Assembly: GCF_004368405.1 (NCBI RefSeq)
Contig: NZ_SBJH01000046.1
Span: 54,653-118,652 of the forward strand
DNA: 64,000 nucleotides
Direction: 5' to 3'
From: Olivibacter sp. XZL3
GTDB taxonomy: Bacteria; Bacteroidota; Bacteroidia; Sphingobacteriales; Sphingobacteriaceae
This document shows, in pieces, positions 1 to 64,000 of this stretch; position 1 is the first letter of the stretch, and each line of letters begins with the position of its first letter. A program made the translations under genes and the position numbers. The notes under the pieces are model-generated. The model saw only the letters and a program-made list of their open reading frames with translations, was not told the DNA's origin and searched no databases.

Positions 1-87
1 GAGATATCTCGATTCCGTTACATTACACTCGATATGACGTTGGAGGCCTTTTTAGACACCCTCAAAATATCAAGGGTTGAAAAGTGA
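1..87 (+). other. possible 3' end of an upstream gene
   Basis: Frame 1 is open from the window edge to a TGA at 85-87 and would end in the residues ISRVEK. A second open frame (frame 3) ends at a TGA at 78-80. I cannot tell which is real and do not recognise either tail. The usual partner of cydB is cydA, but neither tail is convincing as CydA. Confidence 0.25.
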
Positions 88-147
88 ATTATTTTAAATG
101 CGGCTGAAAGCTAATCTCCGACAACTGACGGCCAAAAACGAAAAATA

Positions 148-1161
148 ATGTTATATATAGTCATTGCATTTCTGTGGACCTCCATTTGGCTGTATCTCCT
201 CTTGGGAGGCGCGGATTTTGGCGCCGGGATTATTGAATTAATAAGTAAAAGCGAGCATAAAAATAAAACGCGGCACACCATGTATCGTGTTATCGGACCG
301 ATTTGGGAGGCCAACCACATGTGGCTTATTATTGCCATCGTTATACTTTTTGTTGGATTTCCAAAAATCTATACCACCATGTCCATCTTTATTCATATTC
401 CATTGACAGCTATGCTATTGGGTATTATCGCTCGTGGAACCGCTTTTGTTTTTCGTAATTACGACGCCGTTGAAGATCGTATGCAGGAGGTATATAACCG
501 AATCTTTGTTTATTCAAGTGCTATTACGCCCTTTTTCCTCGGCATCATTGCAGCAAGTACCGTGAGCCGGAAAATTGATGTGCAAGCTACAGATTTTTTG
601 TCGGCCTATGTCTATAGTTGGTTAAATGGGTTCGGAATAGCAGTCGGACTTTTCACAATATGTATTTGCGGGTTCTTGGCCGCTATCTATATTATCGGCG
701 AAGTGCATTCGCCGGCTGACAAACAGCACTTTATTGGTATAGCTAAAAAAATGATTGTAGCGGCCTTTGTTGCCGGGGGACTCGTTTTTATTGCCGCACA
801 CTATGAGCATGTACCTTTATTGGATTGGATCTTTGGACATTGGATAGGTTCATTAGCCATTGGAGCAGCAAGTATTTCTTTAATATTCTTGTGGATATCA
901 TTAAATAAAAGTCAAGCTATCTTCATTAGGATATTGGCAGGTTTTCAAACCAGCATGATTTTGTTGGCCGCGACTTACATTCATTTTCCCAAGATTATAC
1001 TCTTAAAAGATGGAGCATCTTTATCCCTGATCGAAGATGCTGGCTCAGATAAAACAATAGAAGCTTTGGCTTGGGCGTTGCTGTTAGGAAGTATCTTTAT
1101 TTTGCCGGCCTTGTTTTATCTAATTTATAGCTTTGAAAAGAAAAAGGGAATCGCTCATTGA
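148..1161 (+). CDS. cydB: cytochrome bd ubiquinol oxidase subunit II
   Basis: This 337-residue, very hydrophobic protein is CydB, the structural subunit that pairs with CydA in the cytochrome bd quinol oxidase of the inner membrane. The family hallmarks are the N-terminal GGADFGAG motif at about residues 20-27 and GPIWEANHMWLI at about 50-61. About eight or nine membrane helices follow to a short basic tail (EKKKGIAH). The length is typical of the shorter CydB proteins. The start is the first ATG before the first helix, with no Shine-Dalgarno, as is usual in Bacteroidota. CydA should lie just left of the window; only 147 bases are visible, so this is unproven. A strong hairpin closes the gene. 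Confidence 0.95.
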   Translation: MLYIVIAFLWTSIWLYLLLGGADFGAGIIELISKSEHKNKTRHTMYRVIGPIWEANHMWLIIAIVILFVGFPKIYTTMSIFIHIPLTAMLLGIIARGTAFVFRNYDAVEDRMQEVYNRIFVYSSAITPFFLGIIAASTVSRKIDVQATDFLSAYVYSWLNGFGIAVGLFTICICGFLAAIYIIGEVHSPADKQHFIGIAKKMIVAAFVAGGLVFIAAHYEHVPLLDWIFGHWIGSLAIGAASISLIFLWISLNKSQAIFIRILAGFQTSMILLAATYIHFPKIILLKDGASLSLIEDAGSDKTIEALAWALLLGSIFILPALFYLIYSFEKKKGIAH

Positions 1162-1200
1162 AAACACGACCGCCAGCGGGTTCTGTTGGCGGTCGTGTTT
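1162..1200. terminator. bidirectional intrinsic terminator
   Basis: A perfect 14-bp stem (AAACACGACCGCCA paired with TGGCGGTCGTGTTT) with an 11-nt loop starts at the cydB stop and runs into a T tract on the + strand. The A-rich left side gives a T tract on the - strand. It separates the convergent cydB and TonB-receptor genes and can serve both. Confidence 0.85.
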
Positions 1201-1203
1201 TTT

Positions 1204-3591
1204 CTAAAAACTATACGCCACCGTTAACCTGTAATTCCTTGGAGCTTCCGTCTGCCAGTAATAACTGCTCAACCAATCATAATACGAACCGCTGAATAAG
1301 TATTTGTCGAAAATATTAAAGGCGTTGGCGGTTATGCGCATTTTCTTTCCTTCCCAAAATATTCCGCCATCTACCTTGTGATAATCCGGCAGTCTACGCT
1401 GCCCTTCTCCCCAATTGTCGGTTGCGCGATCCAGCAATCCGGTATAACCGGCTGATAAACCGACGCCATTTAGGGCTTTAACTGGCAATTTGTAATTTAT
1501 CCATCCGTTAATCACGTGCTTAGAGAAACCAGGCATCACTTGCCCTACAGTGACACTTGTTACGCCCGGAGTCACTTTGTTAACTTTTGAATCAGTATAC
1601 GCATAGTTCGCAATGAGACTCAAGTTAGCACCAATGCTTCCTCTCGCATCAAACTCAAAACCTTGGGCCTTCTTCTGCCCAAGCACGATACTTGTAGGGT
1701 TGGTAGGTGTACTGTTCGGGCCCGTAGTAAGTTCATTGTTTTTCAGTATCCTGTAAACAGACAATGTCGTATTTAAGTTACCATCAAACCACTCGTTCTT
1801 GACACCAAATTCAGTATTATTTCCTGTAATCGGCTTTACTTTATCCCCATTTTCAATAGTTCCTGATGCACTTTGCGGAACAAAAGCTTGATCATAAACA
1901 GCGTAAACAGAAGCACTTTGAGTAATCGAATAGCTTAGTCCTAAACGCGGTGTGAAGCGTTTAGCTTCGTCGGCGCTTTCACCATAATATTGACGTACAT
2001 AAGTGTAACGTCCTGCTAAAGTCACTCTTAGTTTATTCTCAAGGAAACCTAATTCATCTTGAAAATACAATCCCGTGTAGCGCTGGCCCTGCAATCCACC
2101 TGCTGCTAAAGCCCTAGCCTCTAAACTGGTGTTCCGATCAAAATTTGGTAATCCATTACTAGGTATCCCGTAAGAAGGATTAAGTGGATCAAAATACAAG
2201 GTGGCACTATCACGGTCTAAATCATGGGATTGCCCCCAGTCGGCAATATAAGTCTTCTTCCCCATATCAATACCGGCAAGAATACGGTGCCGAACCGGAC
2301 CCGTCTCCACGTCTCCGTTTACAAAAACCTGTCCCAGCCCCATACGGCCTTGAGCGTCCCAGATACCGACATTCCTAATCACCGTTCTATCAGCATTGAC
2401 CTTTGAAGGCCAAGAACTATATCCCACTTGATCGTAAAAGAAATAGGATCCCTGCGCAGTTAATCGCCAATGGTCGTTAAACTTATGCTCCAGTGTAAGG
2501 AATAAACTGTGATCATCGATGTTGGTGGGCGGAATACCAGGATTAGTCATTGTAAAATCAACCGGTAGTGTGGCATAACCGCCCAACTCCGGTCCAAACA
2601 CATAATAAGATCCTACTTCCGACATTCGTACATGTTGCAACGTGTATTCAGCTGTTAATTTGGTTTGCTCGTCCACTTGATAAGATATGACAGGCGCGAT
2701 GCTATATCGGTCGTTATACTCATAGGGGCGGTGTGAGGCTTTATTCTGGCCCATAACATTCAGTCTGTACAGAACTTTCCCGTCTTTACTTAATTTCCCG
2801 TCTAAATCGAGGGTTCCTCTAAATAAACCAAAGCTGCCCAGCGTAACGCTTACTTCACCTTTCGTAATACCTGTCGGCTTTTTAGTAACAACGTTATACA
2901 ATCCGCTAGGATCTCCGTTAGCCAACATAAAACCGGCAGGCCCTTTAACAAATTCTATATGATCTACAAAGCTCATGTCTTCCGTTAGTGGCCCCCAATA
3001 AGACCCAACCACATTGAATCCATTTCTGAATGCTTGGATCTGCGATCCGCGCATATTGATGTTCGCATATAAATCCCCCCAATGCTCTAACCGGACTGCG
3101 CCACTGACATTACGAATTAGCCCATCGCTCATGCTGACGACCTGTTGGTCTGCCAGCACCTTATTGGTTACGACTTGAACATTTTGCGGAATTTCTAATA
3201 AGGGTTCGTTCAAGCGCAAGCTTGTAGAGGTGGTATCTACCTTATATTGTTTCTTACGGCTAGAAATAATCACTTCTTGGAGCTGTTCATTCGTTGCTTG
3301 CACCAAAAAATCTTCGATAAGTTCTTTTCCATCGAAGTGAATGAGCCGTTCTTGTTTTTGAATGCCAATAGCTGATAAAACCAGCGTATGCTCGCCCGCT
3401 TTAACGCCTTGGATCTCATAAGCTCCTTTACTGTTTGTTTTTCCGCCGATTCGAGTACCCTTAATCCACAGGGATACGCCTACTGCCGGCTCGTTCGACT
3501 GGTTGAGTACCGTCCCTTTAATTTGCGCATGAGCCAAATGTCCACATATGCTCAATATTACAACTAAGCTGAATGATTGTCGCTTTTTCAC
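1204..3591 (-). CDS. TonB-dependent siderophore receptor
   Basis: This is an outer-membrane, TonB-gated receptor of the ferric-siderophore class, 795 residues from the start chosen here. After a signal peptide ending HLAHA-Q comes a carboxypeptidase-regulatory-like domain (about 25-105, beginning IKGTVLNQ), common on Bacteroidota receptors. A plug domain follows (about 120-240, with PQNVQVV, NMRGSQIQAFRNGF and VKGPAGFMLANGDPSGLYNVVT) and then a beta barrel ending in YRLTVAYSF with a terminal Phe. I start at the GTG at 3591 (MKKRQSFSLVV), which places a normal signal peptide at the N-terminus. The ATG at 3657 lies inside the likely promoter and would add 22 non-signal-like residues. The siderophore is not predictable. 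No FecR/sigma partner is adjacent. Confidence 0.93.
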   Translation of the reverse strand: MKKRQSFSLVVILSICGHLAHAQIKGTVLNQSNEPAVGVSLWIKGTRIGGKTNSKGAYEIQGVKAGEHTLVLSAIGIQKQERLIHFDGKELIEDFLVQATNEQLQEVIISSRKKQYKVDTTSTSLRLNEPLLEIPQNVQVVTNKVLADQQVVSMSDGLIRNVSGAVRLEHWGDLYANINMRGSQIQAFRNGFNVVGSYWGPLTEDMSFVDHIEFVKGPAGFMLANGDPSGLYNVVTKKPTGITKGEVSVTLGSFGLFRGTLDLDGKLSKDGKVLYRLNVMGQNKASHRPYEYNDRYSIAPVISYQVDEQTKLTAEYTLQHVRMSEVGSYYVFGPELGGYATLPVDFTMTNPGIPPTNIDDHSLFLTLEHKFNDHWRLTAQGSYFFYDQVGYSSWPSKVNADRTVIRNVGIWDAQGRMGLGQVFVNGDVETGPVRHRILAGIDMGKKTYIADWGQSHDLDRDSATLYFDPLNPSYGIPSNGLPNFDRNTSLEARALAAGGLQGQRYTGLYFQDELGFLENKLRVTLAGRYTYVRQYYGESADEAKRFTPRLGLSYSITQSASVYAVYDQAFVPQSASGTIENGDKVKPITGNNTEFGVKNEWFDGNLNTTLSVYRILKNNELTTGPNSTPTNPTSIVLGQKKAQGFEFDARGSIGANLSLIANYAYTDSKVNKVTPGVTSVTVGQVMPGFSKHVINGWINYKLPVKALNGVGLSAGYTGLLDRATDNWGEGQRRLPDYHKVDGGIFWEGKKMRITANAFNIFDKYLFSGSYYDWLSSYYWQTEAPRNYRLTVAYSF

Positions 3592-3626
3592 TTTATTTAG
3601 AATAAATCTAGTTAACAAATCTTGCA

Positions 3627-3657
3627 CAAACGTACAATTTGTTTCAAAACCTGTCAA
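3627..3657 (-). promoter_or_regulatory. Bacteroidota-type promoter of the TonB receptor
   Basis: Read on the - strand there is a TTG (3657-3655), 20 bases, then TACGTTTG (3634-3627). This matches the Bacteroidota -33/-7 pattern TTG-N19-21-TAnnTTTG. It sits 36 bases upstream of the GTG at 3591 and overlaps the alternative ATG at 3657, so it argues for the downstream start. Confidence 0.6.
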
Positions 3658-3730
3658 TGTTTTTTTAGACTTATTTTAATAAGGTATGTATTAATTGGTC
3701 AGCCGCTGTTAAAGTGCCATTAACGGCATC

Positions 3731-3762
3731 TGGGCTCAGCGACGATCAAAACGCTGAGCCCA
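3731..3762. terminator. hairpin downstream of the AAA+ gene
   Basis: A perfect 11-bp stem (TGGGCTCAGCG paired with CGCTGAGCCCA) with a 10-nt loop lies 27 bases beyond the stop of the AAA+ gene. It has no T tract on either side, so terminator is only the most likely reading; a 3' stabilising hairpin is possible. Confidence 0.4.
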
Positions 3763-3788
3763 TCCAACTGCTTTAAGGCCTGCCTCTT

Positions 3789-5285
3789 CTATCTAAAATC
3801 CTCATCATCCAATTCATCCTCATCGTCCTGCTCGAATGATGAATTGAAAAGACTACCGAACATATCCGAGAAGGCGAAGCCGCCGCTTAAAATGTTCTTG
3901 CTCAGCTGGGAGTACTCTGCTAATCCGTGTAAAACAAACTCCATTAACAATAGTGTCTGATTATCACTTAACTTTTTATGAAACTCTTTAACCACTGAAC
4001 GCAACCCGGGGACGTGATTCAAAATTGCCGCATATTCTTCGGCAGATAAGGCCTCATTTATATCCAGCTTATTACCTGCGGTAAACCAGTCGACGATATC
4101 CTGATACGGATTTTTGGCTTTGGTCTTTTTTAACTTCTCGGGATCTGGAAAATACTGGATAAACAAGGTTTTAATGGCACTGCTAATGAGCTTGTTCGCT
4201 ACATGAATCGGGCCCTCTAATTCGCCTTCGTATACCAATTCTATTTTTCCGGTAATCGCCGGGACGATCCCCGCGAGATCTGCAATTCGAACAAAGGTTT
4301 GCTCTTCATTAGAAAGAAGCATCCTCCGTTCGGCTGTACTTACTAAATTTTCGTAGGCAGAAATCGTTAGTCGCGCTGAAACACCCGATTTCTGATCGAT
4401 AAATTCGCTTTTCCGCGCTTCAAAGGCCACTTGTTCGATAAGATTCTTCAATAATCCGTCAACTTCAATAAAGCTTTTCTGTTGCGGCGAAAGCTTCGCT
4501 TCCTGAAAGGTAATGGCCCTTGAAACGTCAATGGTTTTCGGATAATGCGTTAAGATCTGGCTTTCAATTCGGTCCTTTAAGGGGGTCACAATTGAACCTC
4601 GATTCGTATAATCCTCCGGATTCGCCGTAAAAACAAACTGTATATCCAAGGGCAATCGCAATTTAAACCCTCTAATTTGAATATCCTTTTCCTGCAGCAT
4701 GTTAAAAAGCGCCACCTGTATTCTCGCCTGTAAATCGGGCAATTCATTAATCACAAAAATTCCGCGATGGGCCCGGGGTATTAATCCAAAATGTATCACC
4801 CGCTCATCATTATAGGTTAGCTTCAAAGTCGCCGCTTTAATCGGGTCTACATCGCCTACCAAATCGGCCACCGTCACATCTGGTGTTGCCAATTTTTCCG
4901 TATAGCGTTCCGATCGGTGTAGCCATGCTATGGGCGTGTCATCCCCTTTCGCTTCTATTTCACTCTTGGCATACCAAGAAATCGGATGAAGCGGGTCATC
5001 AAATATCTCACTACCGGCCACGTAGGGTATGTATTCGTCTAAAAGGTTGACCATTAACCGGGCAATACGCGTCTTCGCTTGTCCACGTAAGCCCAATAAG
5101 AGAATATTATGCCGCGAAAGAATGGCTGTTTGCAGCTCTGGGATAACCGTCTCATCATATCCCAAAACCCCTTCAAAGCCCTCTTCTTTGCCTTTTAGTT
5201 GTTTTATCAGATTTTCACGCAATTCTTCTTTAACCGACCTGCTTTTGTACCCTGATGCTTTTAACTCCCCTAATGTTTTGATCAT
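3789..5285 (-). CDS. MoxR/ChlI-like AAA+ ATPase paired with a VWA protein
   Basis: This 498-residue protein is an AAA+ ATPase of the magnesium-chelatase/MoxR kind. The P-loop is at about residues 64-73 (GLRGQAKTR) and the Walker B strand is GIFVINELPDL near 172-182. Walker B carries Asn-Glu where Asp-Glu is usual, and the loop is GxxGxAKT rather than GxxGxGKT. Arginine-rich sensor regions (TPLKDRIES, ARLTISAYENL) follow. An acidic tail ends EQDDEDELDDEDFR. The VWA gene sits immediately upstream on the same strand, so the two probably form one operon and one AAA+-VWA complex, as MoxR-VWA and ChlI-ChlD pairs do. The target is unknown. Chlorophyll or cobalamin chelation is not indicated by any neighbour. 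Confidence 0.85.
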   Translation of the reverse strand: MIKTLGELKASGYKSRSVKEELRENLIKQLKGKEEGFEGVLGYDETVIPELQTAILSRHNILLLGLRGQAKTRIARLMVNLLDEYIPYVAGSEIFDDPLHPISWYAKSEIEAKGDDTPIAWLHRSERYTEKLATPDVTVADLVGDVDPIKAATLKLTYNDERVIHFGLIPRAHRGIFVINELPDLQARIQVALFNMLQEKDIQIRGFKLRLPLDIQFVFTANPEDYTNRGSIVTPLKDRIESQILTHYPKTIDVSRAITFQEAKLSPQQKSFIEVDGLLKNLIEQVAFEARKSEFIDQKSGVSARLTISAYENLVSTAERRMLLSNEEQTFVRIADLAGIVPAITGKIELVYEGELEGPIHVANKLISSAIKTLFIQYFPDPEKLKKTKAKNPYQDIVDWFTAGNKLDINEALSAEEYAAILNHVPGLRSVVKEFHKKLSDNQTLLLMEFVLHGLAEYSQLSKNILSGGFAFSDMFGSLFNSSFEQDDEDELDDEDFR

Positions 5286-5363
5286 ATTTCTATTGTTAGC
5301 TATCAGCCGTCGGCTTTCAGCTTTCGGCTGATTTAATTCGTATAAAGTTTATTAGCAGGCTAT
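5286..5363. repeat. short intergenic low-complexity repeat
   Basis: The spacer holds repeated TCAGC/GGCTGA words (AGCTATCAGCCGTCGGCT, then TTCAGCTTTCGGCTGAT). Related words recur at 95-125, 6573-6596 and 15858-15882. They can fold into small hairpins. No coding potential was seen. Confidence 0.4.
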
Positions 5364-6461
5364 CTACCTCACCGTTCTTCTTCTATTTCTGATGTAGTCC
5401 TCGAAAATATACTCACCCAAACCATTCAGTGAACTGTAAAAAGCTTTACCTCCATTAACTTGGGTAAACTGCCTCACAAACTGTTGTAAATAAGGGTCGC
5501 GGGCAATCATAAAAGTCGTAATAGGTATTTTTAGCCGTTTACATTGAGCAGCCATAGTAAGCGTTTTATTAATCACTTTGCGATCCAAGCCCATGCTGTT
5601 TTTATAATACCTTCCGTTCTCTTTGAGACAGGTAGGCTTACCGTCCGTAATCATGAAGATCTGCTTGTTATGGGTCTTTCGTCTACGTAACAAATCGGTT
5701 GCAAGTTCCAGGCCTGCATAGGTGTTGGTATGGTAAGGCCCTACCTGCAAATAGGGTAAGTCTTTCAATGTGATAGGCCACGCATCATTCCCGAACACAA
5801 CAATATCGAGTGTATCTTTTGGGTATTTCGTTCGGATTAACTCAGCCAAGGCCATCGCCACTTTCTTTGCGGGAGTAATCCGATCTTCACCATATAAAAT
5901 CATACTGTGCGATATATCAATCATCAATACCGTTGAAGTAAGCGTCTTATAATCCCTTTCTTCCACTTCCAAATCCCGCTCAGTTAACGTAAAATTCTGT
6001 AGTCCATGATTGATCTGCGCATTATGAATAGACGCTGTCATATCAATTTGATCAAGGCTATCTCCATACTGATACTCCCTGCGATCAGCATTTTTTTCTT
6101 CGCCTACCCCACTGCGATTGCTTCCGTGATTTCCCTTACCCGACTTCTTTAGTTTTCCGAAGATCTCTTCCAGGGCCGACTGACGGATGGTTTGTTCCGT
6201 TTTTGCCGTAATCTGAAAAGTGCCATCTGTCGGGTTCTCTTGGATGTACCCTTTATTTTTAAGGTCATCGATAAAATCTCCCATTCCATAAGTATCGTCT
6301 GTCAGATTGTATTGCTTATCCAACTCATTCATCCAGGCCAAGGCTTCAGCAGCATCGCCCGCGGTGTAATTTAGTAGTTGACTAAACAATTTTAACAGAT
6401 TATCGAAGCCCCCTTTTGGCATCTCCGTAGGGAGGAATTCGGAAAAACGGAATCCTCTCAT
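5364..6461 (-). CDS. VWA-domain protein, partner of the AAA+ ATPase
   Basis: This 365-residue cytosolic protein (no signal peptide or membrane helix) has a helical N-terminal half and a C-terminal von Willebrand A domain from about residue 175. The metal-binding MIDAS site is visible: DISHS at about 183-187, the Thr in HTNTYAG, and DGKP in FMITDGKPTC. A charged linker around 105-135 (GKGNHGSNRSGVGEEKNADRR split by short turns) joins the halves. It lies 78 bases upstream of the AAA+ gene on the same strand. By analogy with other MoxR-VWA pairs the VWA protein would bind the substrate or cofactor complex remodelled by the ATPase; the substrate is not predictable. Domain call is firm, function is open. 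Confidence 0.85.
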   Translation of the reverse strand: MRGFRFSEFLPTEMPKGGFDNLLKLFSQLLNYTAGDAAEALAWMNELDKQYNLTDDTYGMGDFIDDLKNKGYIQENPTDGTFQITAKTEQTIRQSALEEIFGKLKKSGKGNHGSNRSGVGEEKNADRREYQYGDSLDQIDMTASIHNAQINHGLQNFTLTERDLEVEERDYKTLTSTVLMIDISHSMILYGEDRITPAKKVAMALAELIRTKYPKDTLDIVVFGNDAWPITLKDLPYLQVGPYHTNTYAGLELATDLLRRRKTHNKQIFMITDGKPTCLKENGRYYKNSMGLDRKVINKTLTMAAQCKRLKIPITTFMIARDPYLQQFVRQFTQVNGGKAFYSSLNGLGEYIFEDYIRNRRRTVR

Positions 6462-6632
6462 AGCTAACTCCCTTCTATTTTCTTAATAATATGAACGCTC
6501 AACCGAAGATAAAAGTTTCCGCGGAAATCATTTCTAAGCTCAAGGTCATTTTTAGCAAAGAGCCTTTAGAAATCAGCCTTCCGTTATCAGCTTACTCAAA
6601 ATTGATCCGATAGCCAATTTCTGAAAGCGCGC

Positions 6633-7676
6633 TTACAGCTTCACCACACCGCCACTATTCGCACTTTCAATAGCCGCCTCAATCAGCTTCATGGTTTGCA
6701 CCCCTTCTGCTGCAGTGACCGGCTCCGGTAGATCGCTGACAATCGCCTGGTAAACGCCTTCATAAAAATCAAGGTAATTACCCTTTTCAGAAGGGGCGCG
6801 CTCTCTAAAGGCTTTATCATCGCGCTCGGCATGTAATACACCCCATTCGCTTTCAGGTTCTTCGCACCAGGTTTCTGCATTTGGCTTTTCTCCCGCCAAC
6901 AGTCGTTCCTCTTGCCTATCCGCACGGCTTTTCAGAAAAGACCCCGCCTTTCCGTGAACGATATAAGAAGGAGCCATTTCCCTTGCCAGAAAACCACCCT
7001 TTAAGCGCACTCTTTTGTCATCATAATAAAAAAGCAACTCAAAATAGTCGTTCACCTTCGAACCCGTCCGCATAATAGCCAGGTCGGCAAACAGTGCCTT
7101 CGGATAACCGAAGAGAAACAATGCCTGATCGATCATATGCGGACCGCGATCTCTTATCAAGCCCGCTGCAGGTGATGGCTCTTCCAAATGAGCTTTTGTA
7201 TTTAATTTAGGTAGATAAGCTTCATATGAAAAGGTGACTTCCACAATTTCGCCCAAAATACCCGACTCTACTATTTTCTTTACCGTTTTAAAGTCGCTAT
7301 CCCAACGCCGATTCTGAAAAACCGCCAGCTTAAGTCCGCGCTCTTTTGCCAGGGCTTCCAGCTCCATTGCTTCGTCCGCCGTTATGGTAAAAGCTTTTTC
7401 TACAACTGCATGTTTCCCAGCCTCCAACACCTGCCTTGTAAAATCGTAATGAGTGCCGGTGGGTGTGTTTACAATTACCAGTTCAATCGACTCATCTTCC
7501 AAGATAGCGTCAAGAGAAGGATAACTTGCTACTCCCGGGTAATCTTGTTGAATAAGCTTTTTGCTTCGTTCCCACGAACCTGCTAGTTCAAAGCCCGTAT
7601 GCAAATCAATAAAAGGTGCATGGAATACGCTTCCAGACATTCCATAAGATAATAACGCTGTTTTAATGGTACGCAT
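6633..7676 (-). CDS. Gfo/Idh/MocA-family oxidoreductase
   Basis: This 347-residue protein is an NAD(P)-dependent oxidoreductase of the Gfo/Idh/MocA family, closest in motifs to YdgJ/YvaA-type enzymes. The Rossmann start is ALLSYGMSGSVFHAPFI (residues about 7-23), followed by VIVNTPTGTH. The catalytic-Lys segment is VVEKAF at about 91-96, where many relatives have EKP. NRRWDSDF (about 121-128) is typical of this subgroup. Substrates in the family are sugars, inositols or related polyols; none can be assigned here. It is a single gene with a promoter-like box upstream and a 170-base spacer before the VWA gene. Confidence 0.9.
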   Translation of the reverse strand: MRTIKTALLSYGMSGSVFHAPFIDLHTGFELAGSWERSKKLIQQDYPGVASYPSLDAILEDESIELVIVNTPTGTHYDFTRQVLEAGKHAVVEKAFTITADEAMELEALAKERGLKLAVFQNRRWDSDFKTVKKIVESGILGEIVEVTFSYEAYLPKLNTKAHLEEPSPAAGLIRDRGPHMIDQALFLFGYPKALFADLAIMRTGSKVNDYFELLFYYDDKRVRLKGGFLAREMAPSYIVHGKAGSFLKSRADRQEERLLAGEKPNAETWCEEPESEWGVLHAERDDKAFRERAPSEKGNYLDFYEGVYQAIVSDLPEPVTAAEGVQTMKLIEAAIESANSGGVVKL

Positions 7677-7701
7677 CGATCATTCTATATTGGTTCTACT
7701 T

Positions 7702-7709
7702 CAAACCTA
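7702..7709 (-). promoter_or_regulatory. -7 box TAGGTTTG of the oxidoreductase gene
   Basis: On the - strand TAGGTTTG matches TAnnTTTG and lies 25 bases upstream of the ATG at 7676. I see no clear -33 TTG. Confidence 0.4.
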
Positions 7710-7762
7710 ATCTATTTTTCCGAATTTTCTATCCATTCTAAACAAATTAAATACGAATCAGT

Positions 7763-7770
7763 TATATTTG
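7763..7770 (+). promoter_or_regulatory. -7 box TATATTTG of the molybdenum hydroxylase operon
   Basis: TATATTTG matches the Bacteroidota -7 element and lies 39 bases before the small-subunit ATG. It implies a short leader for the two-gene operon. Confidence 0.45.
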
Positions 7771-7809
7771 AATGATCAGTACATGAATTTATCCCAATAT
7801 TTTGAATAA

Positions 7810-8289
7810 ATGCCCATGGATGCGATTAACCTAAAAGTAAACGGAAAAGATTATTCACTACGTGTAGCTCCTGACACCCCTCTCCTCTATGTATTACGAA
7901 ACAATTTGCAATTAAACGGACCAAAATACGGTTGCGGTATAGAAAGATGCGGTTCCTGTATGGTGCTGTTGGATGGTGTGGCGATGCCCTCCTGTAGGCG
8001 CCCGTGCGATTCACTTGAGCATGTGGCAATCACAACCCTCGAAGGAATCGGACAAGCACCACAGCTAGACGTTGTCCAAGAAGCGTTTATTGCTGAACAG
8101 GCTGCGCAATGTGGCTATTGCATTAACGGAATGATTATCGCGTCAAAAGCCTTGCTACAGAAAAATCCGGAACCCACGGAAAAAGAGATTCGAATCGCTT
8201 TAGAAAGAGTGTTGTGTCGCTGTGGCAGCCACACCCGCGTGATGCGTGCCGTTCGCCGAGCCTCACGTAAATTAAAAGCAGAAGCATGA
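7810..8289 (+). CDS. (2Fe-2S) small subunit of a molybdenum hydroxylase
   Basis: This 159-residue protein is the iron-sulfur subunit of an aldehyde/isoquinoline/xanthine dehydrogenase-type enzyme. The N-terminal plant-ferredoxin-like cluster ligands are in YGCGIERCGSCMVL (about 42-55, plus Cys in PSCRRPC), and the second cluster ligands are in CGYCINGM and CRCGSHTR. It passes electrons from the Mo centre to an outside acceptor. The gene overlaps the large subunit by four bases (ATGA), a sign of translational coupling. An in-frame ATG two codons later (7816) is an equally good start. There is no FAD subunit, as in the isoquinoline oxidoreductase group. Confidence 0.93.
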   Translation: MPMDAINLKVNGKDYSLRVAPDTPLLYVLRNNLQLNGPKYGCGIERCGSCMVLLDGVAMPSCRRPCDSLEHVAITTLEGIGQAPQLDVVQEAFIAEQAAQCGYCINGMIIASKALLQKNPEPTEKEIRIALERVLCRCGSHTRVMRAVRRASRKLKAEA

Positions 8290-10457
8290 ATAGAAAGGAA
8301 TTCCTAACCAAAACGGGCTACCTCGTCATGGGCTTTCATTTATTTCCCTTTTCCTCCTGCTCGCCCGGAAGAGAGGCTAACGGCCTGTCGAGCCCACCCG
8401 ATAGTAATAACATAGACGCTTGGTTAAAGTTGAACGACCAAGGAAAAGTGACGCTTCTTACCGGAAAAATGGAATTAGGCCAAGGGATTCGCGTCGCTCT
8501 GAAACAGATCGCCGCCGAAGAACTAGACGTCGATATCCATCGGATTAATATCATTATCGCAGATACCGGACAGACACCGGACGAGCGGTATACAGCCGGT
8601 AGTGCTTCAATAGAAAGCAGTGGTATGAGTATTCGCCAAGCGGCCGCAGAAGCACGCCATCGATTGGTAAATATGGCCGCAGAGCGACTTCAGACGCCGT
8701 TCGACTCCCTAATCATCAGTGATGGCTTAATTCGTACCCGATCGAAGCCAGAGAAATCGATAAGTTATTGGGAACTATTACAAGGAAAGGCCATTGAGGG
8801 TGAAGTTAAGGGAGATGCACCTACCAAAAACCCGAAAGATTATCGTCTGATTGGCAAAGCAATTCCTCGCGACGACATCCACCGCATGGTGGAGGGCGCA
8901 CCCTATTACATACAAGACCTTCGTTTCCCCGATATGCTGCATGCTCGTGTAGTACGACCGCCGGGCTATCAGGCGCAGTTATTATCCATCCCCGAAAAAG
9001 AAGTTAAAAAGATGGCTGGGGTTAAAGCCTTGATTAGAAACGGTGATTTTTTAGCGGTCGTGGCGCAGGAAGAATACCAAGCTATTCGTGCCCAAACCTA
9101 TCTCCGGTCGGCTACGCAATGGAAGAAACAAGCCCTATCTCCTCCACCAGCCACTTTATTCGACGAAATGTCAAACTACAACGGAGAAGTCAAGTTAGTG
9201 GAAGAAAAAGGCCAAATAAATCAGCAACGCTCAGCCATTGAGGCCACCTATACACGTCCGTATCACATGCATGGATCCATTGGCCCGTCATGCGCCTTAG
9301 CCAAGTGGAGTGAAAATAAGCTCACCGTATGGACCCATAGTCAAGGCGTGTATCCCTTAAGGAAAAGCTTGTCAGATCTTTTAAATCTACCCGAAGAGTC
9401 TATCCACGTGATGGGTGTACCCGGCTCGGGATGCTATGGACATAACGGTGCAGATGATGTAGCCGCCGATGTAGCGCTGATTGCGCAAGCGCTACCGGGT
9501 AAAACCATCCGTCTGCAATGGATGCGTGAAGACGAACATCTTTGGGAACCATATGGTTCGGCCATGCGCATCCAGCTCCGCGCCGATATCCAAGACGGAA
9601 AAATAAGCTATTTGGAAAGTGACCTTTGGTCGGACACACATAGCGTGCGGCCTGGCGGACAAGCGTCGCACCTCCTTGCCGCGCAATATGTTGAGCCAAA
9701 ACGATCTATTGATAAGAAGGGCGTATCCGGAGGAGCCTATCGAAATGCTGTACCAATCTATGCTATCAACAACTTAAAGATCAATGCCCATGCCTACGAA
9801 GGCCCGCTGCGCACATCTGCTCTCCGAAGCTTAGGCGCCTACGCCAACGTGTTTGCCCTTGAATCCTTTATCGACGAGTTGGCTTTAGCAAGTAAAGAAG
9901 ATCCCGCAAGCTTCCGTTTAAAACATTTAACGGATACAAGGGCCATCGCCGTCATTGAAGCGTTGTGCGATAAGGTTAATTGGAACAAGCGACATCAAAC
10001 CCGAGATACAGGCCTCGGCTTAGCTTTTGCCCAATATAAGAATCATGCATCCTATTTTGCCGTCGCTGCTGAAATCAAAGTCGATCGCCCAAATAAGCGC
10101 TTTAAACTCAGTAAACTAACCGGAGTCATTGATGCCGGGCAAACGATTAATGCCGATGGATTAAAAAACCAAACCGAGGGAGGTATGATCCAATCTGCAA
10201 GCTGGACCTTATTTGAGGCCGTCGACTATTCAGCAGATGGAATACGCAGTAGCAGCTGGGAGAACTATCCGATTATGCGTTTCTCTGATGTACCTGAAAC
10301 CGAGGTAATCATTATTGATCGTCCGGAAAAGGAACCGCTGGGAGGAGGTGAAGCCGCACAGGGCCCAACAGCGGCAGCCATCGCCAATGCCCTATATGCC
10401 GCTACCGGCACAAGGATCAGAAATCTCCCCCTGAGCGCCGACAAAGTACAATGGTAG
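8286..10457 (+). CDS. molybdopterin-binding large subunit (isoquinoline oxidoreductase beta type)
   Basis: This 723-residue protein is the Mo-cofactor subunit. It has an N-terminal export-like segment (MNRKEFLTKTGYLVMGFHLF, Tat-like but with RK rather than RR) followed by a Cys at FPFSSC that could be an atypical lipidation site. Expected family segments are GKMELGQGIRVALKQIAAEEL (split near residue 60), GSGCYGHNGADDVAADVALIA near 380, and a C-terminal EPLGGGEAAQGPTAAAIANAL with the conserved Gly-Glu near residue 690. The layout (overlapping 2Fe-2S gene, no FAD subunit, exported large subunit) matches periplasmic IorAB-like enzymes. Moco-insertion chaperones and a cytochrome partner are not in the window. 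The substrate is probably an aldehyde or N-heterocycle but unproven. Confidence 0.92.
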   Translation: MNRKEFLTKTGYLVMGFHLFPFSSCSPGREANGLSSPPDSNNIDAWLKLNDQGKVTLLTGKMELGQGIRVALKQIAAEELDVDIHRINIIIADTGQTPDERYTAGSASIESSGMSIRQAAAEARHRLVNMAAERLQTPFDSLIISDGLIRTRSKPEKSISYWELLQGKAIEGEVKGDAPTKNPKDYRLIGKAIPRDDIHRMVEGAPYYIQDLRFPDMLHARVVRPPGYQAQLLSIPEKEVKKMAGVKALIRNGDFLAVVAQEEYQAIRAQTYLRSATQWKKQALSPPPATLFDEMSNYNGEVKLVEEKGQINQQRSAIEATYTRPYHMHGSIGPSCALAKWSENKLTVWTHSQGVYPLRKSLSDLLNLPEESIHVMGVPGSGCYGHNGADDVAADVALIAQALPGKTIRLQWMREDEHLWEPYGSAMRIQLRADIQDGKISYLESDLWSDTHSVRPGGQASHLLAAQYVEPKRSIDKKGVSGGAYRNAVPIYAINNLKINAHAYEGPLRTSALRSLGAYANVFALESFIDELALASKEDPASFRLKHLTDTRAIAVIEALCDKVNWNKRHQTRDTGLGLAFAQYKNHASYFAVAAEIKVDRPNKRFKLSKLTGVIDAGQTINADGLKNQTEGGMIQSASWTLFEAVDYSADGIRSSSWENYPIMRFSDVPETEVIIIDRPEKEPLGGGEAAQGPTAAAIANALYAATGTRIRNLPLSADKVQW

Positions 10458-10506
10458 TTTTTGCTGCTCATGAGCTAATGCGTATTCTGGGTTAAAGCAC
10501 GGTTGA

Positions 10507-10758
10507 CTAGCTACGATGATCGTCAGCATCGAATTTCGTTTTTATGTATAAAGCCTCCACCTTTTCCCTCGCCCAGGGCGTTCTTCTTAGAAACTGGAGA
10601 CTTGATTTAATGCTTGGTTCATTGGCAAAGCAGTTCAATCGCACTAGGCGCGCTAGCTCTTTCCACCCATAATGTTGTTCCAACCGCGTTATGATCATCT
10701 CCAACGTAACGCCGTGCAAGGGATTATTGGGCTGTTCTTTATGAAAATCTCTCTGCAT
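10507..10758 (-). CDS. VF530/DUF2132 family small protein
   Basis: This 83-residue protein carries the whole VF530-family signature: [20 protein letters not shown], then [20 protein letters not shown] and AREKVEALY. The family is known as a small fold of unknown role, proposed to bind DNA. It starts one base after the stop of the upstream dehydrogenase gene, so the two are in one transcript, though I see no functional link. Length is normal for the family. Confidence 0.9.
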
Positions 10759-10759
10759 A

Positions 10760-11626
10760 TTACTCAGTTGCCGAAGTTTCCAGATAGGTTATAATGGCCA
10801 TCACATCTTTTTCTCCCAGTCCTTTCTCCAGCGCTTTATTATAGGTGTCAACTAACGGTTGAGACAAAGGGAAGTCGACCCCTTGTTCACGTGCCAAGCG
10901 AAGGTCCTTTGCCATATGCTTTAAGGCAAACGCCGCCGGAAAGCTTCCTGCTACGATGCCACTTGTTTTAAGCTTTGTAATTGCACTTCCACAAGCCCCT
11001 TCATTCACGATACGTAACATATCTTCTGCTTTTATCCCATTCTTCTTCGCGAACAGCACCGTTTCCGCCAAGCCCTCTAATGTAAGTGCCAGAAAATAGT
11101 TAATCGCTAATTTTGCGGACGATCCGGCACCAACGGCACCTAGCCAAAGAGATAGTTTTCCGAGCTTTTCAAATAGAGGTTGCGCCGCACGAAAACTGTC
11201 TTCTTCGCCGCCTACCAGAATCAACAACGCGCCATCTTCAGCCGGCTTCACGCTTCCTGAAACAGGAGCTTCCAAAAACCTGGCTCCCACAGCGCTGCTC
11301 ATCTCTTCCAGCTCATAAGAGGTCTTTGGCGACACGGTGCCCATATTAATAAACAGCTTACCGGTAGCTTTGCTGTTAAGCAGCCCCCCTTCGCCCAAGA
11401 AAACGCCTTTTACGGCCTGATCATCCGAAAGCATGGTAATTACCACATCGCTTTCCGAGCACAGCTCTTGAATGCTATTGGCTAAAGTAGCGCCCTCATT
11501 GACCAGTCCATCCGCCTTGGATGCCGTGCGATTGTATACGTTTAAGGCGTATCCCGCTTTGAGCAAGTTTCTTGCCATGGGATACCCCATGTTACCTAAA
11601 CCTATCCATCCAATCGTCTCATTCAT
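10760..11626 (-). CDS. NAD(P)-dependent beta-hydroxyacid dehydrogenase
   Basis: This 288-residue protein belongs to the 3-hydroxyisobutyrate dehydrogenase/GLYR1 family. It opens with the Rossmann motif [19 protein letters not shown] (residues 7-25) and NRT, which favours NADP(H). The substrate-binding [13 protein letters not shown] and [16 protein letters not shown] (about 118-133) follow. The catalytic Lys is in [13 protein letters not shown] near residue 170. Family members reduce small semialdehydes such as succinic semialdehyde or glyoxylate, or oxidise 3-hydroxyacids. It is followed directly by the VF530 gene. Confidence 0.9.
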
Positions 11627-11704
11627 TTAACTTGATTTTTACAATGTATATAATCGCTTTTAACGTCCCCCAAATAAACAAACGCAGCCAGCAAATGTTT
11701 ATGA

Positions 11705-12910
11705 TTAAATACAGTTACAGGCGGTCTCATCACAGACTACGTCTCCCTCGAGCTTAGCATCATTACGGAAAGCTTTCCGTTTGTTAAAAACAAAAGCAAA
11801 CAATGCACCCACAAAAGCCATAGCCGCACCCACAACAGCCGGCCAGGTATAGTCGAGATGATAAACCAGCGGTAAACCACCTAAGAAGGCCCCTAAGGCA
11901 TTTCCTATATTAAAACTGGCCTGACTCACAGAAGCAGCAATCATTTCCGCACCCTTGGCCGTATTGATCATCAGCATTTGGATTGGGGCGGCCAAGGCAA
12001 AAGCCACAGCGCCGGTCACGAAGGTCATCACAAGCGCCATCGTTGGATTGTAGGAAATGAAATGCACCACCATCAAGGTAATGGCCATAAGCACCAATAA
12101 AGCAGCCGAAGCCTTACCGGGTGAAAAACGGTCGGCCAAAAAGCCGCCTACAAGATTTCCAACCATCATACCAACGCCGGCCAACACGAGAATATACGTT
12201 ACCGCATCTTCGGAGAACCCGGCTACACCAGTCATCATTGGCGCAATATAACTATACCAGCAAAACAAGCCTCCGGTGCCTATGGAGATCATAAATATAA
12301 TCAGCCACGCTTCGGTTTTCTTGAAAAAGCCTAGTTCCTCCTTCAGGTTTCTATTGGTGTTGGCCGATAAAACCGGCAACAGAGCCTTTAAGCTAAAAAT
12401 GGTAATCAGTCCCACCGCCACAACGATAGCAAAAGAAAAGCGCCAGGAAAAATTATGCCCGATATAAGTACCTAACGGAACTCCGGCAATGTTCGCAATA
12501 GTCAGTCCTAAAAACATCAGCGATACTGCCTGCGCTTCCTTTCCTTTCTTTGCGATACGGCTCGCCACAACAGAGCCCACGCCAAAGAAAGCGCCGTGCG
12601 GCAGGCCAGAAAGCAGTCGGGCAATAAAAAGGCTGTTAAAATCCGGCGCAAAGGCTGAAAAAGCATTAAATGCGGTAAACATCACCATCAAAGCGATCAA
12701 TATGTTTTTTGGCGGATATTTGCCGGCAATCGCTACCAATAAGGGCGCGCCGATCACAACACCCAATGCATAAGCCGATATCAAATAGCCGGCTTCCGGA
12801 ATAGAAACCGCTAAATCCTTCGCTATGTCGGGCAGAAGGCCCATCATTACGAATTCGGTTATTCCAATACCCAATCCTCCTAAAGTCAACGGAAGTAAAT
12901 TTTTGTTCAT
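11705..12910 (-). CDS. MFS exporter, AraJ/DHA1 type
   Basis: This 401-residue membrane protein has twelve predicted helices. It begins LTLGGLGIGITEFVMMGLLP, the characteristic DHA1 (AraJ, NepI, PbuE) opening. Loop 2-3 signature residues (GKYPPKNILI) and the motif RLLSGLPHGAFFGVG near residue 95 fit the same group. The tail ends CDETACNCI, with three Cys in the last seven residues, which is unusual and may be incidental. Substrates in this group range from sugars to purines and drugs; none can be assigned. It is a single gene with its own -7 box. Confidence 0.9.
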   Translation of the reverse strand: MNKNLLPLTLGGLGIGITEFVMMGLLPDIAKDLAVSIPEAGYLISAYALGVVIGAPLLVAIAGKYPPKNILIALMVMFTAFNAFSAFAPDFNSLFIARLLSGLPHGAFFGVGSVVASRIAKKGKEAQAVSLMFLGLTIANIAGVPLGTYIGHNFSWRFSFAIVVAVGLITIFSLKALLPVLSANTNRNLKEELGFFKKTEAWLIIFMISIGTGGLFCWYSYIAPMMTGVAGFSEDAVTYILVLAGVGMMVGNLVGGFLADRFSPGKASAALLVLMAITLMVVHFISYNPTMALVMTFVTGAVAFALAAPIQMLMINTAKGAEMIAASVSQASFNIGNALGAFLGGLPLVYHLDYTWPAVVGAAMAFVGALFAFVFNKRKAFRNDAKLEGDVVCDETACNCI

Positions 12911-12938
12911 AGCTGCTTAGTGTCTAAAATACACCATG

Positions 12939-12946
12939 CAAAGTTA
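12939..12946 (-). promoter_or_regulatory. -7 box TAACTTTG of the MFS gene
   Basis: On the - strand TAACTTTG matches TAnnTTTG and lies 28 bases before the ATG at 12910. A TTG lies 23 bases further upstream, slightly beyond the usual spacing. Confidence 0.45.
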
Positions 12947-13119
12947 GTACATTCCCGTCCAACTTGTATCAAGCTCCGTCGAATAACTCGCTAAGCCTTT
13001 TCATATTTACATCAAGAAAACAATCGATACCGCAAAAGGTATTCTTCCATTTTCGCCTACGCGAGGTTTCTTCCTAAATGAAACGCCATTGCCGGTTTTC
13101 ATATAACAGAAAAATTAAG

Positions 13120-13127
13120 TAAGTTTG
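13120..13127 (+). promoter_or_regulatory. -7 box TAAGTTTG abutting the aminotransferase start
   Basis: TAAGTTTG ends only five bases before the ATG at 13133, so transcription would begin at or next to the start codon. Either the message is leaderless or this match is fortuitous. Confidence 0.45.
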
Positions 13128-13132
13128 GTTAT

Positions 13133-14224
13133 ATGGCATTCGATGTAAACGATCAATTCCCGCTACTGGCACAGTCCACCTACGTTAATACACCGGGTTC
13201 TGGGTTGCTATCAAAAGATATTTTAACCTGGCGAAGACAACATGATCAAGACTATTTTAATACCGGTAGCTCTTTTCGGATAAACCAGGAAAGCTTTCTT
13301 AGAGAGGTGAAGCAAAGCGTCTCCGATTTCTTTCGCGCAGATGCGGGTTATACCTATCTGGTTCCCAACTTTTCTTTCGGCATAAACACGTTTCTGGATG
13401 GCTTGTCGGCAACAGAACGTTTTCTAATGCTAGAAGAGGATTACCCCTCGGTTACTTATGCGGTCAGGAGTAGAGGCTTTCAGGTTGATACGGTTCCAGT
13501 AGATGAACAGCTGGAGGATCGTATTTTGACCAAGATTCGCGAATTTAAACCAACGGCTTTTGCTTTCAGTTTAGTACAATATATAAACGGCATTAAGCTC
13601 GATATGGGTTTTATAAAGAAGTTGAAAGCTGAAAATCCCGAGCTTTTATTGATTGCTGATGGCACGCAATATTGCGGCACCGAGCGGGTCGACTTTATGG
13701 CCTCCGGCCTGGACTTTTTAGGGGCCAGCGGTTACAAATGGATGCTTGCGGGCTATGGCAACGGCTTTGTCTTTCTCAGCAAAGGCAGCGTGGACCGTTT
13801 GTATAGGTGTGCATCCAAACAGGATCTTCCAACTGAGCCGTTCCTAAATCAAAAAACAGCACTTTCCTTGTGTTTTGAACCCGGACATCTGGACACCCTG
13901 TCATTCGGAACCCTGCAGCGCTCGATCGACTATTTCAATAACATCGGTATGGAGACGGTAGAGGCTGCGATCCGCAACCTGTCGCTTAAAGCGCGTACTG
14001 CCTTTTTAGACCGCGGGCTGTTAGCTGATGCTGTTTCCAAACGTCCCGCGCATTCGTCCATATTCAGTCTATCTGTCAACGATGCTGTTTACAAGCGGCT
14101 TCAAGAAAGCAACGTCATCTGTATGCGTCGTGGATCAGGTGTCAGAGTGGGCTTTCATTTTTTCAACTCCGAAGCCGATTTAATTAGCATACTGAGCATT
14201 TTGGATCAGATCCATGATTCCTAG
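13133..14224 (+). CDS. class V aminotransferase-fold PLP enzyme
   Basis: This 363-residue protein has the fold of the class V aminotransferase/cysteine-desulfurase group. The PLP Lys is in ASGYKWMLAGYGNGF (Lys near residue 203), and the upstream Asp that contacts the pyridine ring is in LLIADGTQYCG near 180. The N-terminus YVNTPGSGLLSKDIL and C-terminal MRRGSGVRVGFHFFNS are typical of the NifS/kynureninase-like branch. A desulfurase Cys loop is not obvious, so transamination or lyase chemistry on a small amino compound is likelier. The neighbouring genes give no pathway clue. Confidence 0.85.
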   Translation: MAFDVNDQFPLLAQSTYVNTPGSGLLSKDILTWRRQHDQDYFNTGSSFRINQESFLREVKQSVSDFFRADAGYTYLVPNFSFGINTFLDGLSATERFLMLEEDYPSVTYAVRSRGFQVDTVPVDEQLEDRILTKIREFKPTAFAFSLVQYINGIKLDMGFIKKLKAENPELLLIADGTQYCGTERVDFMASGLDFLGASGYKWMLAGYGNGFVFLSKGSVDRLYRCASKQDLPTEPFLNQKTALSLCFEPGHLDTLSFGTLQRSIDYFNNIGMETVEAAIRNLSLKARTAFLDRGLLADAVSKRPAHSSIFSLSVNDAVYKRLQESNVICMRRGSGVRVGFHFFNSEADLISILSILDQIHDS

Positions 14225-14566
14225 TCAGTTTTGAGGTGGCTGTATCAACGGTTTAGCTCCTTTATTAATTAAATAAGCCCGACCTGACCGACGATGCCTT
14301 TGGTAAAATACGCAGGTATCCTGTCAAAAAACTAATTTTATTTAATTAACAGTCAAATGCTTACTGGAAAAGTAACTGAATTTTCATACGCTCGATAAAC
14401 TTTGTGCACCGTTTTACTGTTTTTCCTAGGTTTCCGGCACAGCGAACGGTTTTATTATAACTTTCATAGCTTAGTTAAAACTGTTAAATGGTTTTATTAT
14501 TAACTGGAAATAAAGTAAGTTTGGGAGGCATAGATGAAGAACCACACATCTTTTAATTGTTTATAG
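14225..14566. promoter_or_regulatory. 342-base spacer with a -7 box at 14516-14523
   Basis: No gene was seen. TAAGTTTG at 14516-14523 fits the -7 element and lies 43 bases before the barrel-protein ATG. The rest is AT-rich with no convincing hairpin or repeat. Confidence 0.4.
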
Positions 14567-15850
14567 ATGGGAAAGGCTTATAGGAGAAACCGTTATTTGC
14601 GCATCCTCAGCGATGTGTTTCACATTAAAACTATTTCTTTTGCACTCATTTTTATTATTTATTGCCATGCTGGTTACGCGCAACGCCCAGGATATGAAAT
14701 AGAGCCTTCCAGATCAAGGGCCGACACCACCAAGCAGAAAGATCTGATCGATCTGGCGAAGGACTTTCTTAATATAGAACCACCAAAAGGGCCCGACAGC
14801 AGCGGCAAATCGATCTATTTCTCTTTTCTACCTTTTTCCACAACCGTACCGGGCGGCGGACAAGCCTTAATTACATCTACTACAGCAGGTTTTTATACAG
14901 GGAACCGCCGCACCACCAACATGTCTAGGGTAACTTTTACACCCTATACCAATTTTAATGGGCGTTTTGGCCTTCCTATTCGCTCCTATGTTTGGTTAAA
15001 TAATAATGAGTGGGTTATTATTGGTGATACGCGTTTAATGAAGTATCCGCAATATACCTGGGGTTTGGGCAGGCAACATAGCGAAGACGAAAAAATACTG
15101 GTTGACTATACTTATGTACGGTTTTACCAATATGGCTTGCGTAAATTTGAGCGAAACTTTTTTGCAGGTTTAGGTTATAACTTGGATTATCGCACCAATA
15201 TTGACGCAGAAAAAGACGGCATGCTTTTAAAAGAGTACGTCGACTATCCCTACGGAACAGACGATTTTGGTCGGAGCCTATCGTCGGGACTAAGTTTTAA
15301 TTTCCTTTACGATACCCGAGCGAATTCGATCAACCCTATGGACGGCTATTACGCCTATTTTCAATACCGTATCAACCCCAAATTTCTCGGAAACGACCAT
15401 TCTTGGAGTTCTGTTTACCTCGACCTCAGAAAGTATCTCCGCTTTACGCAAGATCCGAACCGACAAAATATGCTTGGAATATGGACGTATTACTGGTCGG
15501 TTTTGAGCCGAAAAGTTCCTTATTTGGATTTGCCCAGTATCGGCTGGGATGTATACAACCGTTCTGGCCGAGGTTTCGATCAGAACCGCTTTCGCGGCCG
15601 GCACTTATTGTATCTGGAGGCAGAATACCGAAGGGATATCACCGATAATGGCCTGTTAGGCTTCGTGGTCTTCACGAATATGAATACCGTCTCCGGACCG
15701 AACAGCCAGATTTTTAAAGATTGGAACCAGGCCTATGGTGGCGGACTGCGAATTAAATTCAACAAAGGATCCGGAACCAATATCGCAATAGACTATGGAC
15801 GCAGCAAGGGTTTTTCCGGCTTTCAAATTGGGCTCGATGAGGTCTTTTAG
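14567..15850 (+). CDS. BamA/TamA-family outer-membrane barrel protein
   Basis: This 427-residue protein has a long N-terminal export signal (hydrophobic stretch TISFALIFIIYC, cleavage probably after HAGYA, residue about 38). A short linker follows, then a C-terminal surface-antigen (D15/Bac_surface_Ag) barrel from about residue 85. The barrel contains YNVSGRGFDQNRFRGRHLLY-like closing strands and ends with GFQIGLDEVF, with a terminal Phe. There are no POTRA domains, so this is not the essential BamA; such short relatives are common in Bacteroidota and their cargo is unknown. It is a single gene with its own -7 box. Confidence 0.85.
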   Translation: MGKAYRRNRYLRILSDVFHIKTISFALIFIIYCHAGYAQRPGYEIEPSRSRADTTKQKDLIDLAKDFLNIEPPKGPDSSGKSIYFSFLPFSTTVPGGGQALITSTTAGFYTGNRRTTNMSRVTFTPYTNFNGRFGLPIRSYVWLNNNEWVIIGDTRLMKYPQYTWGLGRQHSEDEKILVDYTYVRFYQYGLRKFERNFFAGLGYNLDYRTNIDAEKDGMLLKEYVDYPYGTDDFGRSLSSGLSFNFLYDTRANSINPMDGYYAYFQYRINPKFLGNDHSWSSVYLDLRKYLRFTQDPNRQNMLGIWTYYWSVLSRKVPYLDLPSIGWDVYNRSGRGFDQNRFRGRHLLYLEAEYRRDITDNGLLGFVVFTNMNTVSGPNSQIFKDWNQAYGGGLRIKFNKGSGTNIAIDYGRSKGFSGFQIGLDEVF

Positions 15851-15950
15851 GAGGCTGTCGGATTTCGGCTATCAGCGTTCAGCTTTATTTCCGTTTCTCA
15901 ATTTCCGCTTCTTTTGCTATATTGCAAAGTAACAAACTAGCTATTTGCTG

Positions 15951-16163
15951 ATGGACAAAAAGGTTTATAATCGGATTAAAGCCGTTCTGGCAGAACAGGG
16001 GAAAACGAACAAATGGCTCGCCGAAACCTTGGATAGGAACATTAACACCGTTTCCAAATGGAGCACCAATAAAATGCAGCCAACGGTAGAGTCGCTTTTT
16101 GAAATAGCCGAAGCTTTACAGGTAGATGTCCGCAGCTTACTTGTTTCCACTAAGTCGAACTAA
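15951..16163 (+). CDS. small XRE-family HTH protein
   Basis: This 70-residue protein is a single Cro/C1-type helix-turn-helix: KTNKWLAETLDRNINTVSKW followed by PTVESLFEIAEALQVDVRSL. It has no extra domain. I use the ATG at 15951 rather than an in-frame TTG at 15945. Such minimal HTH proteins are frequent in Bacteroidota as stand-alone regulators. No inverted-repeat operator is evident just upstream. The next gene (DUF2027) has its own promoter-like box, so linkage is doubtful. Confidence 0.85.
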   Translation: MDKKVYNRIKAVLAEQGKTNKWLAETLDRNINTVSKWSTNKMQPTVESLFEIAEALQVDVRSLLVSTKSN

Positions 16164-16199
16164 ATCGCGCATCGGTAGTTCCGGTTGATGAATAAGACT

Positions 16200-16207
16200 T
16201 ATCTTTG
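16200..16207 (+). promoter_or_regulatory. -7 box TATCTTTG of the DUF2027 gene
   Basis: TATCTTTG matches TAnnTTTG exactly and lies 33 bases before the ATG at 16241. It overlaps the ATG-like start at 16205, so translation must begin downstream. Confidence 0.5.
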
Positions 16208-16240
16208 TATCCATTACCGGACACCCGTATTAAACAAAAA

Positions 16241-16897
16241 ATGATGAACTATAAGATAGGAGACTTCGTTCGCTTCGTTGAGGAGGATTTCGAAGGACAT
16301 ATTACAAAAATAATTAACAATGAGCTGGTGGGAGTAACCGGAGAGGACGGTTTTGAAATCCCGGTGCAAACTGCTAAAATAACACACGTATTTGGCCAAC
16401 AAAGCCGAAAAGAGGTGGATTTCGATGAGGACAACAAAAAGCCAACCGCATCTTCGGGGCCTTTCGTTGCGGAAGGGATTTATTTAGCCGTTACAGGTGA
16501 TCAAAAGCAGAACATAGCCGTCTTTAATCTGGTGAACGAAACGTCTTATGAGTTACTAACAAGTTTCAGCACCGAAAAAGCCAAGCAAGGGGTTGGGGAA
16601 TATGCAGGAATTATCCCTCCCAAGAGCACACAGAAAATTTACAGCACCAAAATTAGTGAGGTAAGCTCTTGGCCATTATTCGACTTTAAGTTTTTGTTTC
16701 ATACCGCCCAACTGCAACCCTTAAAACAGGCATTAGCAATTACGAAACGTATCCGACCGCTGGATTTGTCGGAAGCAAAGAAGCATGTTCCGCTGTTAAA
16801 TGACCGTGCATGGCTCTTCCGGCTCGATGAGGACATTAAAATCGATGCCGAAAAACTGAAAGAGAGTTTTTTTAGCCACCGACCGGAAAAGAAATAA
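16241..16897 (+). CDS. DUF2027-type protein with SH3-like N-terminus
   Basis: This protein has 218 residues from the ATG at 16241. The N-terminal 50 residues (YKIGDFVRFVEEDFEGHIT, then GVTGEDGFEIPVQ) match the SH3-like start of DUF2027 proteins, which are confined largely to Bacteroidota. An acidic linker (KEVDFDEDNKKP) leads to a beta-rich domain from about residue 75 (GIYLAVTGDQKQNIAVFNLV) that resembles the Smr-less DUF2027 core. The family is thought to be cytosolic; its function is unknown. The start is set by the -7 box at 16200-16207. A 9-bp inverted repeat lies just after the stop. Confidence 0.75.
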   Translation: MMNYKIGDFVRFVEEDFEGHITKIINNELVGVTGEDGFEIPVQTAKITHVFGQQSRKEVDFDEDNKKPTASSGPFVAEGIYLAVTGDQKQNIAVFNLVNETSYELLTSFSTEKAKQGVGEYAGIIPPKSTQKIYSTKISEVSSWPLFDFKFLFHTAQLQPLKQALAITKRIRPLDLSEAKKHVPLLNDRAWLFRLDEDIKIDAEKLKESFFSHRPEKK

Positions 16898-16905
16898 TGT
16901 GCTTC

Positions 16906-16938
16906 TTTATGGTATCTTTACGGTCAACGTACCATAAA
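16906..16938. terminator. weak hairpin after the DUF2027 gene
   Basis: TTTATGGTA and TACCATAAA form a perfect 9-bp stem with a 15-nt loop starting nine bases after the stop codon. There is no T tract. The following bases to 17135 hold no gene. Confidence 0.35.
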
Positions 16939-17135
16939 CTCGTCGCCACTGCCTACATCAGACAGGTAAAATTATAGGACCAGTAGTGCATTCCACCGCA
17001 AAATGTAATTTTAGAGGCGACCTTACTCGAAACCGGCAGTAGTCGGCTTCTAAGCGGACGTATTAAATTTCTTGAGCCGGAGCGATCCCAGACCTACATT
17101 ATAACCCTCGTTCTTATAGGAAAGCCGAACACTTC

Positions 17136-17173
17136 TGTCCGATTCCGAACACCTGAATGTTCAAAAACGAACA
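17136..17173 (+). promoter_or_regulatory. paired dyad operator 1
   Basis: Two 16-bp dyads, TGTCCGATTCCGAACA (17136-17151) and TGTTCAAAAACGAACA (17158-17173), are separated by 6 bp, giving 22 bp centre to centre, about two helical turns. The same arrangement precedes all seven permease units. Its position upstream of a GG-N10-G element suggests an enhancer for an NtrC-type activator (inference). Confidence 0.8.
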
Positions 17174-17224
17174 CCTTTCAACCTTAAAACCCCTCTGGCA
17201 TATCTTTTTACCTCTTTTACGCTT

Positions 17225-17240
17225 TGGCGCTGTAATTGGA
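17225..17240 (+). promoter_or_regulatory. sigma-54-like -24/-12 element 1
   Basis: TGGCGCTGTAATTGGA fits TGGCRC-N5-TTG with GG-N10-GG spacing, the last base of the -12 GC being G. It starts 52 bases after operator pair 1 and lies 72 bases before the permease ATG. Confidence 0.6.
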
Positions 17241-17311
17241 TCTGTAAATTAACAAGCCATTAAACGGCATAGCCGGTCTGATGACAGCGTTTAGAACAGC
17301 AAACAACGAGT

Positions 17312-19756
17312 ATGTTAAAAAACTACATCAAAATTGCCTGGCGAAGTCTTGTGAAGCACAAGGTCTATTCCGCCATAAAAGTCGGAGGCTTTGCCTTTAG
17401 TATCGCTGCCTGTGTCCTTATCAGCCTATATATCTTGCATGAATTGAGTTATGACAAAACCTACCCTAATGCGGATCGCATTTATCGGATCGTAGGTGAG
17501 TTCAACGATCAAGGGAAAGTGATGCGCGGAACAGCATTTCAAGCGCCCTTAAGTAAAGCAATAGCGGCTGATTTCCCCGAAGTAGAGCACATCGGGCGAT
17601 TATTGCCTAATGCGCTCTTTTATGGAGCAGGAAGTAACCAAATCACAACCGAAGATAATCCAGAGAGCGTTTACGAGCAAGGCTTTACCTATATGGATCA
17701 GGAGTTGTTAGACATGCTACAGCTTCCCATGGTTTATGGAGAACGGGCGACCGCACTTACCGACCCGAACACTTTGGTCTTGACGAAAAGTAAAGCGAAA
17801 AAGTACTTTGGACAAGGCAATCCCGTTGGAAAAACCATCTATTTAAACGGCGACAAAACCAGTCCCTATACCATCAAAGGAGTCGTAGACGACCTTCCTT
17901 CTACCTCCCATTTGAACGCTTTTCAATTCTTTCTTACCCTTAAAGGCGTGGAATTTTATCCCGGAGAGCAAGAAAACTGGGGCGCCACTAACTATCCCAT
18001 GTACCTTAAACTCAAAAAGGGAACATCGGTAGAACAGTTCGAGAAAAAACTGACTAAAACCGCTCAAGACCATTATTGGGTTCCTAATCTGAAACAAACG
18101 GAAAACAAGAGAGCGATTGAAATCTGGAGTGCTATTACGCTGCACTTACAGCCCATAAGAAAAATACACCTTTATTCTTCAGACATTGAAGACTATAAGC
18201 AAATTCAGCAGGGAGACATCAAACTTATCTGGCTATTTGGCGGTATTGCAGCTTTCATCTTATTGATTGCCTGCATTAATTTCGTCAACCTTTCTACAGC
18301 AAAATCGGCTAATCGGGCAAAAGAAATTGGCCTCCGTAAAGTCGTGGGCTCTTATCGAAGTAGTTTGATCGCCCAATTACTTGCGGAATCGGTTTTATAC
18401 AGCTTATTATCCTTTATGGTCGGTTTGCTGTTTGCTCGACTGTTACTCCCCCTGTTTAACAGTCTGTCTGGCAAAGCGCTCCTTTTTCCCTGGACCGACT
18501 GGCTATTTTTTCCGATCGTCCTTGGTGCCGCATTGATCATCGGATTGATTGCCGGAGTTTACCCTTCCTTTTATCTTTCTGGCTTTCGGCCTATTGCCGT
18601 ATTAAAAGGCCAAATGAGTGAAGGGTCTAGGGCTCCCATCCTGCGGAATAGCCTCGTTGTCTTTCAATTTGTTGCCTCCATACTGCTCATTATCGGAACT
18701 TTAGTCATTAATCGCCAAATGAACTTTATCCTTCACAAAAAGGTCGGCTTTGATAAAAACCATGTGATGATATTACAGGGAACAAACACGCTGGGCGACC
18801 AGATCAAAACACTGCGGACTGAAATCGAAAAACTCCCCCAGGTAAAAGCGGCTTCTGTGAGCGATTATTTGCCCATCCGAATGGAGGGAATCAAACGAAA
18901 CGGCAATGGCTTTTGGAAAGAAGGGAGAACGAAAGAAGATCCCGCTGTTAGCACTCAATTTTGGGAAATCGACGAAAATTATATCTCGACTTTGGGCATG
19001 AAACTAGTGGCCGGCCGAAATTTTTCAAAAGACCTGGCTACAGATTCCCAAGCGGTTATTATTAATCAAAAATTGGCAAGGGAGCTCGGATTGATAGATC
19101 CCGTCGGAGCCCGGATAACAAATGGAATGGCATTCACTGTCATCGGCGTTGTAGAAGACTTTAATTTTGAATCGCTCAAGGGCGATGTGGAGGGCGTCTG
19201 CATGAGCTTAAGCAACAGTCCGAGTATGCTTTCTATTAAGGTAAACGGCCAAGATATGCAAGCGGCCGTTCGGGAAATTTCCAGCCTTTGGAAGAAATTC
19301 GCACCTGCGCAGGCCATTCGTTATACTTTTCTGGACGAAGGGTACGCCGCAATGTATGCAGATGTCCAACGTACCGGCTATATCTTCACGGGTTTCGCCG
19401 TGTTAGCTATTTTTATTGCCTGTTTGGGCTTATTCGGATTAGCCGCTTTTATGACCGAGCAGCGCACAAAAGAAATCGGCATCCGGAAAGTTTTGGGTGC
19501 CAGCGTAGAAGGGATTATTGGATTACTTTCCAAAGATTTTATCAGGTTGGTGTTTGTCGCCATTGTCATCGCCTCACCATTAGCGTGGTGGGCGATGAAC
19601 CAATGGTTGAGTGATTTTGAATACCGAGTAGAGGTAGAATGGTGGGTATTTGTATTAGCCGGAGCCTTAGCAACAACCATAGCGCTTTTAACCGTTAGTT
19701 CACAAGCCATCAAGGCAGCAGTAGCGAATCCGGTGAAAAGTTTGAGGAATGAATAA
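17312..19756 (+). CDS. MacB/FtsX-type ABC permease 1
   Basis: This 814-residue protein is a full-length permease built as a duplicated half. Helix 1 spans about 21-42, the first MacB-type periplasmic core domain about 43-300, and helices 2-4 lie at about 307-330, 359-380 and 393-420. Helix 5 is at about 446-468, a second periplasmic domain runs about 470-680, and helices 6-8 lie at about 686-715, 742-763 and 776-797. Each half carries the family's cytoplasmic motif: KEIGLRKVVGSYRSSL near 333 and [16 protein letters not shown] near 722. MacB-type proteins couple to an ATPase and move substrates by mechanotransmission across the periplasm rather than through a membrane channel. No ATPase gene is nearby. 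It is the only gene of its unit and ends NPVKSLRNE. Confidence 0.93.
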   Translation: MLKNYIKIAWRSLVKHKVYSAIKVGGFAFSIAACVLISLYILHELSYDKTYPNADRIYRIVGEFNDQGKVMRGTAFQAPLSKAIAADFPEVEHIGRLLPNALFYGAGSNQITTEDNPESVYEQGFTYMDQELLDMLQLPMVYGERATALTDPNTLVLTKSKAKKYFGQGNPVGKTIYLNGDKTSPYTIKGVVDDLPSTSHLNAFQFFLTLKGVEFYPGEQENWGATNYPMYLKLKKGTSVEQFEKKLTKTAQDHYWVPNLKQTENKRAIEIWSAITLHLQPIRKIHLYSSDIEDYKQIQQGDIKLIWLFGGIAAFILLIACINFVNLSTAKSANRAKEIGLRKVVGSYRSSLIAQLLAESVLYSLLSFMVGLLFARLLLPLFNSLSGKALLFPWTDWLFFPIVLGAALIIGLIAGVYPSFYLSGFRPIAVLKGQMSEGSRAPILRNSLVVFQFVASILLIIGTLVINRQMNFILHKKVGFDKNHVMILQGTNTLGDQIKTLRTEIEKLPQVKAASVSDYLPIRMEGIKRNGNGFWKEGRTKEDPAVSTQFWEIDENYISTLGMKLVAGRNFSKDLATDSQAVIINQKLARELGLIDPVGARITNGMAFTVIGVVEDFNFESLKGDVEGVCMSLSNSPSMLSIKVNGQDMQAAVREISSLWKKFAPAQAIRYTFLDEGYAAMYADVQRTGYIFTGFAVLAIFIACLGLFGLAAFMTEQRTKEIGIRKVLGASVEGIIGLLSKDFIRLVFVAIVIASPLAWWAMNQWLSDFEYRVEVEWWVFVLAGALATTIALLTVSSQAIKAAVANPVKSLRNE

Positions 19757-19935
19757 AGGTTATGAGTTACCAGTTGTGAACGAAAGCCATGGAACAAAAA
19801 AGCCTAAAGCGATGTAAAGTTATACGTAGTAAGTTGCACGTTTTAAAGTTGCGAAAGCAGAAATCGTTTGAGCGACGAAGCCGGTTCGCACAAAATAAAT
19901 CGGTTCAAAATCGATTGAATAGTCTTTACTTAACG
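19757..19935. other. non-coding stretch after permease 1
   Basis: The region begins with the TTATGAGTTACCAGTTGTGA-type low-complexity words seen after several permease genes. The one short open frame here (19789-19974, 61 codons) is rich in Lys, Arg and Ser and lacks family features; I do not call it. Confidence 0.5.
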
Positions 19936-20100
19936 TTAAGCATGTACAAATCCAAAAAGTATTGCCACGATTAAGAAACCTGGATTGCCCAATATTAAAA
20001 TTCTCTGTTGTAATGAACTCGTCATTAACCCAAGCAGGACACCTCTGAAAACCATTTCTTCATCTATTCCTCAAACTGAAATTTGGAAAGCCAATGTTTC
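19936..20100 (-). pseudogene. fragment of a CPBP intramembrane protease gene
   Basis: On the - strand, reading down from 20070, the frame gives GIDEEMVFRGVLLGLM and, near the end, AILFGFVHA before a TAA at 19936-19938. The EEMVFRG motif and the FGFVHA motif are the two catalytic signatures of CPBP (CAAX-like) intramembrane glutamic proteases. A TGA at 20071-20073 interrupts the frame just before GIDEE, and the N-terminal helices and normal C-terminus are missing. I read this as a decayed gene piece stranded between permease units. Confidence 0.6.
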
Positions 20101-20405
20101 ATAATCAAATGTTGAGTTAAGGCAAACAACCGACAACTATACAGGCAAACGCCTCTCCCTAACTTACCACCAACAAGCTAAATATCTATTAGTTAAAATT
20201 GAGCTAATTGGGAACTTCATAGCATATTATTCGCTTTTATCCGAATGAGGTCCGAACAAGGTCCTTATAAGTTCCCTACTAGCTCCTAGTTATTTAGCCA
20301 GTTAGGGATACGTAGGTGCCTGCTTAGTGTCTTGTTAAGGCGGATAGAAACACCGGAATTATATGAATGTGGAGGAGGGCATTTGAGTTAATTTCCTAAA
20401 CACAC
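20101..20405. other. non-coding stretch before operator 2
   Basis: I see no gene, tRNA-like fold or terminator here. The stretch contains a few short AT-rich repeats only. Confidence 0.4.
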
Positions 20406-20442
20406 TGTCCGATTCCGAACATAAAGTGTTCAGAATCGGACA
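20406..20442 (+). promoter_or_regulatory. paired dyad operator 2
   Basis: TGTCCGATTCCGAACA (20406-20421, identical to the first half of operator 1) and TGTTCAGAATCGGACA (20427-20442) are separated by 5 bp. The two units are near-perfect reverse complements, so the pair also forms a long inverted repeat. Confidence 0.8.
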
Positions 20443-20495
20443 AAATACAAAAAAACTATAAACATAAACACCTAAAAAACAGTACGATAACTAGT

Positions 20496-20511
20496 AGGAT
20501 TGTTTTTTGGG
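20496..20511 (+). promoter_or_regulatory. sigma-54-like element 2
   Basis: AGGATTGTTTTTTGGG gives GG-N10-GG with TTG at the -12 position, starting 54 bases after the operator pair. The first base is A instead of T. An overlapping alternative, TGGGCAGGCAATGGAA at 20508, would be 66 bases away and is less consistent with the other units. Confidence 0.5.
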
Positions 20512-20615
20512 CAGGCAATGGAAGCGTGGGAGTTCAACCACTAAATCGAGATCATCAAGTTAAAACCATAAGCCAATCGGCGAATAGCTGAAACGCCTCT
20601 AGAAAAACAAATGAT

Positions 20616-23036
20616 ATGTTGCAAAACAGCTTGCTTACTGCGCTTCGATACTTCTGGAAGAATAAGATCACTACCCTTATCAATATTTTGGGGCTAGCCA
20701 TTGGTATCAGCGCTTCATTGGTTATTTACATCATTATCCGCAATGAATACAGTTATGAAAAGGATGTTCCAAATAAAGAACATGTTTATAGGGTAGTAAC
20801 CGATGGGGAATGGAAAAACTCCGGTATACGCGTTCCTCTGGCAAGGGCGATTAAAGAACAGGTTAGTGGAATCGAGGCGGTTTCCCAAATATATTTTGAT
20901 GGCTTTGGGAATACGGTACGGGTGCCAATAAACAACGAAAAACAACCTAAACTTTTTAAGAAAGAAAAGAATATCGCTTTTATAGACACGGGGTTCTTCC
21001 ATATCTTCCCTCACAGATGGGTAGTCGGAAATCCCGCCCAAGCGCTATCTTCTCCACATCAGGTCGTGCTGACAGAAAGTAAGATGCGCACTTTTTTCCC
21101 TGGGATTAATGCTCAGGAAGTTATTGGCAAAGTAATTATCTTTAAAGACTCTTTAGCTGCTTCGGTAAGCGGAATTGTCAAAGACCGGGAAATTAACAGC
21201 GATTTTCGTCCGGACATATTCATCTCATTAACGACCATCCCTCATGAACCCTCGTTAAAAGCACTTACCGCCTGGGACGAATGGAACAATACCAACAGTA
21301 GTTCTCAATGTGTGGTCATCTTGAATCCGAACACGTCTGTGAAAAAAGTAAACCAGCAAATCGAAACGATCTTCAAAAAAAACAATAAGGAGGAAGACGA
21401 GGATGGTGACTTCCACCGCCTTCAACCGATCCAGGACATCCATTTTAATCCCGCTTTTTCGGGACAGAATCCAACGATTGAAAAGTCGACCCTCCGCAAC
21501 CTGTCAATTTTAGCAGTATTTTTAGTCCTGTTAGGTGCTATTAATTTTATTAACTTATCCACAGCCCAATCTGTCGAAAGAGCAAAAGAGATCGGTATCC
21601 GCAAAACTTTGGGTGGTGCAAGAACACAATTAGTTTCTCAGTTTCTCCTTGAAACCTTTTTAATTACGGCAGCAGCCGGTTTATTATCTGTTTTAATCTC
21701 TCCGCTGATTTTTCAAGCCTTTTCATCTTTTGTCCCTCGGTCATGGAGTTTCGCTGACCTGCTAGATGGACAGATCTTATCTTTCTTATTGGCCATTATC
21801 ATAGTCGTTGCTTTTCTAGCAGGACTTTACCCATCATGGGTACTCACCTCCTTTAATCCAGTAACTGCCCTGAAAAACCAAGTGGCCTCCAATAGCAGTC
21901 AAACCCGTTCCGCATGGGTCAGGAAATCCTTAACTGTTTTTCAATTTGTGATTGCACAGGTATTCCTGATCTGTGTGTTGGTGGTCAGCAAACAGATCAA
22001 CTTTTCAAAAAATAAAGACATGGGTTTCCGAAAAGACGCTGTCATCAATTTCTATATTCCCGACTTTTTGGATCAGAAAAGTAGAAAGAAATTTGTCTTG
22101 TTCAATGAACTGAAAAATATTCCTGAAATTGAAGCTGTAAGTTTAGGAAACCAGAGTCCGGCCTTCAGTGGATCCATGTCTATGGGGACCTCCTTTATGC
22201 GTGGAGATGAAAAAGTAGAAACCAACATAGATACCCGTACCGGCGACGATCATTTTCTGGAGGTTTATCGCATTCCATTGGTGGCAGGAAGAAACGTCGT
22301 TGCCACAGATTCAATCAAGGAGCTTTTAGTGAACGAATCCATGGTGAAATTTATGGGTTTAAAATCACCACAAGAAGCTTTAGGCAAAATATTAAACGAT
22401 GAATGGACGATTGTAGGAATTATGAAAGATTTCAACATCGCCTCTGTCCGCTCCCCCATTAAACCGTTGACCTACCGCAATCAGCAAGATGGATTTGTGA
22501 TGCATATTGCACTCCGTTCTGCTGACCCTTCTTCCTGGAAGGCAGCTTTATCCAAAATGGAAAAAGCCTGGCACCGTATTTATCCAGATAACGACTTTGA
22601 CTATACTTTCCTGGATAAGACTATAGAAAATTTCTATAGAAACGACCTCCGCTTATCTCGTCTCTTAAACTGGGCCAGTGGACTGGCTATATTTATCGCT
22701 GGAATGGGGCTTTTTGGATTAGGCGTCTTTACCGCCAATCAACGGACAAAAGAAATCGGTATCCGGAAAGTACTGGGAGCTGAGATCGTACAGATTATGG
22801 TGTTATTGATAAAAAACCTAGCTGCTCTGGTTTTACTGGCATGCTTCATTGCCTTTCCTATTGCAGCTTATTTTATGCATAACTGGTTAAATGATTTTGC
22901 CTTTAAAACGGAATTAAGCTGGTGGATATTCGCACTATCCGGTACAGGAATGCTCCTCGTCGCCATCGCCGTTCTAGGAATAAAAGCCTATAGAGCCGCA
23001 ATAGTCAATCCGGTAGAGAGTTTAAGAAGTGAATGA
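20616..23036 (+). CDS. MacB/FtsX-type ABC permease 2
   Basis: This is an 806-residue paralogue with an atypical N-terminus, MLQNSLLTALRYFWKNK, in place of the usual NYxKIAWRxL. The first half keeps KEIGIRKTLGGARTQL near residue 322 and the second half [16 protein letters not shown] near 711. The first periplasmic domain has a Lys/Glu/Asp-rich insert (KKNNKEEDEDGDF). The C-terminus is NPVESLRSE. It is the first gene of a two-gene unit, 126 bases upstream of permease 3, under operator 2. Divergence between the two genes is high outside the helices and motifs, so they are not recent duplicates. Confidence 0.93.
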   Translation: MLQNSLLTALRYFWKNKITTLINILGLAIGISASLVIYIIIRNEYSYEKDVPNKEHVYRVVTDGEWKNSGIRVPLARAIKEQVSGIEAVSQIYFDGFGNTVRVPINNEKQPKLFKKEKNIAFIDTGFFHIFPHRWVVGNPAQALSSPHQVVLTESKMRTFFPGINAQEVIGKVIIFKDSLAASVSGIVKDREINSDFRPDIFISLTTIPHEPSLKALTAWDEWNNTNSSSQCVVILNPNTSVKKVNQQIETIFKKNNKEEDEDGDFHRLQPIQDIHFNPAFSGQNPTIEKSTLRNLSILAVFLVLLGAINFINLSTAQSVERAKEIGIRKTLGGARTQLVSQFLLETFLITAAAGLLSVLISPLIFQAFSSFVPRSWSFADLLDGQILSFLLAIIIVVAFLAGLYPSWVLTSFNPVTALKNQVASNSSQTRSAWVRKSLTVFQFVIAQVFLICVLVVSKQINFSKNKDMGFRKDAVINFYIPDFLDQKSRKKFVLFNELKNIPEIEAVSLGNQSPAFSGSMSMGTSFMRGDEKVETNIDTRTGDDHFLEVYRIPLVAGRNVVATDSIKELLVNESMVKFMGLKSPQEALGKILNDEWTIVGIMKDFNIASVRSPIKPLTYRNQQDGFVMHIALRSADPSSWKAALSKMEKAWHRIYPDNDFDYTFLDKTIENFYRNDLRLSRLLNWASGLAIFIAGMGLFGLGVFTANQRTKEIGIRKVLGAEIVQIMVLLIKNLAALVLLACFIAFPIAAYFMHNWLNDFAFKTELSWWIFALSGTGMLLVAIAVLGIKAYRAAIVNPVESLRSE

Positions 23037-23162
23037 TTTTAGTTGCGAGTTGTTAGTTGTCCGTTGTGAGACCGATGCTAACAGCCCTCATCTCAATAGT
23101 AAACAATCGTTAGTTAACGGATTTAAAAACCCGCAACTCACAACCCATAACGCATAACTCTT
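23037..23162. repeat. intergenic imperfect inverted repeat
   Basis: The spacer between permeases 2 and 3 starts with TTAGTTGCGAGTTGTTAGTT and ends with words that are its approximate reverse complement (CCCGCAACTCACAACCCATA). The arms could fold into a long imperfect hairpin in the operon message. The same word families occur after most permease genes. Confidence 0.45.
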
Positions 23163-25547
23163 ATGATTAGGAACTACATTAAAATCGCTTGGCGGAATAT
23201 CAAAAGGAATAAGGCTTTCGCCTTGATCAATGTGTTTGGTCTTTCCCTGGGCATTGCCTGTGCCTTACTTATTTTTGCACTGGTGACTTATCACCTCAGC
23301 TTTGATAATTTTCATCGTAATCCTGATCGTATCTATCGTTTGGTCACGGAATGGCATGATGAGACCATTGACCGTTCGTCCGGTGTACCTAGTCCACTAG
23401 GAAACGCCTTCCGGGAAGATCTAAAACTAGATGAGTTCACGGCCAGAATCATCAATTACCGCAACGCCGTTGTTTCTTTTCCTGAATCAGGAGATAAGAA
23501 AAAATTTATGGAAGAAACAGGGATAGCTTATGCAGAACCTTCATTTTTCTCCATTTTTAACTACCCATTGCTTAAAGGAAACGCCAATACAGTTTTAAAG
23601 AATCCCAATGAAGCGCTGCTTACAGAGAAAATTGCCAAGAAATATTTCGGAAGCAAGGACCCTCTTGGGCAAACCATCCGCATAGACAATAAGATTAATT
23701 TCGTGGTAAAAGGTATTTTAAAAGATCTTCCGAACAATACCGACTTAAGACAAGAGATCTTTCTCTCCTACGACAACCTGAAAGACCAAAACCCATTCAT
23801 TGCAAAAGCTGACAGTTGGGGAGGCGTTTACAGCGGCTCCGAAGTTTACACGCTGTTAAAACCGGGAGTTACACAGGCTGCTGCCGAACAAGCCCTTCGC
23901 AGTACTTCCAAAAAGTACTACAGTGAAAAAGAAGCCAAGTCCTGGTATTTTAAATTACAACCATTATCAGATATCCACTTCAATCCAGATCTCGGAGGGC
24001 TTGACAAAAAGTACCTTTGGGCTTTGCTTATTATCGGCGCTTTTCTTCTGGCTACGGCTTGTATTAATTTTATTAATCTTGCGACAGCACAAGCTTTAAA
24101 TCGGTCCAAGGAAATCGGTATCCGGAAAGTACTGGGCAGCCAGCGGAAACAATTATTCTGGCAATTTATTACGGAAACGGCCATTATCACCTGCTTCGCC
24201 GGTGTTTTAGCTTATGGTATAGCCAAGATCTCCCTTCCTGGTATCAACCAACTCTTCCAATCTGAAATTGCCCTAAATCTCTTCTCTCAGCTCTCTTTAA
24301 CAGTCTTCTTTATAAGTGTCCTGCTGTCGGTTATTTTCTTGTCAGGCTCTTATCCAGGACTGGTTTTATCCGGCTTTCGGCCTATACAGGCCCTACGAAG
24401 CAAAATCACCCAAAAAGAGGTAGGTGGGTTCTCCCTTCGTCGCACCCTGGTAATCGGTCAGTTCGCTATTTCCCAAATGCTAATCATCGGCATGATCATC
24501 ATTTCCAATCAAATACGTTACGTCAGGAACAGCGATTTAGGATTTGACAAGGAAGCTATCGTGAATATTGATATACCACAATCTGAAAAAGGTAAACTCT
24601 TACGTGATCGGTTTGCTAACGTGAAAGGTGTAAAGAACATATCGCTTAACTATAAAGCGCCCGCATCCAACTCCAATAACACGACTTCCGTCCGCTACGA
24701 TAACCGCGCCGAAGACGAACGTTGGAGCATCAACGAAAAGTTCGCCGATGATCAGTATTTGCCAACCTTTAATTTGAAACTGGTTGCTGGCCGAAACTTC
24801 TTTCCTGCTGACACCACCCGCGAGCTTTTGGTCAACGAGACTTTTGTTAAAAAGTTGAATTTAAAGTCGCCCGACGAAGTATTGGGCAAAAACCTGAATG
24901 TAGGAGGCGGCGCGGTCAAAGGAACCATTGTTGGTGTAGTGAAAGATTTTTACAATTACAGCTTCAGGATTGAAAAAGATGCCATTTGCATTATGCCGGA
25001 CACTGGACAATACTTTAACTGCTCCATTAAATTGGACGGCCCCCAGATTCAATCGTCACTGGCCTCATTCGAAAAAATATGGAACGAAACTTTTCCTGAC
25101 TATGTATATTCCCATCAGTTTTTAGACGACTCCATTGCCCGTTTTTATGAAATGGATACCATCATGTTGCGGCTGGTACAAGGTTTTGGTTTAGTTGCTA
25201 TCTTAATCGGCTGTTTGGGGCTTTATGGATTGATTTCTTTCATGGCTTTTCATAAAACAAAAGAAATTGGGGTACGAAAAGTACTGGGAGCAAGCGTTTC
25301 CCATATTGTTTGGATTTTTGGCAAAGAGTTTACACGCCTATTATTGGTTGCTTTTGTCATAGCCGTACCGATCGCCTGGTGGAGCATGACTCATTATTTA
25401 CGGGATTTTTCCTACCATATCAACATTGGATGGGAGATTTTTGCGTTGGCCGTCGGGGTAACCTTTATGATAGCGACGATAACCGTGGGTTATCGATCCG
25501 TCAAAGCAGCAACAGCCAATCCGGTGAAGAGCTTGAGGAGTGAATGA
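23163..25547 (+). CDS. MacB/FtsX-type ABC permease 3
   Basis: This 794-residue paralogue has the canonical start [17 protein letters not shown]. The two cytoplasmic motifs are [16 protein letters not shown] near residue 316 and [16 protein letters not shown] near 698; the C-terminus is NPVKSLRSE. It is the second gene of the unit driven from operator 2 and has no operator of its own. A third gene probably once followed, because a 5' permease scar lies 117 bases beyond the stop. Confidence 0.93.
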
Positions 25548-25664
25548 AATTTAGTTGTTGGTTCTTGGTTGATAGTTGTTCGTGAACACATCAAACTAAA
25601 GACTAAGAAATTGATTGTACACTAGTCAGGGCTAACAACGAATAACGATCAACAAACAACGAAA
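25548..25664. repeat. intergenic repeat shared with 31894-31996
   Basis: This spacer (TTGTTGGTTCTTGG early, ATTGATTGTACACTAG in the middle, AACAAACAACGAAA just before an ATG) is clearly related to the spacer between permeases 4 and 5. Both lead into a permease start codon. The two copies mark a duplicated gene-junction segment. Confidence 0.6.
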
Positions 25665-25781
25665 ATGCTAAAGAACTACATTAAAATCGCTTGGCGGCAT
25701 CTGAGCGGGACAAACAATTGTTGCAGCCAATTAAGTGGCCAAAAAGCGTTAAATATGCAACGTATCCAACAAGAGTCGTAG
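25665..25781 (+). pseudogene. 5' scar of a permease gene
   Basis: The ATG at 25665 begins [13 protein letters not shown], the diagnostic permease N-terminus, then runs into unrelated sequence (SGTNNCC) and stops at a TAG at 25779-25781. Only about 39 bases are permease-derived; helix 1 and everything after are gone. The 3' boundary falls close to the end of the SNF2 helicase gene, so a rearrangement that brought in or exposed the helicase may have removed the permease body. Confidence 0.75.
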
Positions 25782-25835
25782 TACTATGCTATATATCAGC
25801 GGGAGATATTCGCTTATGGAAACAGGATTAAAACC

Positions 25836-28800
25836 TCACAAAGGCCTTAATAACTCCAGTAAAGCTTCTTTCGAAAATCCTTCCTCCATAAACGCATTTC
25901 CTTGACGGATCAGTTTATGAAACAATGCTTTTTTTGAAGACTGAAGCTTGATCATCTTCTCTTCCACGGTACCTGAACAGACCAGACGCACCGCAACGAC
26001 CTTCTTATCTTGCCCCAAACGATGGACACGATCGATCGCCTGGTTCTCTACTGCCGGATTCCACCAAGGATCGATGAGGTACACATAGTCAGCCTGTGTT
26101 AAATTTAAGCCCGTACCTCCGGCCTTTAAGCTGATCAAAAATACGCGTTTGTCCGGATCCGATTGAAAGCTATCTACCACATCCTTCCGATTACGTATAC
26201 CGCCGGTCAGGTAGCTGTATCCAATAAGCCGCTTATCCAGTTCTTTGCGGATTAGATCAAGCATGGATACGAACTGTGAAAAGACCAATATTTTATGATC
26301 CGGCACATTTTCCTCTATTTGAGCGACAAGCGTATCCAGCTTAATGGAGTCGTCCCCCGGCAAGCGACCTTCCCCGAGCAAAACGGGCGAGTCACAAATC
26401 TGCCGGAGCCTCGTTAATCCCCTCAATACATTCATAGAACTCTTTTTCAGTTCTTCCTGACTCGTTGCCGATATATACTCGCGGAACTCTTTTTCGTAGG
26501 CCAGGTAAATCTGCCTTTGTGTAGCGCCCATTTCGCAATACAATACCATCTCCGTTTTTTCAGGAAGCTCTTTGGCTACTTCCCGCTTGGTACGACGAAG
26601 GATAAAGGGTCGGACTTTCTGCTGCAACTGCCTCAACCTTGTCTGGTCATGAAACATGTCGATAGGCCTGAGGTAAACGTCCTTAAAATATTTGGCGTTA
26701 CCCAGGAAACCCGGGCACGCAAAAGAAAGCTGCGCGTAAATATCAAACACATTATTTTCCAATGGGGTTCCGGTAATAGCTATTCGGTTACGGCCCTTGA
26801 GCAAACGGGCAGCCTTATAACGCTGTGATTCCGGATTTTTAATCTGTTGCGATTCATCCAGAAAAATGCCATTAAAGGTATATTTCTTTAAAACCGGAAT
26901 ATCCGATACCAAAACACCATAAGTCGTTAAAACCACGTCGTAATCCTGGAAGGTAGATTCATCTTTGTTTCTTCCTGTCGTATAGTACAACAGCACTTTC
27001 AAGTCTGGAGCATAGCCAGCCAATTCTTTTTGCCAATGAAAAAGTAAAGTGGTAGGCACCACTAATAAATGGCATACAGCCCCTTTCTTCCTTCGTTGTG
27101 CAAGCATAAAAGCAATGATCTGCACGGTTTTGCCCAAACCCATGTCGTCGGCCAAACATCCTCCTAAACCAAATTCGTCCAAAACATTTAACCAAGCCAG
27201 GCCTTCCTTTTGGTATTCCCTTAATTCCACCTTTAAACCGGCCGGGACAGGAATCCTTTCCATTGTCCTGTATTTCTTGAGTTTTTCTTCGTATTCCCTG
27301 ATTTCTACTTTAACCGCATCATCCAGGACTTCTTCATCAAATAATTCCTGGATTAAAGAAAAGTTCGATTTTGAAATGCCTAGAGTATCCTCATCCAGAA
27401 TTGCTCCGATATTGAAATAGGTATTGAACTTACTTATCCATTCTTCCGGCAGAGTCCCTAAAGTTCCATCGTCCAATCGTATATATTTACGTTTGTCCCT
27501 TAAGGTAGCATACAGCCTCCTAAGCGAAGCCTTCTTTTGCCCATAAGTGACACTTAATTTCATGTTAAACCAGTCCATCCCACTTAAAATATGGATACTG
27601 ATTTTAGGTCGATACGGCTGCATCCTATTCCCTTCCAAATCATTGAACCCATACACCGTAATACCTTCTGTAAACCAAGAATCAAAGACATCCAGAAACC
27701 AGTTTTCATCCAAAAAATGCTTGCGGTGGAGATATAGGTATTCAAATTCACTGTCCTGCTGTTCTTCGAAAAAGGGATGTTGCCGAAGAAGGAGCGACAT
27801 GAAATCGTTTTCTACCCGCTCGTTCCTTTTAACCAAAAAGACATTCCCTTGTCCGTCTTCCAAGTGGATTTGCCGTTTTGTACGTATCGGGACTTCCGCC
27901 TCGCCGTAACGCATAACCGGAGTGATTGTTACAAAGTTGCCAAATTCAGCCAGATAAATGAGTTTTTCCTCTTCTATGCCAAAAGCATTTAACTGCGACA
28001 CAGCGGCTTGCTGTGCATAGACATATTGAACCTCCAGACCAGCTTCCAATTTGCTCAGTACCTGTTTCCGGAAAGCCGGGTATTTTTGTTCATGGATTAA
28101 TAAATTAGCAGGCTTATCTCTTAAAAGACGAAGTAGTCCCAGCACCGGCGGATGATCAATTAGGTAAAGCGTATCTTCGATCCGCAAAAAATAGCCATAA
28201 TATAACGTTAAACCGTTTAGGGGATAAACAACATCATCCACCAGTAGGCTTCCGCCCAATTCATAAAAAGGCGGTTTTCGGTTAATGGTTGCCTTAACCG
28301 TTTTCGGCAATAGTGCAAGCTGAATGGGTACTAAGGTAGCAGCATTAATTTTTTCTGAACGTTCTTCGTTATGGTAAAAGACAGGATAATGAAAAGGGTT
28401 TTGCACAATAGCCTTCAAGGCCTCCACATCCAGCTGTTGCTGTGGTTTCTCCGTTATCGTTGCTTGAAACCGCTGAATAGCCGAAAAAAAACGGCCATAT
28501 TGCTGTCCTTCCAAAGTCCAAAGCTGCTCTAGAGGAGAAAGCTCTTTCAACGGGTTTTTAATTTTTCCGGTTTTTGTCGCGCTTGCCTGATACAGGCCGA
28601 TCATTAAATGACGATAATATTTATGGCGCTTAAGCACTAAGATGATTTGTTGATCAGTTTGGGGATTAAGTGCCGGGTTTGTTACGGAAGGTTCCAGCCA
28701 TTCCGACCATTCCTGTAAATCTTGCTCTCTCAACGGAACTAAAGCACTCAGCTTGGGAATGATACGAAGTCCTTCCTGATAATCCAGCTTGAAGAAACGA

Positions 28801-29195
28801 TCTAAATCAGGTTCCTTTTCCAGACCATAATCGGCAGCCTTTTCTTTAAATAATCTTGCCCGGAGCTGTTCGTCGAAAAAGGCGCGAAAATCCGCTTTCT
28901 TTGCAATAGCCAATAGCGCCAATAGCTCTTCCCGGTTTAACCGGCCTTCTCGTCCGTCCAGATCGCTTCCGATTAACAATCCTTCGGTAGACTGTGTAAC
29001 CTGTATTTTAGAAAAATCCGGTTTGTCCAAGGCATTAAAAAAAACGCCTTTACCCAAGGTTAGTTCTTCTGCTTGAATAAATTGATAGTCTGACGGACCA
29101 AGGGTTATGTTCTCTTCAGCCAGTTCCATTAAAAAGGCTTCAGATAAATGGACAAGATGGAGTCCTTCCAGCCATACTTCATGTCGATTAGCCAT
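25836..29195 (-). CDS. SNF2-family DEAD/DEAH-box helicase
   Basis: This 1119-residue protein has about 650 residues of mostly beta-rich N-terminal sequence, then a Swi2/Snf2 ATPase. Motifs in order are [15 protein letters not shown] and [14 protein letters not shown] (P-loop, about 683), DESQ as the DEAH-box equivalent (about 780), ITGTPLENN (motif III), and [19 protein letters not shown] with [20 protein letters not shown] (motifs V-VI, about 1030-1058). These bacterial Snf2 (HepA-like) proteins translocate on DNA and are thought to remodel protein-DNA complexes. It is the only - strand gene in the early permease array, with no methylase or nuclease partner, so a defence role is not supported by context. 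Its -7 box abuts the ATG. Confidence 0.93.
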   Translation of the reverse strand: [1119 protein letters not shown]

Positions 29196-29199
29196 TGAT

Positions 29200-29207
29200 C
29201 AAAGATA
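29200..29207 (-). promoter_or_regulatory. -7 box TATCTTTG abutting the helicase start
   Basis: On the - strand TATCTTTG ends four bases before the ATG at 29195. As at 13120 and 36122, this spacing would give a leaderless or nearly leaderless message. Confidence 0.45.
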
Positions 29208-29287
29208 AAGGAAAAAGGTGGAAGGTGGCACGGAATCCCAAGTGATTACTCGGAAAATTACTTTGAATTTTTACATCCTTAATCTGC

Positions 29288-29324
29288 TGTTCAATTTGGA
29301 ACAATAAGTGTCCGAAAACGAACA
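29288..29324 (+). promoter_or_regulatory. paired dyad operator 3
   Basis: TGTTCAATTTGGAACA (29288-29303) and TGTCCGAAAACGAACA (29309-29324) are separated by 5 bp. The first is the weakest match to CG/CG at the inner positions but keeps TGT and ACA. Confidence 0.75.
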
Positions 29325-29378
29325 GTTTGCTTCTTTCCCATAAAGACAAACAACTATAAATCAGATACTTATTATTTT

Positions 29379-29394
29379 TGGCGCATTTGATGCG
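29379..29394 (+). promoter_or_regulatory. sigma-54-like element 3
   Basis: TGGCGCATTTGATGCG has exact GG-N10-GC spacing, the best sigma-54 match of the seven. It starts 55 bases after operator 3. Confidence 0.65.
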
Positions 29395-29469
29395 ATACTA
29401 TCAGAAAAGATATAAGACCGCAGTAGCAAGACACAGGACCTTTAAATAATATTGATACTTGATACTATA

Positions 29470-31893
29470 ATGCTAAAAAGCTACATAAAAACAACCTTTC
29501 GTTATTTATGGCGGAATCGGCTATTTACCGGTCTCAATGTGCTGGGATTGGCGATCGGAATCAGCGCCTGTTGGTTGGTGTGCCGCATCGTTATACACGA
29601 GTTAAGTTACGACCGGGGAATCTCAGATGCGGAAACTATCCATCAGGTTATTTCAAGGGACAAAGGGGAAACGGAAGGAGGCTTTGCCGGCGTTCCTTTG
29701 GGGCTCGCCCCATTGTTAACAGCACATGCACCGGAAGATGTATTGGTGATACCCACCTATGATCAATCCTTTGAACGGTTACGAATACAGCAGGAAGACG
29801 GTAGAGAGCCTTTACATGTGGAAGACCCTGATAAAATTATCAGTACGCGAAGCGATTACTTTAAGATACTTCCCTATAAATGGCTAGCAGGAAACCAGCA
29901 TACCGCCTTTGCTGATCCGCACAGTGTGGTGCTAACAGCAAAGCGGGCAAGGATGTATTTCCCATCTTTAGACCCGACAGACATTATAGGTAAGACCATC
30001 ATGGCTGATACCACGCAGTTCATGGTGACCGGCATTGTCCAAGACCTCTCCTTTCCTAGTACCTTCCAAGGACAGGTATTTATGCCGATATCCACACAAG
30101 ACTGGACAGACCTAAACTGGACAAGCTTATGGTCGGCGCGTACCTTATATATTAAAACCAAATCACAGGCTTCTCTACATCGATTGTTGGAAGTAGCTCA
30201 AGCGGAATACGATAAAACAGGAGCATTAGAACACGCTAAATACACGAACACCATTGTTTTTACTTCCTTTGCCATACCCAATAAACATTTTATGCGGCAA
30301 TATGACACCAACGGGAGCTCTACCGACAAGAAAGTGCTCTATGGACTGATGGCTATTGGCGGGTTCCTTCTTCTCTTAGCTTGCATCAATTACATAAATT
30401 TAAGCACAGCATTAATTCCTCATCGCACCAAAGAAATAGGGATACGAAAAACCCTGGGTGCCAAACCGACCTACCTTACAGCTAACTTCCTGATCGAGAC
30501 ATTGACTGTCACTTTGTTTGCCCTCTTTATTTCGTGGCCACTTGTTAGCCTTTTCCAAAAAGGTTTTCCCACTCTCATGCCCGATAACCTTTCGGACTTC
30601 AACGCCTATGGTATACTTGCGTTATTTCTGGTGGGGCTATCGTTGCTGATTACCTTGGTTTCAGGATCCTATCCGGCGTACTTAATCAATCGGGTTCGCT
30701 CTATTGAAACCTTGAAAAAAGGGACAGCTGCAAAAAAGGGCGGCAACCGCCTGAGCTTACGCAAATCTTTAATTGTCTTCCAGTTTGTGATTGCCCAATT
30801 TTTTATTATCAGCGCCTTAATCATTGGACAACAACTGAACTTTACATTAAATACGGATTTAGGGTTTGCCCATGATGCTGTGATCAATATGCAGATGCCT
30901 TATAAATCGTATCAAAACAGCGACGTTAATCCCTTTCTATACAAACGTGCCTTGCTCAAACACCCTGAAATCGCTGGTGTCTCATTGGGACACGAACCGC
31001 TTAATAACAGCCATTGGGGCAGTATCTATTATTTTAACGGCGACACGGGCCGCGTTAAATTCACCACTCCTCGCAAATATATCGATGAAGATTACCTCGC
31101 GGTTTACCAAATCCCTTTATTAGCAGGCAGAAACATACATGCTACCGACACGATGCGGGAAGTGTTGATCAATGAAACAGCATTAAATGCTTTGGGTTTA
31201 ACCTCTCCTGCCCAAGCAATAGACCAATCCCTTGTTGGCACCAATAATGAGATGTTAACTATTGTGGGTGTATTTAAAGACTTTAACCAAAAATCACTAC
31301 GCACTAAAATTGAGCCCCTATTGCTCGGTTCTTCCAACAAAAGGGGCCATTTACAAACGTTCAATATTAAATTGCCGAACGACCGTAACCGCTGGAGCCG
31401 TTCCTTAGCGGTCATGAAGAAAGAATGGGCCACCATTTATCCCAACGCGCCCTTTGAATATAGCTTCAACGACGATAGGATCAAAAATTTGTACGAAACG
31501 GAATACCGTACCTCTAAATTGATTGGTTTGGCAACGAGTGTCACCATTCTCATCAGCTGCCTCGGCCTGTTCGGCTTGGTTACGTTGGCTGCTTTTCAGC
31601 GATCAAAAGAAATCGGTATCCGCAAAGTTTTAGGAGCAACAATCTCTAACATAGTCACCTTATTGTCCAAAGATTTTGTGAAGCTTGTTTTGATAGCCCT
31701 GCTCCTTGCCGCACCCATAGCCTGGTGGATGATGAATAAGTGGTTAGAAGACTTTGCTTATAGAATCGACATTAAATGGTGGATGTTTGCCATAGCTGGC
31801 TTGGGAACTGTAGTTATTGCTTTATTGACCGTCGGCTATCAGGCCGTCAAAGCGGCTTTGGCCAATCCAGTAGAGAGTTTGAGGAATGAATGA
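29470..31893 (+). CDS. MacB/FtsX-type ABC permease 4
   Basis: This protein has 807 residues from the ATG at 29470 (MLKSYIKTTFRYLWRNR); an in-frame TTG at 29452 would add six residues with no support. Motifs are KEIGIRKTLGAKPTYL near residue 320 and [16 protein letters not shown] near 713. The C-terminus is NPVESLRNE. It is the first gene of a two-gene unit under operator 3. Confidence 0.93.
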   Translation: MLKSYIKTTFRYLWRNRLFTGLNVLGLAIGISACWLVCRIVIHELSYDRGISDAETIHQVISRDKGETEGGFAGVPLGLAPLLTAHAPEDVLVIPTYDQSFERLRIQQEDGREPLHVEDPDKIISTRSDYFKILPYKWLAGNQHTAFADPHSVVLTAKRARMYFPSLDPTDIIGKTIMADTTQFMVTGIVQDLSFPSTFQGQVFMPISTQDWTDLNWTSLWSARTLYIKTKSQASLHRLLEVAQAEYDKTGALEHAKYTNTIVFTSFAIPNKHFMRQYDTNGSSTDKKVLYGLMAIGGFLLLLACINYINLSTALIPHRTKEIGIRKTLGAKPTYLTANFLIETLTVTLFALFISWPLVSLFQKGFPTLMPDNLSDFNAYGILALFLVGLSLLITLVSGSYPAYLINRVRSIETLKKGTAAKKGGNRLSLRKSLIVFQFVIAQFFIISALIIGQQLNFTLNTDLGFAHDAVINMQMPYKSYQNSDVNPFLYKRALLKHPEIAGVSLGHEPLNNSHWGSIYYFNGDTGRVKFTTPRKYIDEDYLAVYQIPLLAGRNIHATDTMREVLINETALNALGLTSPAQAIDQSLVGTNNEMLTIVGVFKDFNQKSLRTKIEPLLLGSSNKRGHLQTFNIKLPNDRNRWSRSLAVMKKEWATIYPNAPFEYSFNDDRIKNLYETEYRTSKLIGLATSVTILISCLGLFGLVTLAAFQRSKEIGIRKVLGATISNIVTLLSKDFVKLVLIALLLAAPIAWWMMNKWLEDFAYRIDIKWWMFAIAGLGTVVIALLTVGYQAVKAALANPVESLRNE

Positions 31894-31996
31894 TTGATTT
31901 GTTGGTTCTTGGGTTATTAGTCGTTCGTGACAATCATCGAACTAATGCCTAAAGAATTGATAGTACACTGGCTACAACGATTAACGAACAACGAAA
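31894..31996. repeat. intergenic repeat shared with 25548-25664
   Basis: This is the second copy of the gene-junction repeat. Shared words include TTGTTGGTTCTTGG, ATTGATAGTACACTGG and GAACAACGAAAATG. It ends at the start codon of permease 5. Confidence 0.6.
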
Positions 31997-34405
31997 ATGA
32001 TAAAAAACTATTTCAAAATCGCTTGGCGGAACTTAAGCCGTCATAAAATGTTTAGTGCAATCCATATCTTCGGCTTAGGATTGGCTTTTGCAGCTAGCCT
32101 GCTGCTGTTTCTTACGGCAACTTTTGAATTATCATTCGACAATTTTCATGCTCGAACGCAGGATCTTTACCAGACTTATTACGAAACCCATACCCAGGAA
32201 GGCAAGGAGGTAGATCCAGCCATGCCCGTACCTTTCGCTGAATTAGCCAAACAAGAGATTCCAGCTATCGAACATCTCACGCGTTATGGCATTCGACAAA
32301 TGGCCTACCGCGTAGGCGAAAAAGAAGTCTCTTTATCTTCTCGTTTTATCGATCCTGATTTTTTTGAAATGTTCAATTTTAAACTTTTGTCAGGAAGTAT
32401 AACCTCTTTTGAGCAACCCGGTCATATTGTCCTATCTCAACATACAGCAAAAACCCTTTTTGGCGAGGAAGATGTTATAGGGAAAACACTTGAAATTAAC
32501 CGTGGGGATAATTGGGAGCAGGCTACGGTTTCCGCCATCATTGAAGATGCTCCACGCAACTCTACGTTGGATGTATCTGTTTTAATGCGTTTCCAAGATT
32601 TTCCCCAGTATCAAGAACTGAAAGACAATTGGAATGCCTTTAATCATTCCGCATTTGTACGTCTACATCCTGGTACATCTCCTAAAACTTTCGCCAGGCA
32701 GTCTAAACTTTTTAATGAAAAATACCTACGAGAAGATATCGACAACCTAAAACGAGATGGAGCCAAAGCAGACGAAAATGGAGCTTATCTCGCTTTAAAT
32801 TTACTTTCCATAAAAGATATTCATTTCAGTGATAAAGGTCTAGGATCGGGAATCAACCCCTTTTATCCCTGGATGTTGTTTAGCGTTGCAGTACTCATTC
32901 TTTTTATTGCATCGTCTAATTTCGTTAACCTTTCTTTAGCATCTTCCTTTAATCGTGCACGGGAAATAGGAATGCGGAAAACCTTAGGCGCTTGGACCTA
33001 TCAGCTCATGCTTCAATTATGGGGCGAAGCTGCTATCATCAGCTTAATCGCTCTAGGATTTGGTTTGTTACTCTCGCTCTTTCTTTTATCCCCTTATAAT
33101 GCATTAATGGGTTATCATCTGGTAATGCGTGATCTATTCAGTTGGAGAAACGGCTTAACGCTTATGGGGTCTTTTTCCTTGGTAACCCTACTTGCCGGAG
33201 GTTATCCTGCTTGGACTATGGCTCGTATAAATACCCTCTCCATTTTAAAGGGAAAACTACAAACGAACACGGGCTATACTGTACGGAAAGCTTTTACCAT
33301 AGGGCAATTCGGCATTGCTTTTCTATTGATCATCATTACGTTGATCGTTTCTAAGCAACTAAATTACTTACATCACAAACCCCTAGGCTTCAATCAAAGC
33401 GAAGTGATCAGCATCCCGATAGGTAATGCCATCGCTCCCGATTTAGCGATAAATCAACTACGTGCAGAACTCTCTTCTTTTCCGGAAGTCGAATCGATCA
33501 GCGCCTCTTATATCAATATGGGAAAAGGCAATGATGGAAGGGAATCTACTTCCACTTCCAACTTCGACTATGAAGGACGTCAGGTGTACACCCATAAACG
33601 CCGGGTCGACTTTGATTACCTAAAAACCTTGGGTTTGGCTTTATTGGAAGGCAGAGATTTTTCGAGAGGTTTTTCCACGGATTCCAATGCCGTTATCATT
33701 AACGAAAAAATGGCGACACAATTGGGCGGTAAAAATCTTATTGGCAAAAATATTTCCCTTTACGGTGATAATACGAAGATTATAGGCATTGTAAAAGATT
33801 TTAATTTCGAAAGCCTGCACGCCCGTATTGAACCGATGACATTGCATATGAACTCACAGCAGGGAAATTTCCGCTATATCTTCGTCCGCATCAATCCCGG
33901 CAATTTATCCTCATCCATGGCGCTCATTACTGACGTCTGGAAGAAAGTCAATCCAAAAGCCACCGATATGCCCTCATTTCTTCAAGAAAATACTGATAGA
34001 ATTTATAAAAGAGAACAGCAATTTTCCCACATTCTGATCAGTGGATCTATACTTGCTATCACCATTGCTTGTTTAGGTTTATTTGCATTGGCACTCCTCA
34101 TGACAAATCAACGCAGTAAAGAAATCACTGTACATAAGATATTAGGAGCCCGCCACATACAACTTATCTTTTTGCTTTCGAAAGACTTTCTCAAACTAAT
34201 CGGGATTTCATTTATCATAGCTACCCCTTTAAGTTGGTGGATGATGAACAGATGGCTTCAAGACTTTGCATACCGCATCGATATACAAGCAAATGAATTT
34301 TTGTACGCGGGTATCTTAGTCCTATTTATTGCTGGATTGACAATAGCCACGCAATCTATCAAAGCCGCATTGGCCAATCCGGTGGATAGTTTGAGGAATG
34401 AATGA
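31997..34405 (+). CDS. MacB/FtsX-type ABC permease 5
   Basis: This 802-residue paralogue begins MIKNYFKIAWRNLSRHK. It carries REIGMRKTLGAWTYQL near residue 321. The second motif, KEITVHKILGARHIQL near 707, has lost the otherwise invariant Gly and Arg of EIGxRK. The helices flanking that motif look intact. The C-terminus is NPVDSLRNE. It is the last intact gene of the unit. The downstream 550 bases hold an inverted ATPase pseudogene and a 3' permease scar. Confidence 0.92.
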   Translation: MIKNYFKIAWRNLSRHKMFSAIHIFGLGLAFAASLLLFLTATFELSFDNFHARTQDLYQTYYETHTQEGKEVDPAMPVPFAELAKQEIPAIEHLTRYGIRQMAYRVGEKEVSLSSRFIDPDFFEMFNFKLLSGSITSFEQPGHIVLSQHTAKTLFGEEDVIGKTLEINRGDNWEQATVSAIIEDAPRNSTLDVSVLMRFQDFPQYQELKDNWNAFNHSAFVRLHPGTSPKTFARQSKLFNEKYLREDIDNLKRDGAKADENGAYLALNLLSIKDIHFSDKGLGSGINPFYPWMLFSVAVLILFIASSNFVNLSLASSFNRAREIGMRKTLGAWTYQLMLQLWGEAAIISLIALGFGLLLSLFLLSPYNALMGYHLVMRDLFSWRNGLTLMGSFSLVTLLAGGYPAWTMARINTLSILKGKLQTNTGYTVRKAFTIGQFGIAFLLIIITLIVSKQLNYLHHKPLGFNQSEVISIPIGNAIAPDLAINQLRAELSSFPEVESISASYINMGKGNDGRESTSTSNFDYEGRQVYTHKRRVDFDYLKTLGLALLEGRDFSRGFSTDSNAVIINEKMATQLGGKNLIGKNISLYGDNTKIIGIVKDFNFESLHARIEPMTLHMNSQQGNFRYIFVRINPGNLSSSMALITDVWKKVNPKATDMPSFLQENTDRIYKREQQFSHILISGSILAITIACLGLFALALLMTNQRSKEITVHKILGARHIQLIFLLSKDFLKLIGISFIIATPLSWWMMNRWLQDFAYRIDIQANEFLYAGILVLFIAGLTIATQSIKAALANPVDSLRNE

Positions 34406-34460
34406 TTTTAAGCGGAGCGCTTTAATGCGGAAGGCTAAAAGCAGACTTGAGATAGTCATA

Positions 34461-34765
34461 TCAAGACACAAAAATTTTTTGTGCATGTCCAATCTCTAAA
34501 TCATCTGCTACTACAAAAGCATGATCAATTTGTTGAATCTGTTTTGTGTTTTTAGTTCTCCCTCCTATTTCAAAAGTATAGTTTTTAAACATAAAATCTC
34601 CAGATTCCGTATATCGAAGAGGTCCAAGCCCACTCATCGACTCCGCGGGCACCGTTAATTCCTATTAGACGATTATTCCATTCGAATATGATCAAACAAA
34701 TACCGTTGAAAACCAAGAGGGACTCTGTTAATCTTCTTATATGATTTTTCAAATAAAATATCCAT
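34461..34765 (-). pseudogene. AAA ATPase with DUF4143, internally deleted
   Basis: On the - strand the ATG at 34765 opens with MDILFEKSYKKINRVPLGFQ, the usual N-terminus of these ATPases. It hits a TAA after HIRME, but the next frame continues as WNNRLIGINGARGV, the start of the P-loop region. Directly after that, a third frame gives SMSGLGPLRYTESGDFMFK and YTFEIGGRTKNTKQIQ, then FVVADDLEIG, the family's C-terminus. The P-loop Lys-Thr and roughly the middle 300 residues are missing. This is a gene collapsed by one large deletion and at least one frameshift. Confidence 0.75.
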
Positions 34766-34850
34766 TTTGCTCTATATAAAAAGCAAAAACACCAGTTTTT
34801 GATCTATAAATAAAACAATTTAAAGTAAAAATGCTCTTTATGCAGAGCAT

Positions 34851-34952
34851 TTTGCTGGTTTAGCCGCAATCGTCATCGCCGTGCTCACTGTAAGTTATCA
34901 GTCGATCAGAGCAGCCATAGCGAATCCGGTGGATAGTTTGAGGAATGAATGA
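34851..34952 (+). pseudogene. 3' scar of a permease gene
   Basis: The frame FAGLAAIVIAVLTVSYQSIR followed by AAIANPVDSLRNE and TGA is the last helix and tail of a permease; nothing upstream is permease-like. The stretch around its stop (GGTGGATAGTTTGAGG through TGAATGATTTTAAG) is also present at the end of permease 5 (34380-34415), so the scar and permease 5 share their 3' end. It marks a further gene that once followed permease 5. Confidence 0.8.
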
Positions 34953-35045
34953 TTTTAAGTAGAAGCTTTGGAGGAGACCAACGAAGCGCTTGACGATTTC
35001 AGGAAAGGGCGGATGTTCGGCTCGCCCGAAATAACTTTCGGATAG

Positions 35046-35195
35046 TCTCAGTTGTCAGATTTTCTTCAGGGAACGTGGAAAGTAGACGGAAAACAAATCT
35101 ATGACCGTTGGGATAAATCTAACATTACGACCGTATTTGCGGATAAAATCTGGAAAGCTAATCCTAAACACATAGTCTTTTTATCTAAGCCGTAA
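35046..35195 (+). pseudogene. gene fragment, unidentified
   Basis: An open stretch reads QLSDFLQGTWKVDGKQIYDR then WDKSNITTVFADKIW and ends at 35195, overlapping the panE stop by eleven bases. It has no start codon and is cut on its left by a TAG. The GTWK-x-Y-xxW pattern recalls lipocalin-like DUF6265 proteins, but I am not sure. It is part of the debris field 34406-35184. Confidence 0.35.
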
Positions 35196-36117
35196 CCCGA
35201 TATTGCTTTTCGATTAATACAATCGCGTTTAAAAGAAATCGATTTATCGGTGTTTCAATACCCAACGCTCCTCCTTGCCTCACAACCTCTCCGGCAAAGA
35301 TCTCCACTTCCGTCTTCCGATGCGCTTCCACATCTTGCAACATCGAAGTCTTTCCAGCCGGATTTAAAGCTAAAATAATATCCATCATTTCTTGCATATC
35401 ATCATCGCTAATCGCAATGCTTTTCCTTTGCGCAATAAGCCGCACTTCCCTGGCAGCCAAGAGCAGCATATTCCTCGCTTCTTCGTGCTCCCCGAATTGA
35501 CCAAAAGGCATTTTCATCAAAGCCGAAACCTGGTTAACAGCCACATTGAGCATAAACTTAAACCACATGGCCTTAAGGATATCCGGAGGGACCTGAAAAG
35601 GTATTTCTGCCTGATGCAACAAATCTTTCACGGCTTCGACGCGTTCGGAGCTATGATTATTCTTTTCGCCGAAGACCAAATAACCCATGTTGGCAAAAGT
35701 CACATCCCTCCCTCGGCGTAAGACGTCCATCTGCACGCCAAAGCCGTATAAGAGGTGCTCTTCGCCGAAATGTCGGGCAATAATTTCTTCACTGGATATG
35801 CCGTTTAATAGCGAGAGGATGGCGGTATTTTTGCCGACAAAAGGAGCCATTAAAGGAAGAGCCTCGGGAAGGTGATGCTGTTTCAAGGCGACAATAATGA
35901 GATCTGCGGGTTCGGCATCGCTCCTTGGTGTAATAAATTCAAATTGAGAAAGATTACCATTAACAAAAATCTGTTCCTGTTCGTAGCGATCTTTTCGTTC
36001 CTCATCCACGATAACCTTAACCAAACTTTTTTTGAACCGCTGCAGCTTGGCGGCATACATCGTGCCCAATGCTCCAAGCCCTAAAAGATATACACGTTCT
36101 ATGGTTGTTTCCGGCAT
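35185..36117 (-). CDS. panE: 2-dehydropantoate 2-reductase
   Basis: This 310-residue protein matches ketopantoate reductase, which reduces 2-dehydropantoate to pantoate with NADPH for coenzyme A synthesis. It has the N-terminal Rossmann motif VYLLGLGALGTMYAAKL (residues 9-25), DLIIVALKQHHLPEAL (about 70-85) with the conserved Lys, and a C-terminal helical domain starting ILKAMWFKFMLNVAVNQVSA (Lys and Asn in the catalytic set). The C-terminal SMLQDVEAHRKTEVEIFAG holds the conserved Ser/Asp-Glu pattern. The ATG at 36117 lies four bases after a -7 box. A GTG at codon 9 would give a protein starting exactly at the Rossmann strand with a short leader. Paralogues exist in many genomes, so the exact substrate is likely but not certain. 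Confidence 0.85.
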   Translation of the reverse strand: MPETTIERVYLLGLGALGTMYAAKLQRFKKSLVKVIVDEERKDRYEQEQIFVNGNLSQFEFITPRSDAEPADLIIVALKQHHLPEALPLMAPFVGKNTAILSLLNGISSEEIIARHFGEEHLLYGFGVQMDVLRRGRDVTFANMGYLVFGEKNNHSSERVEAVKDLLHQAEIPFQVPPDILKAMWFKFMLNVAVNQVSALMKMPFGQFGEHEEARNMLLLAAREVRLIAQRKSIAISDDDMQEMMDIILALNPAGKTSMLQDVEAHRKTEVEIFAGEVVRQGGALGIETPINRFLLNAIVLIEKQYRVTA

Positions 36118-36121
36118 AGAA

Positions 36122-36129
36122 CAAACTTA
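36122..36129 (-). promoter_or_regulatory. -7 box TAAGTTTG of the ketopantoate reductase gene
   Basis: On the - strand TAAGTTTG ends four bases before the ATG at 36117. It implies either leaderless translation or use of the GTG at 36093. Confidence 0.45.
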
Positions 36130-36176
36130 GGAGAAATGTAGTTAATCTCCAAAAAGCGCTAAGCCGTTATGGACTG

Positions 36177-37004
36177 TTAATCTCTTTTTGCGAACTCCAA
36201 ATATCCCCACTTATCTGGTCGATGCATATCGATCACCCCTTGAGGGCTCCAAACCCAGTTGTATTCCGGAATAAGCTTACCGGTCTTCGGATCTTTCTTG
36301 CGTTCGTATTTACCATTTTTGATGTCCGTCTGCCAATTTACCCGGGAAAAATTCAACCGCCACACCGTTCCGTCCTTTGGGTTTGGCGTGACGAAATCTC
36401 CATATTTCAGATCGTCAAAAGGAATAGCCATTTCGACCGTCCACGAACTGTCCCGATCGCTAGGATCATTTAATGTCCCTTTAATTTCTACGGCCGAAAG
36501 GAATCCGTTCATATCATAATCATGATCAGGCTTTCCTTTACTCCTATAAGGTTTTGGCAAGAACAAATCAAAGGTATTATTAATGGCATTCACCTCCATC
36601 TCAAAGTAATTGAGGTTATCTCCATCTGGATCGATAAATACTTCAAAATCGTTTTCATAAAAAACGATTTGATCTTTTACCGACTGATAAGCCCAAATAT
36701 CTTTCTCTTCTAATACGGCAGCTATATAAAGATATTGATCGTCCCAAAGCATTTTTGCGCGCGTAGACATCGCTGGTTTCGGCTTCTTATCCCCTTCTAT
36801 ATCGATAAAAAGATCAGTCCATGCCGCTTCATTCCAAGCTGCCTCATCCAATTGACCATCAATCTTGGGTCCTTCCTTAACATGATAACAGGTGTAACGC
36901 TTGGGGACGGCAAGCGCCTGCGCCGAACTATGGCTAGCGAGCGCACTTAACAGAAAAAAGACCCCAACAATGTGTAATGTACGAACAGAAGTAGGAAATG
37001 CCAT
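36177..37004 (-). CDS. secreted CBM9-like carbohydrate-binding protein
   Basis: This 275-residue protein has a signal peptide (MAFPTSVRTLHIVGVFFLLS, cleavage near SSAQA). The rest is one family 9 carbohydrate-binding-like module. Diagnostic segments are GPKIDGQLDEAAWNEAAW (about 45-62), AKMLWDDQYLYIAAVLEEKD, DFEVFIDPDGDNLNYFEMEV and WTVEMAIPFDDLKYG. CBM9-like modules bind sugar chain ends or heme-like ligands; no catalytic domain is present. It lies 59 bases upstream of panE on the same strand, but panE has its own promoter-like box. A TATCTTCG box on the - strand near 37035 could serve it. Confidence 0.85.
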   Translation of the reverse strand: MAFPTSVRTLHIVGVFFLLSALASHSSAQALAVPKRYTCYHVKEGPKIDGQLDEAAWNEAAWTDLFIDIEGDKKPKPAMSTRAKMLWDDQYLYIAAVLEEKDIWAYQSVKDQIVFYENDFEVFIDPDGDNLNYFEMEVNAINNTFDLFLPKPYRSKGKPDHDYDMNGFLSAVEIKGTLNDPSDRDSSWTVEMAIPFDDLKYGDFVTPNPKDGTVWRLNFSRVNWQTDIKNGKYERKKDPKTGKLIPEYNWVWSPQGVIDMHRPDKWGYLEFAKRD

Positions 37005-37108
37005 ATATCTTGTTATTAGAAAAGCACGAAGATAGCTAAATTTTCACCACCCACTGGATAAAAAAGTCGATAGATAAAAGAAGATCTCTTCTAGGTTTTT
37101 AGAAGAAT

Positions 37109-37146
37109 TGTTCGAAACTGAACAGGCTACTGTCCGTTTTCGAACA
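37109..37146 (+). promoter_or_regulatory. paired dyad operator 4
   Basis: TGTTCGAAACTGAACA (37109-37124) and TGTCCGTTTTCGAACA (37131-37146) are separated by 6 bp. Confidence 0.8.
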
Positions 37147-37198
37147 AGCTTATAACCCTAAACCACTCCTCAAAGGCTTTAATCCAGCAATCTCATTA

Positions 37199-37214
37199 TG
37201 GCAATCTTATTGTG
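37199..37214 (+). promoter_or_regulatory. sigma-54-like element 4
   Basis: TGGCAATCTTATTGTG reads TGGCA-N6-TTG with GG-N10-GT. It starts 53 bases after operator 4 and lies 118 bases before the permease ATG. Confidence 0.6.
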
Positions 37215-37332
37215 TGGACCAAATCGATTGTTGGCTCTCCGTTGCTGGTTGCTCTAATACCTCAGGCTAAGCATCAAAGCTTAGCGGTGAGCGGCAACCC
37301 TCAACACCAAATAAGATTAACAAACAACGGAC

Positions 37333-39747
37333 ATGTTAAAAAACTATATAAAAATTGCATGGAGGAGTTTATTGAGATATAAATTCACTTCTTTTATTAA
37401 CCTGTTTGGTTTAAGTGTGGGCATTACCTGCTGTTTATTGATCATGCTCTATGTGTTGGACGAAGTGAGATACGATCGGTACAACAGTCACGCGGAACAG
37501 GTTTATCGGGTTGAGCGTACCTTCCTGAATCCGGAAGACAAAAGCATATCCTTGTCGTTGGGCGCTGTTGCACCTCCCATAGGGCCTTTATTACAAAATG
37601 ATTTTAAGGAAATCCAAGCGTTGACTAGTATCCTGCCTATAGGAGGTATGACGCTCCAATACCAAGATAAGATCTTTAATGAAGAGCATGTATACTGCGC
37701 GGATGAAAATCTCTTTAAAGTCTTTGATTTTACCGTAACCAAAGGAGACCCAAAAACGGCCTTGAACGAACCTTACTCTGTTATGTTAACAGAAGAAATG
37801 GCGAAAAAGTACTTCGGTGAAGAAAACCCGGTGAATAAATTATTAACATTTAACCAGCAGCTTGTTGGCACGGTTACCGGTGTTTATAAAGCTTTGCCAG
37901 CGAACGCACACTGGCACCCCAATATTATGATATCGTTCTCTACGCTGAGAGATACGGCCATTTATGGCGAAGAACAACTGCGTACGAACTGGGGAAATAA
38001 CGCCTTTTACAACTATATTCTACTCCCCAAAGATTACGATGCCAAAAAATTAGAAGCGCAATTTCCGGCATTTTTAAACCGCCATATCCCGAACTCCGAC
38101 AATAAAGCGCAAGAATGGACTTCACTTTCCTTACGTAAGCTGACCGATATTCATCTACGTTCCCATAAAGATAGTGAGCTGGAAGAAAACGGCGATATTA
38201 AGCGTGTGTACATCTTTACCATTATCGGCTTATTCATTTTATTGATTGCTTGTATCAATTACATGAATCTTTCTACAGCACGCTCCGCCTTGCGCGCAAA
38301 AGAAATTGGCATCCGTAAGGTAGTTGGAGCCGAAAAAAGGGAGCTGGTTTATCAGTTCTTGAGTGAAAGCATCTTGCTTTGCTTTCTGGCGACGGCGATC
38401 TCTATCCTAATAACCGGATTAACCTTAGCCGGTTTAAACAGTGTATCAGGGAAACAGCTTCCCATTCAACAATTGATCCAGCCGCAAATACTTATTCCGA
38501 TTGTGTTATTGCCGCTATTGATCGGTAGCTTATCGGGCCTTTATCCAGCCCTGTTTTTGTCGGAATTTAAACCCATTAAAGTATTGAAAGGCATCGTAAA
38601 AAGTGGAAAAAAAACGCTCTCCCTAAGGAAGGCTCTGGTGGTCTTCCAATTTACGGTATCTATAGCGCTTATTATCAGTACGATCATCGTGTTCCGACAA
38701 CTGGATTATATACAGCATAAAAGCCTTGGTTTTAACAAAGAACAAATTGTTATATTAAATAATAACGAGGCATTAAAAAACAGTTTCCCAGCTTTTAAAA
38801 CCGCTGTACTGGACAACCCGTCCATCAAATCAGTAGGCAGGTCAAGTCGCATTCCCTCGGGAAGACTCTTGGATGATCAAGTTGCGCAGATAAACTTAGG
38901 GAATAACCTTGCCCCGGCTAAAGCGGATATTAAGTATGTACGGGTAGACGAAGGGTTTATTCCCACTTATTCCATACCAATCAAAGCCGGTCGGAATTTC
39001 AACCGCACTGACGGAACGGACACCCTATCCTTCATTATTAACGAAGCAGCAGTCAAAGCCTTAGGATTGAAATCAAATGAAGAGGCCATAGGCAAGCAAT
39101 TTCAGTACGGTCGCATTGGACAGATTGTCGGCGTGATGAACGACTTCAATTTTGAATCGCTGCACCAACGGATCATTCCTTTAGTTATGTTTAATTCGGC
39201 CGAACGAAACGATTATGGCCGGATATCGATCAAAATTACCGGCAGCATACCCCAAGCATTAAAACATATACAGTCTACCTGGGAAAAGTTCATGCCGGAA
39301 ACGCCTTTTGATTATACCTTTTTAGACGACCGTTTTACCGATCTTTATAAAGCAGAACATAAACAGCAGATTATCTTCACCCTATTTTCAGGCATTGCTA
39401 TTGCTATTGCCTGCTTAGGCTTGCTTGGCTTATCGGCCTTCACCATAACGCAACGTATTAAAGAAATCGGCATCCGGAAAGTACTTGGTGCGAGTATGAC
39501 CTCTATCGTAAGCTTGCTGTCGAAAGACTTCCTACTATTGGTCGCTTTTGCAGCTATCATCGCTTTCCCTATTACCTGGTTTGCCATGAGCAATTGGTTA
39601 AACGACTTTGCTTACCGCATCGATCTCTCTTGGTGGGTGTTCGTACTTGCTACCGCCATCGCCCTGCTCATCGCATTCGTCACCATCAGCATACAAACCA
39701 TTAAAGCTGCGCGGGCCAACCCAGTGAAATCGTTACGTAGTGAATAA
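37333..39747 (+). CDS. MacB/FtsX-type ABC permease 6
   Basis: This 804-residue paralogue is a one-gene unit. It begins [17 protein letters not shown]. Motifs are [16 protein letters not shown] near residue 322 and [16 protein letters not shown] near 709, and the C-terminus is NPVKSLRSE. The second periplasmic domain is slightly shorter than in permease 1. Helix 1 contains two adjacent Cys (GITCCLLIMLYVL), not seen in the other copies. Confidence 0.93.
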   Translation: MLKNYIKIAWRSLLRYKFTSFINLFGLSVGITCCLLIMLYVLDEVRYDRYNSHAEQVYRVERTFLNPEDKSISLSLGAVAPPIGPLLQNDFKEIQALTSILPIGGMTLQYQDKIFNEEHVYCADENLFKVFDFTVTKGDPKTALNEPYSVMLTEEMAKKYFGEENPVNKLLTFNQQLVGTVTGVYKALPANAHWHPNIMISFSTLRDTAIYGEEQLRTNWGNNAFYNYILLPKDYDAKKLEAQFPAFLNRHIPNSDNKAQEWTSLSLRKLTDIHLRSHKDSELEENGDIKRVYIFTIIGLFILLIACINYMNLSTARSALRAKEIGIRKVVGAEKRELVYQFLSESILLCFLATAISILITGLTLAGLNSVSGKQLPIQQLIQPQILIPIVLLPLLIGSLSGLYPALFLSEFKPIKVLKGIVKSGKKTLSLRKALVVFQFTVSIALIISTIIVFRQLDYIQHKSLGFNKEQIVILNNNEALKNSFPAFKTAVLDNPSIKSVGRSSRIPSGRLLDDQVAQINLGNNLAPAKADIKYVRVDEGFIPTYSIPIKAGRNFNRTDGTDTLSFIINEAAVKALGLKSNEEAIGKQFQYGRIGQIVGVMNDFNFESLHQRIIPLVMFNSAERNDYGRISIKITGSIPQALKHIQSTWEKFMPETPFDYTFLDDRFTDLYKAEHKQQIIFTLFSGIAIAIACLGLLGLSAFTITQRIKEIGIRKVLGASMTSIVSLLSKDFLLLVAFAAIIAFPITWFAMSNWLNDFAYRIDLSWWVFVLATAIALLIAFVTISIQTIKAARANPVKSLRSE

Positions 39748-39880
39748 CCTTATAGGAGTGAGTTATAGGTTATAAGGGTGTTGGACACGCCGGTCAGGTA
39801 AATGATGAACCCTCTCTAACGACCATGTTGTGCGCATATTTAACATTTATACGTATTATTGTAATAATAATAGGGCAACT

Positions 39881-40006
39881 ATGAAAGCGAAATTAAATTT
39901 GACCATTGACAAACAGCTCCTGACCGAGGTAAAGGCATATGCTGCGCAAAAACATAGTAGTGTTTCCGAACTGGTAGAAGGCTATTTTAAGATTTCAGCA
40001 GCGTAG
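39881..40006 (+). CDS. truncated DUF6364-like antitoxin
   Basis: This 41-residue frame, MKAKLNLTIDKQLLTEVKAY then AAQKHSSVSELVEGYF, matches the first half of DUF6364 ribbon-helix-helix antitoxins, which are about 80 residues and normally sit before a PIN-domain toxin. Here the protein ends five residues after GYF and no PIN gene follows. The DNA-binding half is intact, so it could still be made, but the toxin-binding half is gone. It is best read as the relic of a lost toxin-antitoxin module; the surrounding 420-base gap holds nothing else that I recognise. Confidence 0.65.
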   Translation: MKAKLNLTIDKQLLTEVKAYAAQKHSSVSELVEGYFKISAA

Positions 40007-40153
40007 TCTTCCTTCTCTCCCTGTAATTTCGCCAAAAGAATTTATCGCCTTTATACAAAAAGAATCCTTCTAGTAATTTTTATCGGTACTCGTCATACAG
40101 GTGTATCGCTGAACGCAGAAACCGAATGCCGACGATTAAATCAAAAAAGCCCG

Positions 40154-40161
40154 TATCTTTG
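40154..40161 (+). promoter_or_regulatory. -7 box TATCTTTG of the elaA gene
   Basis: TATCTTTG matches TAnnTTTG and lies seven bases before the ATG at 40169, implying a very short leader. Confidence 0.45.
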
Positions 40162-40168
40162 CATCGAT

Positions 40169-40642
40169 ATGAAACTCGATATTAGCTCTCTACGCCAATA
40201 CATTAAACCGTTCGATGTATTTAACCCCTATGAATTATATGCCCTCTTGAGGCTTAGAAGTGAAGTTTTCGTAGTAGAGCAAAACTGTGCTTTTTTGGAT
40301 GCAGATAATAAGGATCAAGTGTGCCTTCATTTACTGATTTACCAAGATGAAGCGCTTGCTGCTTATGCGCGCTTGGTCCCTCCCGGGGTTTCCTATCGGG
40401 AGATGTCGATCGGACGTATTGTCACAAGCAAACAAACAAGAGGTACCGGTTTAGGGAAAGAGTTAATGAAACGAGCAATTCAAGCCTGCTACGACCACTT
40501 CGGCGAAGGCCCCATCCGCATTGGCGCTCAAGTGTATGCTATACCTTTTTACCAATCAGTGGGCTTCGTGGTCGACGGAGAAGTATACGATGAAGACGGG
40601 ATCGACCACGTCGAAATGCTCAGGAAAACAGATGCCTTATAA
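40169..40642 (+). CDS. elaA: GNAT acetyltransferase, ElaA family
   Basis: This 157-residue protein is an ElaA-type GCN5-related N-acetyltransferase. Family segments are LYALLRLRSEVFVVEQNCAF (about 24-43), AYARLVPPGVSYREMSIGRI and the acetyl-CoA loop QTRGTGLGKELMKRAI (about 89-104). The C-terminal AQVYAIPFYQSVGFVVDGEV completes the fold. The substrate of ElaA is not established. It is a single gene with a -7 box, unrelated to the permeases on either side. Confidence 0.9.
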   Translation: MKLDISSLRQYIKPFDVFNPYELYALLRLRSEVFVVEQNCAFLDADNKDQVCLHLLIYQDEALAAYARLVPPGVSYREMSIGRIVTSKQTRGTGLGKELMKRAIQACYDHFGEGPIRIGAQVYAIPFYQSVGFVVDGEVYDEDGIDHVEMLRKTDAL

Positions 40643-40675
40643 ATGGACAGTAACCCATAGCGGGATTACCACCAC

Positions 40676-40713
40676 TGTCCGTTAACGAACACCCTATTGT
40701 CCGATACCGAACA
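40676..40713 (+). promoter_or_regulatory. paired dyad operator 5
   Basis: TGTCCGTTAACGAACA (40676-40691) and TGTCCGATACCGAACA (40698-40713) are separated by 6 bp. Both match the TGTYCG-N4-CGRACA consensus perfectly. Confidence 0.8.
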
Positions 40714-40766
40714 GCCCCTGTTAAAAGAAAGCAATAAAAACGCTGTGAATCAACTGTTTACTATTA

Positions 40767-40782
40767 TGGACTAACTTTGGTA
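40767..40782 (+). promoter_or_regulatory. sigma-54-like element 5
   Basis: TGGACTAACTTTGGTA keeps GG-N10-G at the right distance (54 bases after operator 5) but is a weak match in the -24 block. It closely resembles element 7. Confidence 0.5.
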
Positions 40783-40837
40783 AAGCTTATTCAAGCACCT
40801 TACTTCATTATTAGTTCACTTAGTCGATAGTATAGTA

Positions 40838-43219
40838 ATGATCACAAACTATATCAAAATTGCTTGGAGAAATTTATTGAAACATAAATTTAATACCGCT
40901 ATTAATGTTCTCGGCCTCGCTTGCGGCCTCTCATTCGCGCTACTTATTGGCGCTTTTGTTTGGCAGGAACTCCGCGTCAATCAAAACATTAAGCATATCG
41001 ACCGGCAATATCTCTTACAAAGTAATCTAAACGAGTACTCCGCCATAGGCATGCTTTCAAAAGCGCTCAAAGATAATTATCCCCATTTAGTGAAGGAGTA
41101 CTTTCGCTTCGACGGCATTACCGCTGTAATTTCTTACAAAGGCGAGCCTATACAAACGAATTCTATTGTTGCCGACTCAACCTTTTTCGACATGTTTGGC
41201 TTCCAGCTAGCTGCCGGGGAAACGCATTCGGCCCTGAAAGAGCCAAATCAAGTAGTGTTGTCTGCCCCTTTTGCGAAGCGGCTATTTGGCAAAGGCCAAG
41301 CAATCGGCGAACAGCTTATCGTACGGAATTTCAACAAGGAAGAGCAACTTTTTACCGTTAGCGGCGTATTGGAAGATACCGGAGAAAATGCAGTCCTAGA
41401 CTTAACGGGTAGCCCTACGGATCTACTACTTTCAATCCAATCTTCTTCCTTTTTTAAGCGGCCCATTGATGATTGGCAAAACCTCTATGTCGCTTCATAT
41501 TTGGAATTGCAACCAGGCGTTGAGCCCAAGTCCTTAGAAAAGCCCATAAACGCGCTTGTTCAAACTCACGCGCCCACAGCCATCGCAAAAGATTACAAAG
41601 CGTCCTTAGTACCATTAAAAACCTACCACTTAGAAAAAGGCGACGGCTCTATGAAGCATTTGCTCTATACCGTTTCTGTCGTGGCTTTTGCCATCTTATT
41701 GCTCGCCGTCATCAATTTTGTCAACATCAGTATTAACACTTCTGCGGGTCGATTGAAAGAAATCGGCATCAGAAAAGTGATAGGCGGCACTAAAAAGCAA
41801 CTCCGGATTCAGTTCATCGCCGAGGCGCTATTAACGGTCAGCATTGCTATGATCCTTTCACTCGCACTTTTCCCTTTTTTGTCAAAGGTGCTGTCAACTG
41901 TTTTAGGAAAGTCTATTCCCTCGCTGTTCGACTTACCTCTTTCCTTCTGGCTGTCCGTTGTCATCGCCGACTTAACCATAGGCTTATTGGCCGGTGCCTA
42001 TCCTGCATTGCGCCTATCTTCCCTTCCCACCGTTCAATCGGTACGCGGCAAAGTAGCGCGGACCGTAGACGGACTGTTTCTTCTGCGGGGATTGATTAGC
42101 CTGCAATTCGTCATTGCACTCATTGCCCTGATATCCTCGGTTATTATCGCCCAACAGGTGAGCTTATTCTTTAGTAAAAACTTGGGCTACGATAAAGATT
42201 ATTTACTGACCGTACAAGTACCCCGCGACTGGACTCCCGAGGGTTTGCGACATACCGAAGTGGTTAGACAAGAATTTGCCAATTTACCAATGGTAAAAAA
42301 CGTCTCCATCTCCTACGACATACCGGGTACCATGTCTTCTGGTAATATCCAAGTTTTGAAGACCGCCACAAGCGATACACCGGTTAGTACCCAATTGGTT
42401 TTCTCCGACCGGCATTTCGCCGACACCTATAAAATACCGCTACTATCCGGCAGTTTCTACAGCCCGGACGAAGCCTCCGAAAATACCGATCGCATTGTCA
42501 TTAATGAAGCGCTATCCGAAGCGCTGGGTTACAAAAATCCTGCAGAAGCGATTAACCAAGTCGTGCATTTTCCGGGCAGCAGCGCCGCAGCCATTGCCGG
42601 CGTAACGAAGAACTTTTATGGCGGATCTATGCATTTTCCGGTAGGGCCCATGCTATGGTTTAATGTCAAAAACAGTAATGCCTATCGTTATTTCAGCATT
42701 CGGCTAAAACCCGGCAATATAGGTTCCTCTTTAGATCACTTAACGGCCCTTTGGAAAAAACTTTTACCAACGGCCCCATTTGATTACACTTTTATGGATG
42801 CGAAGTTGGCGCAACAGTATAAAACTGAAATGCAATTAAAACAGGCAGGAGCTGTTGCAACCGTATTAGCCATGATTATCGTACTCTTGGGTATATTGGG
42901 ACTTGTGTCGCATAACTTACAAAAAAGGGTGAAAGAAATAGGGATAAGAAAAGTGCTGGGGGCCTCCGTAAAACAGATTGTTTATTTGTTTGTCCGGGAT
43001 GTATACCCCCTGTTTTTATTATCAACACTCGTCGCAGTACCTACAAGCTATTGGCTAATGAAGAAGTGGTTAACGAATTATTATATACGAACCGAATTGG
43101 ATACGAGTAATTTTCTTATGCCCATTTTGGTTCTGGGACTGGTCACCCTCTCCGTAATTGCGTTACAGACGATTAAAACGGCTATTAATAAACCCGTTGA
43201 CGCATTGCGGAACGAATAA
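40838..43219 (+). CDS. MacB/FtsX-type ABC permease 7
   Basis: This 793-residue paralogue begins [17 protein letters not shown] and is first in a three-gene unit. Motifs are [16 protein letters not shown] near residue 306 and [16 protein letters not shown] near 698. It is the most divergent in the tail (KPVDALRNE instead of NPVxSLRxE) and lacks the usual PIAWW in the penultimate helix, having VPTSYWLMKKW. The helix before the second motif is also unusual (MIIVLLGILGLVSHNL). Confidence 0.92.
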   Translation: MITNYIKIAWRNLLKHKFNTAINVLGLACGLSFALLIGAFVWQELRVNQNIKHIDRQYLLQSNLNEYSAIGMLSKALKDNYPHLVKEYFRFDGITAVISYKGEPIQTNSIVADSTFFDMFGFQLAAGETHSALKEPNQVVLSAPFAKRLFGKGQAIGEQLIVRNFNKEEQLFTVSGVLEDTGENAVLDLTGSPTDLLLSIQSSSFFKRPIDDWQNLYVASYLELQPGVEPKSLEKPINALVQTHAPTAIAKDYKASLVPLKTYHLEKGDGSMKHLLYTVSVVAFAILLLAVINFVNISINTSAGRLKEIGIRKVIGGTKKQLRIQFIAEALLTVSIAMILSLALFPFLSKVLSTVLGKSIPSLFDLPLSFWLSVVIADLTIGLLAGAYPALRLSSLPTVQSVRGKVARTVDGLFLLRGLISLQFVIALIALISSVIIAQQVSLFFSKNLGYDKDYLLTVQVPRDWTPEGLRHTEVVRQEFANLPMVKNVSISYDIPGTMSSGNIQVLKTATSDTPVSTQLVFSDRHFADTYKIPLLSGSFYSPDEASENTDRIVINEALSEALGYKNPAEAINQVVHFPGSSAAAIAGVTKNFYGGSMHFPVGPMLWFNVKNSNAYRYFSIRLKPGNIGSSLDHLTALWKKLLPTAPFDYTFMDAKLAQQYKTEMQLKQAGAVATVLAMIIVLLGILGLVSHNLQKRVKEIGIRKVLGASVKQIVYLFVRDVYPLFLLSTLVAVPTSYWLMKKWLTNYYIRTELDTSNFLMPILVLGLVTLSVIALQTIKTAINKPVDALRNE

Positions 43220-43440
43220 ATTCAGTGCTTGCTTATTGCTTGTTCGCGAAGAGGCCGAAACCAAGAAGCTCATTATGAAGTGGGTTACGACTAATAACGA
43301 TTAAAAAATAACGAATATGTTAAAAGGAATTAGCTAAAGTATTAAGCTTTTGTTCATTTCGAGCAAACCTCAATACTTCGGGGACGTCGACATCAGGTGG
43401 ACGTTCTTAGCCCCTGAAACATCATCAAAAGACGAATGCA
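43220..43440. other. spacer between permeases 7 and 8
   Basis: The 221-base spacer contains ATGTTAAAAGG at 43317 after typical pre-start words (AAAAAATAACGAAT); it may be a very short 5' permease scar, but only the first three codons agree. A possible hairpin lies around 43379-43415 (ACGTC paired with GACGT, flanked by GGGG and CCCC). Confidence 0.3.
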
Positions 43441-45864
43441 ATGTTCCAAAACTACCTAAAAATCGCTTGGCGCAACATGCTAAAGCATAAGGCGCACACC
43501 CTGATCAATATTCTCGGCATGGCCATCGCTTTTGCGTGCAGCATTTTACTGCTTACAGCCGTTTATCACGAGTTTTCCTTCGATAATTTCCATGAGCATA
43601 AGGATCGCGTATTTAAGCTCTATAAATTTCATAATTTGGTGAAGGGTACTGAACTAAGTACGACCATGGGTTATCCGGTGGCTACCTATTTAAAGCAAGA
43701 AGACATCGCGATCGATAAAGTAACCCGCATTAAACGCAAAGGCCGAGAGATCCGTTACCAAGATAAAACACTTGATTTAGGAATCAGTTTAGTAGATGCC
43801 GACTTCTTTGATATTTTTTCATTCAAAATCGTGGCGGGGCAGCGCCGCTCGCCACTGGCAAACGTGGCAGATATTGTACTCAATGAAGAAATAGCAACGA
43901 GCTTATTTGGTGAGGAGAACCCCATCGGTAAACCCGTAGAAATCAAAATTTCGGGAGAATGGAAGCGACTGATCGTATCAGCAGTAATGGAAGATGCTCC
44001 CAAAAATTCCACTTTCAATTTTCCGATCTTGGCACGTACCGAATTAGATCCCGATTGGACCAGAACCCGGGAAGAATGGTACGAACAGCATCACGATGTA
44101 TATGTTCGCCTCGCCCCCAATACCAGTCAAGCACAGGTCGAAAAGCAACTTCGCCTTTTTGTAGAAAAACACCTGCACCCAGATGGCGAATCGCTAAAAA
44201 AGGACGGCTTTAAGGCGGATACCAATGGGGATTATTTAGGAATGAGGCTCCTCCCTTTAAACGACCTCCATTTCAATACGGAGATCGGCTCGGGCGACAC
44301 GGTCAGTAAAACCTATCTTTATATTCTCCTCTTGGTGAGTATGGTGATTCTATTTATAGCCTGCTTTAACTTTATCAACATTCAAATCAGCTTATCCTTT
44401 ACGCGCAGTAAAGAACTAGGCGTGAGGAAATGTTTGGGGGCGGCCGCCCATCAGGTATGGGGTCAGTTGTTCTGGGAAAACTTTTTACAGATTAGCCTTT
44501 CCTTGGCGATAGGCTTACTCGGCACTTTTTTTCTGATCAAAACGCTTACGCTGCACAACTTCATTAAATTCGACAACAGCGTACTCTATGATCCAAAAAT
44601 GTTGTTAAGCTTATTTTTGATACTGATACTTATTTCCTTCACATCGTCCGGATACCCCTTCTTTATCCTGAATAGGCTCAAAACCACTGAAATATTCAAA
44701 GGGAAATTTAGCATCATCAAGTCAGGACTTGGCCGGAATGTACTCATCGCTTTACAATTCATCACCGCGATTATACTCATTTGTGCCACCGCCATCTGCT
44801 ACTTGCAATTTCAATACCTGCGCACGGCCGACCTGGGCTATAACACCTCCTCCATCATCAGTATACCTGTAAAAGATGCAACCCAGGGACGGAATATCAG
44901 TGCCAAGCTGCGTACACGCTTAGCGTCAGACCCGTCGATTATAAGCGTATCTGGTAGCGATATCAACTTGGGCATCGGGGCAGACGGCAGCAGCAGCCGA
45001 TCAAGTGTTGGCTTTAGCCATGAGGGTAAAAATATACAAACATCCTATATCGCTGCCGACTACGATTTCCTAAAAACCTTGTCCATCAAACCGGTGGAGG
45101 GGCGAGACTTCTCAAACACTTTTGTATCCGACAGTGTAGATGCCGTTATCATTACAGAAAGCATGGCTCAACAGTTAGGCGGAAACCAGTTTATCGGACG
45201 AAAGATCAACACCGATTCGACTGGTCGCTATGGATGGCACATCATTGGCGTTATCCCCGATTTTCACTTATATTCGATGCATGAACCTACCAAACCGCTC
45301 ACCATTGCACTGGATAATACGGCTCCCATTGAGTACATTTTGGTGAAGGTAAACACGCAGAATCCTCTTGCCACCATGGAGCAGTTAAAAAAGGTTTATG
45401 CCGGTCTTGAACCGGATGCAGAATTCAAGGGAAGTTATGTGGACGAAAATATCGACCGCTGGTACAAAAAAGAAAAACGCTTAGCTGCCCTATTTTCCGT
45501 TTCGGCAGGTATCGCCATTTTGCTCTCCTGTATGGGCCTGTTTGGTTTGACGCTCATCATCATCAATCAAAAAGTAAAGGAAATCGGTATCCGAAAAGTG
45601 TTAGGAGCCACCGTTTCTCATATTGCAAGCAAAGTAATCCAAGAGTTTGTAAAGCCCGTTGCCCTAGCCTTTTTAATTGCCGCTCCTATTGCGTGGTGGA
45701 TTATGAACTTATGGCTGGCCGATTTCGTCTACCGTACGGATATTCCTCTTTGGGTGTTTCCTTTGGCGGGAATTGCTACACTCCTCATTGCCATATTAAC
45801 CGTGGGCGTTCAATCGCTAAAAGCCGCAAAGGCTAATCCGGTAGACAGCCTGCGGAGTGAATGA
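43441..45864 (+). CDS. MacB/FtsX-type ABC permease 8
   Basis: This 807-residue paralogue begins MFQNYLKIAWRNMLKHK. Motifs are KELGVRKCLGAAAHQV near residue 323 and [16 protein letters not shown] near 713; the C-terminus is NPVDSLRSE. It resembles permease 5 in its first periplasmic domain (shared pattern FDIFSFK and GDYLGMRLLPLNDLHFN), so the two may be closer relatives. It is the middle gene of the unit under operator 5. Only 33 bases separate it from permease 9. Confidence 0.93.
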   Translation: MFQNYLKIAWRNMLKHKAHTLINILGMAIAFACSILLLTAVYHEFSFDNFHEHKDRVFKLYKFHNLVKGTELSTTMGYPVATYLKQEDIAIDKVTRIKRKGREIRYQDKTLDLGISLVDADFFDIFSFKIVAGQRRSPLANVADIVLNEEIATSLFGEENPIGKPVEIKISGEWKRLIVSAVMEDAPKNSTFNFPILARTELDPDWTRTREEWYEQHHDVYVRLAPNTSQAQVEKQLRLFVEKHLHPDGESLKKDGFKADTNGDYLGMRLLPLNDLHFNTEIGSGDTVSKTYLYILLLVSMVILFIACFNFINIQISLSFTRSKELGVRKCLGAAAHQVWGQLFWENFLQISLSLAIGLLGTFFLIKTLTLHNFIKFDNSVLYDPKMLLSLFLILILISFTSSGYPFFILNRLKTTEIFKGKFSIIKSGLGRNVLIALQFITAIILICATAICYLQFQYLRTADLGYNTSSIISIPVKDATQGRNISAKLRTRLASDPSIISVSGSDINLGIGADGSSSRSSVGFSHEGKNIQTSYIAADYDFLKTLSIKPVEGRDFSNTFVSDSVDAVIITESMAQQLGGNQFIGRKINTDSTGRYGWHIIGVIPDFHLYSMHEPTKPLTIALDNTAPIEYILVKVNTQNPLATMEQLKKVYAGLEPDAEFKGSYVDENIDRWYKKEKRLAALFSVSAGIAILLSCMGLFGLTLIIINQKVKEIGIRKVLGATVSHIASKVIQEFVKPVALAFLIAAPIAWWIMNLWLADFVYRTDIPLWVFPLAGIATLLIAILTVGVQSLKAAKANPVDSLRSE

Positions 45865-45897
45865 GGTTAATTGATAAGTCAAAGAATACAGATTGAT

Positions 45898-48279
45898 ATG
45901 TTTCAAAACTATATTAAAATCGCTTGGCGAAATATTAAGAAATACAGAAAGTACTCCTTGCTTCACCTGTTAGGTTTAGGCTTAGGGATTACCACCTGTT
46001 TATTTTTATATTTATATATCGATTTCCATCGGAGTTTCGACCGCTTCCATACCGAAGGCGACCGCACATTTAGGCTTGTACACGAATTGCACCTGGAAAC
46101 AACGGAATATAACAAGGGCGGATCTTATGCCATTTACCAGGCATTACTCACGGAAATACCCGAAGTAGAAAAAGCTGCTTTCGAACTGGGAAACCAAGAG
46201 TTTACGTTAAAGATCAACGATCAACTTTACAAAACCGATAAAAAAGTAGCCCTTACTACTTCCGCCTGGTTTGATATTTTCGATTTTGAATGGCTTGCGG
46301 GAACGCCAACAGAACTCAACGCGCCTAATACCGTCGCACTTACAAAGCGGGTGGCTAAAAAGTACTTTGGCAATACCGATCCGCTCGGTCAAACCATTCT
46401 TGTAGAAAGTAAACATCCGTTCAAGGTTGTGGGTGTTATTGACGATTCGCGCAGCAATACAAGCGTTAATGCAGACATGTACCTTTCTTTTGCCTCGATT
46501 AAAACCTTGCAGCCCGACCTAATGGATGACTTTTTCACCTATTGGGCTTATTTCAACTCAAGTAACAGCGTCTTCTTAACCCTAAGCGATGCCGCTCAGA
46601 AAAACGCGGTGGAAAAGAAACTTATGCAGTTAGCAAAAAAGAATCTTGACCCCAGTATAGCAAGCGCCTTTGTATATAAATTATTACCGCTGTATGATAC
46701 TCACTTTGATAATCGATATGGCGGAACGGTTAGCCATACCCTATTAACGATTTTAACAATCATCGGAAGCTGCATCATGTTGATCGCAGGGATCAACTAC
46801 GTTAATCTTAGCATTGCCCAGCAAGCACGCAGAAGCATGGAAATAGGTACACGCAAAGTTCTTGGCGGCAGTAAATGGCAGCTATTTATGCAATTCATGG
46901 CCGAGTCGGTCTTAATTTCCTTAATGGCATTGCTTATCGGACTGGCGGGTCTGAAAGTTCTACTGCCGCTGGCAAATGAATATTTATTGGGCAAAGAGCC
47001 GATTCAGGTCCTTTCCTGGAGCCGACTCTGGTTTTTTTCAGGAGGCCTTTGGCTGATCGTAACCTTAGGCGCGGGTTTATATCCCGCCTATGTTATGGGT
47101 CGACTTCAACTGCATGAGGCACTAAAGAATAGGCTTTCGTTAAAAAAAGGTGTGGGCAGGCAATCACTGGTGGTTCTCCAAAGTGTGATTGCACAGATAA
47201 TGATCATGGTAACGGTTGTAATCGTATTCCAGGTCAATTACCTCCGCAATACCGATATAGGCTTTAATCGCGAATCGGTTATGGTCATCTCTCTTCCCAA
47301 GGAAGCCGGCAATAACATGAACGTTTTGAACAAGCTCCTTTCTGCTGATCCGAGAGTATTGCAACACAGTTTTTGCTTTCAAGGACCGGCAAATGATCAA
47401 CGATGGGGCGGTACCGTCTTATTTGATAATCGAGCCGACTGGGAAACTTGGGCAGCTCGCTATGCTTATGCAGATACGGCTTATTGCAGCACTTTTGGCC
47501 TGCAGTTGGTTGCCGGACGCAACTTCCGAGCAAACACGGCCTCCCACGAATACTTAGTCAACGAACTAATGGTTTCCATGTTAGGTTACGATGATCCACA
47601 ACAGGTATTGGGCAAGTCGCTATTAGCTGGGGGAATGCACGACGAAGCCGCCGGTGTCATCGTGGGCGTTGTTAAAAACTATAACACCAACTACCTTTCC
47701 GAACCCATTAACCCAACAGTAATAGGCAGTAAGCCTGCCATGTACTCTTCTTTGGCCGTGAAGTTTTCGCCGGAAAATATAACTGGATTAATCGCCGATT
47801 TACAAAAAGAATGGCGAGCCTTATTTCCAAATACCCTTTTTGATTTTACCTTTCTGGACGATCAGATTGACGCCTTGTATACAAAAGAAATACAGCAACA
47901 ACGATTGGTATGGATCGCTTCTTCCATTGCAATAACCATCAGTTCGCTTGGATTGCTAGGTATGATCGCGCTGGTAATTTTACATCGCACCAAAGAAATT
48001 GGCGTACGTAAAGTATTCGGTGCCTCGGTACAAAGCATTGTATTTATACTTTCTTTTAACTTCGTCCGTATTGTAGGCATCGCCTTTGTTATCGCTGCCC
48101 CGATTGCTTGGTGGGCGATAAATAAATGGCTAGCGGATTTTGCTCACCGCATCGATCTTCAATGGTGGATGTTCGCCCTCGGCGGAGGCGCTGCTTTCAT
48201 TATTGCAATAAGCACCGTAGCTGTTCAGGCGATAAAAGCCGCTCTAGCCAATCCGGTAGATTCGTTAAGGGATGAGTAA
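45898..48279 (+). CDS. MacB/FtsX-type ABC permease 9
   Basis: This protein has 793 residues from the ATG at 45898 ([18 protein letters not shown]); an in-frame TTG at 45871 is less likely. Motifs are MEIGTRKVLGGSKWQL near residue 314 and [16 protein letters not shown] near 698. The C-terminus is NPVDSLRDE. It is the last intact gene of the three-gene unit. Its final 48 codon bases plus 25 bases of spacer are repeated at 49003-49075. Confidence 0.93.
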   Translation: MFQNYIKIAWRNIKKYRKYSLLHLLGLGLGITTCLFLYLYIDFHRSFDRFHTEGDRTFRLVHELHLETTEYNKGGSYAIYQALLTEIPEVEKAAFELGNQEFTLKINDQLYKTDKKVALTTSAWFDIFDFEWLAGTPTELNAPNTVALTKRVAKKYFGNTDPLGQTILVESKHPFKVVGVIDDSRSNTSVNADMYLSFASIKTLQPDLMDDFFTYWAYFNSSNSVFLTLSDAAQKNAVEKKLMQLAKKNLDPSIASAFVYKLLPLYDTHFDNRYGGTVSHTLLTILTIIGSCIMLIAGINYVNLSIAQQARRSMEIGTRKVLGGSKWQLFMQFMAESVLISLMALLIGLAGLKVLLPLANEYLLGKEPIQVLSWSRLWFFSGGLWLIVTLGAGLYPAYVMGRLQLHEALKNRLSLKKGVGRQSLVVLQSVIAQIMIMVTVVIVFQVNYLRNTDIGFNRESVMVISLPKEAGNNMNVLNKLLSADPRVLQHSFCFQGPANDQRWGGTVLFDNRADWETWAARYAYADTAYCSTFGLQLVAGRNFRANTASHEYLVNELMVSMLGYDDPQQVLGKSLLAGGMHDEAAGVIVGVVKNYNTNYLSEPINPTVIGSKPAMYSSLAVKFSPENITGLIADLQKEWRALFPNTLFDFTFLDDQIDALYTKEIQQQRLVWIASSIAITISSLGLLGMIALVILHRTKEIGVRKVFGASVQSIVFILSFNFVRIVGIAFVIAAPIAWWAINKWLADFAHRIDLQWWMFALGGGAAFIIAISTVAVQAIKAALANPVDSLRDE

Positions 48280-48304
48280 ACGATGTTTTACGTTGTAAGT
48301 AATA
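48232..48304 (+). repeat. 73-bp direct repeat, copy 1
   Basis: This copy covers the last 16 codons of permease 9 and the first 25 bases of spacer. It matches 49003-49075 at 70 of 73 positions and flanks the toxin-antitoxin module. Confidence 0.85.
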
Positions 48305-48337
48305 GGTTGTAGGAAGAGGAGGCCCCGGTTTCAGAGG

Positions 48338-48723
48338 TCACCAAACAAGAGCGACATTGTATAACTTAAAGTTTTTGTCCTTCGAAATAATTTGTAGATT
48401 GTTTGTCAAAGATTGACAAATTATAATTCTGTCAAAAGGGTCGCGATGGTGGAACGGTAATGTGGAGATCTTTATTGTATCGTCAAGACTGATAGGTAAA
48501 AGTTGGAAACCATTTAAGGAGATGATATCTTCAATCCGCGCAAAAGGCTCACTTAATTCGAGCTTTTAAGGCTGATCTTGACGGCGATCTCCCATAAACT
48601 GGCGATGCTAACGTAGTTCACCGCTCCTTTCCTTTCGATATTCTTCTTTGCCTTCGCAGATAGTTGGCTATCACCACTTAAAAACCAAATAAAGGTATGC
48701 GTGTCAAGCAAATTATGCTGCAT
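48338..48723 (-). pseudogene. PIN-domain (VapC-type) toxin, frameshifted
   Basis: On the - strand from the ATG at 48723 the frame reads MQHNLLDTHTFIWFLSGDSQ and then VSIASLWEIAVKISL before a TAA shortly after. Restoring one base in an A run near the break continues it as KLELSEPFARIEDIISLNGF, FHHRDPFDRIIICQSL and a stop at 48338. The PIN acidic residues are present (Asp in LLDTHT, Glu in LWEI, Asp in HRDPFDR). It overlaps the antitoxin stop by one base (TAATG). A genuine single-base deletion or a homopolymer sequencing error would both fit. Confidence 0.8.
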
Positions 48724-48938
48724 TACGTATATTCTTTGAAATCCTCTAGCGGTTCGTCAAAATCGTCACGCATTTTGAACATTCCCTTTGCACTACCAAA
48801 TTTTGGAACTTTTTGTTGCTGAGGCCTCTCTCGGTTCTTTTGTGCTTTTGTCACCAAAAAATCGATAAAATCTGCCACCTCTGCCCTCATATGTTCTGGA
48901 AGAGATTCCAATTTACTATATAACAGACGATTATCCAT
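48723..48938 (-). CDS. DUF2281-type VapB-like antitoxin
   Basis: This 71-residue protein has an N-terminal helix pair typical of DUF2281 antitoxins (LYSKLESLPEHMRAEVADFI, then DFLVTKAQ) and a flexible charged C-terminus (FKMRDDFDEPLEDFKEYT) that in relatives wraps the PIN toxin. A canonical Shine-Dalgarno AGGAGG lies six bases before the ATG, unusual next to genes that have none, and TATCTTTG at 48965-48958 (- strand) is a good -7 box. With the toxin frameshifted, this may be an orphan antitoxin. Confidence 0.8.
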   Translation of the reverse strand: MDNRLLYSKLESLPEHMRAEVADFIDFLVTKAQKNRERPQQQKVPKFGSAKGMFKMRDDFDEPLEDFKEYT

Positions 48939-48944
48939 AACATT

Positions 48945-48965
48945 CCTCCTAAGATATCAAAGATA
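48945..48965 (-). promoter_or_regulatory. -7 box and Shine-Dalgarno of the antitoxin gene
   Basis: On the - strand TATCTTTG (48965-48958) is followed after seven bases by AGGAGG (48950-48945), six bases before the ATG. It is the only strong Shine-Dalgarno that I noticed in the window. Confidence 0.55.
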
Positions 48966-49002
48966 GTAAAAATTATTCTACCAGTGCATGGGAAGATAAT
49001 TT

Positions 49003-49075
49003 ATAAAAGCCGCTCTAGCCGATCCGGTAGATTCGTTAAGGGACGAGTAAACGATGTTTTAAGTTGTAAGTAATA
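49003..49075 (+). repeat. 73-bp direct repeat, copy 2, carrying a permease 3' scar
   Basis: Bases 49003-49050 read IKAALADPVDSLRDE and TAA, the permease tail, with nothing permease-like upstream. The match to 48232-48304 continues for 25 bases past the stop, with three differences in total. The toxin-antitoxin module lies between the copies, replacing the body of whatever gene ended here. Confidence 0.85.
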
Positions 49076-49092
49076 AGTCATCAGATCTTCAA

Positions 49093-49320
49093 TTAACTTC
49101 GGTTACTTTCTTTCAACTCCAGATCACCATAAAGCTTCATTAACAACTCACAAGGATCAACGTCTATTGCTTTCGCAATCAATACCAATTCGTCTGCTCT
49201 TAATTTTGCCGTCGGATTGAGCGAAAGTTCACTAATACGCGGTTTACTTAAGCCGGTGCGCCTTGCTACCAACGATTTATTTACCGACTTTTTTGCTAAA
49301 TATTCTCCTAATGGGGTCAT
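49093..49320 (-). CDS. XRE-family HTH regulator
   Basis: This 75-residue protein is a single Cro/C1-type HTH: VNKSLVARRTGLSKPRISEL followed by RADELVLIAKAIDVDPCELL. It is divergent from the double-HEPN gene, and the 217-base spacer holds a perfect inverted repeat at 49415-49435 plus a half-site at 49371-49381. The likely role is repression of its own gene and of the HEPN gene, by analogy with other HTH-controlled HEPN loci; this is an inference from layout. Confidence 0.85.
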   Translation of the reverse strand: MTPLGEYLAKKSVNKSLVARRTGLSKPRISELSLNPTAKLRADELVLIAKAIDVDPCELLMKLYGDLELKESNRS

Positions 49321-49414
49321 ACGATCAATTTTATAGTCGCTTGTACAGGCAAATATTCAATTTATACAGGTTTTCTTTACATTTTGTTTGAAAATTGAAA
49401 TTAATTCTGTAAAA

Positions 49415-49435
49415 TTGTAAAGATTTTCTTTACAA
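49415..49435. promoter_or_regulatory. inverted-repeat operator between XRE and HEPN genes
   Basis: TTGTAAAGA and TCTTTACAA form perfect 9-bp arms with a 3-bp centre. A half-site TTTTCTTTACA recurs at 49371-49381, 56 bases to the left. It is a suitable site for an XRE dimer controlling both divergent genes. Confidence 0.6.
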
Positions 49436-49537
49436 GAACGTTTTAAGCAACATTTGTAAGCACTTTTCGCTACAGCGTCCCTTATCTCTTTAATCGTGCA
49501 TCAATAGCGATAGGTGTCATCATTAAATTCATCGAAT

Positions 49538-51304
49538 ATGAACAAAATTAAAACCATTCTGAAAACATTAGCGGAAAAGATACCGGTTGATTGTATCTAT
49601 GAATTTCCTTACTCTTTTTTAGGAAATGAGAAATTTCATCTTCTTGTGGTTATTGATCCTAAATGCCAGGTTGCCACTAAAACGCTGGAACCGATGGCCG
49701 AGCTATGCTTGCCTGAAACACGCTTGCATAGTTATTCCTTGATTCCCTATGGCGAATTGAAAACAGCGATCAAAAATGGGACACTTCATTATTCCTTAGC
49801 CTGTCGTAAGCAACATTTAAAACTCAGCCTCGGGAAAAAACCGATTCCAGATCTTACCCGAACAGAGTTGGAAAGTATCCGTACGAAGGCACGGGAACAC
49901 TATGAGAAAGCAACCACCAAACAGCGCGATTTCTTGGACGGTATGGAGTTTTACTGCAACAAAGAAAACTTTGAACAGGCGCTCTTTATGCTGCACCAAG
50001 CCGCTGAGTTAACTTTTCGGGGTATCGAACAGGCAATCTTTAAGCGTGATCGTCCAAGTCACAGCTTACAGGAGCACATCAAGTTAATAGCAAAATACAT
50101 CCCTCCGTTTGTCGATCTAGTTGGCAAAGAAAATCCTTATCGTTACCGATTGCTGAAGCTAATCGATCAATCTTATACCGCAGTGCGTTATCAACGGCAA
50201 TTCGATGTGGAGAAAGAGGAAATTGACCAGTTGATACTTACGCTAATCCCTGTTTTAGACTGGTGCAACGACTATTATCGTGCGTGCATCGCTGAGCTTG
50301 ATGGGATGATACAACAATCCTCAAACCAACCGGAAGTAGGATCAACCATGGCTTTTACGCCAACGGCAGTTGCCTTATCTTTTCCCGACACCCTTATCAA
50401 GCAGCTGGGAGAAGCAGCTATAAAGACGCTGACCGCTATTTGCACCAATCTCATCAAAAGGGAATCCCTCCAACAACTCGTTCTTATTGGCCACGAAGCC
50501 GGTGAATCGAAAAAGGTCGCACTCTACCAGCCAGACGCCTTCGACGCTGTGCAAACACCACATTGTTTTCTGCTCGGCATCGGTTCCGGAAAGAGTACCT
50601 CTAAAAGTCATACCATCGTCCACACCGACATTCGAGTTACGGTCATCCTGTGCGCATGTCCGCGAGCAAGCCAAGCGTTAGAAAAGAAAAACCGCTTCTT
50701 TCTGCAAACGCTTAACCATGGCACAACGCTCTTTATCGATGCAGATAAAGGTCCCTTCACCATTCCAAAACCGGATTGGTCCATGACTTTGGAAAAAGCG
50801 AAAGCCGTTTGGAATTACCGAAAATATAAAGCCGATACCTTTCTTGCTTGCGCGGATCAAGCTCTTCGGGAAAGGCAAGACACCCAAATCACTATTTTCC
50901 TCCTGTCACAGAGTATGGAACAGCTCTGCGTCGGATTAATTTACGCCTGTCTCGGTTACCATGCGGATCAGAGCACCATTCCGTTTTTGCTTCAGGTAAC
51001 CAAACTGATATCCCCGCAGCTAGCTGATTGCTTTGCCTTCGGTGGAGATACCACCAGACAGGCGCTCAAGTCGCTCGCCAACAGCCTACCGGCTATCCGT
51101 TACAAGAAAGAAGCTGCCCCTAGTGACATTGCGTTAGCAACCGCTATGGCCTGCTATGAACGTTTTTATGCTATTGCGAAGCTTTGCTGCACCACTAACT
51201 TTTCGCAATTAGAAAAACAGATCCAGCAAGCATGTGCTATAAATCAAGATTTGGTCGAAACGGCAGTTGACGCCCCTGCCGACGAACCGAGCAAGGTGTC
51301 ATAG
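49538..51304 (+). CDS. tandem (NTase-like)-HEPN protein
   Basis: This protein has 588 residues from the ATG at 49538; a GTG at 49514 would add eight. It looks like an internally duplicated protein. A nucleotidyltransferase-like alpha/beta segment (about 5-100, FHLLVVIDPK) precedes a HEPN helical domain (about 120-260, EQALFMLHQAAELTFRGIEQ, then RDRPSHSL). A second alpha/beta segment (about 310-430, HCFLLGIGSG, VTVILCACPRAS) precedes a second HEPN-like domain (about 440-570, FLLSQSMEQLCVGLIYACLG). The first HEPN keeps an Arg-x4-His (about 170-175) like the HEPN RNase motif; the second does not. The alpha/beta parts lack a clear GS-x-DxD centre and may be inactive. HEPN/MNT proteins are typically toxins or defence effectors; that role here is inference. 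Confidence 0.75.
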   Translation: MNKIKTILKTLAEKIPVDCIYEFPYSFLGNEKFHLLVVIDPKCQVATKTLEPMAELCLPETRLHSYSLIPYGELKTAIKNGTLHYSLACRKQHLKLSLGKKPIPDLTRTELESIRTKAREHYEKATTKQRDFLDGMEFYCNKENFEQALFMLHQAAELTFRGIEQAIFKRDRPSHSLQEHIKLIAKYIPPFVDLVGKENPYRYRLLKLIDQSYTAVRYQRQFDVEKEEIDQLILTLIPVLDWCNDYYRACIAELDGMIQQSSNQPEVGSTMAFTPTAVALSFPDTLIKQLGEAAIKTLTAICTNLIKRESLQQLVLIGHEAGESKKVALYQPDAFDAVQTPHCFLLGIGSGKSTSKSHTIVHTDIRVTVILCACPRASQALEKKNRFFLQTLNHGTTLFIDADKGPFTIPKPDWSMTLEKAKAVWNYRKYKADTFLACADQALRERQDTQITIFLLSQSMEQLCVGLIYACLGYHADQSTIPFLLQVTKLISPQLADCFAFGGDTTRQALKSLANSLPAIRYKKEAAPSDIALATAMACYERFYAIAKLCCTTNFSQLEKQIQQACAINQDLVETAVDAPADEPSKVS

Positions 51305-51355
51305 TCTCTTCTAAACCTGGCTATGCCCTTGCGTAAACATCTTATCTTCGACAAT

Positions 51356-51383
51356 AAATTTTGCGGTGTAGGCCGCAAAATTT
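51356..51383. terminator. bidirectional terminator
   Basis: A perfect 11-bp stem (AAATTTTGCGG paired with CCGCAAAATTT) has a 6-nt loop. It lies between the convergent HEPN and phnA genes. AT-rich flanks on both sides fit use in both directions. Confidence 0.75.
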
Positions 51384-51403
51384 ATATCCTCCGCTGAATC
51401 GGG

Positions 51404-51976
51404 TTATTGTCTACGCAGGTATTTAGTGAGGATCACGATCAGCTGCCCTTCTACCCTTCCCTCTATCTGTTCCGGATTATCCTCCACTAAACGGATATTT
51501 TTCACCACTGTGCCCAATTTCGCCGAGAGCGAACTTCCCTTTACATCCAATGTTTTAGTCAAAACCACTGAATCACCGTTTTGGAGCACATTGCCATTCG
51601 CATCTTTATGCACAGGTTTAGCGGCTTCCCCTTCTTCAAAGGAACCGGCTTGTGCCCACGCGAGCGTGTCTTCCTCCAGATAAAGAATATCCAGCGCATC
51701 CGCCGCCCAGCTTTCACCTTTCAAGCGATTGAGCACCCGCCAAGCCAATACCTGCACGGCTGGGATTGCGCTCCACATAACATCGGGCAAAAAACGCCAA
51801 TCTTCGGCAGAAAAGCTGGCGGTTCCTTCCAGCTGAGCAGCCAGCTCTTTTGCGACTACGATTTCATTATCCGAATAACTGTCAGGAGTTACACTGTAAA
51901 CCACTACTTCGCCTTCTTTGCCACTTAATTCGCACTTCCCTCCGCTTCTGGCCATAAGGGTATCATTTATTACCAT
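51404..51976 (-). CDS. PhnA-family protein
   Basis: This 190-residue protein combines an N-terminal PhnA-type Zn-ribbon-like start (RSGGKCELSGKEGEVVVYSV), a middle helical region (WRFLPDVMWSAIPAVQVLAW), and a C-terminal PhnA domain (KDANGNVLQNGDSVVLTKTL then DVKGSSLSAKLGTVVKNIRL). The second Cys pair of the classic ribbon is missing, so metal binding is doubtful. Despite its name the family is not part of phosphonate breakdown in most genomes, and no phosphonate gene is near. A TATCTTTG -7 box lies 23 bases upstream of the ATG. Confidence 0.85.
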   Translation of the reverse strand: MVINDTLMARSGGKCELSGKEGEVVVYSVTPDSYSDNEIVVAKELAAQLEGTASFSAEDWRFLPDVMWSAIPAVQVLAWRVLNRLKGESWAADALDILYLEEDTLAWAQAGSFEEGEAAKPVHKDANGNVLQNGDSVVLTKTLDVKGSSLSAKLGTVVKNIRLVEDNPEQIEGRVEGQLIVILTKYLRRQ

Positions 51977-51998
51977 GTTGCAATTTGTTGTTAGCTTG

Positions 51999-52006
51999 CA
52001 AAGATA
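51999..52006 (-). promoter_or_regulatory. -7 box TATCTTTG of the phnA gene
   Basis: On the - strand TATCTTTG matches TAnnTTTG and lies 22 bases before the ATG at 51976. It is divergent from operator 6. Confidence 0.5.
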
Positions 52007-52076
52007 CGTTTTTAAGACCGCTTAAATACGGGCTTTCCTTTATCTCCTGCTAGACACCTAAGTTGTTAAACCCACC

Positions 52077-52114
52077 TGTACGGAAATGAACACCGATTTG
52101 TTCATTTCCGTACA
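52077..52114 (+). promoter_or_regulatory. paired dyad operator 6
   Basis: TGTACGGAAATGAACA (52077-52092) and TGTTCATTTCCGTACA (52099-52114) are separated by 6 bp and are exact reverse complements, so the site is also a perfect 16-bp inverted repeat. Confidence 0.8.
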
Positions 52115-52165
52115 GCGCTTCTATCAACCCCCTTATTGGAAGCCGCAATAAAGCCCTTTTTAATA

Positions 52166-52181
52166 TGGCCGCTTAATTGTA
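52166..52181 (+). promoter_or_regulatory. sigma-54-like element 6
   Basis: TGGCCGCTTAATTGTA fits TGGC-N7-TTG with GG-N10-GT. It starts 52 bases after operator 6 and lies 92 bases before the permease ATG. Confidence 0.6.
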
Positions 52182-52272
52182 CAATAAAATAAAGCTTCCT
52201 GAATTTTAGAATACCAGAGCAAATAGGCCCATTGATTCGGAGAAGAATAGAAGCATCATTAAAACAGACAAA

Positions 52273-54687
52273 ATGTGGACAAATTATTTAAAGATTGCCT
52301 GGCGCAATCTTCAAGCAGATAAGCCTTATTCCTCTATAAACATCTTGGGCCTGGCTCTGGGCATAGCTGCCACGATCCTCATCCTCTTCTATATATTAGA
52401 TGAGCTAAGTTATGATAGCTATCATGAAAAAGCCGATCGCATTTATCGTTTAGAAGCAGACTTCCTTGTAAACGGTAACACCTTTCGCGAACGCACGGTC
52501 CCTGCACCCTTCGGTGCAGTATTGACTAAAGATTATCCGAAGATTGAAAACTACGCCCGCATATTAGGTCCGAGAAAGTCTTTAGTAAAGAACCCCGGGG
52601 ATACACAAACTTTCGCAGAAGCCAATACGGTATTTGCTGACGCTTCCATATTCGACATCTTCACGCTACCTGTGCTCGCAGGGAATCCACGTGTCAGTCT
52701 GCGCGAACCAAACACGATGGTTATCTCCGAATCAGTTGCTAAAAAATACTTCCACAGCATTCAGGTAGTAGGAAAGACACTGCACATGGACAACACATCC
52801 GACTATAAAATTGTGGGTGTTATTAAAGACATGCCTACCCAGTCGCATATCCGCTTTGATATTATACAAGCGATGGCCGGCAATGCCGAAAGCAAAGAAG
52901 TAAACTGGATGAGCGATAATTTTGTGACCTATTTACTTACTAAACCAAATTTAGATATCAAGGAGTTAAACACTTACTTGATAGAAGCCACCCGAAAATA
53001 CATGGATGGGCCTTTGAAAAAGATGACCGGCAGCAGCATTGCCGAGCTGGATGCTCACCAAGAATATTTCCGCTACAACAGCATGCCTATTACAGATATT
53101 CACTTGAAGTCGACCTTATCGGATGAGGCGGAGCCTTCAGGAAGTATACAGACGGTTCATCTATTCATGATAATTGCAGTGATGATCCTTTTGATAGCGT
53201 GCGCCAACTTTACCAACTTATCTACGGCTCGGGCTAGCAGAAGGTCAAAAGAGGTAGGCGTCCGTAAGGTATTGGGATCTACGCGATCTAAACTCATGGT
53301 ACAGTTTTTAACAGAGTCTATATTGATGAGTTTCTTCGCCTCACTTTTTGCCCTTATTCTTGTTGCTTTACTATTACCTTCTTTGAACCAAATTAGTGGA
53401 AAAGCCATTTCCCTTTCATTTCTGAAAACTTATTGGCTATTGGGAGGACTACTCTTCTTTTCGCTCCTCGTCGGATCGGTATCAGGTATATATCCGGCTT
53501 TCTTTCTCTCTGCTTTTGAACCGGCTAAAACCTTAAAAAGCAAAACGGCCAGTGGTTTAAAAGACCGCGGACTACGAAGCGTATTAGTAATTTTTCAGTT
53601 CGCCGCAGCCATCATTCTTATTATTAGTACCTGCGTTATTTTAACGCAATTACATTTCATACAGAACGTACGGTTGGGCTATAACCGGGATCAAGTCCTG
53701 GTTATTAAAAATGGTTATTCACTGTGGAAACAGTTGCCAATCTTTAAAGAAGAACTAAAAAAGCTTCCGGGTGTGCAGTCGGTTAGCATTGCCCGTACGC
53801 TACCCACCGACCTGAACCGCAATGTCCATATTTTTTCTAAGGATCCGGCACGAAGCAGCGGCGAAGTAACAGGTATTGCCCAATGGGATATTGATCATGA
53901 TTACTTTGCGACCCTTGATATCGAGCTGTTAAAAGGCCGTAATTTCCTTGCCCATAGTATAACGGATTCATCTGCTATTTTGATCAATGAAAGCGCCGCA
54001 AAGTTATTAGCTTATAAAGATCCGCTTCATCAGTCCCTATATGAAGGGAATATAAAACGTGAGATCATTGGCGTAGTGAAGGACTTTAACGCGGGCTCTT
54101 TACACAGCACCGTCCCTCCCCTTGTTTTTTCCCTTACTGACATGGCGGATAACATTATCGTTCGTGTAAACACCAGTAATATATCACATCTGCTTAATCA
54201 AATCGAAGAACAGTACCATGGTATGGAGAAAATGGACGGACAGCCTTTTAGTTACTCCTTTCTGAATGAAAACTTCAATCGACTCTATGATGCGGAACAT
54301 CGGGCGGGAAAATTATTCTTCGTTGCTGCGGCTTTCGCCATATTCATTGCTTGTTTAGGTCTATTTGGCCTTATCAGTTACAGCTGCCAACAAAGAACCA
54401 AGGAAATCGGTATTCGAAAGGTGCTAGGTGCATCCGTTCCCTCGATTGCTCGAATGATTTCAATTGATTTTATCCGATTGGTTGGTTTGTCCATCTTGGT
54501 CGCTTCTCCTATTGCTTGGTGGGCGATGAACAATTGGCTGGAAAACTTTGCATATAAAATCGGCATACAGTGGTGGATGTTTTTGCTAGCTGGTGGCGTA
54601 GCTATAGCTATCGCTTTGCTTACCGTTAGTTTGCAAGCGATCAAAGCAGCTTTGGCTAATCCGGTAGACTCCTTAAGGAATGAGTAA
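52273..54687 (+). CDS. MacB/FtsX-type ABC permease 10
   Basis: This 804-residue paralogue is a one-gene unit. It begins MWTNYLKIAWRNLQADK, the only copy with Trp at position 2. Motifs are KEVGVRKVLGSTRSKL near residue 325 and [16 protein letters not shown] near 709; the C-terminus is NPVDSLRNE. Its first periplasmic domain shares the YLLTKPNLDIKELNTYL-type linker with no other copy here. Confidence 0.93.
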   Translation: MWTNYLKIAWRNLQADKPYSSINILGLALGIAATILILFYILDELSYDSYHEKADRIYRLEADFLVNGNTFRERTVPAPFGAVLTKDYPKIENYARILGPRKSLVKNPGDTQTFAEANTVFADASIFDIFTLPVLAGNPRVSLREPNTMVISESVAKKYFHSIQVVGKTLHMDNTSDYKIVGVIKDMPTQSHIRFDIIQAMAGNAESKEVNWMSDNFVTYLLTKPNLDIKELNTYLIEATRKYMDGPLKKMTGSSIAELDAHQEYFRYNSMPITDIHLKSTLSDEAEPSGSIQTVHLFMIIAVMILLIACANFTNLSTARASRRSKEVGVRKVLGSTRSKLMVQFLTESILMSFFASLFALILVALLLPSLNQISGKAISLSFLKTYWLLGGLLFFSLLVGSVSGIYPAFFLSAFEPAKTLKSKTASGLKDRGLRSVLVIFQFAAAIILIISTCVILTQLHFIQNVRLGYNRDQVLVIKNGYSLWKQLPIFKEELKKLPGVQSVSIARTLPTDLNRNVHIFSKDPARSSGEVTGIAQWDIDHDYFATLDIELLKGRNFLAHSITDSSAILINESAAKLLAYKDPLHQSLYEGNIKREIIGVVKDFNAGSLHSTVPPLVFSLTDMADNIIVRVNTSNISHLLNQIEEQYHGMEKMDGQPFSYSFLNENFNRLYDAEHRAGKLFFVAAAFAIFIACLGLFGLISYSCQQRTKEIGIRKVLGASVPSIARMISIDFIRLVGLSILVASPIAWWAMNNWLENFAYKIGIQWWMFLLAGGVAIAIALLTVSLQAIKAALANPVDSLRNE

Positions 54688-55027
54688 CTATGATTGTCGG
54701 TTATTCGTAGTCAGTTATTAGAAATTAAGTTAATCAACAAAACTAATGTAGGCAAAACACCAAAAGTAAGACGATACGGATAAAGCCGATATCGCTTAAT
54801 ATCCGACCGATTTGTAGGGCTCTGAGTTTAAAAAAAGATAAAACAATCAGTTTTAACCGTGCGATTTCCATAACATGTGCGCCTGTTTAATATGTGACGC
54901 CAATAGCCCAACAAGGTTACAGCAAGACGCGAATTCACCACCTGCTGTCTCTTCTTGTCTTTAAAGTCCTGTGAGAGCGACATAGGTGCTCGGGGAACCA
55001 CGCGACTACCCTATATAGATGGATGAA
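54688..55027. other. 340-base gap without genes
   Basis: It starts with the TCGGTTATTCGTAGTCAGTT low-complexity words seen after other permeases. I see no gene, scar, operator or strong hairpin in the remainder. Confidence 0.45.
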
Positions 55028-55972
55028 CTACCCGCCAATGTCAACAGCTATTTTACCTACAAAACCACCTTTCTGCTTCATCGAAAGGGCTTCGGTCAAT
55101 TGACCGAGGTTAAACACTTTTTCGATGTGTAATTTTAAATCCCCACGCTCTATAATGTCTCTTAATGCGCGGAGGTCATTCGCCTTCGGCTTAACGAAAA
55201 CAAATTTCATATTAGGCTCGAACACCACATCAACAGCAGTTTTCACTAATCCCTTTAGGGTGTTCATTTCTCCTCTTGTAGTAACAAAAAGGCCTTGCTC
55301 ATTTAAATGATGCTTTAAATCGCTATACGTATACATACCGGCGGCATCAAATATGAGATCGAAGCGGGCACCAGAAGGGATTCGCTGATTCTGATAGTCG
55401 ATCACTACATCGCAACCAATTGATTTGGCGTAGCTTCGATGCTGTTCGCTGCACAATCCACTAATATGACAGTCTATCGTGCTCGCGAGTTGAACCGCAG
55501 CAGATCCGACACCGCCTGTACAACCCGTAATCAACACATTTTCCTTTCCTTGCAGTCGGCCGACTTTAAACAAAGCCTGATACGCCGTCAACCCAACCAA
55601 GGGAATCACCGCGGCCTCTAAGTAAGATAGCTTTTGTGGCTTTAATGCCACCTGACTGGCGTCTACCGCCAACTCTTCGGCATAGGCGCCACCTTTCAGC
55701 GCAGCAAGCATCCCGTATACTTCGTCTCCCTCTTTAAAGAGTCGACTTCTGGATTGGATAACTTTTCCGCAGAAATCACTACCGATCACCTGATCAGAAA
55801 ACCCGGCGCTCGACAGCAGCGATTTTCCGTTTTGCACCATCACGTCGATGGGATTTACCGATGACGCATAATTCCGGATTAAAACTTGTCCGTTTTTAAT
55901 TGACGGACTTACGAGTTCCTTAATTTTAAATTTTGCGCTTGCGCCTTTCTTTTCTACTACTGCAGCTTTCAT
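55028..55972 (-). CDS. MDR-family NAD(P)-dependent reductase
   Basis: This protein has 314 residues from the ATG at 55972 (MKAAVVEKKGASAKFKI), the normal start of this family; the ATG at 56008 would add twelve atypical residues. It is a medium-chain dehydrogenase/reductase of the quinone-oxidoreductase or RTN4IP1-like branch. Visible segments are NYASSVNPIDVMVQNG, GSDFCGKVIQSRS, the cofactor loop VLITGCTGGVGSAAVQLAST near 145-165, and DLIFDAAGMYTYSD. The catalytic-zinc Cys/His ligands and the structural-zinc loop are absent, so reduction of quinones or enals is likely. Confidence 0.88.
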   Translation of the reverse strand: MKAAVVEKKGASAKFKIKELVSPSIKNGQVLIRNYASSVNPIDVMVQNGKSLLSSAGFSDQVIGSDFCGKVIQSRSRLFKEGDEVYGMLAALKGGAYAEELAVDASQVALKPQKLSYLEAAVIPLVGLTAYQALFKVGRLQGKENVLITGCTGGVGSAAVQLASTIDCHISGLCSEQHRSYAKSIGCDVVIDYQNQRIPSGARFDLIFDAAGMYTYSDLKHHLNEQGLFVTTRGEMNTLKGLVKTAVDVVFEPNMKFVFVKPKANDLRALRDIIERGDLKLHIEKVFNLGQLTEALSMKQKGGFVGKIAVDIGG

Positions 55973-56215
55973 TATGTTGTCGACATCCTTCCCTATAACA
56001 ACATGCAAATTAAGGAATTGTGCAAGGGTGATTGTTGCCTGTATCTCATTTTGTGATTGTTTTTGTTATCTTTTTGTAAAAGAACCCGCAATAAGTAGGT
56101 ACAAAAATGTTTTTATGCTCAAAAGCCCACATGCCCGCATAACTTGAAATAAAGATTATAATCAAATTCGCAAAAAATATTTTTAAACCTTAAATAATTA
56201 AACCTGAAAAATCGA

Positions 56216-56223
56216 TATGTTTG
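56216..56223 (+). promoter_or_regulatory. -7 box TATGTTTG of the outer-membrane protein gene
   Basis: TATGTTTG matches TAnnTTTG and lies 22 bases before the ATG at 56246. It probably drives both the barrel and the IPT lipoprotein genes. Confidence 0.5.
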
Positions 56224-56245
56224 CGGTCTAAACTCAAAATTTTAT

Positions 56246-56992
56246 ATGAAAAAACTTTTATTATTTTTTATGGCTTTTTTAGCCACTGGGGCTTCCTATG
56301 CCCAAAATGTTGATACCGACTCCCTTTCATTAAAAGCAACCGCCGGCAGTTTTGCTACCGAATTAAACTTTAATCCTTTTAACGGAGAGATCAGTTTAAA
56401 CAACTCGCTCAATCAAATCAAAGTCCGATACTTCGCTAAATCGGACCTTGCCTTACGCTTAGGCTTTAATGTCAGCACAGACAATGCTCTTACAGACAAC
56501 CAGCAGCCCTATGGTACCGACAACTATCGTTTTAAAGACAAAAAAAACAGTACCACCATTGGCGTCAACGCAGGTGTAGAGAAACATTTCAAAGGAACGC
56601 GCAGGTTATCACCCTATGTAGGGTTTGACCTTACCTTCACTAACAAGTCGATGAGCCAAGAACTTATCGAAGGGGAGTCTATTTTGGACGTCAAAGGAGG
56701 CTGGTATCAAACTTCTTATAACAGCAACGGTTATCCCATCCGATCCGTTGCAGGATACGGCTTCAAACGCTATGGAGCAGCCCTTATATGCGGTTTTGAT
56801 TTCTATATGGCTGCTAACTTTTTCTTCGGTTACGAGTTTAGCTTAGGTTTTGATCAAACGGATTTCGATGAAATTACCTTGACCCAACGCGGAAATCCAA
56901 CGTCTACCCCGAATAATTACACGGAAAACTCCAGTAGTTCTTTTGGTCCAAGAGTAATGAATGGCGTTCGTCTCGGTTATATTTTAAGATAA
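56246..56992 (+). CDS. outer-membrane beta-barrel protein
   Basis: This 248-residue protein has a clear signal peptide (MKKLLLFFMAFLATGASYA, cleaved before QNVDTD). The rest alternates polar and aromatic residues as in small porin-like barrels (VRYFAKSDLALRLGFNV, GVNAGVEKHFKGTRRLSPYV, GYEFSLGFDQTDFDEITL). The last strand is GVRLGYILR. It resembles the many OmpW/OprF-barrel-like proteins of Bacteroidota. The IPT lipoprotein gene starts six bases after its stop, so the two are co-expressed and may work together at the cell surface. Confidence 0.8.
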   Translation: MKKLLLFFMAFLATGASYAQNVDTDSLSLKATAGSFATELNFNPFNGEISLNNSLNQIKVRYFAKSDLALRLGFNVSTDNALTDNQQPYGTDNYRFKDKKNSTTIGVNAGVEKHFKGTRRLSPYVGFDLTFTNKSMSQELIEGESILDVKGGWYQTSYNSNGYPIRSVAGYGFKRYGAALICGFDFYMAANFFFGYEFSLGFDQTDFDEITLTQRGNPTSTPNNYTENSSSSFGPRVMNGVRLGYILR

Positions 56993-56998
56993 ACATAC

Positions 56999-58663
56999 AT
57001 GAAAAAATTAGTATCAACCAACACCTTTTGGCTGTTCATCTGTAGCCTAAGCTTTTGCTTAAATGCTTGTAAAAAAGATCTTGATAAACATCCGCAAATG
57101 CTAACGGAAGATCCGATAGCGATCAACTTAAACACGGTTGAATTCAAAGGAAAAATTGTTGAAAAAGGTGAATTCAATGTGATCGACTATGGATTTATCT
57201 ATGCCGCTTACCCTAACATCGACGATCAAAATGGAATTAAAGTTTCTTTGGGAAACAAGGCTTCCGTCGGCGACTTCAGTACCCTTGTTTCTAATGTACT
57301 GGATAACATATACGGCAGTACCGTGTATGTCCGATCCTACCTGACGAATAGCAACGGTACGGCTTATGGCTCGGTGAAACAGGTGAGTTTGCCGATTCCG
57401 TCAACCTCCTCTGTAAGTCCGACAGCAGGAAAGGCCGGAGATCTTATCACCATCTCCGGTCAATTTCATACCACAGATACCGCTGCAATCGCCGTATTTT
57501 TTATGGATAAAAAGGCCACTATTAAGACCTTGCAACAGGACAAGATCGTAGCAGAAGTACCAACCGGTATTCAGGCCTCTCACAACAGCCAAATCGGCAT
57601 AAGCTTACAGATCGGGCAGCAAATATATCAAGCCAGTTACGACTTTAGAATACAAGCACGCATTAAAGACTTTACCCCCAAAACAGGTGCTATTGGCGCG
57701 GCAGTTACCTTAATCGGAGAAAACCTTCCAAGTTATTACTACGGAGATCAAGGTATCAAAATGTACTTTGGAAATGTGGAGGCTAACTTTATGTATCTGG
57801 ACGTTCCTACCTATGTAGTTCCGCCTACCATAGAAGAAACATCCAAAGTATATATTGAGATTAATGGAGAAAGGTCGGAACTTCCCGGCGAATTCAAGGT
57901 TTTGGCGCCAACAGTCTCTGCTGTTTCGATTAATGCCGGCCTACCGGGCGAAACCATCGTAATCACGGGCACCGATTTTAGTACAGACTGGGCAAATCTG
58001 CCGAAAGTGAAACTTGGGAGTTATGACTTAGACGTATATGATGTCCGTCAAAACAGTATAACAGCAGTAATTCCCGCCAGCATTCCTTCCGGCACTTATG
58101 CGTTAACCGTGACTTCGGGACCGCATACCGTCACCGCCAATAACGCGTTTAAAGTAGAAGGTTATTCGGCATCTAGCTTCAGTCCGAAAAAAGGAGCCAT
58201 CAACAGCCTTGTAAAAATCAACGGTGTTTTTAATGCCAACAATTATTATGAAGTGAGTTTTGGCTCGACACGGGTGGGCGCCACCGCTACTTCCAAGAGT
58301 GTTTTGGAAGTAAGCGTTCCTTACGGGCTTCCTGCAGGCAAAGTAAAAATCACCGTTCACTTCCCAAATAAGGACATTAAACTTGCTGATGATTTCGAAG
58401 TCATAGGCCCATCCATCAGCTCTTTTTCTCCCTCTTCGGGCGTTCCCGGAACAGCCGTTACCATCACCGGCGAAGGGTTCGCAGCAGACACCTGGAATAC
58501 AGTGGTGAAATTTGGAACGGTTGAAGCCACCATTACGTCGATCACAGACACGCAAATCAAGGTTTTGGTTCCGTCGAATGTCAACATGGGCGCAATGAAA
58601 ATAAACGTCGTATCAAACGGCCAAACAGTGACTAGCAAGGATGATTTCACTGCTATCAACTAA
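56999..58663 (+). CDS. IPT/TIG-repeat surface lipoprotein
   Basis: This 554-residue protein has a lipoprotein signal peptide with lipobox LNAC (Cys at about 24) followed by KKD. A first domain (about 28-130) is beta-rich (IDYGFIYAAYP, VYVRSYLTNSNGTAYGS), like the fibronectin-like segment of similar lipoproteins. Then come five IPT/TIG modules, each with an SP-x-G-x-x-G-x-x-VTI-x-G pattern: VSPTAGKAGDLITISG, FTPKTGAIGAAVTLIG, SINAGLPGETIVITGTDF, FSPKKGAINSLVKING and FSPSSGVPGTAVTITGEGF. Such proteins in Bacteroidota bind glycans or form extracellular scaffolds; no SusC/SusD pair is here. A strong terminator follows. Confidence 0.88.
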   Translation: MKKLVSTNTFWLFICSLSFCLNACKKDLDKHPQMLTEDPIAINLNTVEFKGKIVEKGEFNVIDYGFIYAAYPNIDDQNGIKVSLGNKASVGDFSTLVSNVLDNIYGSTVYVRSYLTNSNGTAYGSVKQVSLPIPSTSSVSPTAGKAGDLITISGQFHTTDTAAIAVFFMDKKATIKTLQQDKIVAEVPTGIQASHNSQIGISLQIGQQIYQASYDFRIQARIKDFTPKTGAIGAAVTLIGENLPSYYYGDQGIKMYFGNVEANFMYLDVPTYVVPPTIEETSKVYIEINGERSELPGEFKVLAPTVSAVSINAGLPGETIVITGTDFSTDWANLPKVKLGSYDLDVYDVRQNSITAVIPASIPSGTYALTVTSGPHTVTANNAFKVEGYSASSFSPKKGAINSLVKINGVFNANNYYEVSFGSTRVGATATSKSVLEVSVPYGLPAGKVKITVHFPNKDIKLADDFEVIGPSISSFSPSSGVPGTAVTITGEGFAADTWNTVVKFGTVEATITSITDTQIKVLVPSNVNMGAMKINVVSNGQTVTSKDDFTAIN

Positions 58664-58669
58664 ATAACC

Positions 58670-58693
58670 GGGTGAGCATTTCGGTGCTCACCC
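58670..58693 (+). terminator. intrinsic terminator
   Basis: GGGTGAGCA and TGCTCACCC form a perfect 9-bp stem with a 6-nt loop, followed by TCTTT. It closes the two-gene barrel/lipoprotein operon. Confidence 0.8.
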
Positions 58694-58797
58694 TCTTTAC
58701 CGCTACGCGATCTAAATCCCCATTTTAGCGCATATCCAAAACTTTCCCGACTTCTTGCTATTTCCCCTTTCGCCGTCTTTTTCTTAGGTCTTCACCC

Positions 58798-58834
58798 TGT
58801 TCATTTCCGAACGAAACCTGTTCGCTTTCGGACA
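58798..58834 (+). promoter_or_regulatory. paired dyad operator 7
   Basis: TGTTCATTTCCGAACG (58798-58813) and TGTTCGCTTTCGGACA (58819-58834) are separated by 5 bp. The first unit ends ACG rather than ACA, the only such deviation among fourteen units. Confidence 0.78.
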
Positions 58835-58886
58835 CTTTTCGGCACGACAAACACACAAACAGCTAATAATCAAGTTATTACTATTT

Positions 58887-58902
58887 TGGAAACGTTTTGG
58901 TA
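58887..58902 (+). promoter_or_regulatory. sigma-54-like element 7
   Basis: TGGAAACGTTTTGGTA keeps GG-N10-G, starts 53 bases after operator 7 and is very like element 5. It lies only about 20 bases before a permease 3' scar, not directly before a start codon. Confidence 0.5.
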
Positions 58903-58920
58903 TAGATTTTTAAGTCCTTT

Positions 58921-59135
58921 TACGTGCCGCTTTAGCAAATCCTGTGGATTCTTTGCGGAATGAATGATTTGGTTACTCGTTATTAGTTGTTAGTTATTCG
59001 CTATTCCTGAAGGACGAACAACTAATATATTGATACTTGAATAAAAAACTATCCGTCGATTGGCGGATAGCTGCACAGCTCTGAAAAACGAATTAGTATG
59101 ATTCAAAATTACTTGAAAATCGCTTGGCGGAATCT
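58921..59135 (+). repeat. 215-bp direct repeat, copy 1
   Basis: This copy spans a permease 3' scar, a spacer with a CTATCCG/CGGATAG hairpin (59049-59070), and the first 13 codons of permease 11. It matches 61439-61655 with only a handful of differences and one small indel. Confidence 0.88.
58923..58967 (+). pseudogene. 3' scar of a permease gene
   Basis: RAALANPVDSLRNE and TGA (58923-58967) are the permease tail with no gene body before them. The scar lies directly after sigma-54-like element 7, so the gene that this promoter first served has been deleted except for its last 15 codons. Confidence 0.85.
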
Positions 59136-61485
59136 TTGGAAAAACCGAGGGTATTCGGCACTTAACATCGGAGGTCTGGCTATCGGAATGATGGCCTCCA
59201 TCGTGATAACATGCTGGATTCAAAGCGAAATGACCTTCGACCGCTTTTATAGTACAACAGATCGCCTTTACCAGGTTTATAGTGAGGCAACCTTCGAAGG
59301 AAAAAAACACGCTTGGGGTAATACCGCAGCCATTCTTGGACCAGTGTTGAAAGAAGAGCATGCTGAAGTTGAAGAGACCGTACGGATTTCTTCCCTGACT
59401 GACTTCAATGTCTTACGTGTAGGTGACAAGAAATTCATTCCCAAAGGCCTAGCAGCAGACTCTTCCTTTTTCCGCCTTTTTGATTTCAAGTTTCTCTCTG
59501 GAGACACGAGAAACCCCATAAAGTCAGTCAATGATATTGTTATTACAGCCTCTTTAGCGCAAAAATTTTTTGGAAAAGAGAACGCCGTAGGAAAGGTGAT
59601 CGCTTTTGATACGCTAAGCAACATGCTTGTTAAAGCAGTAATTGAGGACATACCTGACAATTCGCGATTTAGAGGAACGGAATATTTTTGTTCATGGCCC
59701 CTTTTAGAGCGTTTAGGTTGGGTCAGTTATTCTTCTTGGGGCGCGAACAACCATCAAACCTTCGCTCTATTGAAACCACAGGCTGACATCGCCCATGTCA
59801 ACAGGAAAATTAAAAACTTGATCCAAAAGCACTCTGCAAATCAAAATCAAACGTCTATCTTCTTGCATCCCGCAAGCAAATGGAATTTATATAACCGATC
59901 CGAAAACGGAGAAATGGTCGCAGGCAGATTAAACACCGTTCGTTTATTTATTGTCATTGCTATATTTATCTTGTTAATCGCCTGCATCAATTTCACCAAC
60001 CTAAGTACCGCCCAAAGTGAAAAAAGAGCGAAAGAAGTCGGTGTGAGAAAGGTCGTCGGCGCGCGCAAAAACATGCTTATTAACCAATTTTTGACAGAAT
60101 CAATTCTTTTGTCCTTTATCTCGGGAGTACTCGCTATTGTACTTACAATCGTCGTATTGCCCTTTTTTAACCAGATCGTCGGCAAACAGCTTCAGGTTCC
60201 GACTGCTGATCTATCGTTTTGGTTATTATTGGTCTCCTTTATTTTGTTAAGCGGTATACTCGCGGGTGTTTACCCTGCTTTTTTCCTCTCTTCCCTTAAA
60301 CCCATAAAAACGCTAAAGGGAACTTTTGTCTCCGCAGGCTCGGTCTTTAATCCCCGCAAGGTATTGGTGGTTTTACAATTCACGTTTTCGATTACCCTTA
60401 TTATCTGTACACTCATCGTCAGCAAGCAAATCCGGTATGCCCAAGAGCGAGACAGCGGCTACGATAAAAACCAGCTTATTTATACTTCATTGGCTGGCCA
60501 AACAGATAAACACTATGAAGTCATCAAACATGAGCTTTTGAACAAAGGCGCAGCAATTGCCGTCTCTAAATCATTGGGACCAATTACTAGATATAGCAGC
60601 AACGGATGGGGCTTTAGCTGGCCCGGCAGCAAACCAGAAGATTATGATGTAGTGTTCGATCGCTTGAGCGCAGATGCCGACTTTACGAAAACAATGCAGG
60701 TCAAGCTTTTGGCAGGACGAGACATCGATATTCAAAAATTCCCATCAGACTCAACTGCCATATTACTCAATCGCACCGCAGTGAAACGTATGGGCTTGAA
60801 AGATCCCTTAGGCGTGGAAATTGTTCAAGGTAAGGGAGAAAAGTTTGCGGAAACCTGGCATGTGGTGGGCGTTATTGAGGACTTTATCCTTACTTCTCCC
60901 TACGATCCGGTTGAGCCACTGATTGTTTGCGGTCCAAGCAGTTGGTTCAATTACATGCATATCCGCTTAAATCCAGCAAATTCGATCCGCAAAAACATGG
61001 AACTAAGCGAACAGGTTTTTAACCGGTACAATCCAAATTATCCATTTGAGTACACGTTCGCTGATGAGGCTTATGCAGAGAAGTTCAAAAATGAACAGTT
61101 TACTGCCAACTTAACGGCTATATTTTCCGCTTTAGCTATTTTAATCGCCTGTTTGGGACTTTTCGGTCTAGCAGCCTTCACTACGCAACAACGTTCAAAG
61201 GAAATTGGTATCCGTAAAGTATTAGGAGCTTCCGCAACAACCATCACCTTACTCATTTCAAAGGGCTTCGTACAATTGGTTATGATCGCTTTTTTGATCT
61301 CCATGCCTATCGCTTGGTGGACAATGAGCAAATGGTTGAATAGCTTTAGTTATCGAATCGAAATACAGGGACTGGTTTTCCTCATAACGGGAACGCTTTC
61401 TTTCGCAATTGTAATCTTGACCGTTGGTTATCAAGTTATACGTGCCGCTTTAGCAAATCCTGTAGATTCTTTGCGGAATGAATGA
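59098..61485 (+). CDS. MacB/FtsX-type ABC permease 11
   Basis: This 795-residue paralogue begins MIQNYLKIAWRNLWKNR. Motifs are KEVGVRKVVGARKNML near residue 311 and [16 protein letters not shown] near 700; the C-terminus is NPVDSLRNE. It is now the first gene after operator 7, about 195 bases downstream of the promoter-like element, with a permease scar between. It is bounded by the 215-bp direct repeat. Confidence 0.93.
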   Translation: MIQNYLKIAWRNLWKNRGYSALNIGGLAIGMMASIVITCWIQSEMTFDRFYSTTDRLYQVYSEATFEGKKHAWGNTAAILGPVLKEEHAEVEETVRISSLTDFNVLRVGDKKFIPKGLAADSSFFRLFDFKFLSGDTRNPIKSVNDIVITASLAQKFFGKENAVGKVIAFDTLSNMLVKAVIEDIPDNSRFRGTEYFCSWPLLERLGWVSYSSWGANNHQTFALLKPQADIAHVNRKIKNLIQKHSANQNQTSIFLHPASKWNLYNRSENGEMVAGRLNTVRLFIVIAIFILLIACINFTNLSTAQSEKRAKEVGVRKVVGARKNMLINQFLTESILLSFISGVLAIVLTIVVLPFFNQIVGKQLQVPTADLSFWLLLVSFILLSGILAGVYPAFFLSSLKPIKTLKGTFVSAGSVFNPRKVLVVLQFTFSITLIICTLIVSKQIRYAQERDSGYDKNQLIYTSLAGQTDKHYEVIKHELLNKGAAIAVSKSLGPITRYSSNGWGFSWPGSKPEDYDVVFDRLSADADFTKTMQVKLLAGRDIDIQKFPSDSTAILLNRTAVKRMGLKDPLGVEIVQGKGEKFAETWHVVGVIEDFILTSPYDPVEPLIVCGPSSWFNYMHIRLNPANSIRKNMELSEQVFNRYNPNYPFEYTFADEAYAEKFKNEQFTANLTAIFSALAILIACLGLFGLAAFTTQQRSKEIGIRKVLGASATTITLLISKGFVQLVMIAFLISMPIAWWTMSKWLNSFSYRIEIQGLVFLITGTLSFAIVILTVGYQVIRAALANPVDSLRNE

Positions 61486-61655
61486 TTTGGTTACTCGTTA
61501 TTAGTTGTTAGTTATTCGCTATTCCTGCAAAGGGCGAACAACTAATATATTGATACTTGAATCAAAAACCATCCGTCGATTGGCGGATAGCTGCACAGCT
61601 CTGAAAAACGAATTAATATGATTCAAAATTACTTGAAAATCGCTTGGCGGAATCT
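61439..61655 (+). repeat. 215-bp direct repeat, copy 2
   Basis: This copy covers the last 15 codons of permease 11, the spacer, and the first 13 codons of permease 12. The offset from copy 1 (about 2.52 kb) equals one gene plus one spacer. Confidence 0.88.
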
Positions 61656-64000
61656 GCGCCGAAACCCTGTACAAGCATCTGTTCATATTATCGGTCTTTC
61701 TATCGGCATTAGCGTCACTCTCTTCGTTGCCCTATGGGTGTGGGATGAGCTTTCATTTGACAAACAACACAAGCATTACGAACGCATTGCGAAGGTGGCC
61801 CTTACCACGCGACAGCATCACGAACTGCATACATCAACCTTGGTTGCTGCACCGCTGGCGGAAGGCTTACGAACGACCTTTAAGAATCAATTTGAATCAG
61901 TTGCTCTGGCACGTGTTACCGGTGAGCATGTACTCCGCTTTGACGAGCAGATCCTGAAGGCGACTGGTAAATTCATTGAAGCTGAAGGAACGGCTATCTT
62001 ACCAATGGTAATGTTAGGAGGGATCCGAAACGGACTCCAAAAGCCAAATAACATCATGCTTTCGGAAAGCATGGCGAGGGCAATATTCGGGAACCTAGAC
62101 CCTATCGGAAAAGTAATCAAGATCGATGATACCATGCTCGCATCCGTCAGCGGTGTTTATGAAGACTTTCCCCATAATTCCAGCTTTTACGGCGTAAAAC
62201 ACCTCCTTCCGTGGGCACTTCTGACGGCTTCCAACAAAGATTTCAAGCGCCTTGAAACAAGCTGGGAATTCAACTGGTTCGAAGTCCTGGTTGCTTTAAA
62301 TCCGGCAACAACGATGGAAAAAGCCTCTGCTGAAATCAAAAACTTTCAACGTCACGTTTTAAAAGACCAACCGGAACGGTCTACCGAGCTGCCGACCTTA
62401 AGCCTGTACCCGATGGAACAATGGCACCTCTATAACGAGTGGGAAAATGGCAAACCGACAGCGGGCATGCTAAAATTTGTCCGCCTTTTTGCTTTGATCG
62501 GTCTTTTTGTTCTGCTCTTAGCCTGCGTTAACTTTATCAACCTAAGTACCGCCAACGCACAGAAACGTGCGAAGGAAGTCGGCGTGCGGAAAGCAATCGG
62601 TTCAGATCAGAAGCAGTTAATGCTTCAATTTCTCTGTGAATCCGTTTTCATCACCGGTCTTGCTTACGTGTTGGCCTTAGTTTTGGTGTCCTTCGGCCTG
62701 CCATACTTCAACACCTTTGCGGAGAAATCGCTTCATTTACCCGTTAACAAGCTCAATTTTCACTTTCTGGGGATGGCTTTTGTCCTATGTGTCGGTATAC
62801 TGGCCGGAACATATCCGGCGCTTGTTCTGGCATCGTTTTCTCCAATCAGCAGCCTTAGAAATGTGAAAATTCCGCAAAGTGGATTCCAGCTGCGCCAAGT
62901 TTTAATTGTTTTTCAATTTACGGTTACCGCCGTGTTGATGATCGGAACGTATGTGATCCACCAACAAATTAATCATGCAAAAAACCGACCGGTAGGATAT
63001 AACCGGAACGACTTGATCAGTTTTCATCTGAACAAATTTAACGGGACAAACGAAGCCTTACATCGTGATCTATTGGCGACAGGTGTCCTTACCTCGACTT
63101 GCCAAGCCACAAGTCCGGCAACAGACGTATGGTCGCATACATCCGGTTTTCATTGGGAAGGAAAAACGGCGGGTTTCAAAGACGATTTTTCTTTATTGGC
63201 AGTGTCCCCCAGTTACGGCAAAACCTTAGGCTGGGAAATAGTCGACGGACGGGATTTTTCCAAAGATTTTCTCAGTGACTCCCTTGGAATTATCGTTAAC
63301 GAAAGCGCTGTAAAATATATGGGAATCAAAGACCCCATCGGGAAGACCGTGCAGTGGAAGGATGAGACCTTTAATAACGGCAGCTATACCATTATCGGTG
63401 TGATTAAAGACATGGTCATGCAATCACCCTATGAGCCCGTTCATCAAACGATTTATTTTATGCAGCCTGCAGCTAATTTTCTCATTGCGCGTTTAAAACC
63501 CGGCATTCCGGTTCAGGATGCCTTACAAAAAATCCGAACCGTATTCCGCCAGCATATACCAAATCAAGCGTTCGATGTTCGCTTTGTTCAGGAGGAATTT
63601 GACCGTAAATTCTCTTTTGAAGAAAAGGTTGGCGACCTAGCCTTCATTTCTACGTTACTCACTTTATTCATCAGCTGTTTGGGTATACACGGACTTATGA
63701 CGCTGCTTAGCGTCCAGCGTGCGAAGGAGATCGGGATTCGCAAAGTATTGGGAGCTGCTCTTAGCGATGTATTGATTCTGCTGTCTAAAGACTTTGTCAG
63801 GCTAGTGCTGATTGCGGTGCTCATTGCATCGCCGATAGCCTGGTGGGCCATGAAAAAATGGTTGGAAGACTTTACCTATCGTGTAGAAATACAGTGGTGG
63901 GTCTTTATGCTTGCTGGAATATTCGCTTTGGTCATCTCTCTACTCACAGTTTGCATTCAAGCTATCAGAGCCGCTTTGGCTAATCCTGTAGATTCTTTGC
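61618..64000 (+). CDS. MacB/FtsX-type ABC permease 12 (cut by window edge)
   Basis: The frame is open from the ATG at 61618 (MIQNYLKIAWRNLRRNP) to the edge, 794 codons plus one base. It ends within AIRAALANPVDSL, so only about three residues and the stop are missing. Motifs are KEVGVRKAIGSDQKQL near residue 319 and [16 protein letters not shown] near 701. Helix 1 is followed by a Trp-rich WVWDELSF. It is the second gene of the unit under operator 7. Its first 13 codons are nearly identical to those of permease 11 and then diverge sharply. Confidence 0.92.
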   Translation, partial: MIQNYLKIAWRNLRRNPVQASVHIIGLSIGISVTLFVALWVWDELSFDKQHKHYERIAKVALTTRQHHELHTSTLVAAPLAEGLRTTFKNQFESVALARVTGEHVLRFDEQILKATGKFIEAEGTAILPMVMLGGIRNGLQKPNNIMLSESMARAIFGNLDPIGKVIKIDDTMLASVSGVYEDFPHNSSFYGVKHLLPWALLTASNKDFKRLETSWEFNWFEVLVALNPATTMEKASAEIKNFQRHVLKDQPERSTELPTLSLYPMEQWHLYNEWENGKPTAGMLKFVRLFALIGLFVLLLACVNFINLSTANAQKRAKEVGVRKAIGSDQKQLMLQFLCESVFITGLAYVLALVLVSFGLPYFNTFAEKSLHLPVNKLNFHFLGMAFVLCVGILAGTYPALVLASFSPISSLRNVKIPQSGFQLRQVLIVFQFTVTAVLMIGTYVIHQQINHAKNRPVGYNRNDLISFHLNKFNGTNEALHRDLLATGVLTSTCQATSPATDVWSHTSGFHWEGKTAGFKDDFSLLAVSPSYGKTLGWEIVDGRDFSKDFLSDSLGIIVNESAVKYMGIKDPIGKTVQWKDETFNNGSYTIIGVIKDMVMQSPYEPVHQTIYFMQPAANFLIARLKPGIPVQDALQKIRTVFRQHIPNQAFDVRFVQEEFDRKFSFEEKVGDLAFISTLLTLFISCLGIHGLMTLLSVQRAKEIGIRKVLGAALSDVLILLSKDFVRLVLIAVLIASPIAWWAMKKWLEDFTYRVEIQWWVFMLAGIFALVISLLTVCIQAIRAALANPVDSL

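Follow-up and report, generated by a model that had tools for sequence, protein, structure and literature searches.

A permease tail scar and a shared junction repeat in operon 7, a variable slot of an Olivibacter permease array

The window, the whole stretch of 64,000 nucleotides from Olivibacter sp. XZL3 that was analysed, covers an array of 13 permeases spanning positions 17312 to 66775 in window numbering, the last permease lying past the window end. The source genome is a 5.36-Mb draft of 122 contigs, and the window sits within a contig of 141 kb. Operon 7 and its surroundings contain the following features.

55028..56008, minus strand: zinc-type dehydrogenase flanking operon 7, present in the own genome (G000) and in the congeners G001, G002, and G004
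58798..58834, plus strand: palindromic operator pair (58798-58813 and 58819-58834), presumably serving operon 7 as upstream activating sites, from the sequence and a pattern count
58887..58901, plus strand: sigma-54-type motif TGG-N10-GT, at position 69 from the first base of the second operator site
58920..58967, plus strand: tail scar, the last 15 codons of a permease with its stop, 44/45 bases identical to the permease 11 tail
58968..59097, plus strand: spacer of 130 bases, apparently either a copy taken from the 11/12 junction or homogenised with it, with an imperfect palindrome (arms 58981-58999 and 59009-59027)
59042..59097, plus strand: hairpin leader element abutting the start codon, about the last 55 spacer bases (stem 59050-59069)
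59098..61485, plus strand: permease 11, 795 aa, with MacB_PCD and FtsX domains; its first 39 bases belong to the repeat
61436..61655, plus strand: second repeat copy by self-BLAST, made of permease 11 tail, spacer, and permease 12 head
61618..64000, plus strand: permease 12, continuing to 64011, past the window end

The succession of operator and promoter 7, a 15-codon permease tail, a spacer, and the intact permease 11 is seen in the sequence as the original prediction described it. The near identity that it noted between 58921-59135 and 61439-61655 is recovered by self-BLAST over 58918-59135 and 61436-61655, with 96.4% identity in 220 aligned columns, 6 mismatches, and one 2-base gap. This junction repeat is the top scorer among 33 self-matches in the 64-kb window. 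A search of the whole genome with the 215-base query gives 10 matches, which are strong at two places only, the third-best place being the permease 12 tail (52 bases at 90%). Unbroken identity of the scar to the permease 11 tail begins at 58921; the other 12 array tails match it at 27 to 40 of 45 bases, with permease 12 at 40/45 and the remaining 11 at 27 to 35. At the other end of the repeat, the heads of genes 11 and 12 match at 38 of their first 39 bases, compared with at most 31/39 for the other array heads (permease 9 aligned out of register). The first 13 codons of permease 11 occupy 59098-59136, and the right end of the repeat falls where genes 11 and 12 begin to diverge, the two proteins having only 38% of their residues in common.

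The copies are offset by 2518 to 2520 bases, which corresponds to one gene (2388 bases) plus one spacer (132 bases), the single repeating unit that had been proposed. Unequal crossing-over or deletion between tandem copies, suggested as the origin, explains this 2.5-kb offset but not the join between promoter and tail. At the left breakpoint, the promoter leader is joined to the tail without extended homology, whereas crossing-over yields whole units and never a promoter followed by a tail, so that a further event is required, one of whose ends lies in the leader. The promoter-tail fusion of operon 7 is a real rearrangement scar; a promoter that runs into an isolated permease tail means a loss or rearrangement of gene content at this place. 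Given the match of the scar to the permease 11 tail, any lost gene would have been a copy of permease 11, unless its tail was overwritten later.

The operator pattern TGTYCGNTTTCGGACA has 22 matches (16 places) in the window, compared with 2.86 expected; the first operator site of operon 7 is detected by a looser score alone. Within 95 nt past the last operator site, TGG-N10-G[CT] is found in 17 of 29 leaders, compared with 1.6 in simple shuffles, and 15 of these 17 occurrences lie at position 68-71, counting from the first base of the operator site. The strict form TGG-N10-GC occurs in 2/8 leaders of the own genome only. The operon-7 leaders of G002 and G004 lack TGG-N10-G[CT] where it normally lies, which counts against the reading that we prefer below. 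A search of the own genome for the sigma-54 activator domain gives 9 matches, including three strong genes, all on contigs other than that of the array, and one weak match (25.3 bits) on the array contig. Elsewhere, a similar array (G204) has an adaptor, an ATPase, and a sigma-54 response regulator next to it, and another (G297) has a histidine kinase and a sigma-54 response regulator. Permease 11 matches MacB_PCD with 87.2 bits (cut-off 27) and FtsX with 79.1 bits (cut-off 25.5), and the domain search found no ATPase domain within its protein. The operators, the motif at a fixed distance, the domains, and the neighbouring genes suggest that the array operons are most likely a sigma-54-activated, export-type system.

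The final part of the spacer holds a hairpin, so the 215-bp repeat carries an array leader element besides the scar. In the window, the hairpin leader is found at 59042-59097, 61562-61617, and 20562-20615. Copies related to the one before permease 11 precede permeases 2 and 12 here and several permeases in G001, G002, and G004. Among 12 typed copies of the stem, 81% of the cells pair, compared with 69% in shuffles (0/500 reaching 81%), and three pairs are altered on both sides, a number reached by 14 of 500 shuffles; the stem changes compensate in part. Of 399 family genomes, three contain a strict hairpin pattern; these three belong to this genus, and 6/6 places are within permease arrays. 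The copies of the own genome do not satisfy the strict pattern. Searching two stretches of spacer and leader against the Rfam RNA families gave nothing near a gathering score. The G002 operon-7 leader has two hairpin copies in tandem. The spacer stretch 58969-59005, here forming part of the imperfect palindrome, belongs to a dispersed intergenic repeat found across the genus (GTTATTAGTTGTTAG-like), with many places in G001 and G002. Since the spacer is a member of this repeat family, similarity from leader to leader need not mean common descent, which also weighs against the preferred reading.

The operon-7 slot was compared in five genus members, namely the own genome and the congeners G001 to G004. 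It is flanked by the dehydrogenase on the left in four of the five and by permease 13 on the right in all five, the permease 13 counterparts of the four congeners being 54-81% identical; in G003, no dehydrogenase lies within the 20 kb examined left of permease 13. Permease 12 has orthologs at the same locus in G004 (77% aa) and G001 (59%). The slot contents are as follows.

G000: two extra genes (56246-58663, between the dehydrogenase and operon 7), then permeases 11 and 12
G004: a permease-3-like gene, permease 12, and next a permease-7-like gene that has an operator to itself
G001: X1, X2, X3, permease 12, and next, again with a separate operator, a permease-7-like gene
G002: Y1 and Y2 (84% and 82% to X2 and X3)
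G003: beside permease 13 just a 3' piece of 162 codons

The content thus differs in each of the five genomes, and operon 7 is a variable slot among sigma-54-type permease operons. The counterpart of permease 3 lies in operon 7 in G004 and in other operons in G000, G001, and G002, indicating that permeases move between operons. At 10 loci outside the genus, the best permease 11 homolog is the first, second, third, or fourth permease of its operon; the content is shuffled, and its position says nothing about which gene came first here. In the nearest genome compared, the one with permease 12 at 77%, the best permease 11 match reaches 50% and lies at another place. The closest match in 399 sampled family genomes is 62% aa in another genus (G092), a scan of genome contigs for permease 11 gave three loci (best 55%), and a plasmid search for it gave no match. 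Horizontal gain of permease 11 was considered from composition and is without support, because its GC (0.427) and GC3 (0.446) are within the range of the other 12 permeases.

Further scars were sought by a tail-motif scan of the congener arrays and a profile scan of 74 leaders. At loci other than operon 7, two such tails follow an operator and a promoter motif. One is a leader of promoter, tail, and permease in G004 (near C1:1,271,340), where about 16 readable codons adjoin a GG-N10-GC motif; this scar may extend further upstream in decayed form. Downstream of this leader (C1:1271388-1275229, L104), a permease is split by a minus-strand gene of 431 aa. The other is in G001, where a decayed tail stands ahead of a permease-9-like gene, with one base missing and the frame broken. 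Both tails most resemble permeases other than the next one, as the loss of a distinct first permease predicts. In another genus (G041), the interval from the ATPase gene to the first permease contains a tail of 15 codons plus stop (38.1 bits, L078_4383). Together with its spacer and the following head, this scar aligns to the permease 2/3 junction of its own operon (116 bp, 77.6%), and among the three tails of this operon the scar is nearest to that of the second permease (38/45), which suits duplication followed by deletion as well.

The operon-7 leaders of the congeners are less clear. In that of G002, roughly 8 codons of a decayed tail precede a similar spacer (local score 61, shuffled maximum 33), but the tail is graded as only a probable remnant, since its profile score of 5.4 bits is under the best of 1480 decoys (11.2), a point against the preferred reading. 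The same holds for the finding that this leader matches another tail of its own operon better than it matches the G000 leader. A tail remnant in the G004 operon-7 leader (3.0 bits) is doubtful, and in the G001 operon-7 leader no tail was found, which again counts against that reading. A further tail motif (G003_24) lies 58 nt past a permease stop. The profile matches L076_1364, G004_45253, L077_8604, and L080_12306 were discarded as tails of the permease immediately upstream, as was L081_178, where the upstream gene is cut by the stretch end, and G000_5777 (6.9 bits) was rejected because its upstream frame reads on as permease.

Two further orphan tails lie within the window.

34866..34952, plus strand: scar A, orphan permease tail; 34899-34959 matches the tail of the preceding permease (61 bp at 87%)
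49003..49078, plus strand: scar B, orphan permease tail; 76 bp at 95% to the permease 9 tail

At 48280-49078, about 0.7 kb separates permease 9 from the 95% copy of its tail, resembling an insertion that duplicated the gene end; the minus strand carries what we take, by eye, to be a DUF2281/PIN-type toxin-antitoxin pair. The three clean-edged scars, at 58921, at 49003, and in G041 (L078, 15631-15677 on the stored strand), start within about one base of the same codon, the sixteenth from the gene end counting the stop; with three cases, this may be chance or a preferred breakpoint. Among the matches listed, orphan pieces in frames under 200 aa comprise at least 10 tails and at least 7 heads. 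Two tails were dropped as belonging to a nonsense-interrupted gene (G000 C112) and a frame-broken gene (G003 C15), and six heads as belonging to three frame-broken genes, one gene with an inserted gene, and two genes at contig ends. After these exclusions, at least 8 unpaired tails, not counting the shorter scars from the tail-motif scan, stand against at least 1 unpaired head among the matches listed, and this excess of orphan tails over orphan heads, among the matches listed, is only suggestive. The single unpaired head among them lies just upstream of another head (G002 C1:801309-801392).

The placement of repeats was surveyed by self-BLAST of seven array stretches from five genomes (plus strand, at least 45 bp and 84% identity, limits that we set ourselves). 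None of the 31 high-identity repeat pairs falls in gene bodies, which account for 35-55% of the sequence in the four genomes counted. Both ends lie in permease ends or leaders in 24 of the pairs, and seven have an end elsewhere, three of these ends being orphan tails. This near identity outside the gene bodies supports recombination specific to junctions but is not proof of it, because the limits were ours, because the pairs share sites and cannot be counted as independent, and because dispersed spacer repeats and selection acting on conserved gene ends explain part of the placement.

The reading that we prefer, and judge to be right about as readily as wrong, is that the first gene of operon 7 was lost, leaving a tail scar that was later homogenised with the 11/12 junction. 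The promoter-proximal permease would have been lost through breaks in the leader just past the promoter and in the last 16 codons of the gene, giving promoter, tail, and spacer, a product similar to the usual junction between two permeases. At a later time, ectopic recombination in this lineage may have homogenised the scarred leader with the 11/12 junction, either by gene conversion or by insertion of a permease-11 unit at the scar through homologous recombination, covering the tail, the spacer, the hairpin leader, and the first 13 codons before permease 11. Because the two copies differ by about 3% whereas permease 12 of G004 is only 77% identical in amino acids, homogenisation would postdate the split of G000 and G004. 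This divergence also argues against the view that such a change is to be expected inside one culture. The order and mechanism of the two steps are inferred, and the data are explained as well by a gained permease 11 or by a leader that was replaced. The original prediction held that operon 7 had lost its first permease; content was indeed lost or rearranged, scars recur, and the slot varies, but neither this reading nor the alternatives below demonstrate the loss of a distinct, unique permease.

A rather unlikely history, which completes the idea of the original prediction, is that crossing-over at the heads of genes 11 and 12 duplicated permease 11 with its junction in tandem and that the promoter-proximal copy was then deleted from leader to tail, so that nothing unique was lost. 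It accounts for the scar matching tail 11, for the nearly identical heads, and for an offset of gene plus spacer, and the G041 scar with its match to the junction of its own operon speaks for it too, but it requires two events, and in G004 and G001 the tail that best matches the scarred leader is not that of the next permease. Replacement of the leader in one step, by copying a 215-bp fragment of tail 11, spacer, and head 12 in front of permease 11 with no permease lost, is distinctly unlikely in our judgement. It would be anchored by homology near the start codon and by little or none on the promoter side. A single event would account for both junctions of the copy and for a right end that stops where genes 11 and 12 diverge, and permease 11 homologs lead their operons in G092 and G022 and are the first permease behind the ATPase in G297 (3/10 loci). 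The recurrence of tail scars from other permeases before first permeases is left unexplained by it.

That the tail segment is retained for a function, for instance by acting as a short leader that is translated or structured, appears highly improbable. Three clear promoter-tail leaders occur in three species, with tails of about 10 to 20 codons (boundaries partly by eye) and, in two of the three, a tail stop 149 and 162 nt past the last operator site, whereas the orphan tails in positions other than ahead of a first permease vary between 16 codons and a 94-codon open frame (partly by eye). However, three clear cases and one probable case compare with 34 operator-preceded permease starts (the G004 case being outside the 34), a deletion breaks the frame of the G001 tail, and neither a start codon nor a conserved structure is demonstrated for the tail. 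Misassembly of the repeat, conceivable in a genome of 122 contigs, is scarcely credible: the copies are set apart by 6 mismatches and a 2-base gap, their flanking sequences are unique within a 141-kb contig, and a similar anatomy is seen in G004, a one-contig assembly.

The scar belongs to a broader pattern of shuffled permease operons. As a concrete trace, it records that paralogous transporter operons in this family alter their content yet keep their promoters: the permeases in the slot beside a conserved promoter differ from one compared species to the next, and the high-identity repeats lie outside the gene bodies. More speculatively, and in our view improbably, the arrays could be plug-in systems in which the module of tail, spacer, hairpin, and head acts as a recombination portal and the promoter-proximal scar as a landing pad for swapped permeases. 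If this were true, permease 11 would be an excisable cassette between 215-bp direct repeats, with a measurable rate of excision predicted from them. Its excision would leave promoter 7 and the same leader driving permease 12, and the common start codon of the operon-7, scar B, and G041 scars would mark a preferred breakpoint. Transporter repertoires could then shift fast under one regulator.

Permease 11 resembles the ADOP family of duplicated permeases (TIGR03434) in being matched over its full 795 aa but differs in failing the curated cut-off, with 302.7 bits compared with 622.3; likewise, each of four array permeases scanned has an ADOP match along its whole length below the family cut-off. 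The titles and abstract openings found by literature searching do not mention such arrays; an excerpt of a Dyadobacter paper (PMC11573002) contains the wording "duplicated orphan permease". With the MacB/DarB-type ABC exporters, the system has in common the MacB_PCD and FtsX domains of permease 11 and the ABC ATPase and outer membrane efflux genes downstream of the array, although permease 11 is far under the MacB and DarB equivalog cut-offs.

Tandem paralog arrays lose genes and are homogenised via RecA-type recombination, through unequal crossing-over and gene conversion. The array studied here departs from this picture in that near identity is limited to the junction while the whole proteins 11 and 12 are far apart, and plain crossing-over does not make the fusion of promoter and gene tail seen at operon 7. 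It conforms to the picture in its tandem paralogs, in a nearly identical repeat at an offset of one gene plus spacer, and in a number and order of permeases that vary between species.
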